64,000 nucleotides of DNA from Arthrobacter koreensis (lineage in GTDB: Bacteria > Actinomycetota > Actinomycetes > Actinomycetales > Micrococcaceae), in assembly GCF_009193255.1 (NCBI RefSeq), contig NZ_WACG01000005.1, positions 186,001-250,000 on the forward strand, read 5' to 3'. Under the pieces are notes generated by a model that saw only the letters and a program-made list of their open reading frames with translations, was not told the DNA's origin and did no database searches. Every line of letters begins with the position of its first letter. Position 1 is the stretch's first letter. A program made the translations under genes and the position numbers. Shown piece after piece: positions 1-64,000 of this stretch.

Positions 1-627
1 GTGCAGGGAAACCAGCATGCGCCTCACATCGCGGTACTCATCAGAATCCACATACGCTGAGGCCTTGTCCAAGTGGGCAGCAGAGTCCATTCCCTTGTCA
101 GGACGGACAACACCGGCAAACCGGGCCCCGCTGGACTCAGTCAGGGTGAAGAAATCGAAAAGACCGCAGGCCGCGTCTTCCTTTGACGGAGGTGGAGCAC
201 TGACCACCGCATAGGTCACCAGGGCCTCGCCGGAAGCCGGAGCTACAGAACGGTAGACAAACCGCTGCGAAGTGCCCTGCCCGGACTCAAGTTCCGGCAT
301 GGGCTGGGAATCGTATTCGGTATAGGCCACCGGCTCCTGCATACCCATGCAGACCTGGTCCGTAATAATTCCGGTGTCCAGCCAGGCAATCACCTCGCCG
401 TCGGCGTCGTGAACCCGCAGGGAAACACCGCCGGAAGGATCATTGGCCAGCGCAGGAACCTGCTCAACCTGCCAGTCAGAACGGTATTCAAACTCCAGCG
501 AGCTCTCCGAAACCGCATAGGAAGACCATGCCTGACCTGCCGGATCGGAAGGCTGTGGCGCAGCACACGAGGCCGCAGCAAGGCCCGCCGTCACGGCGGC
601 ACACAACAGGGTGTTACGGTATCTCAC
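1..627 (-). CDS. Putative secreted lipoprotein (3' end outside window)
   Basis: The reading frame is open from a GTG at 627 to the left edge, 209 codons, so the C-terminus is missing. The N-terminus MRYRNTLLCAAVTAGLAAAS is followed by Cys-21, a short lipoprotein signal with an AAAS-C lipobox, so the protein is probably anchored on the outer face of the membrane. GGGAG lies five bases before the GTG, and the only nearby ATG is followed at once by a stop. The mature part has no motif I recognise; it looks like a small beta-rich domain (SLEFEYRSDWQVEQV). It is divergent from the stealth gene. Function unknown. Confidence 0.75.
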   Translation of the reverse strand, partial: MRYRNTLLCAAVTAGLAAASCAAPQPSDPAGQAWSSYAVSESSLEFEYRSDWQVEQVPALANDPSGGVSLRVHDADGEVIAWLDTGIITDQVCMGMQEPVAYTEYDSQPMPELESGQGTSQRFVYRSVAPASGEALVTYAVVSAPPPSKEDAACGLFDFFTLTESSGARFAGVVRPDKGMDSAAHLDKASAYVDSDEYRDVRRMLVSLH

Positions 628-788
628 ATCGGCTCCCGGAGGTTTCCGCGTGCTAAGCATCAATGCTACGCAGCCCCGCCAGCGCCGCCCATAGCATCCG
701 CGGTTTCCACGCACCGGCACGGCACCAAAAACCGACAGGTGAGTTTCAGCGGTCCAGCTACCGTGCAGCGTCGCACGCTTCCCCACTC

Positions 789-2426
789 ATGTCACATGCC
801 CTAACCGGCCCGACCCCCTTGGAGGCTCCAATTACCGACATCACTGCAGAACACGACGTCTACTTCGGCACACCGGAAGAAGGCGCAGAGGCAGAAGACC
901 TCCAGACGGCATCCCTGGCCGTCGTCGAACGGGTTGAACACCGCCCGAACGTCAGCAAAATCAAGGGCAGGCTGACCCTCATGGACACCGGCCTGACCCC
1001 GCACCAGGCCATGGTGGAAGACCTGCTGTTCGTCCGCCGGGTACTGGACGACGCCGGAATCGACTACCTGCTGGTCCGCGGCAACGACCAGCGCCCCGTC
1101 ATCGCAATAGACCTCAAACTGCGCGAAGAGCTCCGCCGCGCCTTCGTGGAAGCCTGCAGCGACGAACCGTTCTACTCCCGCAGCGTGGACACCGAAAAGT
1201 CACGCACCCTCCTGGTGGCCGACGGCGAGCTCTCACCGCATGAGCGCACACGCATCATCCGCCTCTTCCGCCCGCGCGGAACCAGCGGAACCAACCTCGT
1301 GTTCGGCCCCTCCGCAGGCGTCCAGGTGGAGCTGTGGGAACTCGGAGAGAAGGAGATCACCCTCCCCGTCGAGAACTCCCTGACCCGCCGCACCCTGCCG
1401 GCCTCCGAAGTTGTCCGCGGCAGCGTTGACAAGCACGGCCTGACCTGGCCCACCATCGAGAACATGTTCGCAGACCACGCCACGGACATCCGGTTCGACG
1501 TGGACCTGGTCTTCTCCTGGGTGGACGGAAGCTCACCGGAATACCGCGCCCGCCGTGCCGCCCTGATGCAGGACGCCGTAGTCGGCGAAGGTGACGACCA
1601 CGAAGCCCGCTACCGCCAGATCAATGAGCTGAAGTACGCCCTGCGCTCGGTATACATGTTCGCGCCCTGGATCCGCCGCATCTTCATCGCCTCCGATTCC
1701 CCTCGCCCGGACTGGCTGGCAGACCACCCGTCCGTCACGTTCGTGCCGGCAACGGAGCACTTCCGCGACCCGTCCGTGCTGCCGACGTTCAACTCGCAGG
1801 CAGTCGAATCCCAGCTGCAGCACATCCCCGGACTATCCGAGCACTTCCTCTATTCCAATGACGACATGTTCTTCGGCCGCCCCGTCGGACCGGACCTGTT
1901 CTTCTCCCCCGGCGGGATCACCAAGTTCATCGAAGCCAGCACCCGCATCGGACTCGGAGCCAATGATCCGGAACGCAGCGGATTCGAGAACGCCGCCCGC
2001 GTGAACCGCCGGCTGCTCTGGGAACGCTTCGGGCGGATCACCACGCGCCACCTTGAACACACGGCGGCACCGCTGCGCAAAAGCGTGCTGGTGGAAATGG
2101 AAGCGGTGTTCCCGGAGGAGTTCGCGGCAACGGCAGCGAGCAAGTTTCGGGCGAAGGACAACATTTCCGTCACCAACTCGCTCTACCACTACTACGCCCT
2201 GCTCACCGGCCGTGCCGTCACGCAGGAAACCGCCAAGGTGAAGTACGTGGACACCACCTCCTACCGCGGACTGAAGGACATGGACCGGCTCCTGGCGAAG
2301 CGGAACAAGGACCTCTTCTGCCTCAACGACGGGTCCTTCCCCGAAGTCTCCACGGAAGAACGCACCAACCGGGTCACGGACTTCCTGGAGAAGTACTTCC
2401 CCATCAAGGCGCCCTGGGAAAACTAG
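789..2426 (+). CDS. Stealth-family sugar phosphotransferase
   Basis: The four conserved regions of the stealth family appear in order: CR1 (DVDLVFSWVDGSSPEYRARR, about residues 235-255), CR2 (INELKYALRSVYMFAPWIRR then IFIASDSPRPDWL), CR3 (FLYSNDDMFFGRPVGPDLFF) and CR4 (NISVTNSLYHYYALLTG). Such enzymes transfer hexose-1-phosphate from a nucleotide sugar to a glycan, as in capsule phosphotransferases and the GlcNAc-1-phosphotransferase of animals. An N-terminal extension of about 230 residues precedes CR1. The frame stays open to 663. ATG 789 has no Shine-Dalgarno, whereas GGAGG at 821-825 lies five bases before an in-frame ATT at 831, so the start is uncertain. No other glycan gene is adjacent. 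Confidence 0.88.
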   Translation: MSHALTGPTPLEAPITDITAEHDVYFGTPEEGAEAEDLQTASLAVVERVEHRPNVSKIKGRLTLMDTGLTPHQAMVEDLLFVRRVLDDAGIDYLLVRGNDQRPVIAIDLKLREELRRAFVEACSDEPFYSRSVDTEKSRTLLVADGELSPHERTRIIRLFRPRGTSGTNLVFGPSAGVQVELWELGEKEITLPVENSLTRRTLPASEVVRGSVDKHGLTWPTIENMFADHATDIRFDVDLVFSWVDGSSPEYRARRAALMQDAVVGEGDDHEARYRQINELKYALRSVYMFAPWIRRIFIASDSPRPDWLADHPSVTFVPATEHFRDPSVLPTFNSQAVESQLQHIPGLSEHFLYSNDDMFFGRPVGPDLFFSPGGITKFIEASTRIGLGANDPERSGFENAARVNRRLLWERFGRITTRHLEHTAAPLRKSVLVEMEAVFPEEFAATAASKFRAKDNISVTNSLYHYYALLTGRAVTQETAKVKYVDTTSYRGLKDMDRLLAKRNKDLFCLNDGSFPEVSTEERTNRVTDFLEKYFPIKAPWEN

Positions 2427-2436
2427 GGCACAAAGT

Positions 2437-2489
2437 ACGACGGCGGCACCCGGGTTTTCGAGCGAACCCCCGGTGCCGCCGTCGTTTGT
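2437..2489 (+). terminator. Rho-independent terminator after the stealth gene
   Basis: Perfect 14-bp arms ACGACGGCGGCACC (2437-2450) and GGTGCCGCCGTCGT (2472-2485), with a smaller inner stem, run into TTGTTTG, 11 bases after the stop codon. Confidence 0.8.
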
Positions 2490-2639
2490 TTGCAGCCGCG
2501 TTTGTTTGCAGCGCCGGACCGTGGTGCCCTTGACGCGCCTTCATCTGCAACCGCAGACTTCTCCAACAGCTCGGCTTTACATGGATTGCTCATCCACCAG
2601 CCATTTGCGGTGATCGGGGAACGCGAGGGGGAAACCGGC

Positions 2640-3371
2640 ATGGCTGAATTCCGGGATCGGCTACCCGGCATGCGGCCGCTGATCGGCATCACCACCTATT
2701 ACCAGGAAGCCGCGTGGGGAGTCTGGAAAGGACCCGCAGCACTGGTCCCCGGCACCTACGTCGAGGCGATGGCCGCTGCGGGCGGCGTTCCGGTGCTCCT
2801 GCCGCCGGCAGCGACGGGCGAACACGTCCTGGATCGGTTGGACGGACTCATCACGGCCGGTGGCGCAGACGTGGATCCGGCACTGTACGGGCACGAACGG
2901 CACCAGCTCACGGTCAGCCAGCCACAGCGGGACACGCATGATCTGACGCTGACCCGCGCCGCCCTGAACCGGGGCCTGCCGCTGCTGGCCATCTGCCGGG
3001 GCGCCCAGATCCTGGACGTCGCCCTGGGCGGAACGCTGATCCAGCACCTGCCCGACGTCCGCCCGGAGGCCAGCTACCAGCCGTCCCCCGGAGTCTTCGG
3101 GGAAGTCGGCTTCACCACCACTGCGGGCTCCCTGATCGGGTCCCTGCTCGGCCCGCAGGCGAGTGCCCCGTGCTACCACCACCAGGGCATCGGCGAACTC
3201 GGCCACGGCCTGGTGGTCACGGCGGAGGCGCCGGAGGGAACCATCGAGGCCGTGGAACTGCCCGACGCCGGCAGCTGGGTCCTCGGGGTGCAGTTCCATC
3301 CCGAGCAGAACCCGGAAGACCTCCGGCTGCTCCGGGGGTTCGTTGCCGCTGCCGGATCTTCGGAACGGTGA
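2640..3371 (+). CDS. PuuD-like class I glutamine amidotransferase / gamma-glutamyl-GABA hydrolase family
   Basis: A 243-residue stand-alone class I glutamine amidotransferase fold. The nucleophile elbow is LLAICRGAQI with Cys-119, and the His/Glu of the triad lie in LGVQFHPEQNPEDL near the C-terminus. Family members (PuuD and relatives) hydrolyse gamma-glutamyl-GABA to glutamate and GABA in the glutamylated putrescine pathway. The start at 2640 is preceded by GAGGGGG; an internal ATG at 2670 is the alternative. No glutamylputrescine synthetase is adjacent, but a large polyamine region begins 19 kb downstream, so a role there is plausible only. Convergent with catalase. Confidence 0.82.
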   Translation: MAEFRDRLPGMRPLIGITTYYQEAAWGVWKGPAALVPGTYVEAMAAAGGVPVLLPPAATGEHVLDRLDGLITAGGADVDPALYGHERHQLTVSQPQRDTHDLTLTRAALNRGLPLLAICRGAQILDVALGGTLIQHLPDVRPEASYQPSPGVFGEVGFTTTAGSLIGSLLGPQASAPCYHHQGIGELGHGLVVTAEAPEGTIEAVELPDAGSWVLGVQFHPEQNPEDLRLLRGFVAAAGSSER

Positions 3372-3448
3372 CCGCAGCCGTCCCGTCCGCCGAAGAGGAA
3401 AATGCCCTCGTGGCAGGAACTGCCCGGGACCCCGAAACGGGCTGGACG

Positions 3449-3485
3449 CACCAGCGGCGGCCGGTTGGACCGGCCGCCGCTGGTG
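3449..3485. terminator. Long hairpin between convergent genes
   Basis: A perfect 17-bp stem (3449-3465 with 3469-3485, core CACCAGCGGCGGCCGGT) with a 3-base loop lies between the stop codons of the PuuD-like gene and catalase. The T run on the minus strand is short, so this may be a bidirectional terminator of the GC-rich type. Confidence 0.65.
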
Positions 3486-3507
3486 GAAAACGGGTGCTGC
3501 GCAGGAA

Positions 3508-5157
3508 CTAGCGGGATACCACCACGTGCTCGTTCGGGACACAGTGGGTCATGGTCAGGCCCTCCACGTTCCGCGGGCCGTTGCTGCCCAGGTTCTTGAC
3601 CCGTTCCTGTTCCTCTTCGGTCAGGGTCTGCGTGGGAAGCGGTCCGAGGTCCTTGATCTCAGCCAGCCCGATGCCCAGGCCCTCGCCTACGCGCGAGCCC
3701 AGTTCGTCGTCGCACATGTAGAAGTGCCAGAGCATGCGCTCCTGTACCGGGCGGGCGGCCTGAGAGATGTTGTCCACGAAGTTCTTGACCAGGTCATCCT
3801 TCTCCCACTGTTCCATCAGCTGGAAGCGCTGGCCGGCCTGCAGGTAGTCGTTTGTCCGCTCGATCCGTTCCCGGGTGAGGCGCCCCTCCAGCTCCGGTCC
3901 CACGGCGGAGGGCCCCTGCTTCGGAGCCTCCTGCACGCCGCCGGTGATGCTCGGCTCATAGTTCACATGCGGGTTCTGTCCCGGCGCCAGGTCGGTGCCG
4001 TAGGACATCTGCCCGCCGCGCTGGTTCGTGGCGACCTTCGCGTTCTTCGCAGAGTTGACCGGAAGCTGCAGGTAGTTCGGACCCACGCGGTAGCGTTGGG
4101 TGTCCGAGTAGCTGAACGTGCGTCCCACCAGCATCTTGTCATCGGAGAACTCGAGGCCGTCCACCAGCACACCGGTGCCGAAGGAAATCTGCTCGTTCTC
4201 GTTGTGGTGGTCTGACACGTTGCGGTTCAGTGTCATGGTGCCCACCAGCTGCGGCACGAAGACCTCTTCAGGCCACGTCTTGGTGTCATCGAGCGGGTCG
4301 AAGTCCAGTTCCGGATGGTCGTTGTCATCCATCATCTGCACGTACAGGTCCCACTGCGGGTAGTCGCCGCGCTCAATGGCCTCGTAGAGGTCCTTCGATG
4401 CGTGGCCGAGGTCCCCCGCCTGGATGTTCGCGGCGTCTTCTTCAGTCAGGGACTTCACGCCCTGCCGCGGCTGCCAGTGGTACTTCACCAGCTTCGACTC
4501 GCCGTCGGCATTAACCCAGCGGTAGGTGTTCACGCCGAAGCCCTGCATGTGCCGGTAGTCCGCGGGGATGCCGCGCGGGCTGAACAGGTTCACCAGCATG
4601 TGCATGGACTCCGGCGTCTGGGACATGAAGTCGAAGATCCGCGCCGGTTCCTGGCGGAAGGTAACGGGGTCCGGCTTCAGGGAGTGGATGACGTCCGGGA
4701 ACTTGATCGCATCACGGATGAAGAAGACGCCGAGGTTGTTGCCGACCATGTCCCAGTTGCCGTCTTCGGTGTAGAACTTCACCGCGAACCCGCGCGGGTC
4801 ACGTGCGGCCTCGGACGAGTCGCGTCCGCCGATCACCGTGGAGAACCGGATAGCGACGTCGGTCTTCTTGCCCGGCTCCGAGAAAAGCTTGGCACGGGTG
4901 TATTTGGAAATGGGTTCATCGCCCCACTTGCCCGTTGCCTCGAACTCGCCGTATGCCACGAACCCGCGGGCGTGGACCACGCGCTCCGGGATCCGCTCCC
5001 GGTCAAAGTGGCTGATTTTCTCGAGGAACTGGTAGTTCTCCAGGGTCGCCGGTCCGCGCGAACCCACGGTGCGGGTGTTCTGGTTGTCCGAGACCGGATG
5101 GCCCTGCCGGGTGGTCAGGTGTTCCTGGGGCGAATACTGCTTGTCGTCCGTCATCAT
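3508..5157 (-). CDS. katA: Monofunctional haem catalase
   Basis: 549 residues, the size of a small-subunit catalase with a short C-terminal extension. The distal haem residues are His-62 (RVVHARGF) and the Asn of [15 protein letters not shown] near 140. The proximal ligand is Tyr-350 in [17 protein letters not shown], with Arg-346 beside it. It dismutates hydrogen peroxide in the cytoplasm. The gene starts with ATGATG, so Met-1 or Met-2 could be used; GAGAGAG precedes it. It is transcribed divergently from the PPOX protein at 5295. Amine oxidases elsewhere in the window produce peroxide, but no regulatory link is visible. Confidence 0.95.
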
Positions 5158-5294
5158 GCTCTCTCTCAGTCGAGGTCGTGCCGATTAGGTCAGTAAGCTT
5201 ACCGTTTCCACGGTCCCGGCGCAGGTTGGGAGAGTCAAGGCGCTACGGGAACGGGTGGCTGGCGGCCCGGGGCCCGGGTTGGCAGACTGGTGCC

Positions 5295-5726
5295 ATGACT
5301 ACTGACGAACGGCCTCCGGTTGTTGAGCTGACGGAAGAAGAAGCCTGGAAGTACGTCGAGAAGACCTTCCACGGGCGACTCGCCTTCAGTGTGGGCAACC
5401 AGCCTGACATTTTCCCCATCAACTACTACGCGCACGACGGCGTCCTGCTGTTCCGCACTGCGCCCGGCACCAAGCTGGCGGGCGTGACCATCAACTCCCA
5501 CGTGGCGTTCGAGACCGACGGAATTCTGAGCGACGAAGCCTGGTCCGTCATCATCAAGGGAACCTGCCGCGAACTGGACCACAGCGCGGAGATCGAAGAG
5601 GCGGAGAAACTTCCGCTGAAGCCGTGGGTCCGTACGCCCAAGTACCGGTACGTGGAACTGACTCCGACGTCGATCAGTGGACGGTTCTTCAACCTCGGCC
5701 CGGAACCGGACCCTGACGAACTCTAA
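5295..5726 (+). CDS. Pyridoxamine 5'-phosphate oxidase-like flavin-binding protein
   Basis: 143 residues matching the short split-barrel PPOX/flavin-nucleotide-binding family: HGRLAFSVGNQPDIFPINYY, then GVLLFRTAPGTKLAG, then VAFETDG and a C-terminal RYVELTPTSISGRFF. Actinobacterial members bind FMN or F420 and act as small oxidoreductases or flavin carriers; the substrate cannot be told from sequence. An open frame extends upstream to 5178, but the ATG at 5295 starts exactly at the conserved domain. Shine-Dalgarno is weak. Divergent from catalase. Confidence 0.82.
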   Translation: MTTDERPPVVELTEEEAWKYVEKTFHGRLAFSVGNQPDIFPINYYAHDGVLLFRTAPGTKLAGVTINSHVAFETDGILSDEAWSVIIKGTCRELDHSAEIEEAEKLPLKPWVRTPKYRYVELTPTSISGRFFNLGPEPDPDEL

Positions 5727-5727
5727 T

Positions 5728-5783
5728 CGAGATGGCAGAAACTGCTCTTTTGAAGGCTGAAACGGGCAGTTTCTGTCATCTCG
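5728..5783. repeat. Dispersed palindrome, family A, copy 1
   Basis: Arms CGAGATGGCAGAAACTGC (5728-5745) and its complement at 5766-5783, with one G/T difference, separated by 20 bases. It starts 2 bases after the stop of the PPOX gene and ends 9 bases before the stop of the convergent metallophosphoesterase gene. The same arms recur at 18838 and 45730. It could terminate both transcripts. Confidence 0.85.
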
Positions 5784-5792
5784 ATGGTGTAG

Positions 5793-6689
5793 CTAGGCGT
5801 TGCTGAGCGTCCGGGCATCCAGGATCCGCCGTCCCGCTGCTTCCAGCCGGCGGCGGGTCTCCGTTTCGTCCACCCGTTCTCCCACCGTGCTGCTTTCCTC
5901 CAGCGGCACCACGGAGTGGACCACCGAGTCCTCATACACGTGGATCATGTTGAAGCCCTGGCCGGCGTCTTGGCCCCGGGTTCCGGGCGTTGCCAGATCC
6001 TGCGTGTAACAGGTTGCCGACGCCACGGAGACCGGAATTCCGGCAAAGGTGGTGAAGGTTGAATAGTGCAGGTGCCCGGCGATCACCGCACGGACGTCGG
6101 ACCCTTCCAGGGCAGCCGCCAGGTCACGCTGGTGGCGCAGCTCCACCAGGACCGTCAGATCCTGGACGCTGGGAACGGGCGGGTGGTGCAGGGCAAGGAT
6201 CGTGCCCTCCGGCGCCGGAGTGCTCAGGACCGAGCGCAGCCAGGAAAGCTGAGCGTCGCTGAGTTCACCGTGGTGGTATCCCGGCACCGTCGAATCCAGG
6301 GTCACGATCCGCAGCCCGTTGACCTCATAGACACGGTCCATGGGTGCCATGTCCGGTGCTTCGTCCAGGAGCCGTTCCTTGAAGTGCTGGCGCTTGTCAT
6401 GGTTCCCCATGACCCAGATGACCTTGGCGCCCATCTGTTCCGCAGCCGGCTCAACGATTGAGCGGAGTTCGTCGTAGGCTTCCGGCTCACCTTTGTCCGT
6501 CAGGTCGCCGGTGAATACGATGGCTTCGGGTTTGCGCTCTGCCTCTGCCAGACGTTCGAAGAGGGCTATTAGCTTGGCTCGGCTGTCCACCGCTCCATAC
6601 AGCGGATCCGGTCCGGCCAGGAGGTGGGTGTCGCTCAGGTGAAGGATGAAATGTCGCGGCCGGGGGTGCTCGGCCGGGAGGTAATCCAT
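5793..6689 (-). CDS. CpdA-like calcineurin-family metallophosphoesterase
   Basis: 298 residues with the complete binuclear metal site: LHLSDTH (Asp-20, His-22), FTGDLTD (Asp-62), MGNHD (Asn-96, His-97), LALHHPP (His-168) and AGHLH (205-208). This layout is that of class III cyclic nucleotide phosphodiesterases such as CpdA, which hydrolyse 3',5'-cAMP; other phosphodiester substrates are possible. The start is supported by GAGAAGG six bases upstream. Divergent from the DoxX-like gene across a 254-bp gap in which I see no further gene. Confidence 0.87.
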
Positions 6690-6943
6690 TGGTGACCTTC
6701 TCGTGTCGATTACGGGTTTCCCAGTACCTCCTTAATAAAAGCAGAAATCGTGCCTCCCGGGGCAGTTTGCGTCGGCATGTTGATCCTCAGCGCCGAATGT
6801 ACATCTTTCGGCCTTGGACCGTTAGCCCACGTCCGGGGCCGCATGGGAATTCTTCCGTCCGCATACCCCGCAGCCTCTTCCGCCCGTTCGGGTGCAGCCG
6901 TAGGCTCTTGCGTGGAAACTGCCCACTGGAGTGAGGACCCACC

Positions 6944-7474
6944 ATGAAACTCAGCCACATCCCGCTGCGGCTCACCACCGGCGCATACATCCTGAATTCG
7001 GGCCTGAACAAGCGCAATCTGGATGACGAGTCCGCCGCCGGGCTGCAGCACCTGGCCGGCAACGCGTTCCCGCAGGTACTGGACCTTGAACCGGCACGCT
7101 TCGGCAAACTGCTCTGCGCCGCCGAGATCGGCGTCGGGCTGACGCTGCTGACTCCGTTCGTGCCCAGCCGCCTCGCCGGCCTGGTCCTCGGTGCCTTCTC
7201 CGGAGGGATGATGAGGATGTACCTCAAGACCCCGGATTTCACCGAGGACGACGGCATCCGGCCCAGCGCGGACGGCGTGCCGTTCGCCAAGGACATCTGG
7301 ATGCTGGGAATTGCCGCGGCCCTGATTCTGGACACCAAGAGCAAAACGAAGACAAAGACCAAGGTCGTGAAAGTGCCGACGCCGGTAAAGGCGACTGCTG
7401 CAGCCGCTGCGGTGAAGGCCGCGAAGGACCTCAAGGAGTCCAAGGACTCCAAGTCAAAGAACAAGAAGGACTAG
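6944..7474 (+). CDS. DoxX-like small membrane protein with Lys-rich tail
   Basis: 176 residues with three to four hydrophobic segments (about 5-20, 60-100 and 122-136), including FGKLLCAAEIGVGLTLLTPF, which resembles DoxX-type proteins of actinobacteria. The last 40 residues are almost only Lys, Ala, Ser, Asp and Thr (KSKTKTKTK, then SKDSKSKNKKD), a disordered basic tail probably in the cytoplasm. GGAGTGAGG precedes the ATG. The role is unknown; DoxX proteins have been tied to membrane redox processes, but nothing next to this gene tests that. Confidence 0.7.
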   Translation: MKLSHIPLRLTTGAYILNSGLNKRNLDDESAAGLQHLAGNAFPQVLDLEPARFGKLLCAAEIGVGLTLLTPFVPSRLAGLVLGAFSGGMMRMYLKTPDFTEDDGIRPSADGVPFAKDIWMLGIAAALILDTKSKTKTKTKVVKVPTPVKATAAAAAVKAAKDLKESKDSKSKNKKD

Positions 7475-7592
7475 GAGCCAGGGGCGGCCGGCGCCAGAGA
7501 CCGGCTGTCCCTCCTCAGGGCCTGTCTCTTCGGGTTTTCCCGGGCTCCTTCGGAGGCCGCCTGCGCATCCGGCATGACTAACTCACATCACG

Positions 7593-7620
7593 GGAGCCCT
7601 CCGGGCTGGCGGAGGGCTCC
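7593..7620. terminator. Bidirectional hairpin terminator
   Basis: Perfect 11-bp stem GGAGCCCTCCG (7593-7603) with CGGAGGGCTCC (7610-7620) and a 6-base loop, between the convergent DoxX-like and dehydrogenase genes. Confidence 0.65.
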
Positions 7621-7639
7621 GGTGACGCCGGAGTGGCCG

Positions 7640-8665
7640 CTACGGGATGAGCACGATCCGGATGGGGTTGCCCTCCTTGGCATCCAGGGATTTCACCGCC
7701 CGCTCCGCTTCCGAGAGCGGCAGGCGGGCGCTGATGGACCCGGCGAAGTCCAGGCGTCCCAGCCGGGTCAGCGAAACGAGCTGCGGAACGTGGTGCGCCT
7801 CGGAACCGTAATGCCCCAGCACCTGCTGACGGGAGAAGGAGAAGCCGGTGCTGTCACCAATAGTCACCGGCTTGCCGCTCAGCCCCACCAGCACGAGCCG
7901 GCCGCGCAGGCCCAGGGAGGCCAGCGCCTGGTTCCGGACGGCGTCGACGCCGGCAAAGTCCAGGGCGGCGTCGAGCCCGCGGCCGCCGGTGGCGGCCTTC
8001 ATCGCGGAAGCGAAATCCTCGGCCAGCGGATCCAGCGCTGCATCCGCGCCGAGTTCAAGAGCCCGAGCACGTGCTTCCGGGATCGGGTCGACGGCGATGA
8101 TCGGCGCAGCTCCCACCATCCTCAGCAGCTGCACTCCATGGGCACCCAGGCCGCCGATCCCCCACACACCCACGGCTTCCCCGGGACGCACCTCGGCGGT
8201 CGAGGCGATGGCGGCCCAGGGCGTGGAAACAGCGTCTGGAATGATTGCTGCCTGGTCAAACGGGATATCCTCGCCCAGCGGCACGCAGACACCTGCCGGC
8301 ACCACCAGGTATTCGGCCCATCCGCCGTCGTAGTCAACGCCCATGGTGAGGGTCACGCCGTTGTGCTCATACCCTGCCTGGACCACCACACGGTCCCCGG
8401 GAGCCAGGGAGGCGACGCCGGGACCGGGGAGGTCAACGGTGCCGGCAACTTCGTGCCCGAGCGTGACTTCGTTCCCCGTGAGGAACTTGGGGCGCAGCAG
8501 TCCCTGGATCAGGTGCACGTCGGAGAGGCAGACGCCGGCGGCTTCGACTTTCACGCGAACGAAACCGGGGCCGGGATCCGGAACCGGAATTTCCTTGAGC
8601 GCAAACGTGCCGGTCTCGACATTCAGACGGCCGGCGATCATGGTGCGGGACGAATCTTCGGACAT
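7640..8665 (-). CDS. Zinc-dependent medium-chain alcohol dehydrogenase (no structural zinc lobe)
   Basis: 341-residue MDR protein. The GroES-like domain has the catalytic zinc residues AGVCLSDVH and LGHEVAG; the Rossmann domain has GVWGIGGLGAHGVQLLRM. The four-cysteine structural zinc lobe of classical alcohol dehydrogenases is absent; the corresponding stretch reads GYEHNGVTLTMGVDYDGG. It oxidises an unknown alcohol with NAD(P). It lies downstream of a second MDR dehydrogenase on the same strand, but a hairpin at 8690-8719 separates them. Confidence 0.85.
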   Translation of the reverse strand: MSEDSSRTMIAGRLNVETGTFALKEIPVPDPGPGFVRVKVEAAGVCLSDVHLIQGLLRPKFLTGNEVTLGHEVAGTVDLPGPGVASLAPGDRVVVQAGYEHNGVTLTMGVDYDGGWAEYLVVPAGVCVPLGEDIPFDQAAIIPDAVSTPWAAIASTAEVRPGEAVGVWGIGGLGAHGVQLLRMVGAAPIIAVDPIPEARARALELGADAALDPLAEDFASAMKAATGGRGLDAALDFAGVDAVRNQALASLGLRGRLVLVGLSGKPVTIGDSTGFSFSRQQVLGHYGSEAHHVPQLVSLTRLGRLDFAGSISARLPLSEAERAVKSLDAKEGNPIRIVLIP

Positions 8666-8689
8666 TGATTACCACCTCAGCACTGAGAA

Positions 8690-8719
8690 AAGTGCGGTAC
8701 GCAGCCGAGCACCGCACTT
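8690..8719 (-). terminator. Terminator between the two dehydrogenase genes
   Basis: AAGTGCGGT (8690-8698) pairs with ACCGCACTT (8711-8719); read on the minus strand the stem runs into TTTTCTC. It lies just past the stop of the dehydrogenase at 8769. Confidence 0.7.
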
Positions 8720-8768
8720 CCCAGTATTCTCCTCGTGCGCCAGCCGGCCAAAACCCTGCGAAGCGGGC

Positions 8769-9827
8769 CTAGGAGGCGCTAAGAATCACCTTCAGCGCGT
8801 TGGTCTCCGCGGCACGCGAGAAGGTGTCGTACGCCGTCATCACGTCATCGAGCGGATACCGGTGGCTGATGAATTCCTCGGCCGGGAGCTTCCCCTCAGC
8901 CATGAGCTTCAGCAGCATGGACAGGGTGTCCGTATTGACCAGGCCCATGCTGATGTCGATGTTCTCGATCCAAAGACGCTCAAGTGCCAGGCTGACCGGC
9001 TTGCCGTGGACGCCTACGTTCGCCACGTTGCCGCCGGGACGGACAATCTCCGTGCACATTTCGAAGGTCCGCGGAATGCCTACGGCTTCCACGGCGACAT
9101 CCACGCCCCAGCCGTCCGTCTGGGACATGATCTGCTCTTTCCAGTCGGAGTCTCCCGAGTTGACCCCGTGGGTGGCACCGAACCGCCGGGCCTGGTCCAC
9201 CCGGTTCTGGTCCAGGTCCACCGCGATGATCTTGGCCGCGCCGTACAGGCCTGCGGTGGAGATGACCGCCAGGCCAACAGGACCCGCACCGATGACCGCA
9301 ACGACGTCGCCCGGCTTGGTCCGGCCGTACTGCACGCCCATCTCGAATCCGGTGGGGAAGATGTCGCTCAGCAGGACGCCGTGTTCGGCGCTAACGCCCT
9401 CCGGCAGGATGTACATGGAAGTGTCCGCATACGGGACCCGGACATATTCGGCCTGGGTGCCGTCAATGAGATGCCCGAAGATCCACCCGATCCCTGACTG
9501 CCCCTCGGAGCCGGTGCAGTGTGAGTACAGGCCCTCCTTGCAGAAGCTGCAGGAACCGTCCGCGGAAACGCAGGCGAGGATCACTTTGTCTCCCGCCTTG
9601 AAGTTCGTGACGCCGGATCCCGTCTCGGTCACGGTGCCTACCCCTTCATGGCCCAGGATGCGTCCCGGGGTCACGGCAGGAACGTCGCCCTTCAGGATGT
9701 GCAGGTCCGTGCCGCAGATGGTTGTGGTGTCGATCTTGACTATCACGTCCCGCGGGTCCTGGATTGTGGGATCCGGGACGTCCTTCCAGGCTTTCTGGCC
9801 GGGTCCTTCGTAAACGAGTGCTTTCAT
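8769..9827 (-). CDS. Zinc-dependent alcohol dehydrogenase, isopropanol/threonine dehydrogenase type
   Basis: 352 residues from MKALVYEGPG. The catalytic zinc site is TTICGTDLHILKGDV with GHEGVGTV; a structural zinc lobe is present (Cys residues in CVSADGSCSFCKEGLYSHC); the dinucleotide motif is VAVIGAGPVGLAVIS. It resembles tetrameric secondary alcohol dehydrogenases. The frame is open upstream to 9947, but the ATG at 9827 is preceded by GAGGA and begins the conserved domain. The substrate is unknown. Confidence 0.88.
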   Translation of the reverse strand: MKALVYEGPGQKAWKDVPDPTIQDPRDVIVKIDTTTICGTDLHILKGDVPAVTPGRILGHEGVGTVTETGSGVTNFKAGDKVILACVSADGSCSFCKEGLYSHCTGSEGQSGIGWIFGHLIDGTQAEYVRVPYADTSMYILPEGVSAEHGVLLSDIFPTGFEMGVQYGRTKPGDVVAVIGAGPVGLAVISTAGLYGAAKIIAVDLDQNRVDQARRFGATHGVNSGDSDWKEQIMSQTDGWGVDVAVEAVGIPRTFEMCTEIVRPGGNVANVGVHGKPVSLALERLWIENIDISMGLVNTDTLSMLLKLMAEGKLPAEEFISHRYPLDDVMTAYDTFSRAAETNALKVILSAS

Positions 9828-9974
9828 GGTGTCCTCGTTCTGCTGGGGTCCGACCACTGGCAGGCGCATTCGCCTGTTCGGGAGACTTCCCTGTCGAGGC
9901 CCGGAATGCCGGGCCCACCGTCGGACGCTAGTTAAGCCTAGGCTCACGCTCCGGCAGGGGGAAGGCGGCGGCTC

Positions 9975-10370
9975 CTACTCGCCGGCCACGTAGAGCCATC
10001 TGCCTTCTTCGCGGACAAAAGTGCTGCGTTCGCGCTGGATGCCAAGGGCTCCATCCTGGCGGTAGTGGGCCTCGAACGTGACGGTGCCGGTGGAATCGAG
10101 CGGGGATCCGGCCACACTGGACACAATGTCCAGGCGCCGCCAATTCGTCTCCGGATCCAGGTCCACGTGTGCGGGCCGGGAGCTGGGATGCCAGGTGCGG
10201 ACAAGGTAGTCCGTATCCCCGGTGACGAAGGCCGTGTAGCGCGAACGCATCAGTGCCTCCGCGGTGGGTGCGGGGGACGTACCCGCGTGGAAGCGCCGGC
10301 AGCAATGCTGGTAGGTCTCACCGCTCAGGCACGGGCAGCGGTCAGTCTCGGATAACGCCGGAAAACTCAT
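9975..10370 (-). CDS. YchJ-family (UPF0225) SEC-C motif protein
   Basis: 131 residues. The N-terminal CPCLSGETYQHCC is a SEC-C zinc motif, followed by the YchJ core (PTAEALMRSRYTAFVTGDTD, then YLVRTWHPSSRP), a fold related to NTF2. Family function is unknown. The gene is not clearly in an operon; 70 bases separate it from the kinase gene downstream on the same strand. Confidence 0.88.
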   Translation of the reverse strand: MSFPALSETDRCPCLSGETYQHCCRRFHAGTSPAPTAEALMRSRYTAFVTGDTDYLVRTWHPSSRPAHVDLDPETNWRRLDIVSSVAGSPLDSTGTVTFEAHYRQDGALGIQRERSTFVREEGRWLYVAGE

Positions 10371-10440
10371 CTTTCCAGTATGCGAGAAGACAGTCGGGCA
10401 AACCTAACCCCGCTGTGCGTTGGTTTCCCGGAGCCGGGAC

Positions 10441-11823
10441 CTACGGAGGACCGCCGGTGCTGGTTCCGCCTACCTGCCCGGGCACCGGCTGCCGGTTCAC
10501 CGAGTCGTCAGCGCCAACCCTGCCTGCCGCCAGCACGACGGCGACGGTCAGGACGGTCATCGCCAGGACTGCCAGCAGGGCTCGCCCAGCGAGCACTGCC
10601 CTTCCCGGCTGCAGTGGAAGAGCGGCTGCGGGGGCGAAGGCCGCCCTGGAACCGTTCCGGTGTCCGCTGCCGGCTTCCGCCGTCCCCGCGGATCCGGCGG
10701 GGACCACCCTGCCGATCGAGGGCGGAGTGGGAGGTGCGGCAGGAGTGTGGATGTCCGGGTGGTCGGATTCGTCCCTGGCGAGGTAGGCCGCCGCGGCCCG
10801 TTCCATCGCCGGAGTGCGGGCGTCGGGCGGGTTGATCGCGGCCTCGTCCGGACCGGCTGACGGCGGAGGGACTGCTGCATCGCCGTCGGCCGTTGTGTCG
10901 CCGGTGGCGGCGGCCTCAGGGGCCGGCCGGATTCCCCGTGCGCGTTCTGAGGGAACAGCCGGAGCCGCCCAGCGGTAGTCCAGTAGGGCCGCCGAGACCT
11001 CTGCCGCAGTTGGCCGGCAGTCCGGATCCCGGTCAGTCATGCCCGTCAGCAGCGAAGACCACTCCGGGCCCAGGGACGGAGGAACCTCCGGATCCCGGCT
11101 CAATCTTGAGACCGCGGCTTCCAGCGGGGTGCCGCCAAACTCGATTCTTCCGGTCAGGCATTCAAGCAGCACCAGGCCCAGGGAGTAGACGTCAGATGCC
11201 GCGGACGCGGACTGCCCGGATGCCTGTTCCGGGCTGAGGTAGTTAGCGGTGCCCAGCGTAGCTCCGGTGGCGGTGTACCGGGCGCCGTCGATCATCCGGG
11301 CGATGCCGAAATCGGTGAGCTTCGCGCGCGGTGCCGTGCCGGCGATAGGCGGAGGCAGAAGGATGTTGGCCGGCTTCACGTCCCGGTGGATGACGCCCCG
11401 GGTATGGATGTAGGCCAGCGCGCCGGCGAGTTCCGCCCCCACGTAGGCTACGTTGGCTGCGGGTACCGGACTGTCCCGCAGGCGCTTGCGCAGGTCCGGA
11501 CCATCCACCAGCTCCATGACCAGGAAAGCCCGCGGTTCGCCGTCGGGACCGTCGTCGCGGCCAGCATCGTCCTTGCCTGCGTCATACAGGGTGACCAGCC
11601 CGGGATGGGAGAGGGATGCAAGAAGCCGCATCTCAGTTTCCTGCCGCCCAACGTCGTCGGGATCAACAGCACTGGCCCGGAAGAGCTTCACGGCAATGTC
11701 GCGGCCGAGAGCTTCGTCCAGTCCTCGATAGACGGTGGCCATGCCACCGTGGCCTATTGGTTCGATGAGTCGGTATCGGCCCGCAATCAGACGATTCAGG
11801 CCACCCGCTGCGCTGATTTCCAT
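10441..11823 (-). CDS. Transmembrane Ser/Thr protein kinase (Hanks type)
   Basis: 460 residues. The kinase domain has all key residues: IGHGGMATVY glycine loop, Lys-46 in DIAVKLF, HRDVKPANILL (Asp-148), DFG at 171-173, and LSPEQASGQ for the APE region. A Pro/Ala-rich linker of about 130 residues follows, then one membrane segment near 412-436 (LLAVLAMTVLTVAVVLAAG) and a short outer tail. There are no PASTA repeats, so it is not PknB itself. Met at 11823 has AGAAGG eight bases upstream and is preferred over 11844. Targets unknown; no phosphatase gene is nearby. Confidence 0.9.
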   Translation of the reverse strand: MEISAAGGLNRLIAGRYRLIEPIGHGGMATVYRGLDEALGRDIAVKLFRASAVDPDDVGRQETEMRLLASLSHPGLVTLYDAGKDDAGRDDGPDGEPRAFLVMELVDGPDLRKRLRDSPVPAANVAYVGAELAGALAYIHTRGVIHRDVKPANILLPPPIAGTAPRAKLTDFGIARMIDGARYTATGATLGTANYLSPEQASGQSASAASDVYSLGLVLLECLTGRIEFGGTPLEAAVSRLSRDPEVPPSLGPEWSSLLTGMTDRDPDCRPTAAEVSAALLDYRWAAPAVPSERARGIRPAPEAAATGDTTADGDAAVPPPSAGPDEAAINPPDARTPAMERAAAAYLARDESDHPDIHTPAAPPTPPSIGRVVPAGSAGTAEAGSGHRNGSRAAFAPAAALPLQPGRAVLAGRALLAVLAMTVLTVAVVLAAGRVGADDSVNRQPVPGQVGGTSTGGPP

Positions 11824-11939
11824 GCTGCAACCTTCTCTCGCCATTACAGCGTAACGGAGGGTTCTCAGCGCGTACCTGGGGTCTGCCTACAAATTTTCGA
11901 ACTGTGTTTTTCCCTCGAAGATGACGGCGCAATAAGCTA

Positions 11940-11975
11940 AACTGCCCTGCCGCGATGACGCGCGGCAGGGCAGTT
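11940..11975 (-). terminator. Terminator of the Nramp-like gene
   Basis: Perfect 15-bp stem AACTGCCCTGCCGCG (11940-11954) with its complement at 11961-11975; on the minus strand it leads into TTTAGCTTATT. Confidence 0.7.
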
Positions 11976-12027
11976 CAGGGGTGCATCGATCCGGCACATC
12001 GGATCCGGCGGCGAAGCCGGCCCGCGC

Positions 12028-13335
12028 CTACTCCCCGCCGAAGACCGGCGCGAGGGCCTTCCAGGCCTGCTGCAGGCCAAGAATGATGAACAGCAGGGCG
12101 GTGATGCCCAGAGCGATGTTCGTGTGCAGGCGGTTGGCCCATTCCTTGGGAATCCGCTTGCCGTTGAGCAGCCCCAGGAGGGTTACAGCGAGGAACGGCA
12201 TGAACAGGGAGCCAAGCACGCCGTAGGCCAGGATTAGTCCAATGGGCTGGCCCAGTGCGAACAGGATCATGGGCGGGAAGGTCAGCCACAGGACGTAGAA
12301 CTTGAAGTACTTGCCGCCCACGCGGGTATCCGGATGTCCGGATTCCTTGCCGCGCATGTTGCCCCAGAAATCGGCGAACATCAGGGAGACGCCGTTCCAG
12401 ACGCCGATGATGGAGGAGAAGGACGCGGCCCAGAATCCGACGAGGAAACCGGTGCCGACGAAGTCGCCGTATTCGAGCTTCAGAACGTCATAGAGGTCCA
12501 GGAGACCCTTGTCCCCGGCGCTGAGGGTGATGCCCGCGGTGCGTACAACCTCTGCACCGACAATGAGCATGGCGATGACGAAGATGCCTGTCATGACGTA
12601 GGCCATCGAGTTGTCGATGCGCATGACCTTCATCCACTTCGGCGTGTACCAGCCCTTTTCACGCAGCCAGTAGCCGTAGGCAGCCAAGGTGATGGTGCCG
12701 CCGACGCCGCCTGCCAGGGCGAGGGTGTAAACCACTCCGCCTTCCGGAATCATCGGGACCAGGCCCTTGAACATCTCCGGGATATTTGGCAGCGCAATGA
12801 CGGCCAGGCCCACCACGGTAACGAACATCAGGCCAACCAGGACGGCGGTGATCTTCTCGAAGGTGGCGTACTTGCCGAACCACACCATGACGAAGCCGGC
12901 CAGGCCCATGAGGATGGCCCACGCCCAGAGCGGCAGGAACGGGAAGACTGCCGCCAGTGGAAGGGCGGCCGAGGACATGGCCGTGGCTCCGTAAACGAAA
13001 CCCCAGATCATGATGTACGGACCGAAGTACCAGGTGGTCCACCGGCCCAGGGAGCGCCAGCCTTCGAAGATGGTCTTGCCGGTGGCAAGCGTAAAGCGGC
13101 CTGCGCCTTCAACCAGGATGATTTTCAGGATGACGCCGAGGATGACCGCCCACAACAGGCCGTAGCCGTAGCGGGAACCGGCCACCAGCGTGGCCACCAT
13201 GTCTGCTGCGCCAACGCCCGTGGCCGCGACCACGAGTCCGGGGCCAACAATTTTCCATTTGGCAGCCTTGCCGCCGTCATCGTCAATCCGTTCCGAATGC
13301 GGAACCGCATCCGTCCGGGGAGTGTTTTCAGCCAT
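12028..13335 (-). CDS. Nramp-family transporter lacking the canonical metal-site motifs
   Basis: 435 residues with about 11 membrane segments. The family is recognised by GPGLVVAATGVGAADMVATL, GSRYGYGLLWAVILG and later helices. Classical Nramp proteins carry DPGN in helix 1 and MPH in helix 6 to bind Mn or Fe. Here helix 1 aligns as GAAD in place of DPGN, and helix 6 as GTITLAAYGYW with no Met-Pro-His. Substrate therefore cannot be assumed to be Mn2+ or Fe2+. The start MAENTPRTDA at 13335 is preferred; the frame is open to 13383. No metal regulator gene is adjacent. Confidence 0.82.
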   Translation of the reverse strand: MAENTPRTDAVPHSERIDDDGGKAAKWKIVGPGLVVAATGVGAADMVATLVAGSRYGYGLLWAVILGVILKIILVEGAGRFTLATGKTIFEGWRSLGRWTTWYFGPYIMIWGFVYGATAMSSAALPLAAVFPFLPLWAWAILMGLAGFVMVWFGKYATFEKITAVLVGLMFVTVVGLAVIALPNIPEMFKGLVPMIPEGGVVYTLALAGGVGGTITLAAYGYWLREKGWYTPKWMKVMRIDNSMAYVMTGIFVIAMLIVGAEVVRTAGITLSAGDKGLLDLYDVLKLEYGDFVGTGFLVGFWAASFSSIIGVWNGVSLMFADFWGNMRGKESGHPDTRVGGKYFKFYVLWLTFPPMILFALGQPIGLILAYGVLGSLFMPFLAVTLLGLLNGKRIPKEWANRLHTNIALGITALLFIILGLQQAWKALAPVFGGE

Positions 13336-13439
13336 CGGCCAGGAATTCCTTACGTGCGAGTGTCCGCGGCGCCAAGACAGCACGCGGAAGTGTGCCCGGC
13401 CTCACCCGGGACAATGAATTCTCTCACAAGGGGTTGCAC

Positions 13440-13835
13440 TCAGCCGAATTCCGTGAAAGGGCTAACCGCATGGGCACCACAGGCCACGAAGGCCTCAGGT
13501 TCAGGACTTACTACCGTGAGATTGCGCGTCATGGCAGTTGCAGCGAGCCACGTTTTCACTCCGCCGCGGACGTCTTCCGGAGCAGGCGGCGGCAGCGTGC
13601 GCCACAGGAGGGCGACCTCATGGTCCACCGGAAGAATGTTCTCGGAGAAGCGGGAAGACAGTTCGCGCAGCCAGCCGGGCGTGGTGGCTTCAAGCTCTCC
13701 TATAGTCAGCGCAGATACGAAGACGCGCAGGTGGCTGCGCCTGCGGAGAAACTCGACGACTGCGCGGTTCGGGGATTCGCTGCGGACCTCCGCGACGACT
13801 GGGGTGTCCAGAAGCAGCCCCGAGGGACCGCTCAT
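13440..13835 (-). CDS. PIN-domain (VapC-type) toxin, possibly degenerate
   Basis: 131 residues. PIN features seen: an N-terminal Asp in SGLLLDTPVVAEV, the second acidic residue in VSALTIGELEAT, and the C-terminal region WLAATAMTRNLTVVSPEPEAF. In VapC proteins an Asp normally lies just before the xxIAA stretch; here that position reads GGVKTWLAA, so the third acidic metal ligand seems lost. Active VapC toxins are ribonucleases. The gene overlaps the small ORF upstream by 4 bp (ATGA), the usual arrangement of a toxin-antitoxin pair. Confidence 0.68.
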   Translation of the reverse strand: MSGPSGLLLDTPVVAEVRSESPNRAVVEFLRRRSHLRVFVSALTIGELEATTPGWLRELSSRFSENILPVDHEVALLWRTLPPPAPEDVRGGVKTWLAATAMTRNLTVVSPEPEAFVACGAHAVSPFTEFG

Positions 13836-13960
13836 GCCGCGGCGGCCGGTTCGCCCAGCAGGAAGTCCACGAAGGCTTCCCGGGTACTGACCAGGGATTC
13901 ATAGTCCTGGAGGCTGACGGCATTCAGGCCGCGGTCACAAGGGGATGCTGAAATGTCCAT
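13832..13960 (-). pseudogene. Remnant of a Phd/YefM-type antitoxin
   Basis: 42 residues from ATG 13960. The start MDISAS resembles the first strand of Phd antitoxins and the end NAVSLQDYESLVSTREAFVD resembles their C-terminal segment, but the roughly 30-residue middle that completes the DNA-binding fold is missing. This suggests an internal deletion. It overlaps the PIN gene by 4 bp. A longer in-frame start at 14059 exists but adds low-complexity sequence with no antitoxin features. The 240 bases upstream hold no other gene that I can see. Confidence 0.5.
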
Positions 13961-14202
13961 GGGTGCGGCGCCGTGCGCCGGTCCTTTCGGCGTGCTCTTG
14001 CCTGGCACCGGTTGCCCCGGAGGGCGAGTGCAGGCCGCTTCTTCATCCGAACCACCCAACGAGCGTGGGGTTGGTATGCGGCCAAGTCGGAGCTTGGCGG
14101 CCGCAGTTCTTGAAGCTGTTTAGGAGTATAGACAGAACGGCGCCGGATTTGTGTGCCGCATTACGCGCCCGGCGCTCCGATGAACCCGAATGTCCGCGGC
14201 GC

Positions 14203-14646
14203 CTAGCCCGAATAGGTTCCGTTGAACCGGACCGGCACCCACTCCTGGAAGATCTCCGCCGTGACCGGACCTATGCCGGGAAACTCCTCCAACCGGCGCC
14301 TAAGCTCCTGCGGCGAGTCCGCGCCGGAAACCAGTTCCTCCACTGAACCGTAGTCCTTGAGGATCCGTGCCATGACGGCGTGGAGCTCGTCGTCTTCCTT
14401 CCAGCGGTAGTGGACGTAGCCGCCCTCCGTGAGCAGCCTCATCAGCTCATCCCTGCTGGCAGCGGCAAGCTTTTCCGGGCTGGTAAGGCCGTGGTTGATC
14501 AAGACGTGCCAGGTACGGGCCGCGATCTCCTGCTGGATGCGTTTGCCGAACAGGATGCTCGCGAGGAGCCAGCGGTAGAGCTGGTCCGGCGCACCGGAAC
14601 TCAGGTCGATTCCAAGGTCACCGGGAGTCATCTTCGTGCTGGCCAT
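14203..14646 (-). CDS. Helix-hairpin-helix protein related to endonuclease III-type glycosylases
   Basis: 147 residues. The helical first part (YRWLLASILFGKRIQQEIAA) followed by a helix-hairpin-helix LEEFPGIGPVTAEIFQEWVP resembles the core of HhH-GPD DNA glycosylases. The Lys that follows the hairpin glycine in bifunctional glycosylases is Val here, and the protein ends about 17 residues after the hairpin, before the catalytic Asp and the iron-sulphur cluster region. It may bind DNA without base-excision activity. Start chosen at MASTKMTPGDLG; upstream frame to 14769 overlaps a hairpin. Confidence 0.65.
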   Translation of the reverse strand: MASTKMTPGDLGIDLSSGAPDQLYRWLLASILFGKRIQQEIAARTWHVLINHGLTSPEKLAAASRDELMRLLTEGGYVHYRWKEDDELHAVMARILKDYGSVEELVSGADSPQELRRRLEEFPGIGPVTAEIFQEWVPVRFNGTYSG

Positions 14647-14738
14647 GGCGTTCAAACTACCCCCGCTGCCTCCGGCCACACAGCACCGGACTCCAAATCC
14701 AGGCGCAAAAGGCCCAAAACCTACAGGGCCCTTTAAAC

Positions 14739-14775
14739 ACACAGATGCAGGACGGGGACCGTCCTGCATCTGTGT
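14739..14775 (-). terminator. Terminator of the first cold-shock gene
   Basis: Perfect 16-bp stem ACACAGATGCAGGACG (14739-14754) with 14760-14775, leading on the minus strand into TGTTTAAAG; 35 bases past the csp stop. Confidence 0.75.
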
Positions 14776-14809
14776 CCAGCTGGCCCGTGAAAGGGCCGGA
14801 AGTCTGTGG

Positions 14810-15013
14810 TTAGACAGCCTGGATGTTTACCGCCTGGGGTCCCTTGGGTCCCTGTTCGGTATCGAAGCTAACCTTCTGGTTCTCTTCGAGGGAGCGGTAG
14901 CCGCTCGCGTTGATGGCGGAGTAGTGGGCGAAAACATCGGCGCTGCCGTCATCGGGCTCGATGAAGCCGAAGCCCTTTTCGGAGTTGAACCATTTCACGG
15001 TGCCTGTTGCCAT
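14810..15013 (-). CDS. cspA: Cold-shock protein, CspA family (copy 1)
   Basis: 67 residues, a complete cold-shock domain: [20 protein letters not shown] carries RNP1 (KGFGFI) and VFAHYSAI carries RNP2. It binds single-stranded nucleic acid and melts RNA structure. It differs from the second copy at 17213 by only a few residues (INASGYRS against INSSGYKS; end NIQAV against NIQGL). GAAGGA lies upstream of the ATG. A roughly 144-base leader shared with copy 2 is annotated separately. Confidence 0.95.
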
Positions 15014-15169
15014 TTTTAATCATCCTTCTGAGGCGAAACATCCCCGACCGTCGAGGAGTTTCCAGCTGAAGTGTCCCATGCAGCGGTGGACAAAAAAAGC
15101 GGCTGTCCCAGGATTCGGGGTTCGCCGCTTCAAGTCCCAACGCTCAACACAACAACTGCGGCCAGTATA
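15014..15169 (-). promoter_or_regulatory. Promoter and structured leader of cold-shock gene 1
   Basis: Reading on the minus strand, TATACT (15164-15169) is a -10 element; the start of transcription would be near 15157, giving a leader of about 144 bases. The leader opens with CAGTTGTTGTGTTG and then has a hairpin AAGCGGC...GCCGCTT (15098-15130) followed at once by a run of T, which looks like an intrinsic terminator inside the leader. The same elements in the same order precede copy 2. Confidence 0.6.
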
Positions 15170-15222
15170 CACACAGGTAACGGTCAGGTCACGGGGTTTC
15201 CGAGGCCCCGTAGGCTGGTTGG

Positions 15223-17037
15223 ATGGACTCCCCCATCGATCACTACCTGCAGCGAATCCACACCGAAATTGCGGACCTGAAAGACGGCAAACCGTACAGC
15301 TCGATTCCGGCGATGGCGAACGTGGACCCGGACAATTTCGGCATAGTCCTGGCTACCGCGGATGGGTATGTCTACGAGATTGGGGACACGCGCGAAGAGT
15401 TCAGTATCCAGTCGATTTCCAAGCCGTTCACCTACGGCCTGGCGCTGGCGGACCGGGGAATGGACGACGTCGACGCCAAGGTGGACGTTGAACCGTCCGG
15501 AGATTCGTTCAACGAGATTTCACTGGCCGAAGGGACCGGACGGCCGGCCAACGCAATGATCAATGCGGGTGCCCTCACCGCTACGTCGCTGGTCCGCGGG
15601 TCCGGCGGCAATTCGAGGTTCAAGCGGATCCTCAATATCTATTCGGCATTTGCGGGCCGCCAGCTTTCCGTGAGCGAACGGATCTACCAGTCCGAGCTCA
15701 AATCGGGCCACCGCAACCACGCGCTGGCCTACCTGCTGCGCAGTTTCGACATTATTGAATCGGATCCGACTCCGGTGATTGAGGACTACTTCCGGCAGTG
15801 TTCGGTAATGGTCACCACCCTGGACCTGGCAATGATGGCTGCGACACTGGCCAACAGCGGCCGGCACCCCCTGACCAACGATCAGGTGCTCGATATCGCC
15901 CCGGTGGAACGGGTGCTCTCCGTCATGGCCACCTGCGGCATGTATGACGACGCCGGAGCCTGGATGAGCAGCGTCGGCATGCCGGCGAAGTCCGGCGTGG
16001 CGGGCGGCACCATAGCCGTGCTTCCCGGCCAGATCGGCCTGGCGGTCTATTCTCCGCCGCTGGATGCGCATGGAAGCAGCGTGCGCGGAGTCGCCGTCGC
16101 ACAGCGCCTTTCCAGCGACCTCGAACTGCACTTCGTCCGGGCCGGGCGTACCGGCCGTTCGGCGCTCCGCGGCTCCTACGACATTGGAACAACACCGTCC
16201 GGCATCCGCCGCAGCGAGGAAGCCGCCAACGTCCTGCGAGCGAACCTCGCCCGGGCACGGATCCTGGAGCTGAACGGCGACCTGCTGTTTGCGGGCGCTG
16301 AGGCCATGGTGCGCGAGCTCGCCTCCCTGGATGACGACGTCGAACTGGTGGTCCTGGACCTTCGCAGCGTCGACGAGGTCTCCGGAGTGGCGATGCGGAT
16401 GTTCGCCGAGGCCGCCCACATGCTCACCGAGGCTGGACGGAGCCTCGCCGTGGTCGATGCGGAAGGCGCGGTGGCCGAAAGCCTGATGGAGGACGGCCAC
16501 GATGTCCAGGCCTTCGCCACCCGCTCGGCTGCCGTGGAATGGTGCGAGGAAGAGCTGCTTGAACGCCATGCCGCCGGACTGGTCCAGCCCGCGCGCATCC
16601 TGCCGGACGACTCCCCCGCCCTCGCGCCCATGGGTGAGGAGCTGGCAAAGAACCTGGCTGCGCGGATGGAAAAGCTCACCTATGACGACGGCGAGGTGAT
16701 CCGCCGCATCGGACAGCGGTTTAGCGGTGTGTACTTTATTGCCTCCGGGCACGTGCAGACCCTGATGCCGGGACCGGACGGGCACCGCGTGAAACTGAAC
16801 CGCCTGGGTGCCGGCATGACCTTCGGCGAGATGGCCCTGGGCGAGGACAGGCGGCAGGAAACCACGGTCAAGGCCGACGGCGCGGTGGAAGTCTGGCGCC
16901 TTCCGGCAGAAGAGATTGCGGACCTGGAGGAAAACGAACCGCGCCTGGCCACGCAGTTCTGGCGTGCGCTGACTCAGGATGCCTATACCCGGGTGGAGCA
17001 GTACCTGCGGGAAACCGCTGTGCGCGTGCAGGACTAG
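15223..17037 (+). CDS. glsA: Glutaminase with C-terminal STAS and cyclic nucleotide-binding domains
   Basis: 604 residues. Residues 1-310 are a serine-type glutaminase: SIQSISKPF holds the Ser-64/Lys-67 pair, with GRPANAMINAGAL and GMPAKSGVAGG. It hydrolyses glutamine to glutamate and ammonia. A STAS domain follows at about 345-450 (VELVVLDLRSVDEVSGVAMR), then a cNMP-binding/Crp-like domain at about 475-590 (RFSGVYFIASGHVQTL; MTFGEMALGE). This three-domain form is found in actinobacteria; the extra domains suggest control by partner proteins or cyclic nucleotides (inference). The Shine-Dalgarno is weak. Confidence 0.93.
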   Translation: MDSPIDHYLQRIHTEIADLKDGKPYSSIPAMANVDPDNFGIVLATADGYVYEIGDTREEFSIQSISKPFTYGLALADRGMDDVDAKVDVEPSGDSFNEISLAEGTGRPANAMINAGALTATSLVRGSGGNSRFKRILNIYSAFAGRQLSVSERIYQSELKSGHRNHALAYLLRSFDIIESDPTPVIEDYFRQCSVMVTTLDLAMMAATLANSGRHPLTNDQVLDIAPVERVLSVMATCGMYDDAGAWMSSVGMPAKSGVAGGTIAVLPGQIGLAVYSPPLDAHGSSVRGVAVAQRLSSDLELHFVRAGRTGRSALRGSYDIGTTPSGIRRSEEAANVLRANLARARILELNGDLLFAGAEAMVRELASLDDDVELVVLDLRSVDEVSGVAMRMFAEAAHMLTEAGRSLAVVDAEGAVAESLMEDGHDVQAFATRSAAVEWCEEELLERHAAGLVQPARILPDDSPALAPMGEELAKNLAARMEKLTYDDGEVIRRIGQRFSGVYFIASGHVQTLMPGPDGHRVKLNRLGAGMTFGEMALGEDRRQETTVKADGAVEVWRLPAEEIADLEENEPRLATQFWRALTQDAYTRVEQYLRETAVRVQD

Positions 17038-17061
17038 GCTGTCCGCTCCCGGAAACCCCAC

Positions 17062-17117
17062 CGAAAGGCCAGTTACGGCTCGTCTGAGCGCTCAGACGAG
17101 CCGTAACTGGCTTCTCG
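17062..17117. repeat. Dispersed palindrome, family B, copy 1
   Basis: Core GCCAGTTACGGCTCGTCTGAGC (17068-17089) is followed directly by its exact complement (17090-17111): 44 bp with no loop, extended by imperfect CGAAAG/CTTCTCG ends. It lies 24 bases past the glsA stop, between convergent glsA and csp copy 2. A second copy is at 48239. Confidence 0.85.
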
Positions 17118-17132
17118 ATGGTGGAGCGGTTA

Positions 17133-17174
17133 AAAAAGAAGAGCAGGACGGTTGCCCGTCCTGCTCTTCTTTTT
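17133..17174. terminator. Strong bidirectional terminator between glsA and csp copy 2
   Basis: 18-bp perfect stem AAAAAGAAGAGCAGGACG (17133-17150) with 17157-17174. The arms are AT-rich outside and GC-rich inside, giving a U-run on each strand. Confidence 0.9.
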
Positions 17175-17212
17175 AGATGCCTGCCTCAGCGGCGGCGTCT
17201 AGGCTTCTGAAA

Positions 17213-17416
17213 TTAGAGGCCCTGAATGTTCGTAGCCTGCGGACCCTTGGGGCCCTGCTCGGTGTCGAAGGAGACCTTCTGGTTCTCTTCGAGGGACTTG
17301 TAGCCGCTGGAGTTGATAGCGGAGTAGTGAGCGAAGACGTCGGCGCTGCCGTCGTCCGGCTCAATGAAGCCGAAGCCCTTTTCGGAGTTGAACCACTTCA
17401 CGGTACCTGTAGCCAT
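17213..17416 (-). CDS. Cold-shock protein, CspA family (copy 2)
   Basis: 67 residues with RNP1 KGFGFI and RNP2 VFAHYSAI, nearly identical to copy 1 at 14810. AAGGA lies eight bases before the ATG at 17416; the frame is open to 17443 but MATGTVKWF is the family start. The two genes flank glsA on the same strand and share leader structure, which points to duplication of a whole transcription unit. Confidence 0.95.
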
Positions 17417-17569
17417 TTTAATATTCCTTCTGGATTGAAACACTTCCCGACTTTCGGGAGGTTTCAGTCGCGGTGTTCCTTTACCGCTTTTACAGAAAAG
17501 CGGCTAGCCCGTTTGGGTTTCGCCGCTTGAAATACAAAATGCGCAACACAACAACTGAGAAAGACTCTA
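17417..17569 (-). promoter_or_regulatory. Promoter and structured leader of cold-shock gene 2
   Basis: On the minus strand, TAGAGT (17564-17569) lies where copy 1 has TATACT. The shared CAGTTGTTGTGTTG follows, then the hairpin AAGCGGC...GCCGCTT (17498-17528) leading into TTTTCTG. Stem arms are kept while the loop differs from copy 1, so the structure seems selected. Confidence 0.6.
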
Positions 17570-17632
17570 CACGGGGTCGCCCCGAACTCCTAATCGCGTC
17601 CCCTTGTAGAACCGGCCACCCGGAATCCCGGG

Positions 17633-18199
17633 CTAGGAACCGTCCTCCGGCAGCAGCAGCTCACGGGGGATCCGGTCTTTGTCAGCCACGCGCCGCAGCA
17701 GCTCCCGTTCCACCGGCACTCCCCTGCGCAGCACGCTCACGTCCCCGGTGGGTTCAAGCAGCACTAACGAGACCTCGGAGAAGTTGTGGATCCCGGCCTG
17801 GCGCAGTTTGAAGTAGAGCTCGTCATTCTGGATGCGGGCTCTCCTGAGGTTGTCCGCCAGGATTTCGCGGCCGGCCATCAGCAGTACCGGCCTGCTGCTC
17901 AGATAGACACCCCGTTTGGTGCGGCGGAGGTACTCTTCCAGCCGCATCATGGTGAACAGGGTCAGGAGTCCGATGATCCCGGCGGCCAGGGTGGGCGTAT
18001 AGCCAAGGATGACCCGGCCTACGACGCCGCCGAGAGCAATGACGATCGCCTTGTCCAGGGTGGACCAGCTGGCCAGCGATCTCTGGCCGAAACTCCTGAT
18101 CAGCAGGAAGAACACGGCATAGATGCCGATGGCCGAGACCACTACCCAGAGGGCTTCGACGGGGGTTATGCCAAGGCTGTACCACGGATCGTTGGACAC
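17633..18199 (-). CDS. DUF421/YetF-family membrane protein
   Basis: 188 residues. Three hydrophobic segments in the first 90 residues (ALWVVVSAIGIYAVFFLLI; IVIALGGVVGRVI; LAAGIIGLLTLFTMM) are followed by a cytoplasmic domain with NLRRARIQNDELYFKLRQAG, the mark of the YetF C-terminal domain. Bacillus relatives are linked to spore and stress functions; the molecular role is unknown. It stands alone, upstream of nothing on its strand in the 190 bases before csp copy 2's leader. Confidence 0.85.
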   Translation of the reverse strand: MSNDPWYSLGITPVEALWVVVSAIGIYAVFFLLIRSFGQRSLASWSTLDKAIVIALGGVVGRVILGYTPTLAAGIIGLLTLFTMMRLEEYLRRTKRGVYLSSRPVLLMAGREILADNLRRARIQNDELYFKLRQAGIHNFSEVSLVLLEPTGDVSVLRRGVPVERELLRRVADKDRIPRELLLPEDGS

Positions 18200-18293
18200 G
18201 GCAGGGCCTCCTCCAGCAGTGAACGGTTCCCCGGTTCCTCAGGCAGGCAGCTGTCTTTTGATGGTAGACCGCCGGGGCTGCTCCCGGGACCCG

Positions 18294-18764
18294 TCAGGCG
18301 AAGACGGACGGGCCCGTGTACCGTCCCAGCAGCTCCCGCTGCGCCGCAGAGACCCGCTGCAGCGCTCCCGAGGTGCCATCCACGAAGGCGAGCGTGGTTT
18401 CAGCCTTGACGCAGGGCTTGTTCGTCACCGGGTCCAATACCAGGTACGAAATTGCCAGGCTGGCTCCCTTTACGGAGCTGAACCAGATGTCGACGTCGGC
18501 CGGTACGTTCCGGTATTCAAGCGGGGCGAGGTACTTGACCCTGTGCTCTGAGACGAGGGACTGTGTGTTGGGCGGAACTGTGTTGAAAAGCGGAACCGGA
18601 GGCTCCGTCCCGGGAGCGCCGGTGCCTCCGGGCGGGCCGAAAGCCAGGATCCTGGCTTCCTCAAGCATCCGGATGACTTCAACGTTGTTGATATGGCCGT
18701 AGGCGTCCATGTCGGACCAGCGCATGGGCACTCGTACCCGGATGACGTGGGCGGATGTTTCCAT
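18294..18764 (-). CDS. Acyl-CoA thioesterase, 4HBT hot-dog fold
   Basis: 156 residues with the 4-hydroxybenzoyl-CoA thioesterase signature RWSDMDAYGHINNVEVIRML, whose Asp (DMDAYGH) is the likely catalytic residue. The length fits the YbgC/FadM group. It would release a free acid from an acyl-CoA; chain preference cannot be seen. A family A palindrome lies 74 bases upstream of its start. Confidence 0.88.
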   Translation of the reverse strand: METSAHVIRVRVPMRWSDMDAYGHINNVEVIRMLEEARILAFGPPGGTGAPGTEPPVPLFNTVPPNTQSLVSEHRVKYLAPLEYRNVPADVDIWFSSVKGASLAISYLVLDPVTNKPCVKAETTLAFVDGTSGALQRVSAAQRELLGRYTGPSVFA

Positions 18765-18837
18765 GCCTCGATTCTGGCACAGCGCGCAGCCCGGCAGCCG
18801 CCGTCGTACCTTCCGTCGGGAACCGCTGCCTCCATAA

Positions 18838-18893
18838 CGAGATGGCAGAAACTGCCCGTTTGAAGCTTCAAACGGGCAGTTTCTGCCATCTCG
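18838..18893. repeat. Dispersed palindrome, family A, copy 2
   Basis: A perfect 56-bp palindrome: 28-base arms starting CGAGATGGCAGAAACTGC (18838-18865 and 18866-18893) with no loop and AAGCTT at the centre. It lies 11 bases past the stop of the LLM oxidoreductase gene (minus strand). Confidence 0.9.
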
Positions 18894-18904
18894 ATGAAGG
18901 TGGG

Positions 18905-19894
18905 TTAGGCGGGGATGAGCTCCGCCGCTTCCGCCAGCAGGGTGAACGAACGCAGGCGCTGCTCCAGGGTCTGCGCGTGCGTGGCCACGATGAGCTCGTC
19001 AGCGGAGGCATGCTCGGCGAACCAGTCCAGGTAGGAGCGGACCTCGGACGGGGTGCCGACGCCGGAGTAGTGGCCCATCATCTTGATGTGCTGGCCGGCC
19101 GGGGATTCAAGCACCAGGTCAGCTTCCTCATCCGTGTACGTGCGGTCCTTACCGAGCAGCTGGGTGACCCGGCGCCGCTGGGACTGCTTGAAGATCTCTT
19201 CCGCTTCTTCCGTGGTGGGCGCGGCGAGGGCGTTGACGCCAGCAATCACGTACGGCTCGGCAAGCTGTTCAGAGGGCTGGAACTCCCTCCGGTACAGCGC
19301 GACGGCGTCCTGCAGTGCCTGCGGAGCGAAGTGGGAGGCGAAGGAGTACGGCAGACCCAGCGCGGCGGCGAGGCGCGCGCCGAACAACGAGGAGCCGAGG
19401 ATGTACAGCGGCACGTTGGTGCCCTTGCCCGGGATGGCATCGATGCCGGGAATCAGGCTGTTTCCGGTGAGGTAGCCCTGCAGCTCCTGGACGTCACGGG
19501 GGAAACTGTCCGCGGACATGGGATCCCGGCGGAGGGCGCGCATGGTTTTTTGGTCGCTGCCCGGGGCGCGGCCGAGGCCCAGATCGATCCGTCCCGGATA
19601 GAGCGACTCGAGGGTACCAAACTGCTCTGCGATGGTCAGCGGCGCATGGTTGGGCAGCATGATGCCGCCGGCGCCGAGCCGGATGGTGGAGGTATTGGCA
19701 CCAATGAAGGAGATCAGCACGCTCGTTGCCGAGGAAGCAATGGTGGGCATGTTGTGGTGCTCGGCGTACCAGACGCGGCGATAGCCAAGCTTTTCGGCAT
19801 GCCGGGCCAGGGCAAGGCTGTCCTGGAAGGATTCGGCTGCAGTCCCGCCCTCTTCAATGGAGGCGAAGTCGAGGATTGAAAGCGGGTACGTCAT
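18905..19894 (-). CDS. LLM-class flavin-dependent oxidoreductase (MsnO8-like)
   Basis: 329 residues of the bacterial luciferase-like TIM barrel: [40 protein letters not shown] and [17 protein letters not shown] are typical of the MsnO8/YhbW group. It would use reduced FMN to oxidise a small substrate; the substrate is unknown. [11 protein letters not shown] at 19894 is the usual family start, although the frame is open to 19918. No flavin reductase gene is adjacent. Confidence 0.87.
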
Positions 19895-19961
19895 GGGACA
19901 GCTGGCCTTTCGTTGCACTTGATGGGCTTAGCAGTACAACCGAAGGACCCCCGCGGTTATT

Positions 19962-20468
19962 TCAGGACCGTCGGGCCAGGAACGCGGCCAGCCGGGAAAA
20001 GGATGAATTCCAGCCGGTTTCATGGCTGTCCCTCTCCTTCGCGGAGGGGAACGGCCCCTGCGCGAAAGACATCTGCGTGCCGCCGTCGTGCGGTTCCAGG
20101 TCGACGGTCATCAGCGTGGTGCTGCTGGCCGGAGTGCCGTCCGGCTGTTCCCACCGCTGGGTCATGGACAGGTGTTCGGGCGGATCAAGCCGTTCAAAAA
20201 TGCCGCCCCACCACAACTCATCCCCGGTGATGGTATTCACCATGCAGGCCCGGTAGGTCCCGCCCTCCCTGTTCTCCATGTGCACGCGGTCGGCGGGGAC
20301 AATAAATCCTTCCGGTCCCCACCAGTCCGTGACGTGGGTGAGGTCTGTCCAAGCGCCGTACACGGCGTCCGGCTGTGCCCGAAGATCGCGGACCATCTGC
20401 AGGTAGACCCCCCGTCTGGCGGGTCTTTCCGGCGGTTCCGGGTACTCCGGTTGTTTCGGCGAATTCAT
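19962..20468 (-). CDS. SRPBCC/AHSA1-like domain protein
   Basis: 168 residues. VYGAWTDLTHVTDWWGPEGF and GTYRACMVNTITGDELWWGG, followed by TTLMTVDLEPHDGGTQMSF, match the AHSA1/START-like helix-grip fold that binds hydrophobic ligands. Function is not known. AAAGGA lies seven bases before the ATG. Divergent from the DUF72 gene. Confidence 0.85.
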   Translation of the reverse strand: MNSPKQPEYPEPPERPARRGVYLQMVRDLRAQPDAVYGAWTDLTHVTDWWGPEGFIVPADRVHMENREGGTYRACMVNTITGDELWWGGIFERLDPPEHLSMTQRWEQPDGTPASSTTLMTVDLEPHDGGTQMSFAQGPFPSAKERDSHETGWNSSFSRLAAFLARRS

Positions 20469-20609
20469 GGCGGATCCTTTCCCGGGCAGCGCGGTCCGTC
20501 TGGGGCTCCTCTTCCAGTCTGCCGTTCAGGCACTGCCGTGGGTACGCCGCCGGGAAGTTTTGGCCGGGTGTGGGAGTACCTTGGTTGCACCGGACAGGAG
20601 GGATCACCG

Positions 20610-21338
20610 ATGGGGCAGGTGCAGATTGGAACCTCCGGCTGGACGTACGGGGACTGGCGCGGGGTGCTGTATCCCAGGGGCGTGCCGGCCGCCAAGTGGC
20701 TGGAGTACTACGCCGGGCAGTTCAGCACCGTGGAATTCAACGGCAGTTTCTACCGGTGGCCGCGTGAGGGAGCCTTTGCTCGCTACCGGGACCGGCTGCC
20801 CGAGGGATTCGAGTTTTCAGTCAAGGCACCGCGGGGGCTGACGCGCGCCCGCAAACTGCGGGACCCGGAGGTTTGGATTGGCCGGATACACCGCTGCTGG
20901 GAGCAGCTGGGTTCCCGGGCCGGTGTGCTGCTGTTCCAGCTGCCGCCTGATTTTGAACGCGACGACACCCGGTTGGACTCGGTTCTGACCGCCCTGCCGG
21001 AATCGATCCGGGTGTCCGTCGAGTTCCGGCATCCCAGCTGGAACAGCCCCGAGGTGTATGCCCTGCTGGCCCGGCACAACGCGGCATACTGCGTGATGAG
21101 CGGCGCACAGCTGCCGTGCATCCTCGAAGCCACCGCGGATTTTGTCTACGTGCGCCTGCACGGCCCGGACCAGCACACGCTCTATGCAGGTTCCTATCCG
21201 GAGCAGGACCTCCAGTGGTGGGCGGAGCGGATCCGTGACTGGCAGGCAGGCGGCCGGGATGTCTATGCCTACTTCAATAACGACGGCGGAGGCGCCGCGG
21301 TTGATAACGCGCGGCGCCTTCGGGAGCTGCTGGCCTAA
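20610..21338 (+). CDS. DUF72 (YecE-family) protein
   Basis: 242 residues: QIGTSGWTYGDWRGVLYPRG at the start, then NGSFYRWP, FEFSVKAPRGLTR, SVEFRHPSW and YAYFNNDGGGAAVDNARRL. These are the conserved blocks of the YecE TIM-barrel family, whose activity is unknown. AGGAGGG precedes the ATG at 20610. An open frame extends 588 bases upstream antisense to the SRPBCC gene and is not coding. Confidence 0.9.
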   Translation: MGQVQIGTSGWTYGDWRGVLYPRGVPAAKWLEYYAGQFSTVEFNGSFYRWPREGAFARYRDRLPEGFEFSVKAPRGLTRARKLRDPEVWIGRIHRCWEQLGSRAGVLLFQLPPDFERDDTRLDSVLTALPESIRVSVEFRHPSWNSPEVYALLARHNAAYCVMSGAQLPCILEATADFVYVRLHGPDQHTLYAGSYPEQDLQWWAERIRDWQAGGRDVYAYFNNDGGGAAVDNARRLRELLA

Positions 21339-21355
21339 GCGGCTGCCGGCACGAA

Positions 21356-21392
21356 CGAAAAGGCGCCGCGGTCTGTCCACGGCGCCTTTTCG
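21356..21392. terminator. Bidirectional terminator
   Basis: CGAAAAGGCGCCG (21356-21368) pairs perfectly with CGGCGCCTTTTCG (21380-21392), giving short U-runs on both strands between the convergent DUF72 and permease genes. Confidence 0.85.
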
Positions 21393-21413
21393 ATGCTCCG
21401 TACGTACCGGACG

Positions 21414-22211
21414 CTAGCGGGCCGCCAGCATCTTGGCCCGGCGGTGTGCCAGGACCTGTCCGCCGATCACTACGAGCAGCGAAATAATGAACATAGCCGA
21501 GCCAATCACGTTAGCCTGCGCAGGGATGCCCCTGGTCGCGGCCACGTAAATGAACTTCGGGAACGTGTCCAGGTTTCCTGAGTTGAAGTTGGTGATGATG
21601 AAGTCATCGAAGCTCATAGCGAAGGCAAGCAGCGCGGCCGCCACGATGCCCGGCAGCAGCAGCGGGAACGTAACCCGCCAGAACGCCTGGATCGGAGAGG
21701 CGTAGAGATCCCCGGCGGCTTCCTCCAGCTTCGGGTCGAGGCTCGCTACGCGGGCCTTGACTGTTACCACCACGAAGGAGATGCAGAAGATGGAGTGGGC
21801 GATGATCACGGTACCCATGCCGAGCTCAGCGCCGATGTTCAGGAACTGCGCCAGCAGCGAGGCTCCCAGCACCACCTCGGGAGTGGCCAGCGGCAGGAAG
21901 ATCAGCATGTTCGCCGTCGCATTGAACTTGAAGCGGTAGCGGACAAGCCCGACGGCGATCGCCGTGCCCAGCGCCGTCGAAATCAGCGTTGCCGCCAGCC
22001 CCACCTGCAGGCTGTTGCCCAGCGCTTCGCAGACCCCGGGCGCACCGCAGGGGTTCTTCCAGTTGTCCAGCGTGAAGCCGCGCCAGGAAAGGTTGGTGCG
22101 TCCGGCGTCGTTAAAGGAGAAGGCAAAAACGTAAACGATCGGAACCAGGAGGAACAGGAAGGCCAGTCCCCCGAACACAGGCACGAGCCAGCGGCCTAGT
22201 TTTTGTTTCAT
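21414..22211 (-). CDS. potC: Polyamine-type ABC transporter permease (PotC-like)
   Basis: 265 residues with six membrane segments. The EAA loop EEAAGDLYASPIQAFWRVTF contacts the ATPase. The Pot-type C-terminal region FDDFIITNFNSGNLDTFPKF is present. It is the last gene of a four-gene unit running 25517 to 21414 on the minus strand (binding protein, ATPase, PotB-like, PotC-like) with gaps of 10 bases or less. A shared terminator lies downstream. Confidence 0.92.
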   Translation of the reverse strand: MKQKLGRWLVPVFGGLAFLFLLVPIVYVFAFSFNDAGRTNLSWRGFTLDNWKNPCGAPGVCEALGNSLQVGLAATLISTALGTAIAVGLVRYRFKFNATANMLIFLPLATPEVVLGASLLAQFLNIGAELGMGTVIIAHSIFCISFVVVTVKARVASLDPKLEEAAGDLYASPIQAFWRVTFPLLLPGIVAAALLAFAMSFDDFIITNFNSGNLDTFPKFIYVAATRGIPAQANVIGSAMFIISLLVVIGGQVLAHRRAKMLAAR

Positions 22212-22221
22212 GTTTGGTTCC

Positions 22222-23148
22222 TTACATCAGTTCTTTGGTGCCGAAGCGCCGGACGTACAGGATCACCAGGAACAGGATCGCCAGCATCAGCAGGAAGGAA
22301 AGCGCCGAAGCGCCCGGGTAGTCGACCACCCGGAAGAACCGGGAGTCGATGACCTGGCCGATCATGGTGGTGTTCTGGTTGTTGCCCAGCAGGGCCGCGT
22401 TCACGTAGTCGCCCGTGGCGGGGATGAACGTCAGCAGGGTCCCGGCCATGACGCCCGGAAGCGAAAGCGGGAACGTGATCTTGCGGAACGTGGTGAAACC
22501 GTTCGCGTACAGGTCCCCGCCGGCCTCGATCAGCCGGGTGTCAAGACGTTCAAGGTTGGCGTAAATGGGCAGTGTCATGAACGGCAGGAAGTTGTACGTC
22601 AGGCCGCAGATCACGGCGAAGGCCGTGGCAGTAAGCCGGCCGTCCTCCGGCAGCAGGGACACCGCCCGCAGCACTGAGACCACCGGGCCCTCGTCCGCCA
22701 GGATCTGCTTCCAGGCCTGGGTACGCAGGATGAAGCTGGTAAAGAACGGGGCGATGATCAGAACCAAGAGGATGCCCTTGAGCAGCTTCCGGTCCCGCAG
22801 CCGCACCGCAACCAGGTAGGCCATGGGATAACCGATGGCCAGCGCGGCAACCGTGGCGATCAGCGCGAAACCGAAGGAACGGAGCACCGCAGGCCAGTAG
22901 TTCTGCAGCACCACCACGTAGTTGTTGAACTCAAGGGCCGGAACGAACTGCCCGACGTCGGCGCCTTCAGGCTTGATGTACAGCGAGGTCGCCAGCAGCG
23001 AGAGCACCGGCATGGCAAAGAAGAGCAGCAGGAAGATGAACCCGGGCAGGATCAGCAGGTAGCCAATCCGTCCGCGGCGCTTGCTGGCTTCCTCCTCCGC
23101 AGCACTGGGCCCGGTACCGGCGGCCTTGCCTGCAGTGAGGAGCGCCAT
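22222..23148 (-). CDS. potB: Polyamine-type ABC transporter permease (PotB-like)
   Basis: 308 residues, six membrane segments; EAA loop IEAGGDLYANGFTTFRKITF. The N-terminus is longer than in PotC and carries a charged cytoplasmic stretch (AAEEEASKRRGRIGYLLIL). Start ATG and the stop of the ATPase gene share one base (TAATG), so translation is coupled. It forms the membrane channel with the PotC-like subunit. Confidence 0.92.
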   Translation of the reverse strand: MALLTAGKAAGTGPSAAEEEASKRRGRIGYLLILPGFIFLLLFFAMPVLSLLATSLYIKPEGADVGQFVPALEFNNYVVVLQNYWPAVLRSFGFALIATVAALAIGYPMAYLVAVRLRDRKLLKGILLVLIIAPFFTSFILRTQAWKQILADEGPVVSVLRAVSLLPEDGRLTATAFAVICGLTYNFLPFMTLPIYANLERLDTRLIEAGGDLYANGFTTFRKITFPLSLPGVMAGTLLTFIPATGDYVNAALLGNNQNTTMIGQVIDSRFFRVVDYPGASALSFLLMLAILFLVILYVRRFGTKELM

Positions 23149-24299
23149 TAGAGGCCGTCCTCTCCGGCGCCGGCCTCCCGGTCCTCGCTGCCGCTGAGGC
23201 CAAAGGCGTGTTCGGGGTCCCAGGCCAGGCGCACCCGGTCCCCGTCATTGAACAGGGCCCCGCCATGGTTCTGGGCGAAGACACCGACGGTGCCGATTCC
23301 CTCGGCGTCGACAAGGTACTCGGTGCTGGCACCCGTAAAGGAGGCATCGAGCACCACTCCGCGGATCGAGCCGGGTGCGGCGGCAGCGGTGTCTGCTTCC
23401 ATCCGCAGTTTCTCGGGGCGGATGCCCACCAGGATCTTCCCGGCGTGGTCCGTGGCCCGCTCCTTGAGCAGGGTCAGGGAATTACCGGCGACGTCGATCT
23501 GGAGGTACTCCCCCGTGTTCCCGGTGACCGTGGCAGGCATGAGGTTGGACTTGCCCAGGAAGTTCGCGACAAAAGCTGTTCGCGGAAGTTCGTACAGTTC
23601 CTGCGGCGGGCCCATCTGCTCAACTTGGCCGTGGTTCATCACGGCCACGGTGTCCGCCATGGTCATGGCCTCTTCCTGGTCGTGGGTGACGTGGACGAAG
23701 GTCAGGCCGACTTCGGTCTGGATCTTCTTCAACTCAACCTGCATCTGGCGGCGAAGTTTCATGTCCAGCGCGCCGAGCGGCTCGTCAAGGAGCAGCACGG
23801 CGGGCCGGTTGACGACGGCGCGGGCCAGGGCCACGCGCTGCTGCTGCCCACCGGACAGCTGCGCCGGACGGCGCGAGCCAAGATGTGCCAGTTCCACCAG
23901 TTCAAGCGCAGCCTTGGCCTGGGCTTCGGCGTCGCGGATCTTGCGGCGCTTGAGCCCGAAGGCAACGTTGTCCAGCACGCTCATGTGCGGGAACAGTGCG
24001 TAGTTCTGGAACACGGTGTTGACCGGACGCTGGTACGGGCTGGTGCCGGTGATGTCCTTGCCGCCGATGGAAATGGTTCCGGCCGTGGGCTGTTCCAGGC
24101 CGGCAATCATCCGCAGGGTGGTGGTCTTGCCGCAGCCGGAAGGTCCCAGCAGGGCGAAGAAGGAGCCGGACGGAATAACCAGGTCCAGGTTATCCACGGC
24201 GGTGAATTCGGTGAAGCGCTTGGTGATTCCGGAGAGGACCAGGTCTGCGCCCGTCCCGGTGGCTGCGCCGGGCTCCCGGGAAAGTTCGGTGGTGCTCAT
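23148..24299 (-). CDS. potA: Polyamine-type ABC transporter ATPase (PotA-like)
   Basis: 383 residues. Walker A GPSGCGKTTT, signature LSGGQQQRVALARA, Walker B VLLLDEPLGALD and switch His in FVHVTHDQEEAM are all intact. The C-terminal third is a TOBE-type regulatory domain (ILVGIRPEKLRM). It powers uptake through PotB/PotC. The gene sits 3 bases downstream of the binding-protein gene. Confidence 0.95.
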   Translation of the reverse strand: MSTTELSREPGAATGTGADLVLSGITKRFTEFTAVDNLDLVIPSGSFFALLGPSGCGKTTTLRMIAGLEQPTAGTISIGGKDITGTSPYQRPVNTVFQNYALFPHMSVLDNVAFGLKRRKIRDAEAQAKAALELVELAHLGSRRPAQLSGGQQQRVALARAVVNRPAVLLLDEPLGALDMKLRRQMQVELKKIQTEVGLTFVHVTHDQEEAMTMADTVAVMNHGQVEQMGPPQELYELPRTAFVANFLGKSNLMPATVTGNTGEYLQIDVAGNSLTLLKERATDHAGKILVGIRPEKLRMEADTAAAAPGSIRGVVLDASFTGASTEYLVDAEGIGTVGVFAQNHGGALFNDGDRVRLAWDPEHAFGLSGSEDREAGAGEDGL

Positions 24300-24302
24300 C
24301 TA

Positions 24303-25517
24303 TCAGTTTCCGATCGCGGTCTGGAAGCGGTCGCTGAAGTCGGTCTCTTCGTCCGGCGTGAGGGTCCGCACCACGTGGGTGTTGGCGAGGAATTCATCGG
24401 TCGGGAAGATCAGCGGGTTCTCGACGAGTTCGGGATCGATGGCTTCCATCGCTTCCCGCGCCCCTTCAACGGGGCAGACGTAGTTCACGTAGGCGGCGAC
24501 CGTGGCTGCATTCACGGGGTCGTAGTAGTAGTCCATGAGCTTCTCGGCGTTGGTCTTGTGGGTGGCGCCGATAGGTACCAGCAGGTTGTCGGACCAGAGG
24601 GTGCCGCCGGCGTCCGGGATGGCAAACTCCCACTTGTCCCCTTCCTCGAAGTTCAGCTGGGTGATGTCGCCGGACCAGCCGATGACGGCCAGGGCGTCGC
24701 CGGAGATGAGGTCCTCCTTGTAGGAGTTGCCCTTGACCTGGCGGATCTGTCCGTCGGCAATCTGCTTGGACAGGATGTCCAAGGCGTTTTCGAACTCGTC
24801 CTCGCCCCACTCGCCGGTGATGTCCACACCCTGATCCAGCATGAGCAGGCCCATGGTGTCCCGCATTTCGTCCAGCACTTCCACGCGTCCCTTGAGTTCG
24901 GGCTGCCAGAGATCGGAAACAGTCTTGAGCCCCTGCGGGAACGCTTCCTTGTTCCAGGCGATTCCGGCGAAACCGGTCTGCCAGGTGAGGGAGTGCTTGC
25001 GCCCCGGGTCGAAGTCCACATTCTGGAGGGACTGGAGCAGGTTCTTGGAATTGGGAATATTGGCCAGGTCCAGTTCCTGGGTGTAGCCCAGGCGGATCAG
25101 GCGTGCCGCCATCCAGTCGGTCAGCGTGACGATGTCCTGCCCAATGTCCTGGCCGGAGGAAAGCTGGCCCTGGACCTTGCCGAAGTACGTGTCGTTGCCG
25201 TCCACATCCTCCGAGTAATTTGCCGTGATTCCGGTGGCTTCGGAGAACGCCTCCAGTGAGGGGTAGGTGCGGGTTGAGTCGTCGTAGTCCAGGTAAAGGG
25301 TCCAGTTGGCCCAGTTGACGATCTTGTCCGTGTCCGACACGTCGGTTGCGGGGCTGGGCTTGGAGGAAGCGCTGCCGCCGGTGCCGCCGCCAGTGCCGCA
25401 GGCTGCCAGCATGCCGGCCAGGGAAAGGCCTCCGGCTCCCATGAGCAGCTTCCGCCGGGAGAGCTGGGCGTTGACGATACTCCGTAGCATCGGATCGTTC
25501 ACGGGGCGCTTCGACAT
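24303..25517 (-). CDS. potD: Polyamine-type ABC transporter substrate-binding lipoprotein (PotD-like)
   Basis: 404 residues. RRKLLMGAGGLSLAGMLAAC combines twin Arg at 21-22 with a lipobox ending at Cys-40, suggesting Tat export and lipid anchoring. The mature part has the PotD/PotF pattern (VNWANWTLYLDYDDSTRTYP; GDALAVIGWSGDITQLNFEEG; DNLLVPIGATHKTNAEKLMD). Putrescine or spermidine is the inferred ligand, supported by the neighbouring amine catabolic genes. First gene of the transporter operon, divergent from the AsnC-type regulator. Confidence 0.92.
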   Translation of the reverse strand: MSKRPVNDPMLRSIVNAQLSRRKLLMGAGGLSLAGMLAACGTGGGTGGSASSKPSPATDVSDTDKIVNWANWTLYLDYDDSTRTYPSLEAFSEATGITANYSEDVDGNDTYFGKVQGQLSSGQDIGQDIVTLTDWMAARLIRLGYTQELDLANIPNSKNLLQSLQNVDFDPGRKHSLTWQTGFAGIAWNKEAFPQGLKTVSDLWQPELKGRVEVLDEMRDTMGLLMLDQGVDITGEWGEDEFENALDILSKQIADGQIRQVKGNSYKEDLISGDALAVIGWSGDITQLNFEEGDKWEFAIPDAGGTLWSDNLLVPIGATHKTNAEKLMDYYYDPVNAATVAAYVNYVCPVEGAREAMEAIDPELVENPLIFPTDEFLANTHVVRTLTPDEETDFSDRFQTAIGN

Positions 25518-25700
25518 AGGAACTCCTTGCTGGCACTACTGCACTGCGGACGGGTGTTGATGATTGATAGTGCCAGACCGAATTCCGTCGCGACAAGGTT
25601 TTCGTTGTAAAAGTTTTGTTACACGACGGTTTCCAAATCAATATGAGCTAAGTCAGTACGCTTTCGGTTCTCAAAAGCCTTGATTTCGCATGAAATAAAA

Positions 25701-25741
25701 GATTCAATTGCTACCACTCACGCAGTCTCAGCAATCGAATC
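25701..25741. promoter_or_regulatory. Inverted repeat before the AsnC-type regulator gene
   Basis: GATTCAATTGCT (25701-25712) and AGCAATCGAATC (25730-25741) pair in 11 of 12 positions across 17 bases. It lies 24 bases before the regulator start in the 247-base divergent region with potD. It could be an Lrp-type operator or a leader hairpin. Confidence 0.45.
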
Positions 25742-25764
25742 CGCACCTGGAGGTGGCGCTAACC

Positions 25765-26229
25765 ATGGATTCCGCGCCCGGAAACCACTCCGTCGACGAC
25801 ATCTCCAAGGCGATCATCGAACAGCTGCAGGAGGACGGACGCCGCTCCTACGCTGCGATCGGAAAGGCCGTTGGCCTCTCCGAAGCGGCTGTCCGGCAGC
25901 GCGTCCAGAAACTGACAGACAGCGGAATCGTCCAAATAGTCGCCGTAACCGATCCCCTGCAGCTGGGCTTCCCCCGGCAGGCAATGCTGGGGATCCGGGT
26001 CAACGACGACGTCCTGGCCGTGGCCGACCGTATCTCGGCAATTGACCAGGTGGACTATTGCGTCGTCACGGCCGGCTCGTTCGATCTGCTGGCCGAAGTG
26101 GTGTGCGAAAACGACCAGGACCTGATGCTCCTGGTCAACCGGTTCCGCAGCATTCCCGGAGTTTCGTCCACCGAAACCTTTATGTACCTCTCCCTGCGCA
26201 AGCAGGCCTACAACTGGGGCACCAGATGA
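25765..26229 (+). CDS. Lrp/AsnC-family transcriptional regulator
   Basis: 154 residues. The N-terminal HTH is SVDDISKAIIEQLQEDGRRS then SYAAIGKAVGLSEAAVRQRV; the RAM ligand-binding domain follows (QAMLGIRVNDDVLAVADRIS; YCVVTAGSFDLLAEVVCEND). It is divergent from the polyamine transporter and overlaps the next gene, a transaminase, by 4 bp, so it probably controls both in response to an amine or amino acid. ATG 25765 has GGAGGT ten bases upstream; an in-frame ATG at 25708 is less likely. Confidence 0.9.
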   Translation: MDSAPGNHSVDDISKAIIEQLQEDGRRSYAAIGKAVGLSEAAVRQRVQKLTDSGIVQIVAVTDPLQLGFPRQAMLGIRVNDDVLAVADRISAIDQVDYCVVTAGSFDLLAEVVCENDQDLMLLVNRFRSIPGVSSTETFMYLSLRKQAYNWGTR

Positions 26230-27629
26230 CCGAAACAACTGTCCAGCCTTCCTCAACCACACCCCGCGGAACGGACCGCCAGCAGGCGGCACGCGACCAC
26301 CTGTGGATGCACATGGCCCGCCACTCGGGACCGGTTGCCGGTGGAAATGTTCCGATTATTACGCGCGGCCAGGGCCACCACATCTACGACGACCGCGGCC
26401 ACGAACTCATTGACGGCCTGGCCGGGCTCTTCACGGTGCAGGTTGGCCACGGCCGCGAAGAACTGGCCGAGGCCGCTGCCCGCCAGATGCGCGAACTGAG
26501 CTTCATGCCGCTGTGGTCCTACGCCCATCCGCCCGCCATCGACCTGGCCGAGCGCCTCGCCGCCGGAGCGCCGGGCGACCTGAACCGGGTGTTCTTCACT
26601 TCCGGCGGCGGTGACTCCGTCGAGTCGGCATGGAAGCTGGCGAAGCAGTACTTCAAGCTCACCGGCAGGCCCACCAAGCACAAGGTGATCTCCCGTGCCG
26701 TCGCCTACCACGGCACACCGCAGGGCGCCCTGTCCATCACCGGCATCCCGGACATGAAGTCCGCCTTCGAACCGCTCGTTCCCGGCGCCTTCCGCGTACC
26801 GAATACCAACCAGTACCGTGCGCCTGAGGGGCTGGAGGATCCGGAGGCCTTCGGCCGCTGGGCCGCAGACCGGATCGGCGAAGCGATCGAATTCGAAGGT
26901 CCGGACACGGTGGCGGCCGTATTCCTCGAACCGGTGCAGAACTCCGGCGGCTGCTTCCCGCCGCCTCCCGGCTACTTCAAGCGGGTGCGTGAAATCTGCG
27001 ACCAGTACGACGTCCTGCTTGTTTCGGACGAAACCATCTGCGCCTTTGGCCGGGTCGGTTCGATGTTCGCCTCCACCGACTTCGACTACGTTCCGGACAT
27101 CATCACCTGTGCCAAGGGCATCACCAGCGGCTACGCTCCCCTGGGCGCGATGATCGCCTCGGACCGCCTGTTCGAACCGTTCGCCAAGGGCGACACCACG
27201 TTCTACCACGGCTACACCTTCGGCGGGCACCCTGTCTCCGCCGCCGTCGCCATGGCCAACCTGGACATTTTCGATGCCGAGGACCTCAACAACCGGGTGA
27301 AGACCAACGCCCCGGCCTTCCGCGCCACGCTGGAGAAGCTGAAGGACCTGCCGATCGTGGGCGATGTCCGCGGCGAGGGTTACTTCTACGGAATCGAGCT
27401 GGTGAAGGACAAGGCCACCAAGGAGACCTTCTCCGCGGACGAGTCCGAACGCCTGCTGCGCGGCTACGTTTCAACCGCGCTGTACGACGCCGGCCTGTAC
27501 TGCCGTGCCGACGACCGCGGCGACCCCGTCATCCAGCTCGCACCGCCGCTGACGATCGGCCAGCCCGAGTTCGACCAGATCGAGTCGATCCTCCGGTCCG
27601 TTCTCACGGAAGGACTCAACCACCTCTGA
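26226..27629 (+). CDS. Class III PLP aminotransferase, putrescine/diamine:pyruvate type
   Basis: 467 residues. PLP site DIITCAKGITSGYAPLGAMI with Lys-297; FFTSGGGDSVESAWKLAKQY and TFYHGYTFGGHPVSAAVAMA are typical of the omega-amino acid/diamine transaminases (SpuC-like). It would convert putrescine and pyruvate to 4-aminobutanal and alanine. The start overlaps the AsnC stop (ATGA) and the stop overlaps the next start (TGATG), making a tight three-gene operon. Confidence 0.88.
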   Translation: MTETTVQPSSTTPRGTDRQQAARDHLWMHMARHSGPVAGGNVPIITRGQGHHIYDDRGHELIDGLAGLFTVQVGHGREELAEAAARQMRELSFMPLWSYAHPPAIDLAERLAAGAPGDLNRVFFTSGGGDSVESAWKLAKQYFKLTGRPTKHKVISRAVAYHGTPQGALSITGIPDMKSAFEPLVPGAFRVPNTNQYRAPEGLEDPEAFGRWAADRIGEAIEFEGPDTVAAVFLEPVQNSGGCFPPPPGYFKRVREICDQYDVLLVSDETICAFGRVGSMFASTDFDYVPDIITCAKGITSGYAPLGAMIASDRLFEPFAKGDTTFYHGYTFGGHPVSAAVAMANLDIFDAEDLNNRVKTNAPAFRATLEKLKDLPIVGDVRGEGYFYGIELVKDKATKETFSADESERLLRGYVSTALYDAGLYCRADDRGDPVIQLAPPLTIGQPEFDQIESILRSVLTEGLNHL

Positions 27630-29014
27630 TGAGCATCTCCACAGCCCCGGTAAACGGCAGCGTCTCCTTCTGGTACGCGGAATCCGGCCTTCCGGATCAG
27701 CGTCCCGGCCTGGACGGAAACCGCGAGGCGGACGTCGCCGTCGTCGGCGCCGGTTATACGGGGCTGTGGACTGCCTATTACCTGAAGAAGGCCCGCCCGG
27801 ACCTGTCCGTTGTAGTGCTCGAATCCCGGTTCGCCGGGTTCGGCGCCTCCGGACGCAACGGCGGCTGGCTGACCAACTCGATCACCGGGGGCCGCAGCCA
27901 GTACGTGAAATCCCACGGCCGCGCCGTTGTGGGACGGTTCCAGGAACTGCTCAACGAAACCGTGGACGAGGTCATTGCGGTTGCCGGTGCCGAGGGCATC
28001 GACGCCGCAGTGGCCAAGGGCGGAGAACTCAACGTTGCCCGCAATGAGGCGCAGCTGGGCCGGCTGCTGGCCTGGGCCGAGGACGAAGCTGCCTGGCCTG
28101 AGGCTGGAACCCGCCTGCTCGACGCCGCTGAAACGGCCGAGCGAATCCAGGTTGCCGGTGCGCTGGGCAGCGTCCACCACCCCCACTGTGCCCGCATCCA
28201 CCCGGCGCGGCTGGTGCGCGGGCTGGCCGCCGCCGTCGAGCGCCTTGGCGTTCCCATTTACGAGGGCACTACCGTCACTGACATCCGGCCCGGCCGCGCC
28301 GTAACCGACCGCGGCACCGTAAGCGCGAAGTACGTCCTGCGCGCCACCGAGGGCTTCACCGCGAACCTGCGCGGCCATTCCCGCGAATGGCTGCCCATGA
28401 ACTCCTCCATGATCGCCACGGAACCGCTCCCGGAATCCGTCTGGCAGCAGATCGGCTGGCATGGCCGGGAGACGGTCGCGGACATGGCCCACGCCTATAT
28501 GTATGCGCAGCGCACCGCCGACGGACGCATTGCGCTGGGCGGACGCGGAGTGCCGTACCGGTTCGGCTCCCGCACGGATACCGACGGCGCCACGCAGCCG
28601 GAGACGATCGCCAGCCTTACGGCGTTGCTGCAGGACATGTTCCCGGCGGCTGCGGAAGCGCGGATCGAGCATGCCTGGGCCGGCGTCCTGGGGGTTCCGC
28701 GGGACTGGAAGGCCACCGTTGGCCTGGATCCGAAGACCGGACTGGGCTGGGCAGGCGGCTACGTGGGAACCGGGGTAACCGCCACCAACCTTGCCGCCCG
28801 TACCCTGCGCGACCTCATTCTGGACCCCGGCAGCGAACTCACCCGGATGCCTTGGGTGAACCGGAAGGTCCGGAGGTGGGAACCAGAGCCGCTGCGCTGG
28901 ATTGCCGTCAAGGCCATGTATGCGGCGTACTACGCCGCCGACCGCGCCGAACGCAACGGCCGGAGCACGACGTCGCCCATCGCCAAGGCCGCGAACCTCG
29001 TGTCCGGGCGGTAG
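27629..29014 (+). CDS. FAD-dependent amine oxidase, PuuB/DAO family
   Basis: 461 residues. ADVAVVGAGYTGLWTAYYL binds the FAD adenosine; SRFAGFGASGRNGGWLTN is the second signature of gamma-glutamylputrescine oxidase-like DAO proteins. A C-terminal AGGYVGTGVTATNLAARTL closes the FAD fold. It would oxidise a primary amine to an aldehyde with release of ammonia and peroxide. It directly follows the transaminase. A paralogue lies at 36962. Substrate is inferred from context. Confidence 0.87.
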   Translation: MSISTAPVNGSVSFWYAESGLPDQRPGLDGNREADVAVVGAGYTGLWTAYYLKKARPDLSVVVLESRFAGFGASGRNGGWLTNSITGGRSQYVKSHGRAVVGRFQELLNETVDEVIAVAGAEGIDAAVAKGGELNVARNEAQLGRLLAWAEDEAAWPEAGTRLLDAAETAERIQVAGALGSVHHPHCARIHPARLVRGLAAAVERLGVPIYEGTTVTDIRPGRAVTDRGTVSAKYVLRATEGFTANLRGHSREWLPMNSSMIATEPLPESVWQQIGWHGRETVADMAHAYMYAQRTADGRIALGGRGVPYRFGSRTDTDGATQPETIASLTALLQDMFPAAAEARIEHAWAGVLGVPRDWKATVGLDPKTGLGWAGGYVGTGVTATNLAARTLRDLILDPGSELTRMPWVNRKVRRWEPEPLRWIAVKAMYAAYYAADRAERNGRSTTSPIAKAANLVSGR

Positions 29015-29028
29015 CCGGGCGGGCGCTA

Positions 29029-29088
29029 GGGCTGGGCTGGCGGGCTGAGGCCGGCGGGCGGGGCTGGGCTGGCGGGGCTGAGGTCGGC
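29029..29088 (+). repeat. Short tandem duplication before the 76-bp array
   Basis: Two close copies of about 28 bases, GGGCTGGGCTGGCGGGCTGA at 29029 and its near match at 29060, directly after the FAD oxidase stop. Very G-rich; no gene. Confidence 0.6.
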
Positions 29089-29092
29089 TGGG

Positions 29093-29861
29093 TTCCCACG
29101 CGCTGTGACACCTGTGCGCTTCTGGGGTCCCAGCCGTCACAGCCGCAACGACGGCTGGGAAACCGTGCAGCCCGGGCGTCGCCCGGAGGCGTCCGCAGGC
29201 CGGATTCCCACGCGCTGTGACACCTGTGCGCTTCTGGGGTCCCAGCCGTCACAGCCGCAACGACGGCTGGGAAACCGTGCAGCCCGGGCGTCGCCGGCAG
29301 GGGGCCGCCGGGTCGGGCCGCCGGCGGGATTCCCACGCGCTGTGACACCTGTGCGCTTCTGGGGTCCCAACCGTCACAGCCGCAACGACGGCTGGGAAAC
29401 CGTGCCGCCCGGACGGGGGGATGTCCTCCGGGAGGTCCGCCGCGCGGGGTCCGCCGGGGCTTGGGCCGGCAGGGGGCCGCCGGCTGGATTCCCACGCACC
29501 GTGACACCTGTGCACTCCTGGGGTCCCATCCGTCACAGCCACAACAACGGCGGGGAAACTGTGCCGCCCGGACTGGGGATGTCCGCCGAGAGGTCCGCCG
29601 CGCGGGGTCCGCCGGGGCTTGGGCCGGACGGGGCTGGCCGCCGGCGTTCCCACGCACCGTGACACCTGTGCACTCCTCGGGTCCCAGCCGTCACAGCGGC
29701 AACGACGGCTGGGAAACCGTGCCGCTCAGGCCGTCGCCAGCAGGGGCCGCCGGGCCGGGCCGTCGCCGGGAGGGGCGCCGGCGGATTCCCAAGCACCGTA
29801 ACACCTGTGCACTCCTGAGGTCCCAACCGTCACAGCCGCAACAACGGCTGGGAAACCGGGC
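29093..29861. repeat. Array of six 76-bp structured repeats
   Basis: This 0.8-kb gap between convergent genes has no credible gene. Six units of exactly 76 bp occupy 29093-29168, 29205-29280, 29330-29405, 29489-29564, 29647-29722 and 29786-29861. Each runs from TTCCCA to GGGAAACCGTGC and contains a hairpin CCCAGCCGTC...GACGGCTGGG, perfect in units 1, 2 and 5. The GC-rich spacers are 36, 49, 83, 82 and 63 bp; the 83- and 82-bp spacers are close copies of each other, so unit plus spacer of about 158 bp has duplicated. ORFs on both strands are by-products of the repeat. Confidence 0.93.
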
Positions 29862-29893
29862 CACCCGAAACCACAGCAGGCCCGACCGGACGG

Positions 29894-30211
29894 CTACGAG
29901 TTCTGGGTGGTCTTGAGCTCGATCTCCACGAACGCGAACTCGGTGTCCGTCTTGTTGATGACGTTGTGCTCACTGCCGGCTTCCCGTGCGTAGGACTCCC
30001 CCACCACCAGGTCCAGGGTGGCCTGGCCGCCGTCGGCCGTCTCATAGCTCATGTGCCCGGCCGCGGTGGGAACCACCACGTAGTCCAGCTCGTGCCGGTG
30101 CCAGCCGGTCTGGGTGCCGGGAGGGAAACGCCATTCCGTGACCCGGACCCGGTCATTGTCGATCTGTACGGCTACAACGGCCTGCCCGTAGTCAAGCGAT
30201 GATGAGTTCAT
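29894..30211 (-). CDS. Small cupin protein
   Basis: 105 residues with a single cupin barrel: PPGTQTGWHRHELDYVVVPT holds the metal-binding HxH and downstream Asp/Glu, and ESYAREAGSEHNVINKTD holds the second motif His. Such proteins bind a metal and a small ligand or act as simple dioxygenases or isomerases. The stop lies 33 bases from the 76-bp repeat array. The gene sits 62 bases downstream... of no same-strand partner; the PucR gene ends at 30273 on the same strand just upstream, so co-transcription is possible. Confidence 0.82.
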   Translation of the reverse strand: MNSSSLDYGQAVVAVQIDNDRVRVTEWRFPPGTQTGWHRHELDYVVVPTAAGHMSYETADGGQATLDLVVGESYAREAGSEHNVINKTDTEFAFVEIELKTTQNS

Positions 30212-30272
30212 GGGTTGAACCTACCGTGGCATGATCGGCTCCCCGGACCAGGCGGGCGTTTGTTACCGTCCG

Positions 30273-31907
30273 TCAGCCCGCGGGTGAAAGCGACTGCAGC
30301 TGGCGCAGCAAAACCGCCACGTGCAGCGAGGTCCGGGACTCCGGGTCGTCGAGGGATACCCCCAGCCTGGACTCGAGCTTCTGCAGCCGGGCGTATAGCG
30401 TTGGGCGGCTGAGGTAGCCGCTGCGTGCCAGCGCCGTCTTGTTGCCCCCACATTCAAGGAAGCGCTCCAGGAGCGCCAGGTCCGGGGCATCGATCCCGCG
30501 CAGCTCCGCCTCGGCGAAGGAAACAGCCCTTGGGTCTTCCCGCAGCAGTGCCAGGAGTCCGCGGAGCCGTACGTCGGTTGACCGGAAATACCGGTTGGCT
30601 CCGGCAGAGAGCGTACCTGCAGTCTGCGCCACGTGCGCTGCCTCGTCCAGGCCGGCAGCGGCGTCGGACAACCGGGACCTGGCCCTGCCCACGCCGGCGG
30701 TCCAGCGCAGTTCACCCGCGCCGGCGGAGGTTCGCGCCGCGAGGTCCCCGCAGATCCGCTCCAGCAGGCCGTCTTCCAGCATCCGGGCCGGAAGCGCCAG
30801 CAGCACCGCCACCTGACCGGTCTGCAGGGCAGCGGCGAGCGCACTGTTCCGTGTGGCCGCCAGCACGGCCTCCAGCATCTCCAGCAGTGCGCGTTCCTTG
30901 CGCTGCATCGACATGGGATCCTTGCCGGATCCGGAGTCGAGGTGCAGCACCAGCGGCAGGTAGGCCGGTGAAGGCTTCAGCCCCAGTGCCGAAGCGCGGG
31001 TGAGGGCCTCCTCCTCGTCCTGGGTCCGGGTGCCGCGCAGTTCGTGGATGAGTCCGGCCTGCGCCTGCTGGGCCAGCCCGGCCTGGTCCCGTTCGGCGAG
31101 GCGGTTGATGGACAGCGCCTGCCCCGCACGCTCAAGGACCATGGACGCCTCGGAGGCAGCTGCCGGTCCGTCCGGGACTCCGGGAAGGACCAGCCTGCCC
31201 CACTGCGAGCCGCCCAGCCCCACGGGCGTCTGCAGCCAGTGCTCGTCACCGGCCACCTTGGTTTCCGGATAGGCATGGACCGCCCGCGAGCGCCGCTGCC
31301 AGTCCCGCAGGAGTTCCTGGGCCGGCCGCCCGGCTGCGGCGAACGCCACCACCAGGTGCGAACTGTCCTCCAGCACTACCGGCGCCCCCAGCAGCTCCGC
31401 GGTTCGGTCCACAATCTCCTGCACTCCGGCGCTTTCAAGGCTCAGCATGGTGAAGACTTCATGAACCTGCCGGGCCTTTTCAACCTGCTCAAGCTGCCCG
31501 GCAACGATCCTGCGGTGCACTACCTCGGTCACCTCCACGAACCGCACCGTCCGGCGCAGGCGGATCACCGGCAGGGCCTGCCGGCCTTCAGCCAGCACCC
31601 GCCGGGCACCGGAAGCCAGCGCCGCGGCAGCTTCCGGGCGGTCCGCGGGAATCTCGACGACGACGCCGGCAACCCCCGCGGCCTGCAACCCGGTCAGGTA
31701 CTCGGCGGCCTGGTCCGCCGATTCCCCGAAGGCCAGGCCCGTGGTCAGCACCAGTTCCCCGCCCTCCAGGAGGTCCGCAAGACTCCGCAGTTCGGCAACA
31801 TGCACCCAGCGGACCGGCACGTCCAGGGCGTCCTGGCCGGCGAGAACTTCCGGCTCCCCGGCCCGGACGACGTCGAAGTCCAGGACCGTACTCAGCTGCA
31901 GGCTCAT
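30273..31907 (-). CDS. PucR-family transcriptional regulator
   Basis: 544 residues. The N-terminal PucR domain (VLAGQDALDVPVRWVHVAEL; LLEGGELVLTTGLAF) is followed by a GGDEF-like middle part and a C-terminal PucR-type HTH (LLERFLECGGNKTALARSGY; LSRPTLYARLQKLESRLGV). It is divergent from the mmsA-transaminase operon at 32055. PucR regulators of actinobacteria activate genes for GABA, beta-alanine, purine or proline use, so this one probably activates mmsA and its partner. Confidence 0.9.
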   Translation of the reverse strand: MSLQLSTVLDFDVVRAGEPEVLAGQDALDVPVRWVHVAELRSLADLLEGGELVLTTGLAFGESADQAAEYLTGLQAAGVAGVVVEIPADRPEAAAALASGARRVLAEGRQALPVIRLRRTVRFVEVTEVVHRRIVAGQLEQVEKARQVHEVFTMLSLESAGVQEIVDRTAELLGAPVVLEDSSHLVVAFAAAGRPAQELLRDWQRRSRAVHAYPETKVAGDEHWLQTPVGLGGSQWGRLVLPGVPDGPAAASEASMVLERAGQALSINRLAERDQAGLAQQAQAGLIHELRGTRTQDEEEALTRASALGLKPSPAYLPLVLHLDSGSGKDPMSMQRKERALLEMLEAVLAATRNSALAAALQTGQVAVLLALPARMLEDGLLERICGDLAARTSAGAGELRWTAGVGRARSRLSDAAAGLDEAAHVAQTAGTLSAGANRYFRSTDVRLRGLLALLREDPRAVSFAEAELRGIDAPDLALLERFLECGGNKTALARSGYLSRPTLYARLQKLESRLGVSLDDPESRTSLHVAVLLRQLQSLSPAG

Positions 31908-32054
31908 GCTGGGAGTCTAGGCACGCCACCCCCCACCGTGTCCGACAAAGCGTAAAGATTTCCGATTATTTCCTGACACCTTGGCAATGTCCGTCACCGC
32001 AGAGCTCGGCTTAGATGGTGTCCAGCCCCACTTTCTACGCCTCAAGGAGCAAAC

Positions 32055-33545
32055 GTGCAGACCACGCAGCACTGGATCAACGGCGCCTTCACGGCACCTG
32101 CAGACACCCGCCTCGCCGACGTAACCAACCCGGCCACCGGCAAGACCACTTCCCAAGTTGCCCTGGCCAGCGAGGAAACCGTCAACGAAGCCGTTGCAGC
32201 GGCTGCCGCCGCCTTCCCCGCCTGGCGCGACACCTCCCTGGCCCGCCGGGTGCAGATCCTCTTCAACTTCCGCGAGCTGCTCAACGCCCGCAAGCCTGAG
32301 CTGGCCGCCATCATCACCGCCGAACACGGCAAGGTCCTCGATGACGCGCTCGGTGAAATCAGCCGCGGCCAGGAGGTCGTCGAATTCGCCTGCGGCATCC
32401 CCCACCTGCTCAAGGGCGGCTTCACCGAGAACGCTTCCACCAAGGTTGACGTCCACTCCATCCGCCAGCCGGTTGGCCCCGCCGCCATCATCAGCCCGTT
32501 CAACTTCCCGGCCATGGTTCCCATGTGGTTCTTCCCGGTCGCCATCGCCACCGGCAACACCGTAGTGGTCAAGCCCAGCGAGAAGGACCCGACGGCGGTC
32601 AACTGGATCGCGGAACTGTGGAAGGAAGCCGGCCTGCCGGAAGGCGTCTTCAACGTGGTGCATGGCGACAAGGTTGCCGTGGATACACTCCTGCACCACC
32701 CGGACATCAAGTCCGTCTCCTTCGTGGGCTCCACCCCGATCGCCCAGTACGTCTACCGCGAGGGCACTGCCAGCGGCAAGCGCGTCCAGGCCCTCGGCGG
32801 CGCCAAGAACCACATGATCGTCCTGCCGGATGCTGACCTGGACCTGGCAGCCGACGCCGCCGTCAACGCCGGCTTCGGTTCCGCCGGCGAGCGCTGCATG
32901 GCCATCTCCGCCCTCGTCGCCGTCGGACCCGTCGGTGACGAGCTCGTTGCCAAGATCGCCGAGCGCACCCGTACCCTGCGCATCGGCGACGGCCTGCGCG
33001 GCACCGACATGGGCCCGCTGGTCACCTCCGCCCACCGGGACAAGGTTGCAGGCTACATCGACGCGGGAGAAGCCGCCGGAGCCACCGTTGTGCTGGACGG
33101 ACGCAAGGTGGAAGCCGATGCCGAGGGCGAAGGCTTCTTCCTCGGCCCGACCCTGTTCGACCACGTCACCCCCGAGATGTCCATCTACACCGATGAGATC
33201 TTCGGCCCCGTGCTCTCCGTGGTCCGCGCGGAAAGCTACGACGAGGCGCTCGCCCTGATCAACGCCAACCAGTACGGCAACGGCACCGCGATCTTCACCA
33301 ACGACGGCGGCGCCGCCCGCCGCTTCCAGAACGAAGTCCAGGTGGGTATGGTCGGCATCAACGTGCCGATCCCGGTTCCCATGGCCTACTACTCGTTTGG
33401 CGGCTGGAAGAACTCGCTCTTCGGTGATTCCCACGCACATGGCACCGAGGGCGTGCACTTCTTCACCCGCGGCAAGGTTGTCACCACCCGCTGGCTCGAC
33501 CCGAGCCACGGCGGCCTGAACCTCGGCTTCCCCCAGAACGCCTAG
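32055..33545 (+). CDS. mmsA: CoA-acylating methylmalonate/malonate semialdehyde dehydrogenase
   Basis: 496 residues. Active-site Cys-281 in FGSAGERCMAISALV and the MmsA signature ISPFNFPAMVPMWFFPVAIA are intact; the GERCMA motif separates MmsA from other aldehyde dehydrogenases. It converts malonate semialdehyde or methylmalonate semialdehyde with CoA and NAD to acetyl- or propionyl-CoA. GTG start with AAGGAG upstream. It lies 20 bases before a transaminase gene, fitting beta-alanine breakdown; valine or inositol use is the alternative. Confidence 0.92.
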   Translation: MQTTQHWINGAFTAPADTRLADVTNPATGKTTSQVALASEETVNEAVAAAAAAFPAWRDTSLARRVQILFNFRELLNARKPELAAIITAEHGKVLDDALGEISRGQEVVEFACGIPHLLKGGFTENASTKVDVHSIRQPVGPAAIISPFNFPAMVPMWFFPVAIATGNTVVVKPSEKDPTAVNWIAELWKEAGLPEGVFNVVHGDKVAVDTLLHHPDIKSVSFVGSTPIAQYVYREGTASGKRVQALGGAKNHMIVLPDADLDLAADAAVNAGFGSAGERCMAISALVAVGPVGDELVAKIAERTRTLRIGDGLRGTDMGPLVTSAHRDKVAGYIDAGEAAGATVVLDGRKVEADAEGEGFFLGPTLFDHVTPEMSIYTDEIFGPVLSVVRAESYDEALALINANQYGNGTAIFTNDGGAARRFQNEVQVGMVGINVPIPVPMAYYSFGGWKNSLFGDSHAHGTEGVHFFTRGKVVTTRWLDPSHGGLNLGFPQNA

Positions 33546-33565
33546 GCACACGGAAGGATTCGCGA

Positions 33566-34936
33566 ATGAGCACTACCGCCGAGACGGCAGTTACCGAAGA
33601 GGAACTGGCCGCAGGACGACGCGCCTACGAGCTGGACCGCAAACACGTGTTCCACTCCTGGTCCGCCCAGAAGCAGATCAACCCGATGACCATCACCCGG
33701 GCCGAGGGGTCCTACGTCTGGGACGGAGAAGGCCGGAAACTACTGGACTTCTCCTCCCAGCTGGTCAACACCAACATTGGCCACCAGCACCCCAAGGTGG
33801 TGGCCGCCATCCAGGAGCAGGCAGGCAAGCTCTGCACCATTGCTCCGCAGTACGTCAACGACGCACGGTCCGAAGCAGCGCGCCTGGTCTCCGAACTGAC
33901 CCCGGGGAACCTGGACACGGTGTTCTTCACCAACGGCGGCGCCGACGCCATTGAGCACGCCATCCGCATGGCCCGCCTGCACACCGGACGCTACAAGGTT
34001 CTCTCCGCATACCGCTCCTACCATGGCGGTACGGCACTGGCCGTGAACGTCACGGGCGACCCGCGCCGAATCCCCAACGACTACGGCACGTCCGGAACCG
34101 TCCACTTCCACATTCCCTTCCTGTACCGCAGCCAGTTCCACGCCGCCACGCAGGAAGAGGAAGTCCAGCGGGCACTGGAGCACCTGGAGCAGCTCATTCT
34201 CCTGGAAGGTCCCGGTGCCTTCGCCGCCCTGGTCCTTGAGTCCACCCCGGGAACCGCCGGCATCATGGTTCCCCCGCCCGGCTACCTCGCCGGCGTCCGG
34301 GAACTGACCCGCAAGTACGGAATCGTGTTCATTGCCGACGAGGTCATGGCCGGCTTCGGACGGTCCGGCAAGTGGTTCGCGGTTGAACATGCCGACGGCG
34401 TGGGACCGGATCTGCTCACCTTCGCCAAGGGCGTCAACTCCGGTTACGTCCCGCTGGGCGGCGTCGCGATCTCCGACGAGATCGCCGGCACCTTCGCCAA
34501 CTCGCCCTACCCCGGCGGCCTGACCTACTCCGGCCACCCGCTCGCCTGTGCAGCGGCGGTAGCCACCATCAACGCGATGCGCGACGAAGGCATGGTGGAG
34601 AATGCTGCGAACCTCGGCGAAACGGTCTTCGGGCCGGGCCTGGCGGAACTCGCCCGTAAGCACGCTTCCGTGGGCGAAGTCCGCGGAACGGGCGCGTTCT
34701 GGGCCATCGAGTTCGTAAAGAACCGCGAAACCCGTGAACCGCTGGCACCGTACGGCGGCTCCAGCCCCGCAATGAACGAACTCATTGCCGCCTGCAAGGA
34801 ACGCGGGCTCCTGCCGTTCGCGAACTTCAACCGCATCCATGTGGTGCCGCCGCTGAACATCACCGAGGAGGACGCCCGCACCGGCCTGGGCATCCTCGAT
34901 GAGGTCATGGCGATTGCGGACGGTTACACCGAGTAA
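33566..34936 (+). CDS. Class III PLP aminotransferase, beta-alanine/omega-amino acid type
   Basis: 456 residues. PLP Lys-288 in DLLTFAKGVNSGYVPLGG; TVFFTNGGADAIEHAIRMAR and YSGHPLACAAAVATINAM are typical. It follows mmsA by 20 bases. With MmsA it would turn beta-alanine into malonate semialdehyde and then acetyl-CoA, the C3 arm of spermidine or diaminopropane use. It is clearly diverged from the transaminase at 26226, so the two probably act on different amines. Confidence 0.88.
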   Translation: MSTTAETAVTEEELAAGRRAYELDRKHVFHSWSAQKQINPMTITRAEGSYVWDGEGRKLLDFSSQLVNTNIGHQHPKVVAAIQEQAGKLCTIAPQYVNDARSEAARLVSELTPGNLDTVFFTNGGADAIEHAIRMARLHTGRYKVLSAYRSYHGGTALAVNVTGDPRRIPNDYGTSGTVHFHIPFLYRSQFHAATQEEEVQRALEHLEQLILLEGPGAFAALVLESTPGTAGIMVPPPGYLAGVRELTRKYGIVFIADEVMAGFGRSGKWFAVEHADGVGPDLLTFAKGVNSGYVPLGGVAISDEIAGTFANSPYPGGLTYSGHPLACAAAVATINAMRDEGMVENAANLGETVFGPGLAELARKHASVGEVRGTGAFWAIEFVKNRETREPLAPYGGSSPAMNELIAACKERGLLPFANFNRIHVVPPLNITEEDARTGLGILDEVMAIADGYTE

Positions 34937-34955
34937 TCCAACGGTACGCGGCATT

Positions 34956-34995
34956 CGTCCAGCGGCGGGATCCTTCCGGGTCCCGCCGCTGGACG
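34956..34995 (+). terminator. Hairpin after the transaminase gene
   Basis: Perfect 15-bp stem CGTCCAGCGGCGGGA (34956-34970) with 34981-34995, 20 bases past the stop. No U-run follows, so termination would be of the GC-rich type. Confidence 0.55.
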
Positions 34996-35108
34996 ATCGC
35001 AGGTGCGCCCGGGACGTCCGCAGGGATGCAGAATTCACGCGCACCGGCGGACTGCGCAGGCGCGGTGTTTCACGCCCGTAAACAGTTTCGCCAACTTCAT
35101 TCCCACCG

Positions 35109-35178
35109 TTGACAAGCCTGCAGGGCTCCCGTTTTATAAGAGCAGCCGTTCCACCTGAATGGCATTCATTTAAATGCC
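35109..35178 (+). promoter_or_regulatory. Promoter and operator-like dyad of the amidohydrolase operon
   Basis: TTGACA at 35109-35114 is a consensus -35. TTTTAT (35132, spacing 17) and TATAAG (35135, spacing 20) are -10 candidates. Just downstream, GGCATT-N6-AATGCC (35161-35178) forms a dyad in an AT-rich patch, where a repressor would block the transcript. The rest of the 283-base gap holds only the hairpin above. Confidence 0.5.
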
Positions 35179-35219
35179 GGAGGCCGGAATAGTGCTGGGC
35201 TGGACCGAATAACGACTAA

Positions 35220-36965
35220 ATGACGGCCGAAGTGAATAACGAGGTTTTTGTGCCACAGTTCGAATGGATTTTCCATTCCGGAGCGGTCTTCGACGGCCAT
35301 CGCCTGGTCCCCGGGGCCAGTGCCGTGGCCGTATCCGGAGGAATCGTCTCGGCAGTCGGAACGGACGCAGAGCTCCGGGCCCTGGCCGGGCCTTCCACCC
35401 GAACGGTGGATCTGGCCGGGAGGCTGATCACCCCGGGGTTCACGGATGCCCACGTCCACGCCGCCTACGCGGGCGTGGAACGCCTGTGCTGCGACCTCGC
35501 TGAACTGAGCGGCGCACAGGCCTGCCTGGATCGCATCGCCGAGCACGCGGGACAGCCGGCCGGACCGGAGAACCCCGCGGGCTGGGTCACCGGCGGCGGC
35601 TGGTACAAAGGCGATTTCCCCGGCGGTTATCCGGACCGGCACACTCTCGACGCCGTCGCGCCCCACCGCCCGGTCTACCTGATCAACCGGGACCACCACA
35701 GCGCCTGGGTGAACACCCGTGCCCTGGAGCTGGCCGGCATTGACGCTTCCACCCCGGACCCCGCGGACGGGCGCATTGAACGGGACTCGAACGGATTCCC
35801 CTCCGGCACCCTGCACGAGGGCGCCATGGACCTGGTGGCCCGGGTGCTGCCGCCGGTGACGGACCAGGTGCTCGCGGCCGGAATCCGCCATGCCCAGGAA
35901 CATCTCTTCTCGGTGGGCGTGACCGGCTGGCAGGAAGCGATCCTCGGCAGCTACGGCGGCTACCCTGATGCCTCAGCCGCGTACCGTTCCCTCGCGGCGG
36001 ACGGAGCGCTGAAGGGCCGTGCCGCCGGGGCACTGTGGGTGCCGCGGGACACCACCGTGGAGTCAGTTCCGGCCCTGGTGGAGTCTTTCCTGGAACGCCG
36101 GGAGGCAAATGCCGCAGCCGGTTTCCGGACCACCAGCGCGAAAATCATGGTGGACGGAGTGCCGGAAAACTACACCGCAGCCATGCTGGACCCCTATCTG
36201 CGCCCCTGTGCCTGCGCCGGCGACGCCCCGGCGGATGAACGGGGCCTGCTTTACCTCTCCCCCGAGGTCCTCACCGCCGTGTCCATCGCCCTGGACGGTG
36301 CCGGGTTTGACCTGCATCTGCACGTGATCGGGGACCGTGCGGTCCGTACCGGGCTCGACGCCGTCGCTGCCGCCCGCGCGGCCAACCCCGGTTCGGCCGG
36401 CCGGCACCACATGGCTCACCTGCAGGTCATCCATCCCCAGGACATTGGCCGGTTCGCCGAGCTGGATGTCACCGTTAATGCCCAGGCGCTGTGGGCCTGC
36501 AACGATGACCAGATGACGGAGCTGACCGTCCCCTTGCTCGGCGGAGAGCGCTCCGGCTGGCAGTACCCGTTCGCCGGCCTCGAAGCTGCCGGTGCCAGGC
36601 TGGCCATGGGCTCCGACTGGCCCGTGTCCAGCCCCGATCCCTGGCAGGCAATCCATGTGGCCGTCAACCGTGCCCACCCGGATTATTCCGATGCACCGCC
36701 GCTGGTCCCGGACCAGGCGCTGGCCCTCACCAGTGCCCTGGCTGCCTACACGTCCGGCTCGGCCTGGCTCAACCGCGCCCCCGGCGGGACCCTGGTCCCG
36801 GGTGCACCGGCGGACCTCGCCGTGCACTCCGCCAACCCCTTCGACCTGGACCCGGCAGGCTTGTCCTCACTGCAGAGCGACATGGTCCTGGTGGGCGGCG
36901 AACCCGTCTTTATCCGTTCCACCGCCGATTCCGGCGACGCATTACTCCAAAGGACCGCACCATGA
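35220..36965 (+). CDS. YtcJ-like metal-dependent amidohydrolase
   Basis: 581 residues. The first metal motif is LITPGFTDAHVHAAYAG; DLHLHVIGDRAVRTGLDAVA, GRHHMAHLQVIHPQD and LAMGSDWPVSSPDPWQAIHV supply the further His and Asp of the YtcJ/NfdA group of amidohydrolases, many of which hydrolyse N-formyl or N-acyl amines. First gene of a five-gene operon to 41371. ATG 35220 has no Shine-Dalgarno; GTG 35250 with GAGG five bases upstream is a strong alternative (571 residues). The substrate is unknown; an N-acylated or ureido amine is inferred. Confidence 0.83.
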   Translation: MTAEVNNEVFVPQFEWIFHSGAVFDGHRLVPGASAVAVSGGIVSAVGTDAELRALAGPSTRTVDLAGRLITPGFTDAHVHAAYAGVERLCCDLAELSGAQACLDRIAEHAGQPAGPENPAGWVTGGGWYKGDFPGGYPDRHTLDAVAPHRPVYLINRDHHSAWVNTRALELAGIDASTPDPADGRIERDSNGFPSGTLHEGAMDLVARVLPPVTDQVLAAGIRHAQEHLFSVGVTGWQEAILGSYGGYPDASAAYRSLAADGALKGRAAGALWVPRDTTVESVPALVESFLERREANAAAGFRTTSAKIMVDGVPENYTAAMLDPYLRPCACAGDAPADERGLLYLSPEVLTAVSIALDGAGFDLHLHVIGDRAVRTGLDAVAAARAANPGSAGRHHMAHLQVIHPQDIGRFAELDVTVNAQALWACNDDQMTELTVPLLGGERSGWQYPFAGLEAAGARLAMGSDWPVSSPDPWQAIHVAVNRAHPDYSDAPPLVPDQALALTSALAAYTSGSAWLNRAPGGTLVPGAPADLAVHSANPFDLDPAGLSSLQSDMVLVGGEPVFIRSTADSGDALLQRTAP

Positions 36966-38401
36966 TGACCGTCTACGACCTCGCCGAGAACCAGTACGGC
37001 AGGCCGCGCGCAGCTAAGGCCCTCGCCGGAGCGGCCCGCGAGCCCTACTGGCTGGATGACCCGGAACGGCCGGATGCCCTGCCCGCCCTGGACACAGACG
37101 CGGAGACGGATCTTGCCGTCGTCGGCGGCGGGTACACGGGCCTGTGGACCGCGCTGATGGCCAAGGAGCGCAATCCCGGCCGCCGCGTGATGCTGCTGGA
37201 GGCGTCCCGCATTGCCTGGGCGGCTTCGGGCCGGAACGGCGGTTTCTGTGAGGCATCGCTGACCCACGGTGAGTCCAACGGCTTGAAGCACCTCCCGGAC
37301 GAAGCTGAGCAGCTGGACCGGCTGGGCCGGGAAAACCTGCGCGAAATGGCCGAAACCATTCAGCGCTACGGAATCGACTGCGGCTTTGAGCTCACCGGAA
37401 GCCTGTCCGTGGCCACCGAAGCCCATCAGGTCCAGTGGCTGGAGGAAGAAGCAGACGCGGACAACCCGGACCTGGTGTTCCTGGACCGGGACGAGGTGCG
37501 GAAGGAAGTCGATTCGCCGTTGTACCTCGCCGGGCTGTGGGACCGTACCAGCACGGCGCTGCTCAACCCGGCCCGGCTCGCCTGGGGGCTGCAGCGGGCG
37601 GCGTTGGAAGCCGGCGTCGAAATCTACGAGAACACCCCGGTGCGCAACATCCGGAACGCGGGCGCGAAGGTCCGGCTGCTGACCGACAGCGGGACCGTCA
37701 CCGCAGACCGCGTTGCCCTCGCCACGAATGTGTTCCCGTCCCTGCTCAAGCGCACCCGGCTCTTCACCGTCCCCGTCTATGACTATGCGCTGATGACCGA
37801 GCCGCTCTCCGCCGACCAGCTGGCGGCCATTGGCTGGCACAACCGGCAGGGCCTGAGCGACCTCAACAACCGGTTCCACTACTACCGGCTCACCACGGAC
37901 CGCGACGGCGCGGCACGCATCCTGTTCGGCGGCTACGACGCCGTGTACAACTACGGCCGGAGCATGAAGCCCGAGTACGAGCACCGGGAGGAAACCTACG
38001 AACGGCTGGCGTCCCACTTCGCTGCCACCTTCCCCCAGCTCGCCGATGTGAGCTTCAGCCATGCCTGGGGCGGGGCGATTGATACCTGCAGCCGGTTCTT
38101 CGCCTTCTTCACCACCGCCTTCGGCGGCAAAGTCGCCTTCTCCGCCGGCTACACCGGCCTCGGAGTGGGTGCGACGCGCTTCGGCGCCAACGTCATGCTG
38201 GACCTGCTCTCCGGCAAGGAAACCGAACGAACGGAGCTGCAGATGGTCAAGCGCAAACCGCTCCCCTTCCCGCCCGAACCGGTGGCCTGGCTGGGCGTGA
38301 AGATCACCACCGCGGCTATGGTCCGGGCCGACCGCCGGCAGGGCCGCCGCGGCCCGTGGCTGAAGGCCATGGACGCAGTAGGGATGGGGTTCGACTCATG
38401 A
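36962..38401 (+). CDS. FAD-dependent oxidoreductase, DAO/PuuB family (paralogue 2)
   Basis: 479 residues. FAD motif LAVVGGGYTGLWTALMAKER and signature SRIAWAASGRNGGFCEASLT; C-terminal GKVAFSAGYTGLGVGATRFG. Related to the enzyme at 27629, but with a distinct N-terminal 45 residues and a longer C-terminus. ATGA overlaps with the amidohydrolase upstream and the cupin downstream show a translationally coupled operon. It would make an aldehyde for the dehydrogenase at 38826. Confidence 0.86.
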   Translation: MMTVYDLAENQYGRPRAAKALAGAAREPYWLDDPERPDALPALDTDAETDLAVVGGGYTGLWTALMAKERNPGRRVMLLEASRIAWAASGRNGGFCEASLTHGESNGLKHLPDEAEQLDRLGRENLREMAETIQRYGIDCGFELTGSLSVATEAHQVQWLEEEADADNPDLVFLDRDEVRKEVDSPLYLAGLWDRTSTALLNPARLAWGLQRAALEAGVEIYENTPVRNIRNAGAKVRLLTDSGTVTADRVALATNVFPSLLKRTRLFTVPVYDYALMTEPLSADQLAAIGWHNRQGLSDLNNRFHYYRLTTDRDGAARILFGGYDAVYNYGRSMKPEYEHREETYERLASHFAATFPQLADVSFSHAWGGAIDTCSRFFAFFTTAFGGKVAFSAGYTGLGVGATRFGANVMLDLLSGKETERTELQMVKRKPLPFPPEPVAWLGVKITTAAMVRADRRQGRRGPWLKAMDAVGMGFDS

Positions 38402-38766
38402 GTACCCTCACCTCTCTGCCCGCCGGCGTTCCCGTACAGCCCGAAGCCCTGGAACTTGTCCGTGAGCCGGTCCCCGCCGAGGCCATCGCATCCGGCGCCC
38501 CGGCCACCGGCGTGCACCCGCTGGGGAGCTTCGGCGGAGTTGGCCTGGGCGTCTGGGAGATGACCGAAGGCGGCATGTTCGACACCGAAGCCGACGAAAT
38601 CTTCCTGGTCCTCTCCGGCGCTGCAACCGTCGATTTCCTCGCCGAAGACGGCACCGTCACCGCAACCGCCGCGCTGGGCCCGCACACCCTGATGCGCCTG
38701 GCGGCCGGCACCCGGACCAGGTGGACCGTCACCAAAACCCTTCGCAAGGTCTACCTGACCACCTAG
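38398..38766 (+). CDS. Mini-cupin (DUF861-like)
   Basis: 122 residues, single cupin barrel: GLGVWEMTEGGMFDTEADEI then FLVLSGAATVDFLAEDGTVT and TLMRLAAGTRTRWTVTKTLR. It resembles the (S)-ureidoglycine aminohydrolase-like cupin group, usually found beside DAO-family oxidases and aldehyde dehydrogenases. The classical HxH is replaced by MFDTE, so metal binding is doubtful. Start chosen at the ATGA overlap; an upstream in-frame ATG at 38356 lies inside the oxidase gene. Confidence 0.8.
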   Translation: MSTLTSLPAGVPVQPEALELVREPVPAEAIASGAPATGVHPLGSFGGVGLGVWEMTEGGMFDTEADEIFLVLSGAATVDFLAEDGTVTATAALGPHTLMRLAAGTRTRWTVTKTLRKVYLTT

Positions 38767-38825
38767 CGTCCGGCAGGGATCTCCCGGCCGCGACCAGCAC
38801 CCACACCAGATTCACGGAGTAAGAC

Positions 38826-40319
38826 ATGCACCAGTTTTCCGAGGGACACCTCTTTATTAACGGCAGCTACCGGCAGGGCCGGGGCGAGGAAGCCAAGCGG
38901 ATCAATCCTGCCACCGGCAACGCAGACGAGACGGTGCGTTACGCGGACGCCGCTGACGTGGACGACGCCGTTGCTGCCGCCAAGGCGGCGTTTGCGGGCT
39001 GGTCCCGCCGCACGCCGGGCGAGCGCTCCGAGGCCATGCTGGCGCTGGCCGCGGAGCTGGACAAGCGCTCCGCCGAACTCGCGGAACTGGAGACGGCGCA
39101 GACCGGTAAGTCCATCCGCATGTCCACCGAATTCGATGTACCCGGAACCGTGGACAACGTGTCCTTCTTCGCCGGCGCTGCCCGCCAGCTGCATGGCCTC
39201 GCGGCGGGCGAGTACGGCGCCGGGGGGACGTCCATGATCCGCCGTGAACCGATCGGAGTGATCGGGTCCATCTCTCCGTGGAACTACCCGCTGCAGATGG
39301 CCGGATGGAAGATCCTGCCCGCCATCGCCGCCGGCAACACCATTGTGCTCAAGCCATCCGAGCTCACCCCCGGCACGTCCCTCATTTTCGCCGAGGCCGC
39401 TGCCGCGGCGGGAATTCCCGACGGCGTCATTAACGTCGTCACCGGTTCGGGTCCGGTGGCAGGTGAGGCCCTGGTGACCCACCCGGATGTGGTGATGACC
39501 TCCTTTACCGGTTCCACCGCCGTCGGCCGCAAAATCATGGCCATGGCGGCGCAGACCGCCAAGCGGGTGCACCTGGAGCTCGGCGGCAAGGCACCGTTCC
39601 TGGTGTTCGACGACGCCGACGTCGAGGCAGCGGCCCACGGTGCCGTGGCCGGAGCGATCATCAACGGCGGGCAGGACTGCACCGCCGCCACCCGCGCCTA
39701 CGTGCAGGCCCCGCTGTTCGAAGCGTTTACGGCACGGGTCGCCGAACTGATGGACGCCGTCGTGGTGGGTGACCCCACGGATCCGGACACGGACCTGGGC
39801 TCCCTGATCAGTCACGCACACCGGGACAAGGTGGCCGGTTTCGTGGACCGTGCCCGCGAGGCAGGTGCCCGGATCCTGGCCGGCGGCGCCGCCCCCGGCG
39901 GCGACCTCGCTGCGGGGGCGTTCTACCGCCCCACGCTGGTGACCGGTGCCGCGCAGGACTCCGAAATTGTGCAGGACGAGATCTTCGGTCCGGTGCTCAC
40001 CGTCCTGCCGTTCGACTCCGATGACGAGGGCATTGCCCTGGCCAATGACACCCCCTACGGGCTGGCGGCCTCCGCCTGGACCCGGGACCTGAACCGGTCC
40101 CTGCGGGCCAGCGAGGAAATCGCCGCAGGCTGCGTCTGGGTGAACGACCACATTCCGATCGTGTCCGAGATGCCGCACGGAGGCTACAAGGCGTCCGGAT
40201 TCGGTAAGGACATGTCCGTGTACTCCTTCGAGGAGTACACGAACGTCAAGCACGTGATGATGAGCCGCGACGCTGCCGCCCACAAGGAATGGCAGGACAC
40301 GGTCTTCAAGGAGCGCTAA
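38826..40319 (+). CDS. Aminoaldehyde dehydrogenase (gamma-aminobutyraldehyde dehydrogenase type)
   Basis: 497 residues. Active Cys-285 is in INGGQDCTAATRAYV; the general-base Glu is in HLELGGKAPFLVF; the N-terminal SISPWNYPLQMAGWKILPAI is typical of aminobutyraldehyde dehydrogenases (PatD/Prr). It would oxidise 4-aminobutanal to GABA with NAD. It is fourth in the amidohydrolase operon, 59 bases after the cupin gene. Confidence 0.9.
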   Translation: MHQFSEGHLFINGSYRQGRGEEAKRINPATGNADETVRYADAADVDDAVAAAKAAFAGWSRRTPGERSEAMLALAAELDKRSAELAELETAQTGKSIRMSTEFDVPGTVDNVSFFAGAARQLHGLAAGEYGAGGTSMIRREPIGVIGSISPWNYPLQMAGWKILPAIAAGNTIVLKPSELTPGTSLIFAEAAAAAGIPDGVINVVTGSGPVAGEALVTHPDVVMTSFTGSTAVGRKIMAMAAQTAKRVHLELGGKAPFLVFDDADVEAAAHGAVAGAIINGGQDCTAATRAYVQAPLFEAFTARVAELMDAVVVGDPTDPDTDLGSLISHAHRDKVAGFVDRAREAGARILAGGAAPGGDLAAGAFYRPTLVTGAAQDSEIVQDEIFGPVLTVLPFDSDDEGIALANDTPYGLAASAWTRDLNRSLRASEEIAAGCVWVNDHIPIVSEMPHGGYKASGFGKDMSVYSFEEYTNVKHVMMSRDAAAHKEWQDTVFKER

Positions 40320-40363
40320 ACCCCAAAGCGCCGCCACCCGCACCCCATTTCCGGAGGTTTCCC

Positions 40364-41371
40364 ATGATTGAAATCACCCGTACCGGTGCATTGCGCTCAC
40401 CGGCCGCCGCCGTGCCGGACCAGCCCCGGCCCTCGCTGAGGGTGGGGGTGGTCCAGCACCGCTGGCAGCCGGACCCGGCGGCGCTGCGGGCCGAACTCAA
40501 CGACGGGATTGCCCGGGCAGCGGACCAGGGGGCCGGAGCCGTGTTCCTGCCCGAGCTGACGCTGTCCCGCTACCCGGCGGACACCCACCCCGACGGGCTG
40601 CCGGGGGAACTCGCGGAGGACCTGCTCGACGGGCCAACCTTCGCCTTCGCCGCCGAGGCCGCCCGCCGGCACGATGTGTGCGTCCACGCTTCGCTCTTTG
40701 AACGCGCCGACGGCCCGGACGGACTCGGACTGAACACCGCCATCCTGGTCTCCCCCGAAGGGAAGCTGCTGGGCAGGACCAGGAAGCTGCACATCCCGTC
40801 TTCCGAGGGCTACCACGAAGACCGGTATTTTCGGCCCGGTCCGGCCACCGGGGATCCTTATCCGGTCCATGCCGTGGCTGAGCTCGACGGCGCCCGGCTG
40901 GGCCTGCCCACGTGCTGGGACCAGTGGTTTCCGGAACTCGCCCGGCTGTACTCCCTGCGCGGGACCGAGGTGCTGGTGTATCCCACCGCGATTGGATCGG
41001 AACCCGATTTCCCGGACTTCGACACCCAGCCGCTGTGGGAGAAGGTGATTGTAGGCAACGCGATCGCCAACGGCCTGTTCATGGTGGTGCCGAACCGGTG
41101 GGGCAACGAGGGAAACCTGACGTTTTACGGGTCTTCCTTCATCTGCGACCCGTACGGCCGGATCCTGGTGCAGGCCCCGCGGGACGAATCAGCCGTCCTT
41201 GTAGCGGATCTTGAACTGGAGCAGCGTTCGCATTGGCTCGGACTCTTTCCGTTCCTTGAATCCCGCCGCCCGGACACCTACGGCGCGCTGGCCGAAGTAC
41301 CGACGCCGGACTCCGCTGGTGAGGACGCCCGTCCGCAGCTCCAGGCGGCCCGGGGCGGAGCGGGCTACTAG
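40364..41371 (+). CDS. aguB: Nitrilase-superfamily hydrolase, N-carbamoylputrescine amidase-like
   Basis: 335 residues. The carbon-nitrogen hydrolase triad is complete: Glu-64 (FLPELTLSRYPA), Lys-141 (RTRKLHIPSSEGYHEDRYF) and Cys-184 (LPTCWDQWFPELARLYSLRG). The CWDQWFPE block and YHEDRYF are close to AguB, which splits N-carbamoylputrescine to putrescine, CO2 and ammonia. The N-terminal 25 residues are extra. GGAGG precedes ATG 40364. It is the last gene of the operon; its stop overlaps the stop of the convergent lactate dehydrogenase gene. Confidence 0.85.
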   Translation: MIEITRTGALRSPAAAVPDQPRPSLRVGVVQHRWQPDPAALRAELNDGIARAADQGAGAVFLPELTLSRYPADTHPDGLPGELAEDLLDGPTFAFAAEAARRHDVCVHASLFERADGPDGLGLNTAILVSPEGKLLGRTRKLHIPSSEGYHEDRYFRPGPATGDPYPVHAVAELDGARLGLPTCWDQWFPELARLYSLRGTEVLVYPTAIGSEPDFPDFDTQPLWEKVIVGNAIANGLFMVVPNRWGNEGNLTFYGSSFICDPYGRILVQAPRDESAVLVADLELEQRSHWLGLFPFLESRRPDTYGALAEVPTPDSAGEDARPQLQAARGGAGY

Positions 41372-42330
41372 ATCCCCAGCGAGGCGAGGTTCTGCTTGAG
41401 GGTCTCCGCGGAGTCCTGCAGCTGCTGCTGTTCACGCTCGTCCAGGGGCATTTCCAGCATCTTGTACACCCCGCCCGAGCCCACGATCGAGGGCAGGGAC
41501 AGGGCGACGCCGGAAATTCCGTGGACGCCGCGCAGCAGCGCTGAAACTGGCAGGACGGCGTTCTCCGCCTGGAAGACCGCTTCGACGATCCGCACTCCCG
41601 CCAGGCCGATCGCGTAGTTCGTGGCACCCTTGCCTTCGATCACCTTGTAGGCCGCGTTGACGACGTCGTCCGTAATGGATGCCAGCACCTCATCAGTGAA
41701 GACCTGGCGCCCGCTGATGGTCCATTCGCGGATGGGGACGGGGCCAATGGTGGCGCTGGACCAGACCGGGAATTCGCTGTCCCCGTGCTCGCCGATGATG
41801 GTGGCATGCACGCTGGTCATCAGCACGTGCGCCTGCCGGGCCACCAGCAGACGCAGCCGCGAGGTGTCCAGCACCGTCCCGGAGGAGAAGATCCGGTTCG
41901 GCGGCAGGCCGGTGATCTTCTGGGCCGCGACGGTGAGGACGTCGCACGGATTGGTCACCAGGATGTAGACGGCCTCCGGGGCCTGCTCCATCAGGGCAGG
42001 CATCAGGGTCTCCATGATCCGGACGTTGGCGGCCGCGAGGTCCAGCCTGCTCTGCCCGGGCTTCTGCCGCGCTCCGGCGGTCACGACGATGACGTCCGAG
42101 CCGGCCAATGCTTCGATCCTGCCGCCCCCGGCTACGGTGTTTGCCCCGGTGAACTGCGTTCCGTGGGAGAGGTCCAGTGCCTCCGCCTCGGCACGGGTGG
42201 CATCGATGTCATAGATGACGATTTCCCTCGCCGCCTCACGGATCAGGGACGCGTACGCCAGCGCGGTGCCTACGCTTCCCGCCCCGACTATTCCAAGCTT
42301 GGTAACTGGTCTGGTGGTGATGTTGGCCAT
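41368..42330 (-). CDS. ldh: L-lactate dehydrogenase
   Basis: 320 residues. KLGIVGAGSVGTALAYASLI binds NAD; the catalytic motifs ARQKPGQSRLDL (Arg) and IIGEHGDSEFPVWS (His) are intact, and the substrate loop fits lactate rather than malate dehydrogenase. It interconverts pyruvate and L-lactate. It is downstream of the ggt and GntR genes on the minus strand with a 95-base gap, and its stop overlaps the aguB stop by 4 bp. Confidence 0.93.
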   Translation of the reverse strand: MANITTRPVTKLGIVGAGSVGTALAYASLIREAAREIVIYDIDATRAEAEALDLSHGTQFTGANTVAGGGRIEALAGSDVIVVTAGARQKPGQSRLDLAAANVRIMETLMPALMEQAPEAVYILVTNPCDVLTVAAQKITGLPPNRIFSSGTVLDTSRLRLLVARQAHVLMTSVHATIIGEHGDSEFPVWSSATIGPVPIREWTISGRQVFTDEVLASITDDVVNAAYKVIEGKGATNYAIGLAGVRIVEAVFQAENAVLPVSALLRGVHGISGVALSLPSIVGSGGVYKMLEMPLDEREQQQLQDSAETLKQNLASLGI

Positions 42331-42425
42331 CGCTTTGTGCCCCGCTCACGGTAGGAGGATCCCCCTACATGGCACTATAGGTTCGCTTCTCCGGCGGCGG
42401 AACGGCTTCCGGCGCGGAGACTTCC

Positions 42426-43106
42426 TCAGGCCGCGAAACGGCTCAGGAAGGACTGCTTTGACCACTGGATGTGGGCACGCATTCGTGCCTCCGCTTCGAC
42501 GGCACCGCCGGCGTCCACCGCCGCCAGGATGGGACGGTGTTCGGACCAGGAATCCCGCCCGCGGAACCCGACGTCGGAGGCGTAGAGCCACTCGATCTTC
42601 CCGGCCAGCTGGGCCAGCAACGCCTGCAGGGACGCGCTGCCCGCCAGTTCGGCGATGCCGCGGTGGAATCCAAGGTTCAGCTCCGGCAGCACCTCCAGCC
42701 GGCCCTCGGCTGCGGCGGCGTCCCCGGCAGCCAGGGTTTCCCCGAGCCGGCGCCGGGCTTCCCACCAGTCCGGATCCGGGATGCCCGCAGCTGCCTGCCG
42801 GGCCGCACGCTCCGCGGCCCGCCGCGCCGTCGCGCTTTCCACTGCTTCCCGGACGTCGAACAGGTCCCCGGCTTCGCCCGGGTCCAGCCGGGCGACCCGG
42901 GACCCGGCGTACGGGCGGGATTCAACGAATCCTTCGGCGGCGAGCGTCCGCAGCGCTTCGCGAACCGGAACGCGGGAGGATCCATAGCGGGCGGCCAGGG
43001 CTGCCTCGGTGATCTTGGCCCCCGGTGCCAGTTCTCCGCGGATGATGTCCTGCCGGATTCGATCCCGTATCCCCGGTTCCCCGGGGAGCTCAGCGGCCTG
43101 CGGCAT
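42426..43106 (-). CDS. GntR-family regulator with FCD domain
   Basis: 226 residues. N-terminal winged helix IRDRIRQDIIRGELAPGAKI with RYGSSRVPVREALRTLAAEG; then an FCD ligand domain with the metal-site His residues in LNLGFHRGIAELAG and DSWSEHRPILAAV. Start at MPQAAELPGEPG (43106), which overlaps the end of the gamma-glutamyltransferase gene by 17 bp; the frame is open further but antisense. It probably controls the ggt and/or ldh genes next to it. Confidence 0.87.
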   Translation of the reverse strand: MPQAAELPGEPGIRDRIRQDIIRGELAPGAKITEAALAARYGSSRVPVREALRTLAAEGFVESRPYAGSRVARLDPGEAGDLFDVREAVESATARRAAERAARQAAAGIPDPDWWEARRRLGETLAAGDAAAAEGRLEVLPELNLGFHRGIAELAGSASLQALLAQLAGKIEWLYASDVGFRGRDSWSEHRPILAAVDAGGAVEAEARMRAHIQWSKQSFLSRFAA

Positions 43107-44904
43107 AACCCTGCGCCCCGCGCGGATTAGCGGCTGCCATGAGCACGCCGGTCCGCGGATCACGAACGACGGCGGAAAGCCGTCCCAGTGCCCAGTCCCC
43201 GGCCCGGGTGATAACGTGTCCGCGCTCTGCCAGGGCCTCGATGATCCCGTCGCCCAACCGGTCTTCCACCACGGCGCCGCCCGGGGTCCAGGTCCGAGGC
43301 CAGAACGATCCGGGCAGGGACGTGGTGTGGAAGGCCGGGGCGTCGATGGCCTGCTGCGGCGTGTAGCCGCCCACAATCGTGCGCAGCAGGTACAGCAGCT
43401 GCCACTGGTCCTGCTGGTCCCCGCCGGGCGAGCCGAGGGCGGCGACCGGTTGCCCGTCCTTCAGGACAAGAGTGGGCGTCAGGGTGGTCCGCGGACGCTT
43501 TCCCGCCTGCAGGGTGGAAGGCGCTCCGTCTTCCAGCCAGGTCATCTGCAGGCGCGTGCCCAGGCAAAAACCGAGTTCCGGGATGGTGGGCGAAGACTGC
43601 AGCCACCCGCCGGACGGGGTGACCGAGACCATGTTGCCCCAGCGGTCCACAACATCCACATGGCACGTGTCGCCACGGGTTTCGCCGGTGGGCGAGACGG
43701 TTGGCTCTCCGGTTCCGTCACCGCCCGCGGAGTCCTCACCGGCCAGCGCCGGCGGCACGTACTCCGTGCGCAGCGGCGGCACGAACGGCGAGTGGCCGGG
43801 CACCTGCCCGGGCCGGAATTCATGCGAGGCCAGCGGAGTGATGGCTTCGCGGCGCCGAGCTGCGTACTCTTCGCTGAGCAGGTAATCCAGCGGAACGTGG
43901 CTGTCTCCGTAATAGGCTTCCCGGTCCGCGATGGCGAGTTTCTGCGCCTCCAGGATGGTGTGGACGCCCAGCTCGGTGGAGGGGTCAAGGTACTCGTCGG
44001 GGAACCCGTCCAGAATCGCCAGCGTCTGCAGCAGCGCCGGCCCCTGGCCCCAGGCGCCGGTCTTTGCGATGGTGTAGCCGCGGAAGTCGAACGTGACCGC
44101 CGGCTCGTAGCCGGCCTCGGAAGCAGCGAAGTCCGACTCCGCGATCACCCCGGCGTGGTCCGTTCCGGAGGAGTGCCGGTGCGGTTTGGCGGCAAAGTCT
44201 GCGGCCGCCGTCGCCACGAACCCCGTGCTCCACTCGCGGCGGGCGGCTTCGATGCGTTCCTCGCGCGTGCCTGCGCCCTCCCCGGCTTCGGCGAGCCGCC
44301 GAAGGACGTCCGCGTAGGCCGGGTTTTTAATGAGCTCACCTTCTGCCGGTGGCCGGCCCTGGGGCATCCACAGCTGGGCGGAGGTGGGCCAGTGTTCCTG
44401 GAACAGCCGGGACACCTGCCCGATGGTCCGTCCCACCTGGGCCAGCACCGGATGCCCGTCGCGGGCGTAGCCGGCAGCGTAGTCCAGCACGTCTGCCAGC
44501 TCCCAGCTTCCGTGGTCCCGCAGCAGCAGCAGCCAGGCGTCGACGGCGGCGGGAACAGCAGCAGCGAGCGCCCCGGACCCGGGAACCAGTTCAAGGCCTT
44601 CTGCCAGGAAGTGCTCACGCGTGGCTGCTGCCGGAGCCCTTCCCTGCCCCATCAGGACCACGGGCTCGGACGGGTTACCTGCGGTGGCAAAGACACCGGT
44701 GAGGTCGCCGCCGGGACCGTTCAGGTGCGGCTCCACGACGTGCAGGACGAACCCGGCTGCCACGGCGGCGTCGAACGCATTTCCGCCGCGTTCAAGGACG
44801 GACTGCGCGGCGGCGGTGGCAAGCCAGTGGGTGGATGCGCTCATGCCGAACGTTCCCTGCAGGGTGGGCCGGGTGGTGAAGGTGCCGGGTTCGGTGAAGG
44901 GCAT
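43090..44904 (-). CDS. Gamma-glutamyltransferase family Ntn-hydrolase
   Basis: 604 residues. The self-cleavage nucleophile is Thr-413 in GETRGDTCHVDVVDRWGNMV, giving a heavy chain of 412 and a light chain of 192 residues. Further signatures: NAFDAAVAAGFVLHVVEPHL, NGPGGDLTGVF and AALGSPGGDQQDQW. GGTs cleave gamma-glutamyl amides such as glutathione; members of this subgroup also act on other acyl amides. No signal peptide is seen, so it looks cytoplasmic, unlike classical GGT. Start MPFTEPGTF at 44904 has a weak ribosome site; 44976 is the alternative. Confidence 0.87.
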   Translation of the reverse strand: MPFTEPGTFTTRPTLQGTFGMSASTHWLATAAAQSVLERGGNAFDAAVAAGFVLHVVEPHLNGPGGDLTGVFATAGNPSEPVVLMGQGRAPAAATREHFLAEGLELVPGSGALAAAVPAAVDAWLLLLRDHGSWELADVLDYAAGYARDGHPVLAQVGRTIGQVSRLFQEHWPTSAQLWMPQGRPPAEGELIKNPAYADVLRRLAEAGEGAGTREERIEAARREWSTGFVATAAADFAAKPHRHSSGTDHAGVIAESDFAASEAGYEPAVTFDFRGYTIAKTGAWGQGPALLQTLAILDGFPDEYLDPSTELGVHTILEAQKLAIADREAYYGDSHVPLDYLLSEEYAARRREAITPLASHEFRPGQVPGHSPFVPPLRTEYVPPALAGEDSAGGDGTGEPTVSPTGETRGDTCHVDVVDRWGNMVSVTPSGGWLQSSPTIPELGFCLGTRLQMTWLEDGAPSTLQAGKRPRTTLTPTLVLKDGQPVAALGSPGGDQQDQWQLLYLLRTIVGGYTPQQAIDAPAFHTTSLPGSFWPRTWTPGGAVVEDRLGDGIIEALAERGHVITRAGDWALGRLSAVVRDPRTGVLMAAANPRGAQGYAAGR

Positions 44905-45029
44905 GGTTTCGCTTTCGTAGGTTATGGCGGCGGCTGGAGTGCGGCAGATTCGCGGAGGATTGAATACAAAACCCACATTTCAGTCGGCTTCGTATACATT
45001 AGGCGGCATTACTGCCGAAAGGGAAGCCC

Positions 45030-45737
45030 ATGGAACGCCTCAATGCCGTGCCGACCGAGCGGGTACACCTGTGGTTGATGCTGGCGCTGACATTTTCCAC
45101 CGGGGTGATCGACGCCGTCGGCTATCTCGGCCTGGACAACGTCTTCACCGGGAATATGACCGGCAACGTAGTGCTCCTCGGCATGGCTTTTGCCGGCGGC
45201 GCGAACCTGCCTGTCCTCCGGCCCGCCCTGGCACTGGTGTTCTTCATGCTCGGAGCCGCGCTGGCCGGGCGGATGCTGCGGAAGGGGCCGGAAGGATGGT
45301 CCGGGCGCATCTCAGGTGCACTGGTGACCGTGGCCGCCGGAATTACTGCCCTTGCCGTCTTCACCGCGGTGGTGGACGTGCAGGCGAACGATGTTCTCGG
45401 CAGCATCACCACTTCCTCCATGGCCACGCTGATGGGGATCCAGGCAGCCACCGCCAAGCGGCTGAAGGTTGCGGAGGTGACCACCGTCGTCGTCACCTCC
45501 ACGATCACCGGGCTGGCGTCGGAATCGAAGCTGGCGGGCGGGGACGGTAAGTTCTGGGCGCGCCGGGCCCTGGCGATCGCCCTGATCCTGGCCGGCGCCG
45601 TAGCCGGCGCGGCCGCCCTGAACGTGGGGCTGTGGCTGGGCCTGGCCCTTTCGGCCCTGATCTCGACGGCGGTGGCAGTCTTCGGCTACGTCCGCCACCA
45701 CCGCGAGACCCGCGCCGTTCCTTCCCCGCCGAGATGA
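45030..45737 (+). CDS. YoaK-like DUF1275 membrane protein
   Basis: 235 residues, six hydrophobic segments. STGVIDAVGYLGLDNVFTGN then MTGNVVLLGMAFAG is the DUF1275 signature. Transport is suspected for the family but not shown. AAAGGGA precedes the ATG. Divergent from ggt; the 125-base gap contains GTATAC at 44992, a weak candidate for the GntR regulator. Its last codons and stop (CCG AGA TGA) lie inside a family A palindrome. Confidence 0.85.
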   Translation: MERLNAVPTERVHLWLMLALTFSTGVIDAVGYLGLDNVFTGNMTGNVVLLGMAFAGGANLPVLRPALALVFFMLGAALAGRMLRKGPEGWSGRISGALVTVAAGITALAVFTAVVDVQANDVLGSITTSSMATLMGIQAATAKRLKVAEVTTVVVTSTITGLASESKLAGGDGKFWARRALAIALILAGAVAGAAALNVGLWLGLALSALISTAVAVFGYVRHHRETRAVPSPPR

Positions 45738-45785
45738 CAGAAACTGCACGAAAGCGGGGGCTATCGTGCAGTTTCTGTCATCTCG
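45730..45785. repeat. Dispersed palindrome, family A, copy 3
   Basis: Perfect 22-base arms starting CGAGATGACAGAAACTGC (45730-45751 and 45764-45785) with a 12-base loop. The 5' arm contains the stop codon of the DUF1275 gene. Confidence 0.9.
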
Positions 45786-45837
45786 AGGTGGGGATACAGC
45801 CGGCGCAGGCGGCGCAGGCGGGTTTACAGTAGTGGCC

Positions 45838-46378
45838 ATGCTGGAGCAGAACCCCGGGGACTGGACCCCCATCCGCACACCCAGGCTGCTGCTGTGCAGG
45901 CCGGAGGCCCGGGACGAGGCAGCGGCGGTGGAACTGCACACCGATCCGCGGACCAATGTGCACCACCCGGTGCCCGCCAGTGTCACCCGCGCTTCCTCTT
46001 CCCGGACTTTCCACGAAATTCGGCAGCACTGGTACCGGCACGGTTTCGGGGTGTGGTCGGTCTTTGCCGCAGCGGAACCCGGTACGCTGATCGGCTTCAC
46101 CGGAGTGTCCCACCGGATCATCCGCGGCAGGCCTGCCCTCAACCTCTACTACCGCTACTCACCCGCGGTGTGGGGCCAGGGACTGGCGACTGAGGGCGCG
46201 CTTGGAGGCGGTCCGGCTGGCGGAGGAGCTGCTGCCGGGCCTGCCCGTGGTTGCCTATACCTCCGTGGACAACATCGGCTCGCAGCGTACGGCCCTCGCG
46301 GCCGGACTCGAACGGCGCGAAGACCTGGACGAGGACCGCGGCACATATCTGGACCTCTATCTCGCCAAGGACTGGTAG
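45838..46378 (+). pseudogene. GNAT acetyltransferase with a frameshift
   Basis: The first frame from ATG 45838 gives a RimJ-type GNAT start (TPRLLLCRPEARDEAAAVEL; HRIIRGRPALNLYYRYSP; VWGQGLATEG). Near 46197-46203 (GGGCGCGCTTGG) homology moves to the +1 frame, which continues as LEAVRLAEELLPGLPVVAYT and SVDNIGSQRTALAAGLERRE to TAG 46376-46378. Loss of two bases (one GC) from a GCGCGC run explains this. It is either a recent pseudogene or a sequencing error. The first frame stays open into the lactate permease gene, giving a false fusion of 817 residues. Confidence 0.82.
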
Positions 46379-46482
46379 CACTCCTACTCTGGAGACAGTG
46401 CTTTTTCCGCCACTCCCCACGCCAGTCTCCGGTCCCGCTGCCTGCAGCACGGACCCCAGCGGCGCCAGGCACGGAGGGTCCC

Positions 46483-48219
46483 ATGGAGAGCATCACCCCC
46501 ACTACCGATGCGGTTGGTTCAAGTGTTGCGCTCTCTGCGCTGCTAGCACTCGTGCCGCTGCTGGTTTTCTTCCTGCTGCTCGCCTTCGCCAAGACTCGGG
46601 CGTACATCGCCGGAGCGTGGGCGCTGCTCGCCGCCCTGGTCATCGCCGTCGCAGGCTTCGGCATGCCCGCAGGGCTGGCCGTGCTCTCCGCAACCCAGGG
46701 GGCGGCCTTCGGCCTCTTCCCCGTGGTGTGGATCATCGTCATGGCCGTCTGGCTCTACCACGTGACCGTGCGCAGCGGCCGGTTCGAGGACCTTCGGCGG
46801 GTCTTCGACCGTGTGGGCGGCGGAGACCTGAGGGTGCAGGCGATCCTGGTGGCCTTCTGCTTCGGCGGGCTGCTGGAAGCCCTGGCCGGGTTCGGTGCGC
46901 CCGTTGCCATCACGGTGACCATGCTGCTGGCCCTGGGAATCGCGCCGGTGCGGGCCGCGACGGCGGTGCTGGTCGCCAACACGGCACCGGTCGCCTTCGG
47001 CGCACTCGCCATCCCCATTACGACGGCGGCGAACCTCACCAGTTACACCGGGGACGAGATCGGCGCCGTCGTTGGCCGGCAGACTCCGCTCCTGGCGTTC
47101 GTGGTCCCGGTGATCCTGCTTTTTATCCTGGACGGCCGCCGCGGTGTCCGCGAGTGCTGGCCGGTGGCCCTGTTCACCGGCGTCGTGTTCTCCGTCTTCC
47201 AGTTCCTGTGCTCCAACTACTTCTCCTACGAGCTGACGGACATCGTCGCGTCACTGGTAGCCATGGCCGCCGCCGTCGGCTTCCTGCGTTATTGGCACCC
47301 CCGCGGCGGAGAGCCGGCGGCCGAACGTATGCGGGGCGAGCTGGCTGCCGCGACGGCCTCGGGCTGGACGGCGGCGGGCAGCGGAGAAGCGGAGGTTGGC
47401 AGCGCAGTGACGGACACCGCGGAGGATGAGCTGACGCCGTCGCGGGCGTGGATGGCGCTCTTCCCGTATGCGCTGGTGATTGTGGTGTTCGGAATCGTGA
47501 ACCTCTGGACGCTGGGCATCAACATCCCCGAGGCCCTGGCCAAAACCACCATCGAGATCCCCTGGCCCTGGCTGCACGATGCGCTGCTGGACGCGGACGG
47601 CGAGCGCCTGTCCTCCACGGTCTACCACTTCGAGTGGCTGATCAGCCCCGGAACCCTGCTGCTGATCAGCGGCCTCATTGTTGCCGCCGTCTATTCGCGG
47701 TTCGATGACAGGGGCCGGTACCCGCTGAGCATGGGCACGGCGGTGCAGGAGATCTGGACGACGGCCCGGCGGATGACCGCCGCGGCGCTGACCATCCTGG
47801 CGGTGCTGGCCCTGGCCTACGTCATGAACAACTCCGGGCAGACCGTCTCGATCGGCACCTGGCTGGCGGGAACGGGGGCGTTCTTCGCGTTCCTCTCCCC
47901 GGTGCTGGGCTGGATTGGCACCGCGGTCACCGGATCGGACACCTCAGCCAACGCCCTGTTCGCACGGCTGCAGGAAACCGCCGGAGCTGCTGCCGGGCTG
48001 GATCCCAAGCTGCTGATCGCCGCCAACACCGGAGGCGGCGTCATGGGCAAGCTGATTTCACCGCAGAACCTGGCCATCGCCGCAGCGGCAGTGAACATGA
48101 GCGGGCAGGAGTCCGTCCTGCTGCGCAAGGTCTTCGGCTGGAGCGTGGCCCTGCTGCTGGCGCTGTGCGTGATCGTCTTCCTGCAGTCCACTCCGGTGCT
48201 GGGCTGGATGCTCCCCTAG
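46483..48219 (+). CDS. L-lactate permease (LctP family), paralogue 1
   Basis: 578 residues with about 13 membrane segments. Typical blocks: GFGMPAGLAVLSATQGAAFG, FCFGGLLEALAGFGAPVAIT, FFAFLSPVLGWIGTAVTGSD and TGGGVMGKLISPQNLAIAAA. It should import lactate or glycolate with protons. ATG 46483 has GGAGGG five bases upstream. It is close to the permease at 59446 (GAFFAFLSPVLGW and NTGGGV/NTTGGV shared), but no lactate oxidation gene lies next to it, although ldh is 4 kb upstream. Confidence 0.92.
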   Translation: MESITPTTDAVGSSVALSALLALVPLLVFFLLLAFAKTRAYIAGAWALLAALVIAVAGFGMPAGLAVLSATQGAAFGLFPVVWIIVMAVWLYHVTVRSGRFEDLRRVFDRVGGGDLRVQAILVAFCFGGLLEALAGFGAPVAITVTMLLALGIAPVRAATAVLVANTAPVAFGALAIPITTAANLTSYTGDEIGAVVGRQTPLLAFVVPVILLFILDGRRGVRECWPVALFTGVVFSVFQFLCSNYFSYELTDIVASLVAMAAAVGFLRYWHPRGGEPAAERMRGELAAATASGWTAAGSGEAEVGSAVTDTAEDELTPSRAWMALFPYALVIVVFGIVNLWTLGINIPEALAKTTIEIPWPWLHDALLDADGERLSSTVYHFEWLISPGTLLLISGLIVAAVYSRFDDRGRYPLSMGTAVQEIWTTARRMTAAALTILAVLALAYVMNNSGQTVSIGTWLAGTGAFFAFLSPVLGWIGTAVTGSDTSANALFARLQETAGAAAGLDPKLLIAANTGGGVMGKLISPQNLAIAAAAVNMSGQESVLLRKVFGWSVALLLALCVIVFLQSTPVLGWMLP

Positions 48220-48238
48220 CGTCCCTGGGCCTCCCTGC

Positions 48239-48294
48239 CGAGAGGCCAGTTACGGCTCCTTTGAGCGCTGAAACGAGCCGTAACGGGCCTCTCG
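48239..48294. repeat. Dispersed palindrome, family B, copy 2
   Basis: Arms CGAGAGGCCAGTTACGGCTC (48239-48258) and 48275-48294 match in 19 of 20 positions; the centre TTTGAGCGCTGAAA extends the pairing. It lies between convergent lctP and the aldolase gene. Confidence 0.85.
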
Positions 48295-48313
48295 GCGGGG
48301 GTGGGATGCGGGG

Positions 48314-49132
48314 CTAGTAGCTGGCGGGAGCGGAACCGGATCCGGAAGGATCCTGCGGCACATATTTTGCCGCGAGCGCTTCGGAGGCACGGGCCAGGAG
48401 AGCCACGTCCGCGCCCACGGCGATGAAGTCCGCTCCGGCCTCAAGGTAGCGGCGGGCGGTTGACTCCACGAAGGCATTCACCCCCACGGCGACGCCGAGT
48501 TCCACCGCGGTGCGGATGCACTGCTCGACGGCGGCAACGACGTCCGGATGGTCCTGCTGCCCCAGGTGTCCCATGGACGCCGCGAGGTCCGAGGGCCCGA
48601 TGAAGATGCCGTCCACGCCGTCGGTCCCGGCAATCTGCGCAACATTGGCAACGGCCTCCGCAGTTTCCACCTGCACCAGCAGCGTAATGGTCTCCTCGGC
48701 CCGGTCCAGGTAGCCCTCGATCCGGTTCCAGCGCGATCCGCGGGCAAGCGCGCTTCCCACGCCGCGGACACCGCGGGGCGGGTACCGGACGGCGGCAACA
48801 GCCTGTTCGGCCTGCCCGGCGTTGTCCACCATCGGAACGATCAGGTTCTGGACACCCAGATCCAGGTACTGCTTGATGAGCACCGTGTCATTGGAGGGGA
48901 CCCGCACCACGGGGAAAACCGGGTAACCGGCCATCACCTGCAGCTGGACGCTGATGGACTCCAGCGAATTGATGCTGTGCTCGCCGTCAATCAGCACCCA
49001 GTCGAAGCCTGACCCGGCACAGATTTCCGCCAGCAGCGGGTTGCCGGTGCAGGCCCACATGCCGGCGCGGGGGCGCCCGCCGTTGCCCAGGACGGACTTG
49101 AACGACGGCGCGGGCTCTACTCGAAACGGCAT
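48314..49132 (-). CDS. hpcH: HpcH/HpaI-family class II aldolase
   Basis: 272 residues: MWACTGNPLLAEICAGSGFD, WVLIDGEHSINSLESISVQL, VRYPPRGVRGVGSALARGSRW and DGIFIGPSDLAASMGHLGQ carry the metal ligands (Glu, Asp) and catalytic Arg/His of 4-hydroxy-2-oxoheptanedioate aldolases. It cleaves a 2-keto-4-hydroxy acid to pyruvate and an aldehyde in meta-cleavage pathways. It overlaps the hydratase gene upstream by 16 bp, so the two form one unit. Confidence 0.9.
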   Translation of the reverse strand: MPFRVEPAPSFKSVLGNGGRPRAGMWACTGNPLLAEICAGSGFDWVLIDGEHSINSLESISVQLQVMAGYPVFPVVRVPSNDTVLIKQYLDLGVQNLIVPMVDNAGQAEQAVAAVRYPPRGVRGVGSALARGSRWNRIEGYLDRAEETITLLVQVETAEAVANVAQIAGTDGVDGIFIGPSDLAASMGHLGQQDHPDVVAAVEQCIRTAVELGVAVGVNAFVESTARRYLEAGADFIAVGADVALLARASEALAAKYVPQDPSGSGSAPASY

Positions 49133-49908
49133 GTCACTGATCCCAGCTGTCCGTAGTCTGCGTGCACGGTGTCACCCTTGTGGACCCACATGGGGCGGGT
49201 AAAGGAGCCGGCCAGGATGATCTCTCCGGCGCCGAGGCTCGCTCCGTGGGCTGCGATCTTGTTCGCCAGCCAGTAGACACCGGCGGCGGGGTGGTTCAGC
49301 ACACCGGCTGCCACGCCGGTTTCTTCAATGGTCTGGTTCTTGTACAGCAGGGCGGAGATCCAGCGGAGGTCGACGTCATCCACCTTCACCGGGCGTCCAC
49401 CGACCACCATGGCCCCCATCGCCGCGTTATCCGCGATGGTGTCCACAATGGTGCGGCCTTCCATCTCGATCCGCGAATCAAGGATTTCCAGGGCCGGGAC
49501 CACGTACTCGGTGGCATCCAGGACGTCAAAGATGGAGCAGTTCGGCCCGGAGAGCGGCTTGCCCAGCACGAAAGCCAGTTCCACTTCAATGCGCGGATGC
49601 GTGTACGCGTCCCACTGCACCGTGCAGCCGTTCTCAAGGACCATGTTGTCGAAGATGACGCCGTAGTCCGGCTCGGTGATGCCCGTGGCGTCCTGCATGG
49701 CCTTCGACGTCAGGCCGATCTTGCGGCCCGCCAGCTTCCGCCCCTGCGCCTGCATCCGGCGGCTCCAGAGTTCCTGGACGGCGTAGGAATCCTCCACCGT
49801 CATCTCCGGGTACCGCGCCGTGAGCCGGGGCACCGGCGTACGGCTGGCGCCCGCGGCTACGAGCTCATCGGCAATCTTTTCTATGGTCTGTTTCTCGAGC
49901 ACGCTCAC
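49117..49908 (-). CDS. hpaH: 2-oxo-hept-3-ene-1,7-dioate hydratase type (HpaH/MhpD family)
   Basis: 263 residues. GRKIGLTSKAMQDATGITEP, HPRIEVELAFVLGKPLSGPN (Glu metal ligands), DSRIEMEGRTIVDTIADNAA and WLANKIAAHGASLGAGEIIL fit hydratases of the FAH superfamily that add water to 2-oxo-enoates before aldol cleavage. It pairs with the HpcH aldolase as the last two steps of homoprotocatechuate-like meta-cleavage. Ring-cleavage and earlier genes are not in the window. GTG 49908 is preferred; a second GTG at 49902 is possible. The open frame to 50001 runs through an operator-like dyad. Confidence 0.87.
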   Translation of the reverse strand: MSVLEKQTIEKIADELVAAGASRTPVPRLTARYPEMTVEDSYAVQELWSRRMQAQGRKLAGRKIGLTSKAMQDATGITEPDYGVIFDNMVLENGCTVQWDAYTHPRIEVELAFVLGKPLSGPNCSIFDVLDATEYVVPALEILDSRIEMEGRTIVDTIADNAAMGAMVVGGRPVKVDDVDLRWISALLYKNQTIEETGVAAGVLNHPAAGVYWLANKIAAHGASLGAGEIILAGSFTRPMWVHKGDTVHADYGQLGSVTCRFE

Positions 49909-49952
49909 TGCACCACTTTCGAAGGAACACTGGTCCGATCCATACGGCTGAA

Positions 49953-49972
49953 ATGGATTGTATATGATCCAT
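49953..49972 (-). promoter_or_regulatory. Operator-like dyad upstream of hpaH-hpcH
   Basis: ATGGATTGTATATGATCCAT: arms ATGGAT/ATCCAT around TGTATATG, 44 bases upstream of the hydratase start in the divergent gap with the alpha/beta hydrolase gene. The TGTATA core resembles sites of GntR-type regulators. Confidence 0.5.
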
Positions 49973-50026
49973 GACACATTCCAGCTGAAACCAGCCCCCA
50001 CCTGAGCGCTACATTACGCTGAAGGT

Positions 50027-51115
50027 GTGCCTGCCACCCGCTTCCCCAACCTGCTTCCCGTCACCGCGGCAGCAGCCGCCGCGGGTGCCGGAGCCGCTTT
50101 CCTCCTCACTCCGTGGCCTGCGGCACTGCTGATCCGGGCCGTGTTTGCCCGCGGGGCGCAGCAGCTGGTCCGCCAGATGCGCCCGTATGCCCCTGCCGTG
50201 AGTGAGCACCGCGGCCTGGCCTACCTGGGCGGGACCCGCCGTCTGGACCTTTTCCTCCCACCGGGACACTCGGCCCTCACCGGCGGGAAGTTGCCGGTCA
50301 TTCTCTGGGTGCATGGCGGCGCGTGGATCTCCGGTTCACGGCATGATGTTGCCCCGTACCTGCGGATGCTGGCAGCCCGCGGATACGCCGCCGTCGGAGT
50401 GGACTATTCGGTGGCTCCGGGCAGCAGGTATCCCCAGGCCCTGCTGGAAGTGGATGCAGCGGCGTCCTTCCTGCAGGAGGCGGCGCCCCGCTACGGGCTG
50501 GACATGGAGCAGGTGGTCCTGGCCGGAGACTCCGCCGGCGCCCAGCTGGCCGCGCAGTTCGCCGCCGCCGTGACTTCACCCGGCTACGCCGCTGACCTGG
50601 GCCTCTCGCCGGGCCTGTCTCCGGAACAGCTGCGCGCAGCCGTCCTGCACTGCGGCGTCTACGACCTGCAGGCCATGGGGCGGCTCACCGGTGTCCTGGG
50701 CTGGGGCTTTCAGACCGCGCTGTGGGCCTACACCGGCAAACGGCGGTTCAGCGGAAGCGCGGCAGCGGAACAGATGTCCGTCCTCTCCCACGCTTCGCCG
50801 GCGTTCCCGCCTACCTACGTCAGCGGCGGCAACGGCGACGGCCTAACCCGGCAGCAGTCGATGCCCTTTGCGGACCGGCTGCAGGACCTTGGTGTGCCCG
50901 TTACCAGGCAGTTCTGGCCGGAGCTGTCTCCCGCGCTGCCGCACGAAGCCCAGTTCCAGTTTTCCCGGCCGGAGGCGCGGTCCGCGCTCGACGAGACGGA
51001 TGCCTTCCTGACCGCAGTCCTTTCCGGCCCGGATGCCGCCGCCACACGGCACAGCCTGGACTCGCCGGAAGCCGTTCCCGGCAGTACCCGTCCCGTCCCA
51101 CGGCCTCCGGCCTAA
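50027..51115 (+). CDS. Alpha/beta hydrolase (esterase/lipase, HSL-like)
   Basis: 362 residues from GTG 50027. The oxyanion motif is LWVHGGAWISGSRHD and the nucleophile is Ser-169 in VVLAGDSAGAQLAAQF; the acid is probably in GGNGDGLT and the His in SPALPHEAQFQF. The first 45 residues hold two hydrophobic stretches (VTAAAAAAGAGAAFLL; WPAALLIRAV), so it may be membrane-anchored. It would cleave a carboxylic ester. A divergent neighbour of the hydratase gene; a link to aromatic esters is only a guess. Confidence 0.85.
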   Translation: MPATRFPNLLPVTAAAAAAGAGAAFLLTPWPAALLIRAVFARGAQQLVRQMRPYAPAVSEHRGLAYLGGTRRLDLFLPPGHSALTGGKLPVILWVHGGAWISGSRHDVAPYLRMLAARGYAAVGVDYSVAPGSRYPQALLEVDAAASFLQEAAPRYGLDMEQVVLAGDSAGAQLAAQFAAAVTSPGYAADLGLSPGLSPEQLRAAVLHCGVYDLQAMGRLTGVLGWGFQTALWAYTGKRRFSGSAAAEQMSVLSHASPAFPPTYVSGGNGDGLTRQQSMPFADRLQDLGVPVTRQFWPELSPALPHEAQFQFSRPEARSALDETDAFLTAVLSGPDAAATRHSLDSPEAVPGSTRPVPRPPA

Positions 51116-51148
51116 CCGAACCGCACCGAACCGAACGAGGAAACGCCC

Positions 51149-52615
51149 ATGCGCCGAGTTCTGCTGATCATCCTGACCGCCCTGCTGGCCGTAGCCGCAC
51201 CTGCCGTGCCAGCCACCGCCGTCGAGCCCGTAGACATCATCGTGGAGGATACGGCGGGAGTTCTCGACCAAAACACGCTGCTGCCCGCACTGGAGCAGGT
51301 CCAGTTCCGCGACCCCACCACCGTGGCCGTCTACACCTACCGCGGAGACCCCGACGCCGAATACACGGACGGGGACACGGTCATGAACGAGGAAGTGCTG
51401 CGCTTCGCCCGGGAGGAGCACCCGGAGTGGATCAGCGCCGATGGGCAGAAATGGGCGGACGGACTGTTCATCTTCTCGCTGGACCCGGACGGACGCTGGA
51501 TGGGCACCTACTTTGGCGAGGACCGGAAACTGGACAGCGGCCAGGCGCAGCCGATCCGGGACGCAGCGGGGGAACTGTTCGCAGAAGCGCAGTGGACGGA
51601 CGGCACCATCGCCGGAGTCCAGGAAGCGGCCAAGCTGATCAACCGGCCCTGGTACCAGGACCCGTTGGCCTGGTTCCTGGGCGGCGCCGCACTGCTGCTG
51701 GCAGCCGGCACCTGGATAACGGCCATCCTGGTGCGCCGCAAACGCTTGAAGACCAACCGTGCGCTCATCGCTGCGGGTGAGAAGTCCTACGCCAGTGTGA
51801 GCATGGACCTGGAAGCCACGGAGCTGAACGCCCACACCATCCCGGACACCTCCCGTTACGGCGCCAAGGTCCTGGAAGAGCACCGGACCTTCCGCACCCG
51901 CTATAACCTGGCGACTGAACTGGGGAACAGGGTGCGGTCCTTCACCGACAAAGACCTCAAACGTGCCAGCTCACGCAAGCCGGTGGAGGAGTTTGCCGAA
52001 CTTTCGGCGACGCTGGACGGCATTGACGACGTCATTGCGGACACCAACACACTGCTAAACATGGGACCTGGCTGGGAGGCGGCCTGGGACCGCCAGGCCG
52101 GGCCGCTGCTAGAGGAGCTGGACAAGCTGGAAGACCTGTTCGCGCAGGACAAGACCGCCGGTTCGGCCACGGCGGCCGCGCTGCTCGCCTTCCGCACGGA
52201 ATGCCGGCGCCGCCTGCAGGGGGCTGCCGCAGCGCTGTCGGACGGCTCGATGACGCCGGAGGAAGCCCTGGATATCCTCCGGGACTCCGGCGGCGAGCTC
52301 GCCGGCCTGCTGAAGAACCATTCGGAGACCGTGATCGAGAAGGCCGCGAAGGACAGTTCGGAGAAGAAGCTGATGCGTGAGGCGCTGGAAGAAGAGCGCA
52401 CCCGGACCCGCCGTTACCGGAACGGCTACCGTCCGGGGATCCTGGACACCGCTTACCCCAACTACGTCTGGTCCGTGGCGTCCTTCAACGCGGGAGTGCA
52501 GGCAGGCTCCAGCAAAATTGAGTCCGCCCGCAGCTCCGCCTCCAGCGGCTCCTCCACCGGGTACGGTGCAAGCGGCGGCAGCTTCAGCGGTGCGGGCAGC
52601 TCCTCCCGGTTCTAG
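51149..52615 (+). CDS. TPM/DUF5129-like membrane protein
   Basis: 488 residues. Signal peptide LLIILTALLAVAAPAVPATA, then an outer domain (VDIIVEDTAGVLDQNTLLPA; DGLFIFSLDPDGRWMGTYFG) resembling TPM domains, one membrane helix near 169-190 (PLAWFLGGAALLLAAGTWIT), and a long charged, largely helical cytoplasmic part with coiled-coil character (TRRYRNGYRPGILDTAYPNY). The C-terminal 40 residues are Ser/Gly-rich (SSGSSTGYGASGGSFSGAGS), as in TPM-family proteins of actinobacteria. Function unknown. It starts 34 bases after the hydrolase gene. Confidence 0.75.
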   Translation: MRRVLLIILTALLAVAAPAVPATAVEPVDIIVEDTAGVLDQNTLLPALEQVQFRDPTTVAVYTYRGDPDAEYTDGDTVMNEEVLRFAREEHPEWISADGQKWADGLFIFSLDPDGRWMGTYFGEDRKLDSGQAQPIRDAAGELFAEAQWTDGTIAGVQEAAKLINRPWYQDPLAWFLGGAALLLAAGTWITAILVRRKRLKTNRALIAAGEKSYASVSMDLEATELNAHTIPDTSRYGAKVLEEHRTFRTRYNLATELGNRVRSFTDKDLKRASSRKPVEEFAELSATLDGIDDVIADTNTLLNMGPGWEAAWDRQAGPLLEELDKLEDLFAQDKTAGSATAAALLAFRTECRRRLQGAAAALSDGSMTPEEALDILRDSGGELAGLLKNHSETVIEKAAKDSSEKKLMREALEEERTRTRRYRNGYRPGILDTAYPNYVWSVASFNAGVQAGSSKIESARSSASSGSSTGYGASGGSFSGAGSSSRF

Positions 52616-52690
52616 GTCCGGGCCCGGCAACCGGCCCTGTCGGCAAACCGACCGTGGACACCGCACGGCGCGCTGGCTAGGGTGTTCGGC

Positions 52691-53539
52691 ATGAACCCCG
52701 TGGACCCCGCCTCTTCGCTGCTGGATGACTTCTCGCTGGAAATGACCGGAAAGGACGTCCCCGCCCTCACCGAAGCGCAGGACGTCCTGCCCGCCGGAAC
52801 GCGCATTAATGTGACGTTCCTGGGCAATGAGGACCTGCCCATGCGCCTGGCCGCCGCCTCGGCGGTCAAGGCCGGCGGGCATGTCCCGGTACCGCACATC
52901 TCCGCCCGGCGGCTGGGCTCAGCGGCAGAGCTGGAGAAATTCCTCGGCGCCCTGTCCGAGGCCGGCGTCGTGGAGAACGTCTTTGTGGTGGCCGGAGATC
53001 CCGCGGAACCGATGGGACCGTACGAGGATTCGCTGGCCGTCATCGCCTCCGGGCTGCCTGCGGCGCACGGCGCCCGGCACATCAGCATTTCCGGCTACCC
53101 GGAAGGCCACCCAGACATTGATGGCCAAACCCTGTGGTCCGCCCTGGAACAGAAGCTCGCCGCCGTCCGGGACCAGGGACTGGAGGCATCAATCATCACT
53201 CAGTTCGGCTTCGACACCACCCCCGTGCTGGCGTGGCTGGAGGAACTGCGCAGCCGGGGCATCGACGTCCCGGTGCGGATCGGCGTCCCGGGACCTGCGG
53301 GCGTCAAGCGGCTGCTGGGCTACGCCCGCCGGTTCGGCGTCGGGACCTCCGCGTCCATCGCGCACAAGTACGGTTTCTCGCTGACGAACCTGCTCGGCAC
53401 CGCGGGCCCGGACCGTTTCCTGAACCAGCTCGCTGCCGAGCATGATCCTGCCCGGCACGGGGTGGTGAAGCTGCACTTCTACACCTTTGGCGGCCTGCGC
53501 CCCACCGCCGAGTGGGTGCGCAGCTTCCGCGGCTACTAG
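52691..53539 (+). CDS. metF: Methylenetetrahydrofolate reductase-like protein (partner of LigM-type demethylase)
   Basis: 282 residues of the MetF TIM barrel: DDFSLEMTGKDVPAL holds a Glu at the place of the catalytic Glu, and FVVAGDPAEPMGPYEDSLAV, HISISGYPEGHPDIDG and IITQFGFDTTPVLAWLEEL follow the MetF pattern. The short DPAEPMGPYEDS form resembles MTHFR proteins found beside LigM-type O-demethylases rather than the methionine-pathway enzyme. It would recycle 5-methyl-THF made by the enzyme at 54825. ATG 52691 is preferred over GTG 52682. Confidence 0.82.
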   Translation: MNPVDPASSLLDDFSLEMTGKDVPALTEAQDVLPAGTRINVTFLGNEDLPMRLAAASAVKAGGHVPVPHISARRLGSAAELEKFLGALSEAGVVENVFVVAGDPAEPMGPYEDSLAVIASGLPAAHGARHISISGYPEGHPDIDGQTLWSALEQKLAAVRDQGLEASIITQFGFDTTPVLAWLEELRSRGIDVPVRIGVPGPAGVKRLLGYARRFGVGTSASIAHKYGFSLTNLLGTAGPDRFLNQLAAEHDPARHGVVKLHFYTFGGLRPTAEWVRSFRGY

Positions 53540-53547
53540 GGACGCGA

Positions 53548-53613
53548 AAACGCTCCGCTTTGTGCTGTTCGCTCCGCCGCGCGGCGGAGCATCAGGCACA
53601 AAGCGGAGCGTTT
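53548..53613. terminator. Two-part cruciform after the MetF-like gene
   Basis: Outer 18-bp arms AAACGCTCCGCTTTGTGC (53548-53565 with 53596-53613) enclose a perfect inner palindrome GCTCCGCCGCGCGGCGGAGC (53571-53590). It lies between convergent MetF and the binding-protein gene and can act as a terminator. Confidence 0.75.
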
Positions 53614-53645
53614 CTGCATGAAGCCGTGCGAAACTGGCGCCGGGG

Positions 53646-54629
53646 CTACTCCTGAGGCAGGAGTTCGTCCATGTTGGGCAGCTCCTCCACCAGGCCGCGG
53701 TCCTGGGATATCCGGGCCACTTCCTCGACCGACGCCCGGTTCACCTCGGTGCTGTACCGGGGCAGCGTCAGCTGCTCAATGACCGCAGGCTCAAGTGAGG
53801 TGTACGTGGGCAGCACGGCCCGCACCTTGTCCGGGTTCTGCTCGGCGAACTCCTGCGAGGCATTCATCGCCCGGGCGAACTTCTCCACAATCTCCGGGTT
53901 CTCCTGGACGTACTGGTCCGAGGTGAAGTAGACGGCCACCGTCAGGTCATCCACCGGCTCGGCGTAGTTGGAGAACACCGGCACGGCGCCGTCGGCCCCG
54001 GCAATGGTGACGAAGGGTTCGACGGCGGCAATCGCGTCCACGGTACCGGCCGCCAGCTGCCCGGAAAGCTCCGGGAACGGAATCTCGACGAACTCGATGC
54101 TCTCGTAGTCTCCGCCGGCCTGCTTTACTGCTTCCGAGATGGTCGAGTCGGAGATGTTGTTCAGCGTATTCACGCCGACTTTCTTGCCGGCCAGGTCCGT
54201 GACCGTCTCGATGCCGGAATCCGGCAGCGTCATGACGGACGCGAAGTCCGCGTCGGTGTCGCCCGTGGAGCTGCCTCCGGGGGCGACCATCTTCACCGGC
54301 AGGCCCTTGGACCGGCCCACGATCATGGACGTGATGTTCGAAAAACCGAAGTCCATCTGTCCCGCTGTCACAGCCGGAACAATAGCGGCGCCGCCCTGGG
54401 CCAGGGTGAGCGTGACGTCCAGGCCTTCCTCTTCGAAGAGCCCTTCCTGTACGCCAAGGTAAATGGGAGCGACGTCCACGATGGGGATGACTCCCACCTC
54501 GATGGGAGTGAGACCCTCCGCTCCCCCGGATGACGAGGCCGATTCCTCGCCCGAGGTCAGTGACCCGGACCCGCAGGCCGTCAGGCCGAGCAGCGCCGCC
54601 GTTGCCGCTGCCGCCAGCAGTTTCCTCAT
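53646..54629 (-). CDS. NitT/TauT-type ABC substrate-binding lipoprotein (orphan)
   Basis: 327 residues. Signal MRKLLAAAATAALLGLTAC with lipobox Cys-19. The mature part is of the NMT1/TauA type: IVDVAPIYLGVQEGLFEEEG, VTAGQMDFGFSNITSMIVGR and TVDAIAAVEPFVTIAGADGA. Such proteins bind sulfonates, nitrate, thiamine precursors or aromatic acids such as phthalate. No permease or ATPase gene lies in the window. GAGGAGG precedes ATG 54629. It is divergent from the LigM-like gene and shares operator-like dyads, so an aromatic ligand is likely. Confidence 0.85.
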   Translation of the reverse strand: MRKLLAAAATAALLGLTACGSGSLTSGEESASSSGGAEGLTPIEVGVIPIVDVAPIYLGVQEGLFEEEGLDVTLTLAQGGAAIVPAVTAGQMDFGFSNITSMIVGRSKGLPVKMVAPGGSSTGDTDADFASVMTLPDSGIETVTDLAGKKVGVNTLNNISDSTISEAVKQAGGDYESIEFVEIPFPELSGQLAAGTVDAIAAVEPFVTIAGADGAVPVFSNYAEPVDDLTVAVYFTSDQYVQENPEIVEKFARAMNASQEFAEQNPDKVRAVLPTYTSLEPAVIEQLTLPRYSTEVNRASVEEVARISQDRGLVEELPNMDELLPQE

Positions 54630-54691
54630 GATGTGCCTCCTCGTTGGGGTACGGCCGAGCCGCACCGCAGGTGTGATGCAGCCCACACTAT

Positions 54692-54703
54692 CTATCCGGA
54701 TAG
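54692..54703. promoter_or_regulatory. CTAT-N4-ATAG dyad 1
   Basis: CTATCCGGATAG, a perfect 12-bp palindrome in the gap between the divergent binding-protein and LigM-like genes, 63 bases upstream of the former's start. Confidence 0.5.
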
Positions 54704-54740
54704 GCATTCACCAGACATTTCTTCGCGTCTCCCGCAGACC

Positions 54741-54769
54741 CTCGACTTACCTATGTCGATAGATATAAA
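54741..54769 (+). promoter_or_regulatory. Promoter of the LigM-like gene with CTAT-N4-ATAG dyad 2
   Basis: CTCGAC (54741) and TATAAA (54764-54769) with a spacing of 17 form a promoter. CTATGTCGATAG (54751-54762) fills the spacer and repeats the form of the dyad at 54692, 59 bases away centre to centre, so one regulator may bind both and repress. Confidence 0.5.
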
Positions 54770-54788
54770 GTCGGCGGCACCGGCTTGA

Positions 54789-56234
<1,446 letters not shown>

Positions 56235-56239
56235 GACTT

Positions 56240-56278
56240 CGAAGGAGGCCGGTCCCCCAGCGGGTCCGGCCTCCTTCG
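56240..56278. terminator. Terminator after the LigM-like gene
   Basis: 13-bp perfect stem CGAAGGAGGCCGG (56240-56252) with 56266-56278, six bases past the stop and 30 bases before the convergent lutC stop. Confidence 0.8.
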
Positions 56279-56307
56279 GTTCTGCAGTGCAGGTTCCGCT
56301 GAACCGG

Positions 56308-56943
56308 TCAGCTGCGGACGATGAGAACGTCCAGCGTCCGGGGACCGTGCACGCCCTCGACGCGTTCAAGCTCGATGTCGCTCGTGGCGCTCGGGCCGCT
56401 GATCCAGGTCAGCGGCCGGGTGCCGTCCAGGCGCCGCAGCGCTTCCGGAAGGATCATGGTGATATCCGAGGCCCTGACCACGCACACGTGATGGTCAGGG
56501 ATCAGGGAGATGGCTCGCCGGCCCATGCCTTCGCTGCCGTCCAGGATGATGGTTCCGGTTTCGGCCACCGAGACGGCACTGCCGGTCACCACGGCGGATG
56601 TGCTGTCCAGTTCGGTGACGGTCAGCGGTTCGGTGCGGGAGTCAGTGCGGCGCCGGCCCGGCTTGGCCGCATCAGCATCAGCCAGCCAGGCTTCCTCGAT
56701 TCCTGCAGGGACCACGTAGCTGGCAGCGCCGTCGAGCAGTTCCGCAATGCGGGGTCCGACGCCGGACTCCTCCACCACGGTGACGCCCGCCTTGTAGTCT
56801 TCCAGCCGGTCCACCAGCACACGAATCCGTTCGGCTTCCGGGGCGTCGACGGCGGTGCGGTAGGTGCGGGGCACCTCGGGGACAGCCGGGGCGTCCTTCA
56901 GGGCACCGCGCAGCCGTTCCAGGATCTCTTCGCGTGCACTCAT
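56308..56943 (-). CDS. lutC: Lactate utilisation protein C (LUD domain)
   Basis: 211 residues. LUD-domain blocks VTVVEESGVGPRIAELLDGA, AVVTGSAVSVAETGTIILDG and LIPDHHVCVVRASDI match LutC/YkgG. It is the third subunit of the LutABC L-lactate oxidation complex. The ATG overlaps the lutB stop by 4 bp. Last gene of the operon. Confidence 0.93.
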   Translation of the reverse strand: MSAREEILERLRGALKDAPAVPEVPRTYRTAVDAPEAERIRVLVDRLEDYKAGVTVVEESGVGPRIAELLDGAASYVVPAGIEEAWLADADAAKPGRRRTDSRTEPLTVTELDSTSAVVTGSAVSVAETGTIILDGSEGMGRRAISLIPDHHVCVVRASDITMILPEALRRLDGTRPLTWISGPSATSDIELERVEGVHGPRTLDVLIVRS

Positions 56944-58454
56944 GCCGTCTTCTCCCCCCGGACCGAATCCGCGGCCGGCCTGCCGCCCTCATGTTCCTTG
57001 GCCCACCAGTCCCGGAAGGACTGGGCGGGCGGCGCCGGAATGTCCCGGCTCTGGGTCCAGCCGGCGGCGATGCCGGGCAGCTTGGTGATCTTGCGCTTCC
57101 GTCCGGCTGCCAGCCTGCCCAGCGGCAGGCCCTTTTCCAGGAGGCCGAGGTTCCGGCCGCGGGAGAACGCCCAGGAGGCGCCCTTCATCATCAGGTCCAT
57201 CTGTGTGGGGACCTTCTTGGCACGCTTGCTCTCCACATCCACGGAGCGCAGGTGGACCAGGATTTCCGGGATGTTGATCTTTACCGGGCAGGCGTCATAG
57301 CAGGCCCCGCAGAGGGAGGATGCATAGGGCAGCGAGCTGTTTTCCTCGCTCTGGATGCCGGTCATCAGCGGGGACAAAATGGCGCCGATGGGGCCCGGAT
57401 AGGTGGAGCCGTAGGCGTGGCCGCCGGTGCGCTCGTAGACCGGACACACGTTCATGCAGGCGCTGCAGCGGATGCAGTGCAGGGCCGAACGGCCCATTTC
57501 ATCCGCCAGCGCGGCGCTGCGGCCGTTGTCCACCAGGACCAGGTGCACGTTCTGCGGACCGTCCCCTTCGGTGACACCGGTCCACAGCGAGGTGTACGGA
57601 TTCATTCGTTCACCGGTGGAAGACCGCGGCAGCAGCTGCATAAAGACTTCCAGATCACTCCAGGCCGGCAGCAGCTTTTCCACGCCCATGACCGTAATGA
57701 GGGTTTCCGGCAGGGTCAGGCACATGCGCCCGTTGCCCTCGGATTCAACCACGGCGAGCGTTCCGGACTCGGCAATCGCAAAGTTGGCGCCGGAAATGGC
57801 CACCTTGGAAGACAGGAATTTGCGCCGCAGGTGGGAGCGGGCCGCCTCGGCCAGTTTCGCCGGCTCGTTGGTGAGGTCAGGGTCCACGCCCGGCATTTCG
57901 CGCAGGAAGATGTCCCGTACCTGGGTGCGGTTCTTGTGGATCGCCGGCACCAGGATGTGGCTGGGCTTGTCATGGTCCAGCTGGACGATCAGTTCCGCGA
58001 GGTCCGTTTCGAAGGCCGCGATGCCCTGCTCTTCGAGGTACTCGTTCAGCCCGATTTCCTGGGTGGCCATGGACTTAACCTTGACCACCTCGTCCACGCC
58101 CTCGGCACGGATCAGGTCGCGGACAATCGCGTTGGCTTCGTCCGCGTCGCGGGCCCAGTGGATGATGCCGCCGCGGGCGGTGAAGTTCTTCTCGAACTCC
58201 TCCAGCAGTTCGGGCAGCCGTGCCATGACGGATTCCTTCACGGCACTGCCGGCGCTGCGCAGGTCCTCCCAGTCCGGCAGTTCCCCCACTACACGAAGGC
58301 GCTTGTCGCGGATGGTGTGCGTGGCGTGTTCAAGGTTGGCGCGCAGCTGGGTATTGCCCAGTTCCCGGCGGGCCGCCGCGGGGAAGGAGTCGACGGCGTT
58401 GAGGTTGCCCTTGCCGTAGACCGGCAGGGTTGGCATGCCTAGGTAGGTGCTCAT
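56940..58454 (-). CDS. lutB: Lactate utilisation iron-sulphur protein B
   Basis: 504 residues. An N-terminal LUD domain (GVDEVVKVKSMATQEIGLNE; AISGANFAIAESGTLAVVES) is followed by two 4Fe-4S motifs, CIRCSACMNVCPVYE and CGACYDACPVKI, and a C-terminal helical tail. It carries electrons in the oxidation of L-lactate to pyruvate. The start overlaps lutA by 4 bp; the frame is open to 58718 inside lutA and is not used. Confidence 0.94.
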   Translation of the reverse strand: MSTYLGMPTLPVYGKGNLNAVDSFPAAARRELGNTQLRANLEHATHTIRDKRLRVVGELPDWEDLRSAGSAVKESVMARLPELLEEFEKNFTARGGIIHWARDADEANAIVRDLIRAEGVDEVVKVKSMATQEIGLNEYLEEQGIAAFETDLAELIVQLDHDKPSHILVPAIHKNRTQVRDIFLREMPGVDPDLTNEPAKLAEAARSHLRRKFLSSKVAISGANFAIAESGTLAVVESEGNGRMCLTLPETLITVMGVEKLLPAWSDLEVFMQLLPRSSTGERMNPYTSLWTGVTEGDGPQNVHLVLVDNGRSAALADEMGRSALHCIRCSACMNVCPVYERTGGHAYGSTYPGPIGAILSPLMTGIQSEENSSLPYASSLCGACYDACPVKINIPEILVHLRSVDVESKRAKKVPTQMDLMMKGASWAFSRGRNLGLLEKGLPLGRLAAGRKRKITKLPGIAAGWTQSRDIPAPPAQSFRDWWAKEHEGGRPAADSVRGEKTA

Positions 58455-59251
58455 CGGACGGCCTTTCCACTGACCATGACATCCCCCGTGATGGAAACGG
58501 GGTTCTCCCGGGTGCTGGCCAGGATCTCTGCAAAGTGCAGGGTGGTGACCTCGCTGCCCTCGCGGGAGAGCCCACCGCCAATGTGCAGCAGGCAGGATGC
58601 GTCGCCGCCGGAGCAGAGCGAAGCACCGGTTGCCTTGATGTTCGCCGCCTTGTCCTCGAGCATCGCGGAGGAAACGTCCGCGTTCTTCATGGAGAAGGTA
58701 CCGCCGAAGCCGCAGCACTGGTCTGCCTGGGGCAGCTCGGCAACCTCGATGCCGCCCACGCTCTGCAGGAGGTTCAGCTGCCGGTCGCCAAGGCGCAGCA
58801 GGCGCATGCCGTGGCAGCTGGGGTGATAGGTGATCTTGTGCGGGAACCAGGAGCCGAGCTGTTCAGCGGCGTTGGTAATGCCCAGGACGTCCGTCAGCAG
58901 TTCGGAGAGCTCATAGGTGCGGGCACCCACGGCTTCGGCCCGTGCTTCCAGGTCCTTGTCTCCGGCAGAGCGGGCAACCATGGGGTGCTGGTGCTTGACT
59001 GAGCCGACGCAGGAGCCCGACGGCGCAACGGCGACGTCGTAGTCAGCGGCGGTGAATGCCTCAACGTGGTTGCGGACTACGGGGACTGCCTCGGGCAGGT
59101 AGCCGGAATTGACGTGCATCTGGCCGCAGCAGGCCTGGCCGGAGGGGAACACCACTTCGTGTCCCAGCCGCTCCAGGATCTCTACGGTGGCGCGTGCCGT
59201 CCGCGGATACATCGCATCCACGATGCAGGTGGCAAATAGTGCAATTCTCAT
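58451..59251 (-). CDS. lutA: Lactate utilisation protein A (CCG-domain Fe-S oxidoreductase)
   Basis: 266 residues with two CCG domains: FPSGQACCGQMHVNSGYL and LPQADQCCGFGGTFSMKNAD, as in LutA and heterodisulfide reductase B. First gene of lutABC. AGAGG lies five bases before the ATG. An LldR-type operator lies 36 bases upstream at 59287. Confidence 0.94.
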   Translation of the reverse strand: MRIALFATCIVDAMYPRTARATVEILERLGHEVVFPSGQACCGQMHVNSGYLPEAVPVVRNHVEAFTAADYDVAVAPSGSCVGSVKHQHPMVARSAGDKDLEARAEAVGARTYELSELLTDVLGITNAAEQLGSWFPHKITYHPSCHGMRLLRLGDRQLNLLQSVGGIEVAELPQADQCCGFGGTFSMKNADVSSAMLEDKAANIKATGASLCSGGDASCLLHIGGGLSREGSEVTTLHFAEILASTRENPVSITGDVMVSGKAVR

Positions 59252-59286
59252 GGGTGCCTCTCAACGGGGATGCCCCGAAGCTCGTG

Positions 59287-59297
59287 TGGTCAGACCA
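59287..59297. promoter_or_regulatory. LldR operator 1 (lutA side)
   Basis: TGGTCAGACCA fits TNGTNNNACNA, the site known for LldR-type GntR regulators in actinobacteria. It lies just upstream of lutA. Confidence 0.8.
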
Positions 59298-59383
59298 TAG
59301 TAGGCACGTTGCCTGCAACACACCAAAGCATCCCGAACTGGTGGCCATGATCACACGCACCGGCGGAGTGCGCTAGAGTTCCT

Positions 59384-59394
59384 TGGTCTGACCA
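59384..59394. promoter_or_regulatory. LldR operator 2 (lctP side)
   Basis: TGGTCTGACCA, five bases past a -10-like TAGAGT (59374-59379), so it would overlap the lctP transcription start. Confidence 0.8.
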
Positions 59395-59397
59395 TTG

Positions 59398-59408
59398 TGG
59401 TCTGACCA
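59398..59408. promoter_or_regulatory. LldR operator 3 (lctP side)
   Basis: A second exact TGGTCTGACCA 14 bases from operator 2; the pair could bind two LldR dimers on nearly adjacent faces of the helix. Confidence 0.8.
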
Positions 59409-59445
59409 TCTCCCAACCAGTTCTCCACTCCCCCGGAGGTCCCCC

Positions 59446-61164
59446 GTGGATCACTTCACCGCCACCACTGACCCGGTGTTCGGCAGCGTCGCCGCATCCG
59501 CCATCGTGGCGCTCATCCCCCTGCTCACGTTCTTTGTCCTGCTGGCCTTCGTGAAGGTCAAAGCCCACGTGGCAGGCGGACTCTCCCTGCTGGTGGCAAT
59601 CGCCGTCGCCATCTGGGCCTTTAAGATGCCCGCCGGCCTGGCACTGCTCTCAGCGTCCCAGGGCGCGGTCTTCGGCGCGTTCCCCGTGGTGTGGATCGTC
59701 ATCATGGCCATCTGGCTCTACCAGGTCACCGTGGTGAGCGGCCGGTTCGAGGACCTGCGCCGCGTCTTTGACGTCATTGGCGGCGGCGATGTCCGCATCC
59801 AGGCCATCCTGGTGGCGTTCTGCTTCGGCGGCCTGCTGGAAGCACTGGCCGGATTCGGTGCCCCCGTGGCGATCACCGCCACCATGCTGGTGGCGCTGGG
59901 ACTGAAGCCGATGAAGGCCGCAGCCGCCGTCCTGGTGGCCAACACGGCACCGGTCGCCTTCGGCGCCATGGCCATCCCGATCACCACTGCCGCCAACCTC
60001 ACCGGCCTTGATGCGGACCACATCGGTGCCGTTGTGGGCCGCCAGGCACCGCTGCTCGCCGTCGTTGTTCCGCTGATCCTGGTCTTCATCCTGGACGGGT
60101 TCCGGGGTATCAAGGAAACCTGGCCCGCCGCCGTCGTTACCGGCGTTGCCTTCTCCGCTGCGCAGGTGCTGTGCTCCACGTTCTTCTCCTACGAACTCAC
60201 GGATATCGTTGCCGCGCTGGCAGGCCTTGGTGCCGCCGTCGTGTTCCTGCGCTTCTGGCAGCCGCGGGGCGTCGAGGGCGCACGGGTACGCATGGGCCTT
60301 TCCGAAATGGCAGTTGCCGGTGCCGGCACGTCCGGATCCGCCGGCGGTTCAGTGGCCGTCCGCGACGGGAACTCCCTGACCGCCTCCCGCACCTGGCTGG
60401 CCCTGTTCCCCTACTTCCTGGTGATTATCATCTTCGGCATCGCCAAGCTCTGGAAGATCGGCGTGGACATCCCCGCGTTCCTGGCGTCCACGGACATCAA
60501 GGTTCCGTGGCCGATCCTGCACGAACGCCTGGTCGATGCTGCCGGCGAGCCCGTTTCCTCCACCATCTACACGTTCAACTGGCTCTCCACCCCCGGCACG
60601 CTGCTGCTGATCACCGGCCTGATTGTCTCCTTCGTCTACGCCAGGTTCGACGACGGCGGCCGCTACAGGATGTCCGTCGGTGCCGGTGTGGCCGAGATCG
60701 GCCGGACCGTCTGGAACATGCGCTGGGCGGGCCTGACCATCCTGTCCGTCCTGTCCCTGGCCTACGTCATGAACTTCTCCGGGCAGACCGTTGCGATTGG
60801 CACCTGGCTGGCCGGAACAGGTGCGTTCTTCGCCTTCCTCTCCCCCGTACTCGGCTGGGTTGGCACGGCCGTCACCGGTTCGGACACCTCCGCCAACGCA
60901 CTGTTCGCCCGCCTGCAGCAGACCGCCGGCCTGGAAGCCGGGATCGATCCCAACCTGCTGGTCGCCGCGAACACCACCGGCGGCGTCGTAGGCAAGCTGA
61001 TCAGCCCGCAGAACCTGGCCATTGCCGTGACCGCGGTGAAGCTGGACGGCCAGGAATCGGTGCTGCTGCGGAAGGTGGTGGGCTGGAGCGTTGCCCTGCT
61101 GCTGGTCCTCTGCACCGTTGTATTCCTGCAGTCCACGCCGGTCCTCGGCTGGATGCTTCCGTAA
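59446..61164 (+). CDS. lctP: L-lactate permease
   Basis: 572 residues from GTG 59446, with GGAGGT five bases upstream. About 13 membrane segments; KMPAGLALLSASQGAVFGAF, FCFGGLLEALAGFGAPVAIT, GTAVTGSDTSANALFARLQQ and NTTGGVVGKLISPQNLAIAV are LctP blocks. It is divergent from lutABC and followed by lldR, so it is the uptake step of this lactate locus. Paralogue of 46483. Confidence 0.94.
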   Translation: MDHFTATTDPVFGSVAASAIVALIPLLTFFVLLAFVKVKAHVAGGLSLLVAIAVAIWAFKMPAGLALLSASQGAVFGAFPVVWIVIMAIWLYQVTVVSGRFEDLRRVFDVIGGGDVRIQAILVAFCFGGLLEALAGFGAPVAITATMLVALGLKPMKAAAAVLVANTAPVAFGAMAIPITTAANLTGLDADHIGAVVGRQAPLLAVVVPLILVFILDGFRGIKETWPAAVVTGVAFSAAQVLCSTFFSYELTDIVAALAGLGAAVVFLRFWQPRGVEGARVRMGLSEMAVAGAGTSGSAGGSVAVRDGNSLTASRTWLALFPYFLVIIIFGIAKLWKIGVDIPAFLASTDIKVPWPILHERLVDAAGEPVSSTIYTFNWLSTPGTLLLITGLIVSFVYARFDDGGRYRMSVGAGVAEIGRTVWNMRWAGLTILSVLSLAYVMNFSGQTVAIGTWLAGTGAFFAFLSPVLGWVGTAVTGSDTSANALFARLQQTAGLEAGIDPNLLVAANTTGGVVGKLISPQNLAIAVTAVKLDGQESVLLRKVVGWSVALLLVLCTVVFLQSTPVLGWMLP

Positions 61165-61171
61165 CTGCGCG

Positions 61172-61211
61172 AACGGCGGTCCGGGCGAACCTTGCCCGGG
61201 CCGCCGTTTTT
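61172..61211 (+). terminator. Terminator after lctP
   Basis: 15-bp perfect stem AACGGCGGTCCGGGC (61172-61186) with 61194-61208, running into TTTTTG; 8 bases past the stop. Confidence 0.9.
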
Positions 61212-61268
61212 GTACCCGTGTGACCACCAGGGCCCGCCCGCGCGCCGCGACCGTGCAAGGATATTGCA

Positions 61269-62003
61269 GTGACCTCACCCGCTTCCCTCCCGCCCCGCCG
61301 CAGCTATGACCTGCTGCTGGAGAACATCGAAGCCGACCTGCGCTCCGGTGCCATCAAACTCGGCGACCAGCTCCCGGGCGAGCGGACGCTGGCGGAAACC
61401 TACGGCATTTCACGGGCATCCGTGCGGGAAGGCATCCGGATCCTGGATGCCATGGGGGTGCTCCGCTCCTCCGCCGGTTCCGGTCCGAAATCCGGCGCGA
61501 TCATCGTTTCCGAGCCCTCCGCCGGCCTCTCCTCTGCGCTGCGGCTGCACATGGCCAGCAGCAGGCTCTCTGTGGAAGACATCGTGGAGACCCGCGTGCT
61601 GCTGGAAACCTGGGCCGCGCAGGCTGCCGCCGGTGCCCCGGACAGTCCGGAGAAGCAGGCCGCGCTGAACCGGGCGGGAGACCTGCTCGAAGCCATGGAC
61701 CGCCCGGACCTTGACCGGGATACCTTCCACACCCTGGATGCCCGCTTCCATGTGGAGCTCAGCTCCCTGGCCGGGAACTCCGTCATCGAGACCATGATGG
61801 ACTCCCTCAGCGGCGCGATCCGCGGGTACGTCAAGGAAGCCATGGACAACTTCGATGACTGGCCGCGCATCCTCACCTCGCTGCGGGAGCAGCACCACGG
61901 GATTTACGACGCCGTTGCTGCCCGCGACGGCGCGCTGGCAGCCGACCGCCTGCGCGAGCACATCACCTGGTTCTACGCCCGGATTCCTGCCGCGGAGCAG
62001 TAG
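61269..62003 (+). CDS. lldR: GntR/FadR-family regulator of lactate genes
   Basis: 244 residues from GTG 61269. HTH LGDQLPGERTLAETYGISRA with SVREGIRILDAMGVL; FCD domain with metal His residues in LDARFHVELSSLAG and REQHHGIYDAVA. By position next to lctP-lutABC and by the three TGGTCNGACCA sites, it is the lactate-responsive repressor. Closest named relative by pattern is LldR of Corynebacterium. Confidence 0.9.
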   Translation: MTSPASLPPRRSYDLLLENIEADLRSGAIKLGDQLPGERTLAETYGISRASVREGIRILDAMGVLRSSAGSGPKSGAIIVSEPSAGLSSALRLHMASSRLSVEDIVETRVLLETWAAQAAAGAPDSPEKQAALNRAGDLLEAMDRPDLDRDTFHTLDARFHVELSSLAGNSVIETMMDSLSGAIRGYVKEAMDNFDDWPRILTSLREQHHGIYDAVAARDGALAADRLREHITWFYARIPAAEQ

Positions 62004-62072
62004 GAGCCGCCCAGGCGCAATACGGGGGAAAACCCCATGGTGGCAGCTGCCGCCGCAGAGGAAGCTTGAGTC

Positions 62073-63413
62073 ATGACCAACACCTACGCCCCCGAACCTG
62101 CCGCGGCACCGGGAACACGCCCGGCAACAGTGACGCATACACAGCCGCACCGCCCGGCCTTCTTCCGCAGTGCCACGTGGCGGACCTTCGGGTACCACGG
62201 CGTGAGCGTCCTCCTCGCTCCGCTGGGCTTCACATACGCCGTGACCGCGGTTTCCCTCGGCGCATCCCTGCTGGTGACCGTAGTGGGGCTGGTCATTACC
62301 GCCGCCATGATCGTGGCCGCCAGGTACTGGGGCACCATCAACCGGAATCTCACTGCCTCCCTGCTGGGCCGGAACATCCCGGCACCGGTGCCCTTCACGT
62401 CCCGACCCGGTTTCTTCGGGTTCCTGCGGTCCGGCCTGGCTGACAGTGCCGGCTGGCGGGCAGTCGCCCACATGGGCGTCAGCTTCGTAACCTCGGTGCT
62501 GTCCTTTGTGCTGAGCTTTACGTTCCTCGCCACGGGCCTGGGTTGCATGAGCCACTGGTACTGGTACCAGTGGCTTCCCGAAATGCAGGCGGCCGACGGT
62601 TCCTGGCACCGGGGCAGCATGATCGCACCGGACGTATTTGTCGAAGGGTTCTGGTGGCAGGCCGCCTATGTGGCCGTCGGTATCCTCTTCACCTTCGTCC
62701 TGTGGCCGGCCGTCAACAACGGCTTGGGCAAACTGCAGGCTCGCGTGGCTGCCGGTCTCCTCGGGCCGACGGCGGCCCAGCTGCGGGTAAGGGACCTGGA
62801 GACCAGCCGCAGCGCCTCCGTCAATACCGCCGATGCCCGGCTGTCCCAGATAGAACGAGACCTGCATGACGGCACCCAGGCCCAGCTCGTCGCGATCGCC
62901 ATGAAACTCGGGGACGCCCGCGAACGCCTGTCCGCCGCCGAGTCCAGCCCGGAGCTGCAGCATCTGCTGGACAGCGCCCACGGCACCGCCAAAGATGCGC
63001 TGACGGACCTGCGCTCCATTGCCCGGGGCATCCGCCCGGCTGTGCTTAACGACGGGCTGGACGCTGCCCTTGAATCCCTGGCCGCCGGCGCGGCGCTGCC
63101 TGTGGAACTGGACTACCGGCTCCCGATCCGGCCCGCACCGGCCGTCGAGGCGATCGCGTACTACTGTGCAGCGGAGCTCGTGACGAACGCGGTGAAGCAC
63201 TCCCGGGGAACGGGCATCTGGATCGCCGTCATTGAGCAGGAGAACCGGCTGTTCCTCAGCGTCACCGACAACGGCATCGGCGGCGCCAACCCGGCAGCAG
63301 GCACCGGACTGGCCGGCCTGGCCGAACGGGTCCGCACCGTGGACGGCGCCCTGCACGTTTCCTCCCCCGCCGGTGGCCCCACGGCGGCGACGGTCAGCCT
63401 TCCGCTGCCGTAA
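62073..63413 (+). CDS. Two-component sensor histidine kinase (NarL/DesK type)
   Basis: 446 residues. A putative sensor domain with four membrane segments (VSVLLAPLGFTYAVTAVSLG; SLLVTVVGLVITAAMIVAAR; SFVTSVLSFVLSFTFLATG; AYVAVGILFTFVLWP) is followed by HisKA_3 with phospho-acceptor His-265 (IERDLHDGTQAQLVAIAMKL) and a HATPase domain (AAELVTNAVKHSRGTG; LSVTDNGIGGANP; GTGLAGLAERV). Partner of the response regulator 49 bases downstream. Signal unknown. Confidence 0.92.
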   Translation: MTNTYAPEPAAAPGTRPATVTHTQPHRPAFFRSATWRTFGYHGVSVLLAPLGFTYAVTAVSLGASLLVTVVGLVITAAMIVAARYWGTINRNLTASLLGRNIPAPVPFTSRPGFFGFLRSGLADSAGWRAVAHMGVSFVTSVLSFVLSFTFLATGLGCMSHWYWYQWLPEMQAADGSWHRGSMIAPDVFVEGFWWQAAYVAVGILFTFVLWPAVNNGLGKLQARVAAGLLGPTAAQLRVRDLETSRSASVNTADARLSQIERDLHDGTQAQLVAIAMKLGDARERLSAAESSPELQHLLDSAHGTAKDALTDLRSIARGIRPAVLNDGLDAALESLAAGAALPVELDYRLPIRPAPAVEAIAYYCAAELVTNAVKHSRGTGIWIAVIEQENRLFLSVTDNGIGGANPAAGTGLAGLAERVRTVDGALHVSSPAGGPTAATVSLPLP

Positions 63414-63462
63414 TGGCGTCCGGCATTTCCGAACCGACGCTTTTCTGGGGCAGGCTTCAGCC

Positions 63463-64000
63463 ATGAGGATTGCGATCGCCGAGGATTCAGCCCTGCTGCG
63501 CGCGGGCCTGGTGGAACTCCTGGCCGGCCGCGGCCATGACGTGGTGGCCGCGGCGGGCACCGCGGACGAACTGTTCCTGGCGCTTGAAACCGCGCAGCCC
63601 GACGTCGTCATCCTGGACAACCGGATGCCGCCCACCCACACCAGCGAAGGCATCCGGGCGGCCCTCACCCTGCGCGCAACCCGCCCGGAAATCGGTGTGC
63701 TGCTGCTGTCCCAGTACGTTGAGACCCGCTACGCCACGCAGCTCTTCGCGGGACAGCCCCGTGGAACCGGTTACCTGCTCAAGGACAGGGTGGCCGACGT
63801 GCGCAGTTTCCTGGACGCCCTGGAGCGCATCCGGGCCGGTGAAACCGTGCTGGACCCCGAGGTAGTGCGGCAGGTCATGGGCGTATCCAAGGCGGCCGGG
63901 CTGGGCTCGCTGACACCGCGCGAACATGACGTCCTGGACCTGATGGCGCAGGGACGGACAAACGCAGGTATTTGTGCTGAACTGTTCCTCTCCGCCGGCG
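63463..64000 (+). CDS. NarL/LuxR-family response regulator (3' end outside window)
   Basis: 179 codons seen. The receiver domain has the acidic pocket AEDSALLRAG and phospho-acceptor Asp-52 (VVILDNRMPPTHTSEG), with Lys in GYLLKDRVADV. The LuxR-type HTH begins at LTPREHDVLDLMAQGRTNAG and is cut by the right edge after FLSAG. It forms a pair with the upstream kinase. Confidence 0.92.
   Translation, partial: MRIAIAEDSALLRAGLVELLAGRGHDVVAAAGTADELFLALETAQPDVVILDNRMPPTHTSEGIRAALTLRATRPEIGVLLLSQYVETRYATQLFAGQPRGTGYLLKDRVADVRSFLDALERIRAGETVLDPEVVRQVMGVSKAAGLGSLTPREHDVLDLMAQGRTNAGICAELFLSAG

Follow-up and report, generated by a model that had tools for sequence, protein, structure and literature searches.

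A genus-restricted family of dispersed 69-bp dyads in Arthrobacter and its probable pairing with a DUF559/AbiEi-like gene

Introduction

Six repeats of identical length stand between two genes of Arthrobacter koreensis, in a stretch of 64,000 nucleotides (hereafter the window; contig C9:186001-250000 of G000, the genome under study), and they raise the question of whether such an array is a local satellite or part of a wider system. In bacteria, dispersed intergenic repeat doublets are best known as REPINs, which depend on RAYT transposases. The original prediction for this locus, made from the letters of the window, left a non-autonomous mobile repeat, a protein-binding array and a structured RNA all open.

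Results

A six-copy array of fixed geometry

The array comprises six copies of exactly 76 bp, bounded by TTCCCA, which start at 29093, 29205, 29330, 29489, 29647 and 29786, end at 29861 and are separated by spacers of 36, 49, 83, 82 and 63 bp; positions and lengths agree with the original prediction. The gap that it occupies is convergent, as also predicted, because an oxidoreductase-like gene (+ strand, 27629-29014) lies to the left and a cupin-like gene (- strand, 29894-30211) to the right. The length of 76 bp was right, but the repeat is better described as a 69-bp symmetric core, TTCCCA...TGGGAA, with seven trailing bases (ACCGTGC or similar). This core is an imperfect dyad of two inverted half-sites of ~35 bp, and the features of the array are as follows:

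29093..29161, no strand: unit 1, 69-bp dyad with centre TGGGGTCCCA; match to the 69-bp model R2 (67 bits, E 4e-18)
29205..29273, no strand: unit 2, 69-bp core the same as that of unit 1
29330..29398, no strand: unit 3, model R2 match
29489..29557, no strand: unit 4, right end GGGGAA, the most degenerate among the six
29647..29715, no strand: unit 5, model R2 match
29786..29854, no strand: unit 6, model R2 match
29091..29132, + strand: forward half-site of unit 1 (G000 C9:215091-215132), in a layout common to units 2-6
29123..29163, - strand: inverted half-site of unit 1 (C9:215123-215163), including the hairpin of the original prediction
29406..29646, no strand: spacer 3, unit 4 and spacer 4, the mark of a duplication of ~158 bp

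Units 3-6 match units 1 and 2 at 60-68 of the 69 core positions. The array is not a product of chance, and TTTCCCAGCCGTCGTTAC, with up to three mismatches, has five matches in the window, all of them inside the array, against 0.06 expected. A hairpin had been described as perfect in three copies and altered by one or two bases in the others; copies 1, 2 and 5 are indeed free of changes, whereas three occur in copy 4. This hairpin is one half-site folded on itself. Spacers 3 and 4 had been called near copies and are 90% identical, and the proposed expansion by duplication of ~158 bp gains support from the 158-bp period of the array; differences in number by whole units also occur between species. 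At the same locus in congeners, units are present in G006 and absent from G004 and G014, with blurred borders.

The half-site approximates TTCCCAnCCnYCGTnRCnnSTGnnnCnn(n)TGnGRYC, most clearly in an alignment of 40 half-sites (A1), and the two half-sites of a unit share about ten bases at the centre, TGnG[AC/GT]CnCA. All 47 distinct pairs of the first collection had the two inverted repeats of a REPIN-type unit, with outer ends 68, 69 or 70 bp apart (9, 23 and 15 pairs, respectively) and no other value across the examined range of 66-82 bp. The AC/GT dinucleotide at the centre, found in 156 of 184 units, prompted the idea of a serine-recombinase crossover site; this was rejected, since tandem half-sites also keep the central AC/GT, which is therefore not specific evidence for a recombinase site.

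Distribution in the genome, the genus and the family

Across the whole G000 genome, the half-site pattern gave 78 matches with up to two mismatches, compared with 17 for its reversed control, and the half-site model gave 94 matches at E values up to 0.1. These sites include the window array and, on contigs C5, C6, C7, C9 and C10, arrays or pairs. Others lie at four contig ends next to rRNA operons (L067, L072, L073, L074), each with half-sites in tandem at steps of ~50 bp that finish in a single inverted pair. Three of these contig ends contain a 5S gene, and the fourth, C15, was placed beside an rRNA operon because its sequence toward the contig end resembles the other three. A general link of the units to rRNA operons was rejected, as no such units occur at 30 5S loci of eight complete congeners, and the contig-end arrays are a lineage-specific expansion. 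Between its half-site array and the contig end, C15 also contains a 52-nt repeat with a 157-bp period (L013 2534-2585 and 2691-2742).

Model R2 was positive in 24 of 29 Arthrobacter genomes, with 2 to 89 matches each, counts in which one palindrome was often scored once per strand. Unit number differs greatly among close species, and the five congeners with no R2 match served as negative controls; the filters of the genome search may miss diverged units, so a zero denotes the lack of a match at the threshold used. When 248 genomes of the family were searched with this model, the ~231 non-congeners yielded a single borderline match (E 2e-5), and in the genome_contigs collection (84,980 species) the exact half-site pattern was found in Arthrobacter records only. 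Searches of plasmid and phage collections returned no match. The window array belongs, as one cluster, to a genus-restricted family of dispersed 69-bp pseudo-palindromes and not a local satellite: a repeat found nowhere else and varying freely in length is contradicted by dispersal through genome and genus with a fixed geometry.

Features pointing to a double-stranded site

If a hairpin were under selection, variable positions of its two arms would change together. Covariation between the arms was 0.316 in 45 units, against 0.384 after shuffling; for 85 units the two values were 0.452 and 0.441. Selection for a hairpin is therefore unlikely and was rejected as an explanation; the pairing-maintained hairpin of a REPIN was accordingly not found in either set. 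Rfam gave no match to the unit above noise, and a covarying stem was likewise absent. The stem followed by a T-run that marks an intrinsic terminator was also not seen, as TTTT occurs within 15 nt of either end in just 1 of 200 units. The mean folding z of the units is about -2.3. Information in the half-site peaks approximately every 9.5 bp, a spacing that would be expected for contacts on one face of the double helix and that suggests, from the sequence pattern, a protein site.

Placement, conservation and turnover

At 110 loci with 200 units, where genes were called by a custom codon-usage script and not taken from annotation, none of the units fell within a gene. Of the 75-1500 bp gaps, 37 of 84 with units were convergent compared with 36 of 258 without (odds ratio 4.9, p 3e-8, a value that is optimistic because some loci are orthologues of one another), and units were depleted from divergent gaps. 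At orthologous places, units agree at 78% of positions and their flanks at 44%, a direction seen in 169 of 170 comparisons, which are non-independent within arrays; part of this difference arises because the units were picked by a model, and unrelated units already agree at 67%. One such place precedes a SatD-like gene, where a unit is conserved in five species and the G017 flanks align poorly. Repeated TTGCAA-like motifs adjoin this conserved unit upstream of the SatD-like gene (L019, about 1640-1705).

Closely related species differ by the gain or loss of whole units at a given site, and a search for empty sites yielded copy-number differences only. No clean empty/filled pair with sharp borders and a target duplication was found when the window locus, the nuclease locus and congener loci were compared, and copies at different places have diverged, so a recent jump is not seen.

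A nuclease-like gene beside the units

When neighbouring genes were grouped, one locus stood out that has units in many genomes and adjoins valS and an SDR-like gene. Between or adjoining these units is a gene for a protein of ~270 residues. Profile analysis indicated an N-terminal AbiEi_4 domain and C-terminal DUF559 and MTES_1575 restriction endonuclease domains, not all of which exceed their cut-offs in every member: among four proteins, DUF559 was over its cut-off in three and MTES_1575 in one, while AbiEi_4 was above in one, below in two and not found in one. The PADLOC AbiEi profile matched the protein with an E value of 4.7e-7, an NCBIfam search returned nothing, and the PDB matches were weak, with 3r3p, the structure of I-Bth0305I, as the sole nuclease among them (E 0.53). 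A single-sequence fold reached a pLDDT of 47, too poor for a structure search, and the protein is assigned as a nuclease from profiles, some of which score below Pfam cut-offs. Invariant residues include D204, E214, D216 and H221 (numbering of the member alignment). The gene evolves quickly, with 85% identity where ValS has 96%, and its dN/dS of 0.08-0.27 indicates purifying selection. We found no literature that links DUF559 with AbiEi or with such repeats.

A profile built from ten members (alignment A3) detected one copy of the gene in each of 21 of the 29 genomes, in every case at this one locus, and a unit lies close to it in all 21. Most often the unit sits upstream, with 124-130 bp separating it from where the protein match begins; the nearby unit of G005, G011 and G012 lies downstream. 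In G020, the gene is split in two frames (L370) and there are few unit matches (15). The ValS proteins of G004 and its near-twin G014 are 99% identical, yet the DUF559 allele of G004 is close to that of G011 (83%) rather than to that of G014. It shares its orientation with the G011 gene and has a comparable unit at its flank, which looks, from this one locus, as if gene and unit had been exchanged together between lineages. When G002 was aligned with its gene-less sisters, homology resumed 28-40 bp past the outer unit in five of six comparisons, and the left border was not sharp. The gene-less G007, G022, G023 and G024 have a NUDIX-like gene where the nuclease gene would otherwise lie (L363, L372, L373 and L374, respectively).

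Co-occurrence of gene and units

All 21 gene-bearing genomes have units genome-wide, and the gene never occurs without them. Eight genomes lack the gene (G001, G007, G008, G013, G018, G022, G023 and G024); five of these (G007, G013, G022, G023 and G024) gave no unit match at all and G008 gave two. The other two, G001 and G018, have 23 and 51 matches and may be recent gene losses; G001 has two units at the valS locus without the gene. Median unit matches are 35 with the gene and 0 without. A Fisher test that treats the genomes as unrelated gives p 0.0005, and the neighbour part of the association is post hoc because the gene was noticed as a neighbour of the units and co-occurrence was tested afterwards. 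On the ValS tree, the gene needs five changes and the units four (with G008 counted as without), and among independent pairs that differ in the gene, the units differ likewise 2.7 times on average and never in the opposite direction; with only 4-5 independent gene changes, significance in a sign test is out of reach.

Discussion

Comparison with known systems

The combination of a single-copy gene beside repeats with a repeat number tied to that gene has a precedent in REPIN-RAYT systems, in which inverted repeat doublets occur in many intergenic copies and in clusters, a single-copy gene is vertically inherited and repeats are more numerous where the gene is present (PMC8049555). The Arthrobacter units are likewise inverted doublets with many intergenic copies, local clusters and one single-copy gene, but this gene is not a RAYT: it encodes a predicted nuclease of DUF559/Vsr-like type that carries an AbiEi-like winged helix. 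The Y1 (HUH) transposase PF01797 was detected in none of the 29 congeners, with positive controls. The units also differ from REPINs in that their arms do not covary, making a hairpin target unlikely, and a double-stranded target is proposed instead. Given the absence of a Y1 transposase from the 29 genomes and the lack of a maintained hairpin, the Arthrobacter pair is not a member of REPIN-RAYT, and we propose that it is a similar arrangement built from an unrelated nuclease.

Other systems share single features with this pair. The nuclease of I-Bth0305I has a Vsr-like fold. This multi-domain homing enzyme with an EDxHD nuclease domain binds a site of almost 60 bp as a dimer (PMC3943268) and would resemble the Arthrobacter protein, as envisaged here, in carrying its nuclease on a multi-domain protein and in acting as a dimer on a long site; the two match weakly in sequence (3r3p, E 0.53), and the I-Bth0305I gene lies in a phage intron with a host gene as its site, whereas the Arthrobacter site is a dispersed repeat. 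The N-terminal winged helix appears related to that of AbiEi from AbiE type IV toxin-antitoxin systems (Pfam AbiEi_4 and PADLOC AbiEi), but the C-terminus of the Arthrobacter protein is a predicted nuclease domain. Among the neighbouring genes read, which include the SDR-like gene and valS, no nucleotidyltransferase toxin gene of the AbiEii kind was noticed. Like MITEs, the units are short and dispersed with inverted ends; unlike MITEs, they showed no target duplications or recent copies and are retained at orthologous places. They share regular repeats and palindromic character with CRISPR arrays and integron attC sites, but their spacers are GC-rich, mutually related and free of cassette genes, the arms do not pair and most sites hold single units.

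A proposed repeat-spreading pair

As the family occurs with the nuclease gene and is mostly missing where the gene is missing, the units and the DUF559/AbiEi-like gene probably form an undescribed repeat-spreading pair. Of the options left by the original prediction, a structured RNA is disfavoured, while a protein-binding dyad and a non-autonomous repeat both fit and may be true together. Neither the complete dyad nor its association with a nuclease gene was visible from the letters of the window. We consider it likely that the DUF559 protein is the cognate binding protein of the units; that it also copies them is plausible, at somewhat less than an even chance. The specific mechanism that we tentatively suggest is that the DUF559/Vsr-like nuclease with its AbiEi-like winged helix binds the 69-bp dyads in double-stranded form, copies them by cutting and repair and so maintains the repeat population. 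The protein would bind the dyad as a dimer, with one subunit per half-site, and the nuclease domain would cut or nick at or near the unit centre. Repair of the break could then copy units locally, giving arrays, and rarely to new intergenic places, and selection would retain them mainly where promoters are undisturbed, from which the convergent bias may follow. Here, binding, cleavage and mobility of the units are all inferred. AbiEi proteins are described as binding inverted repeats (PMC7319586), and by analogy this precedent and that of I-Bth0305I make the proposed binding and cutting reasonable. The explanation as a whole, a dyad family whose cognate nuclease copies the units in a REPIN-RAYT-like manner, is about evenly balanced between right and wrong, its support being correlative.

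If it is correct, this would be a second repeat/nuclease pair with an unrelated enzyme, implying that such long-lived arrangements arise repeatedly, and a repeat-spreading system unrelated to RAYT. It would also give part of a protein family of unknown function a role, provide a testable DNA substrate for DUF559 proteins, which are annotated as of unknown function, and account for a class of arrays in Arthrobacter genomes.

Alternative explanations

The strongest competitor, which we nevertheless regard as rather unlikely, is that the units are operator or architectural sites, where a dimeric protein (DUF559 or another) bends or bridges DNA and forms a boundary between convergent transcripts, and where the unit upstream of the DUF559 gene is autoregulatory as in AbiEi; the units would then have spread by ordinary duplication and recombination, with no copying by a nuclease. 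The convergent bias, the dyad with its helical periodicity and the conservation at orthologous places all suit such sites, as does the near-constant distance of a unit upstream of the gene in most genomes; AbiEi antitoxins autoregulate via inverted repeats (PMC7319586). Large copy-number differences among close species and absence from five congeners fit a non-essential element better, however, tandem arrays of 2-8 units exceed what an operator needs, and pure binding leaves the invariant nuclease-domain residues unexplained.

We consider it improbable that the units are an ancient family of non-autonomous transposons or satellites dispersed by some other enzyme, perhaps one since lost, with the DUF559 gene as a chance link or passenger. 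Dispersal with local amplification, fixed inverted ends that resemble those of transposons, and the units that G001 and G018 carry without the gene are compatible with this history, but the gene is accompanied by adjoining units in 21 of 21 genomes, gene and units are both absent from five, and diverged copies have retained motif and geometry. It is very improbable that the units encode a structured RNA or terminate transcription bidirectionally at gene ends, despite the location at gene 3' ends and the low folding z, since any palindrome is expected to give a low folding energy, the arms lack covariation in 45 or 85 units, a T-run follows 1 of 200 units and Rfam gave no match above noise.

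Other sequence elements

Tandem Repeats Finder reported two short tandem repeats elsewhere in the window, at 42724-42803 and 2474-2512. At a GatD-like locus, a strongly conserved non-coding block of ~85 nt lies beside units (L068, about 8040-8130; orthologues L183, L198, L209 and L236), for which Rfam returned nothing above noise. This block reads GGACGGGCCGGGTTAGGCGGCTTTAATACTCC...GGAGTTTCGTTGCCGCCGTTCCGGCCCGCCCGG and is partly duplicated in G014.
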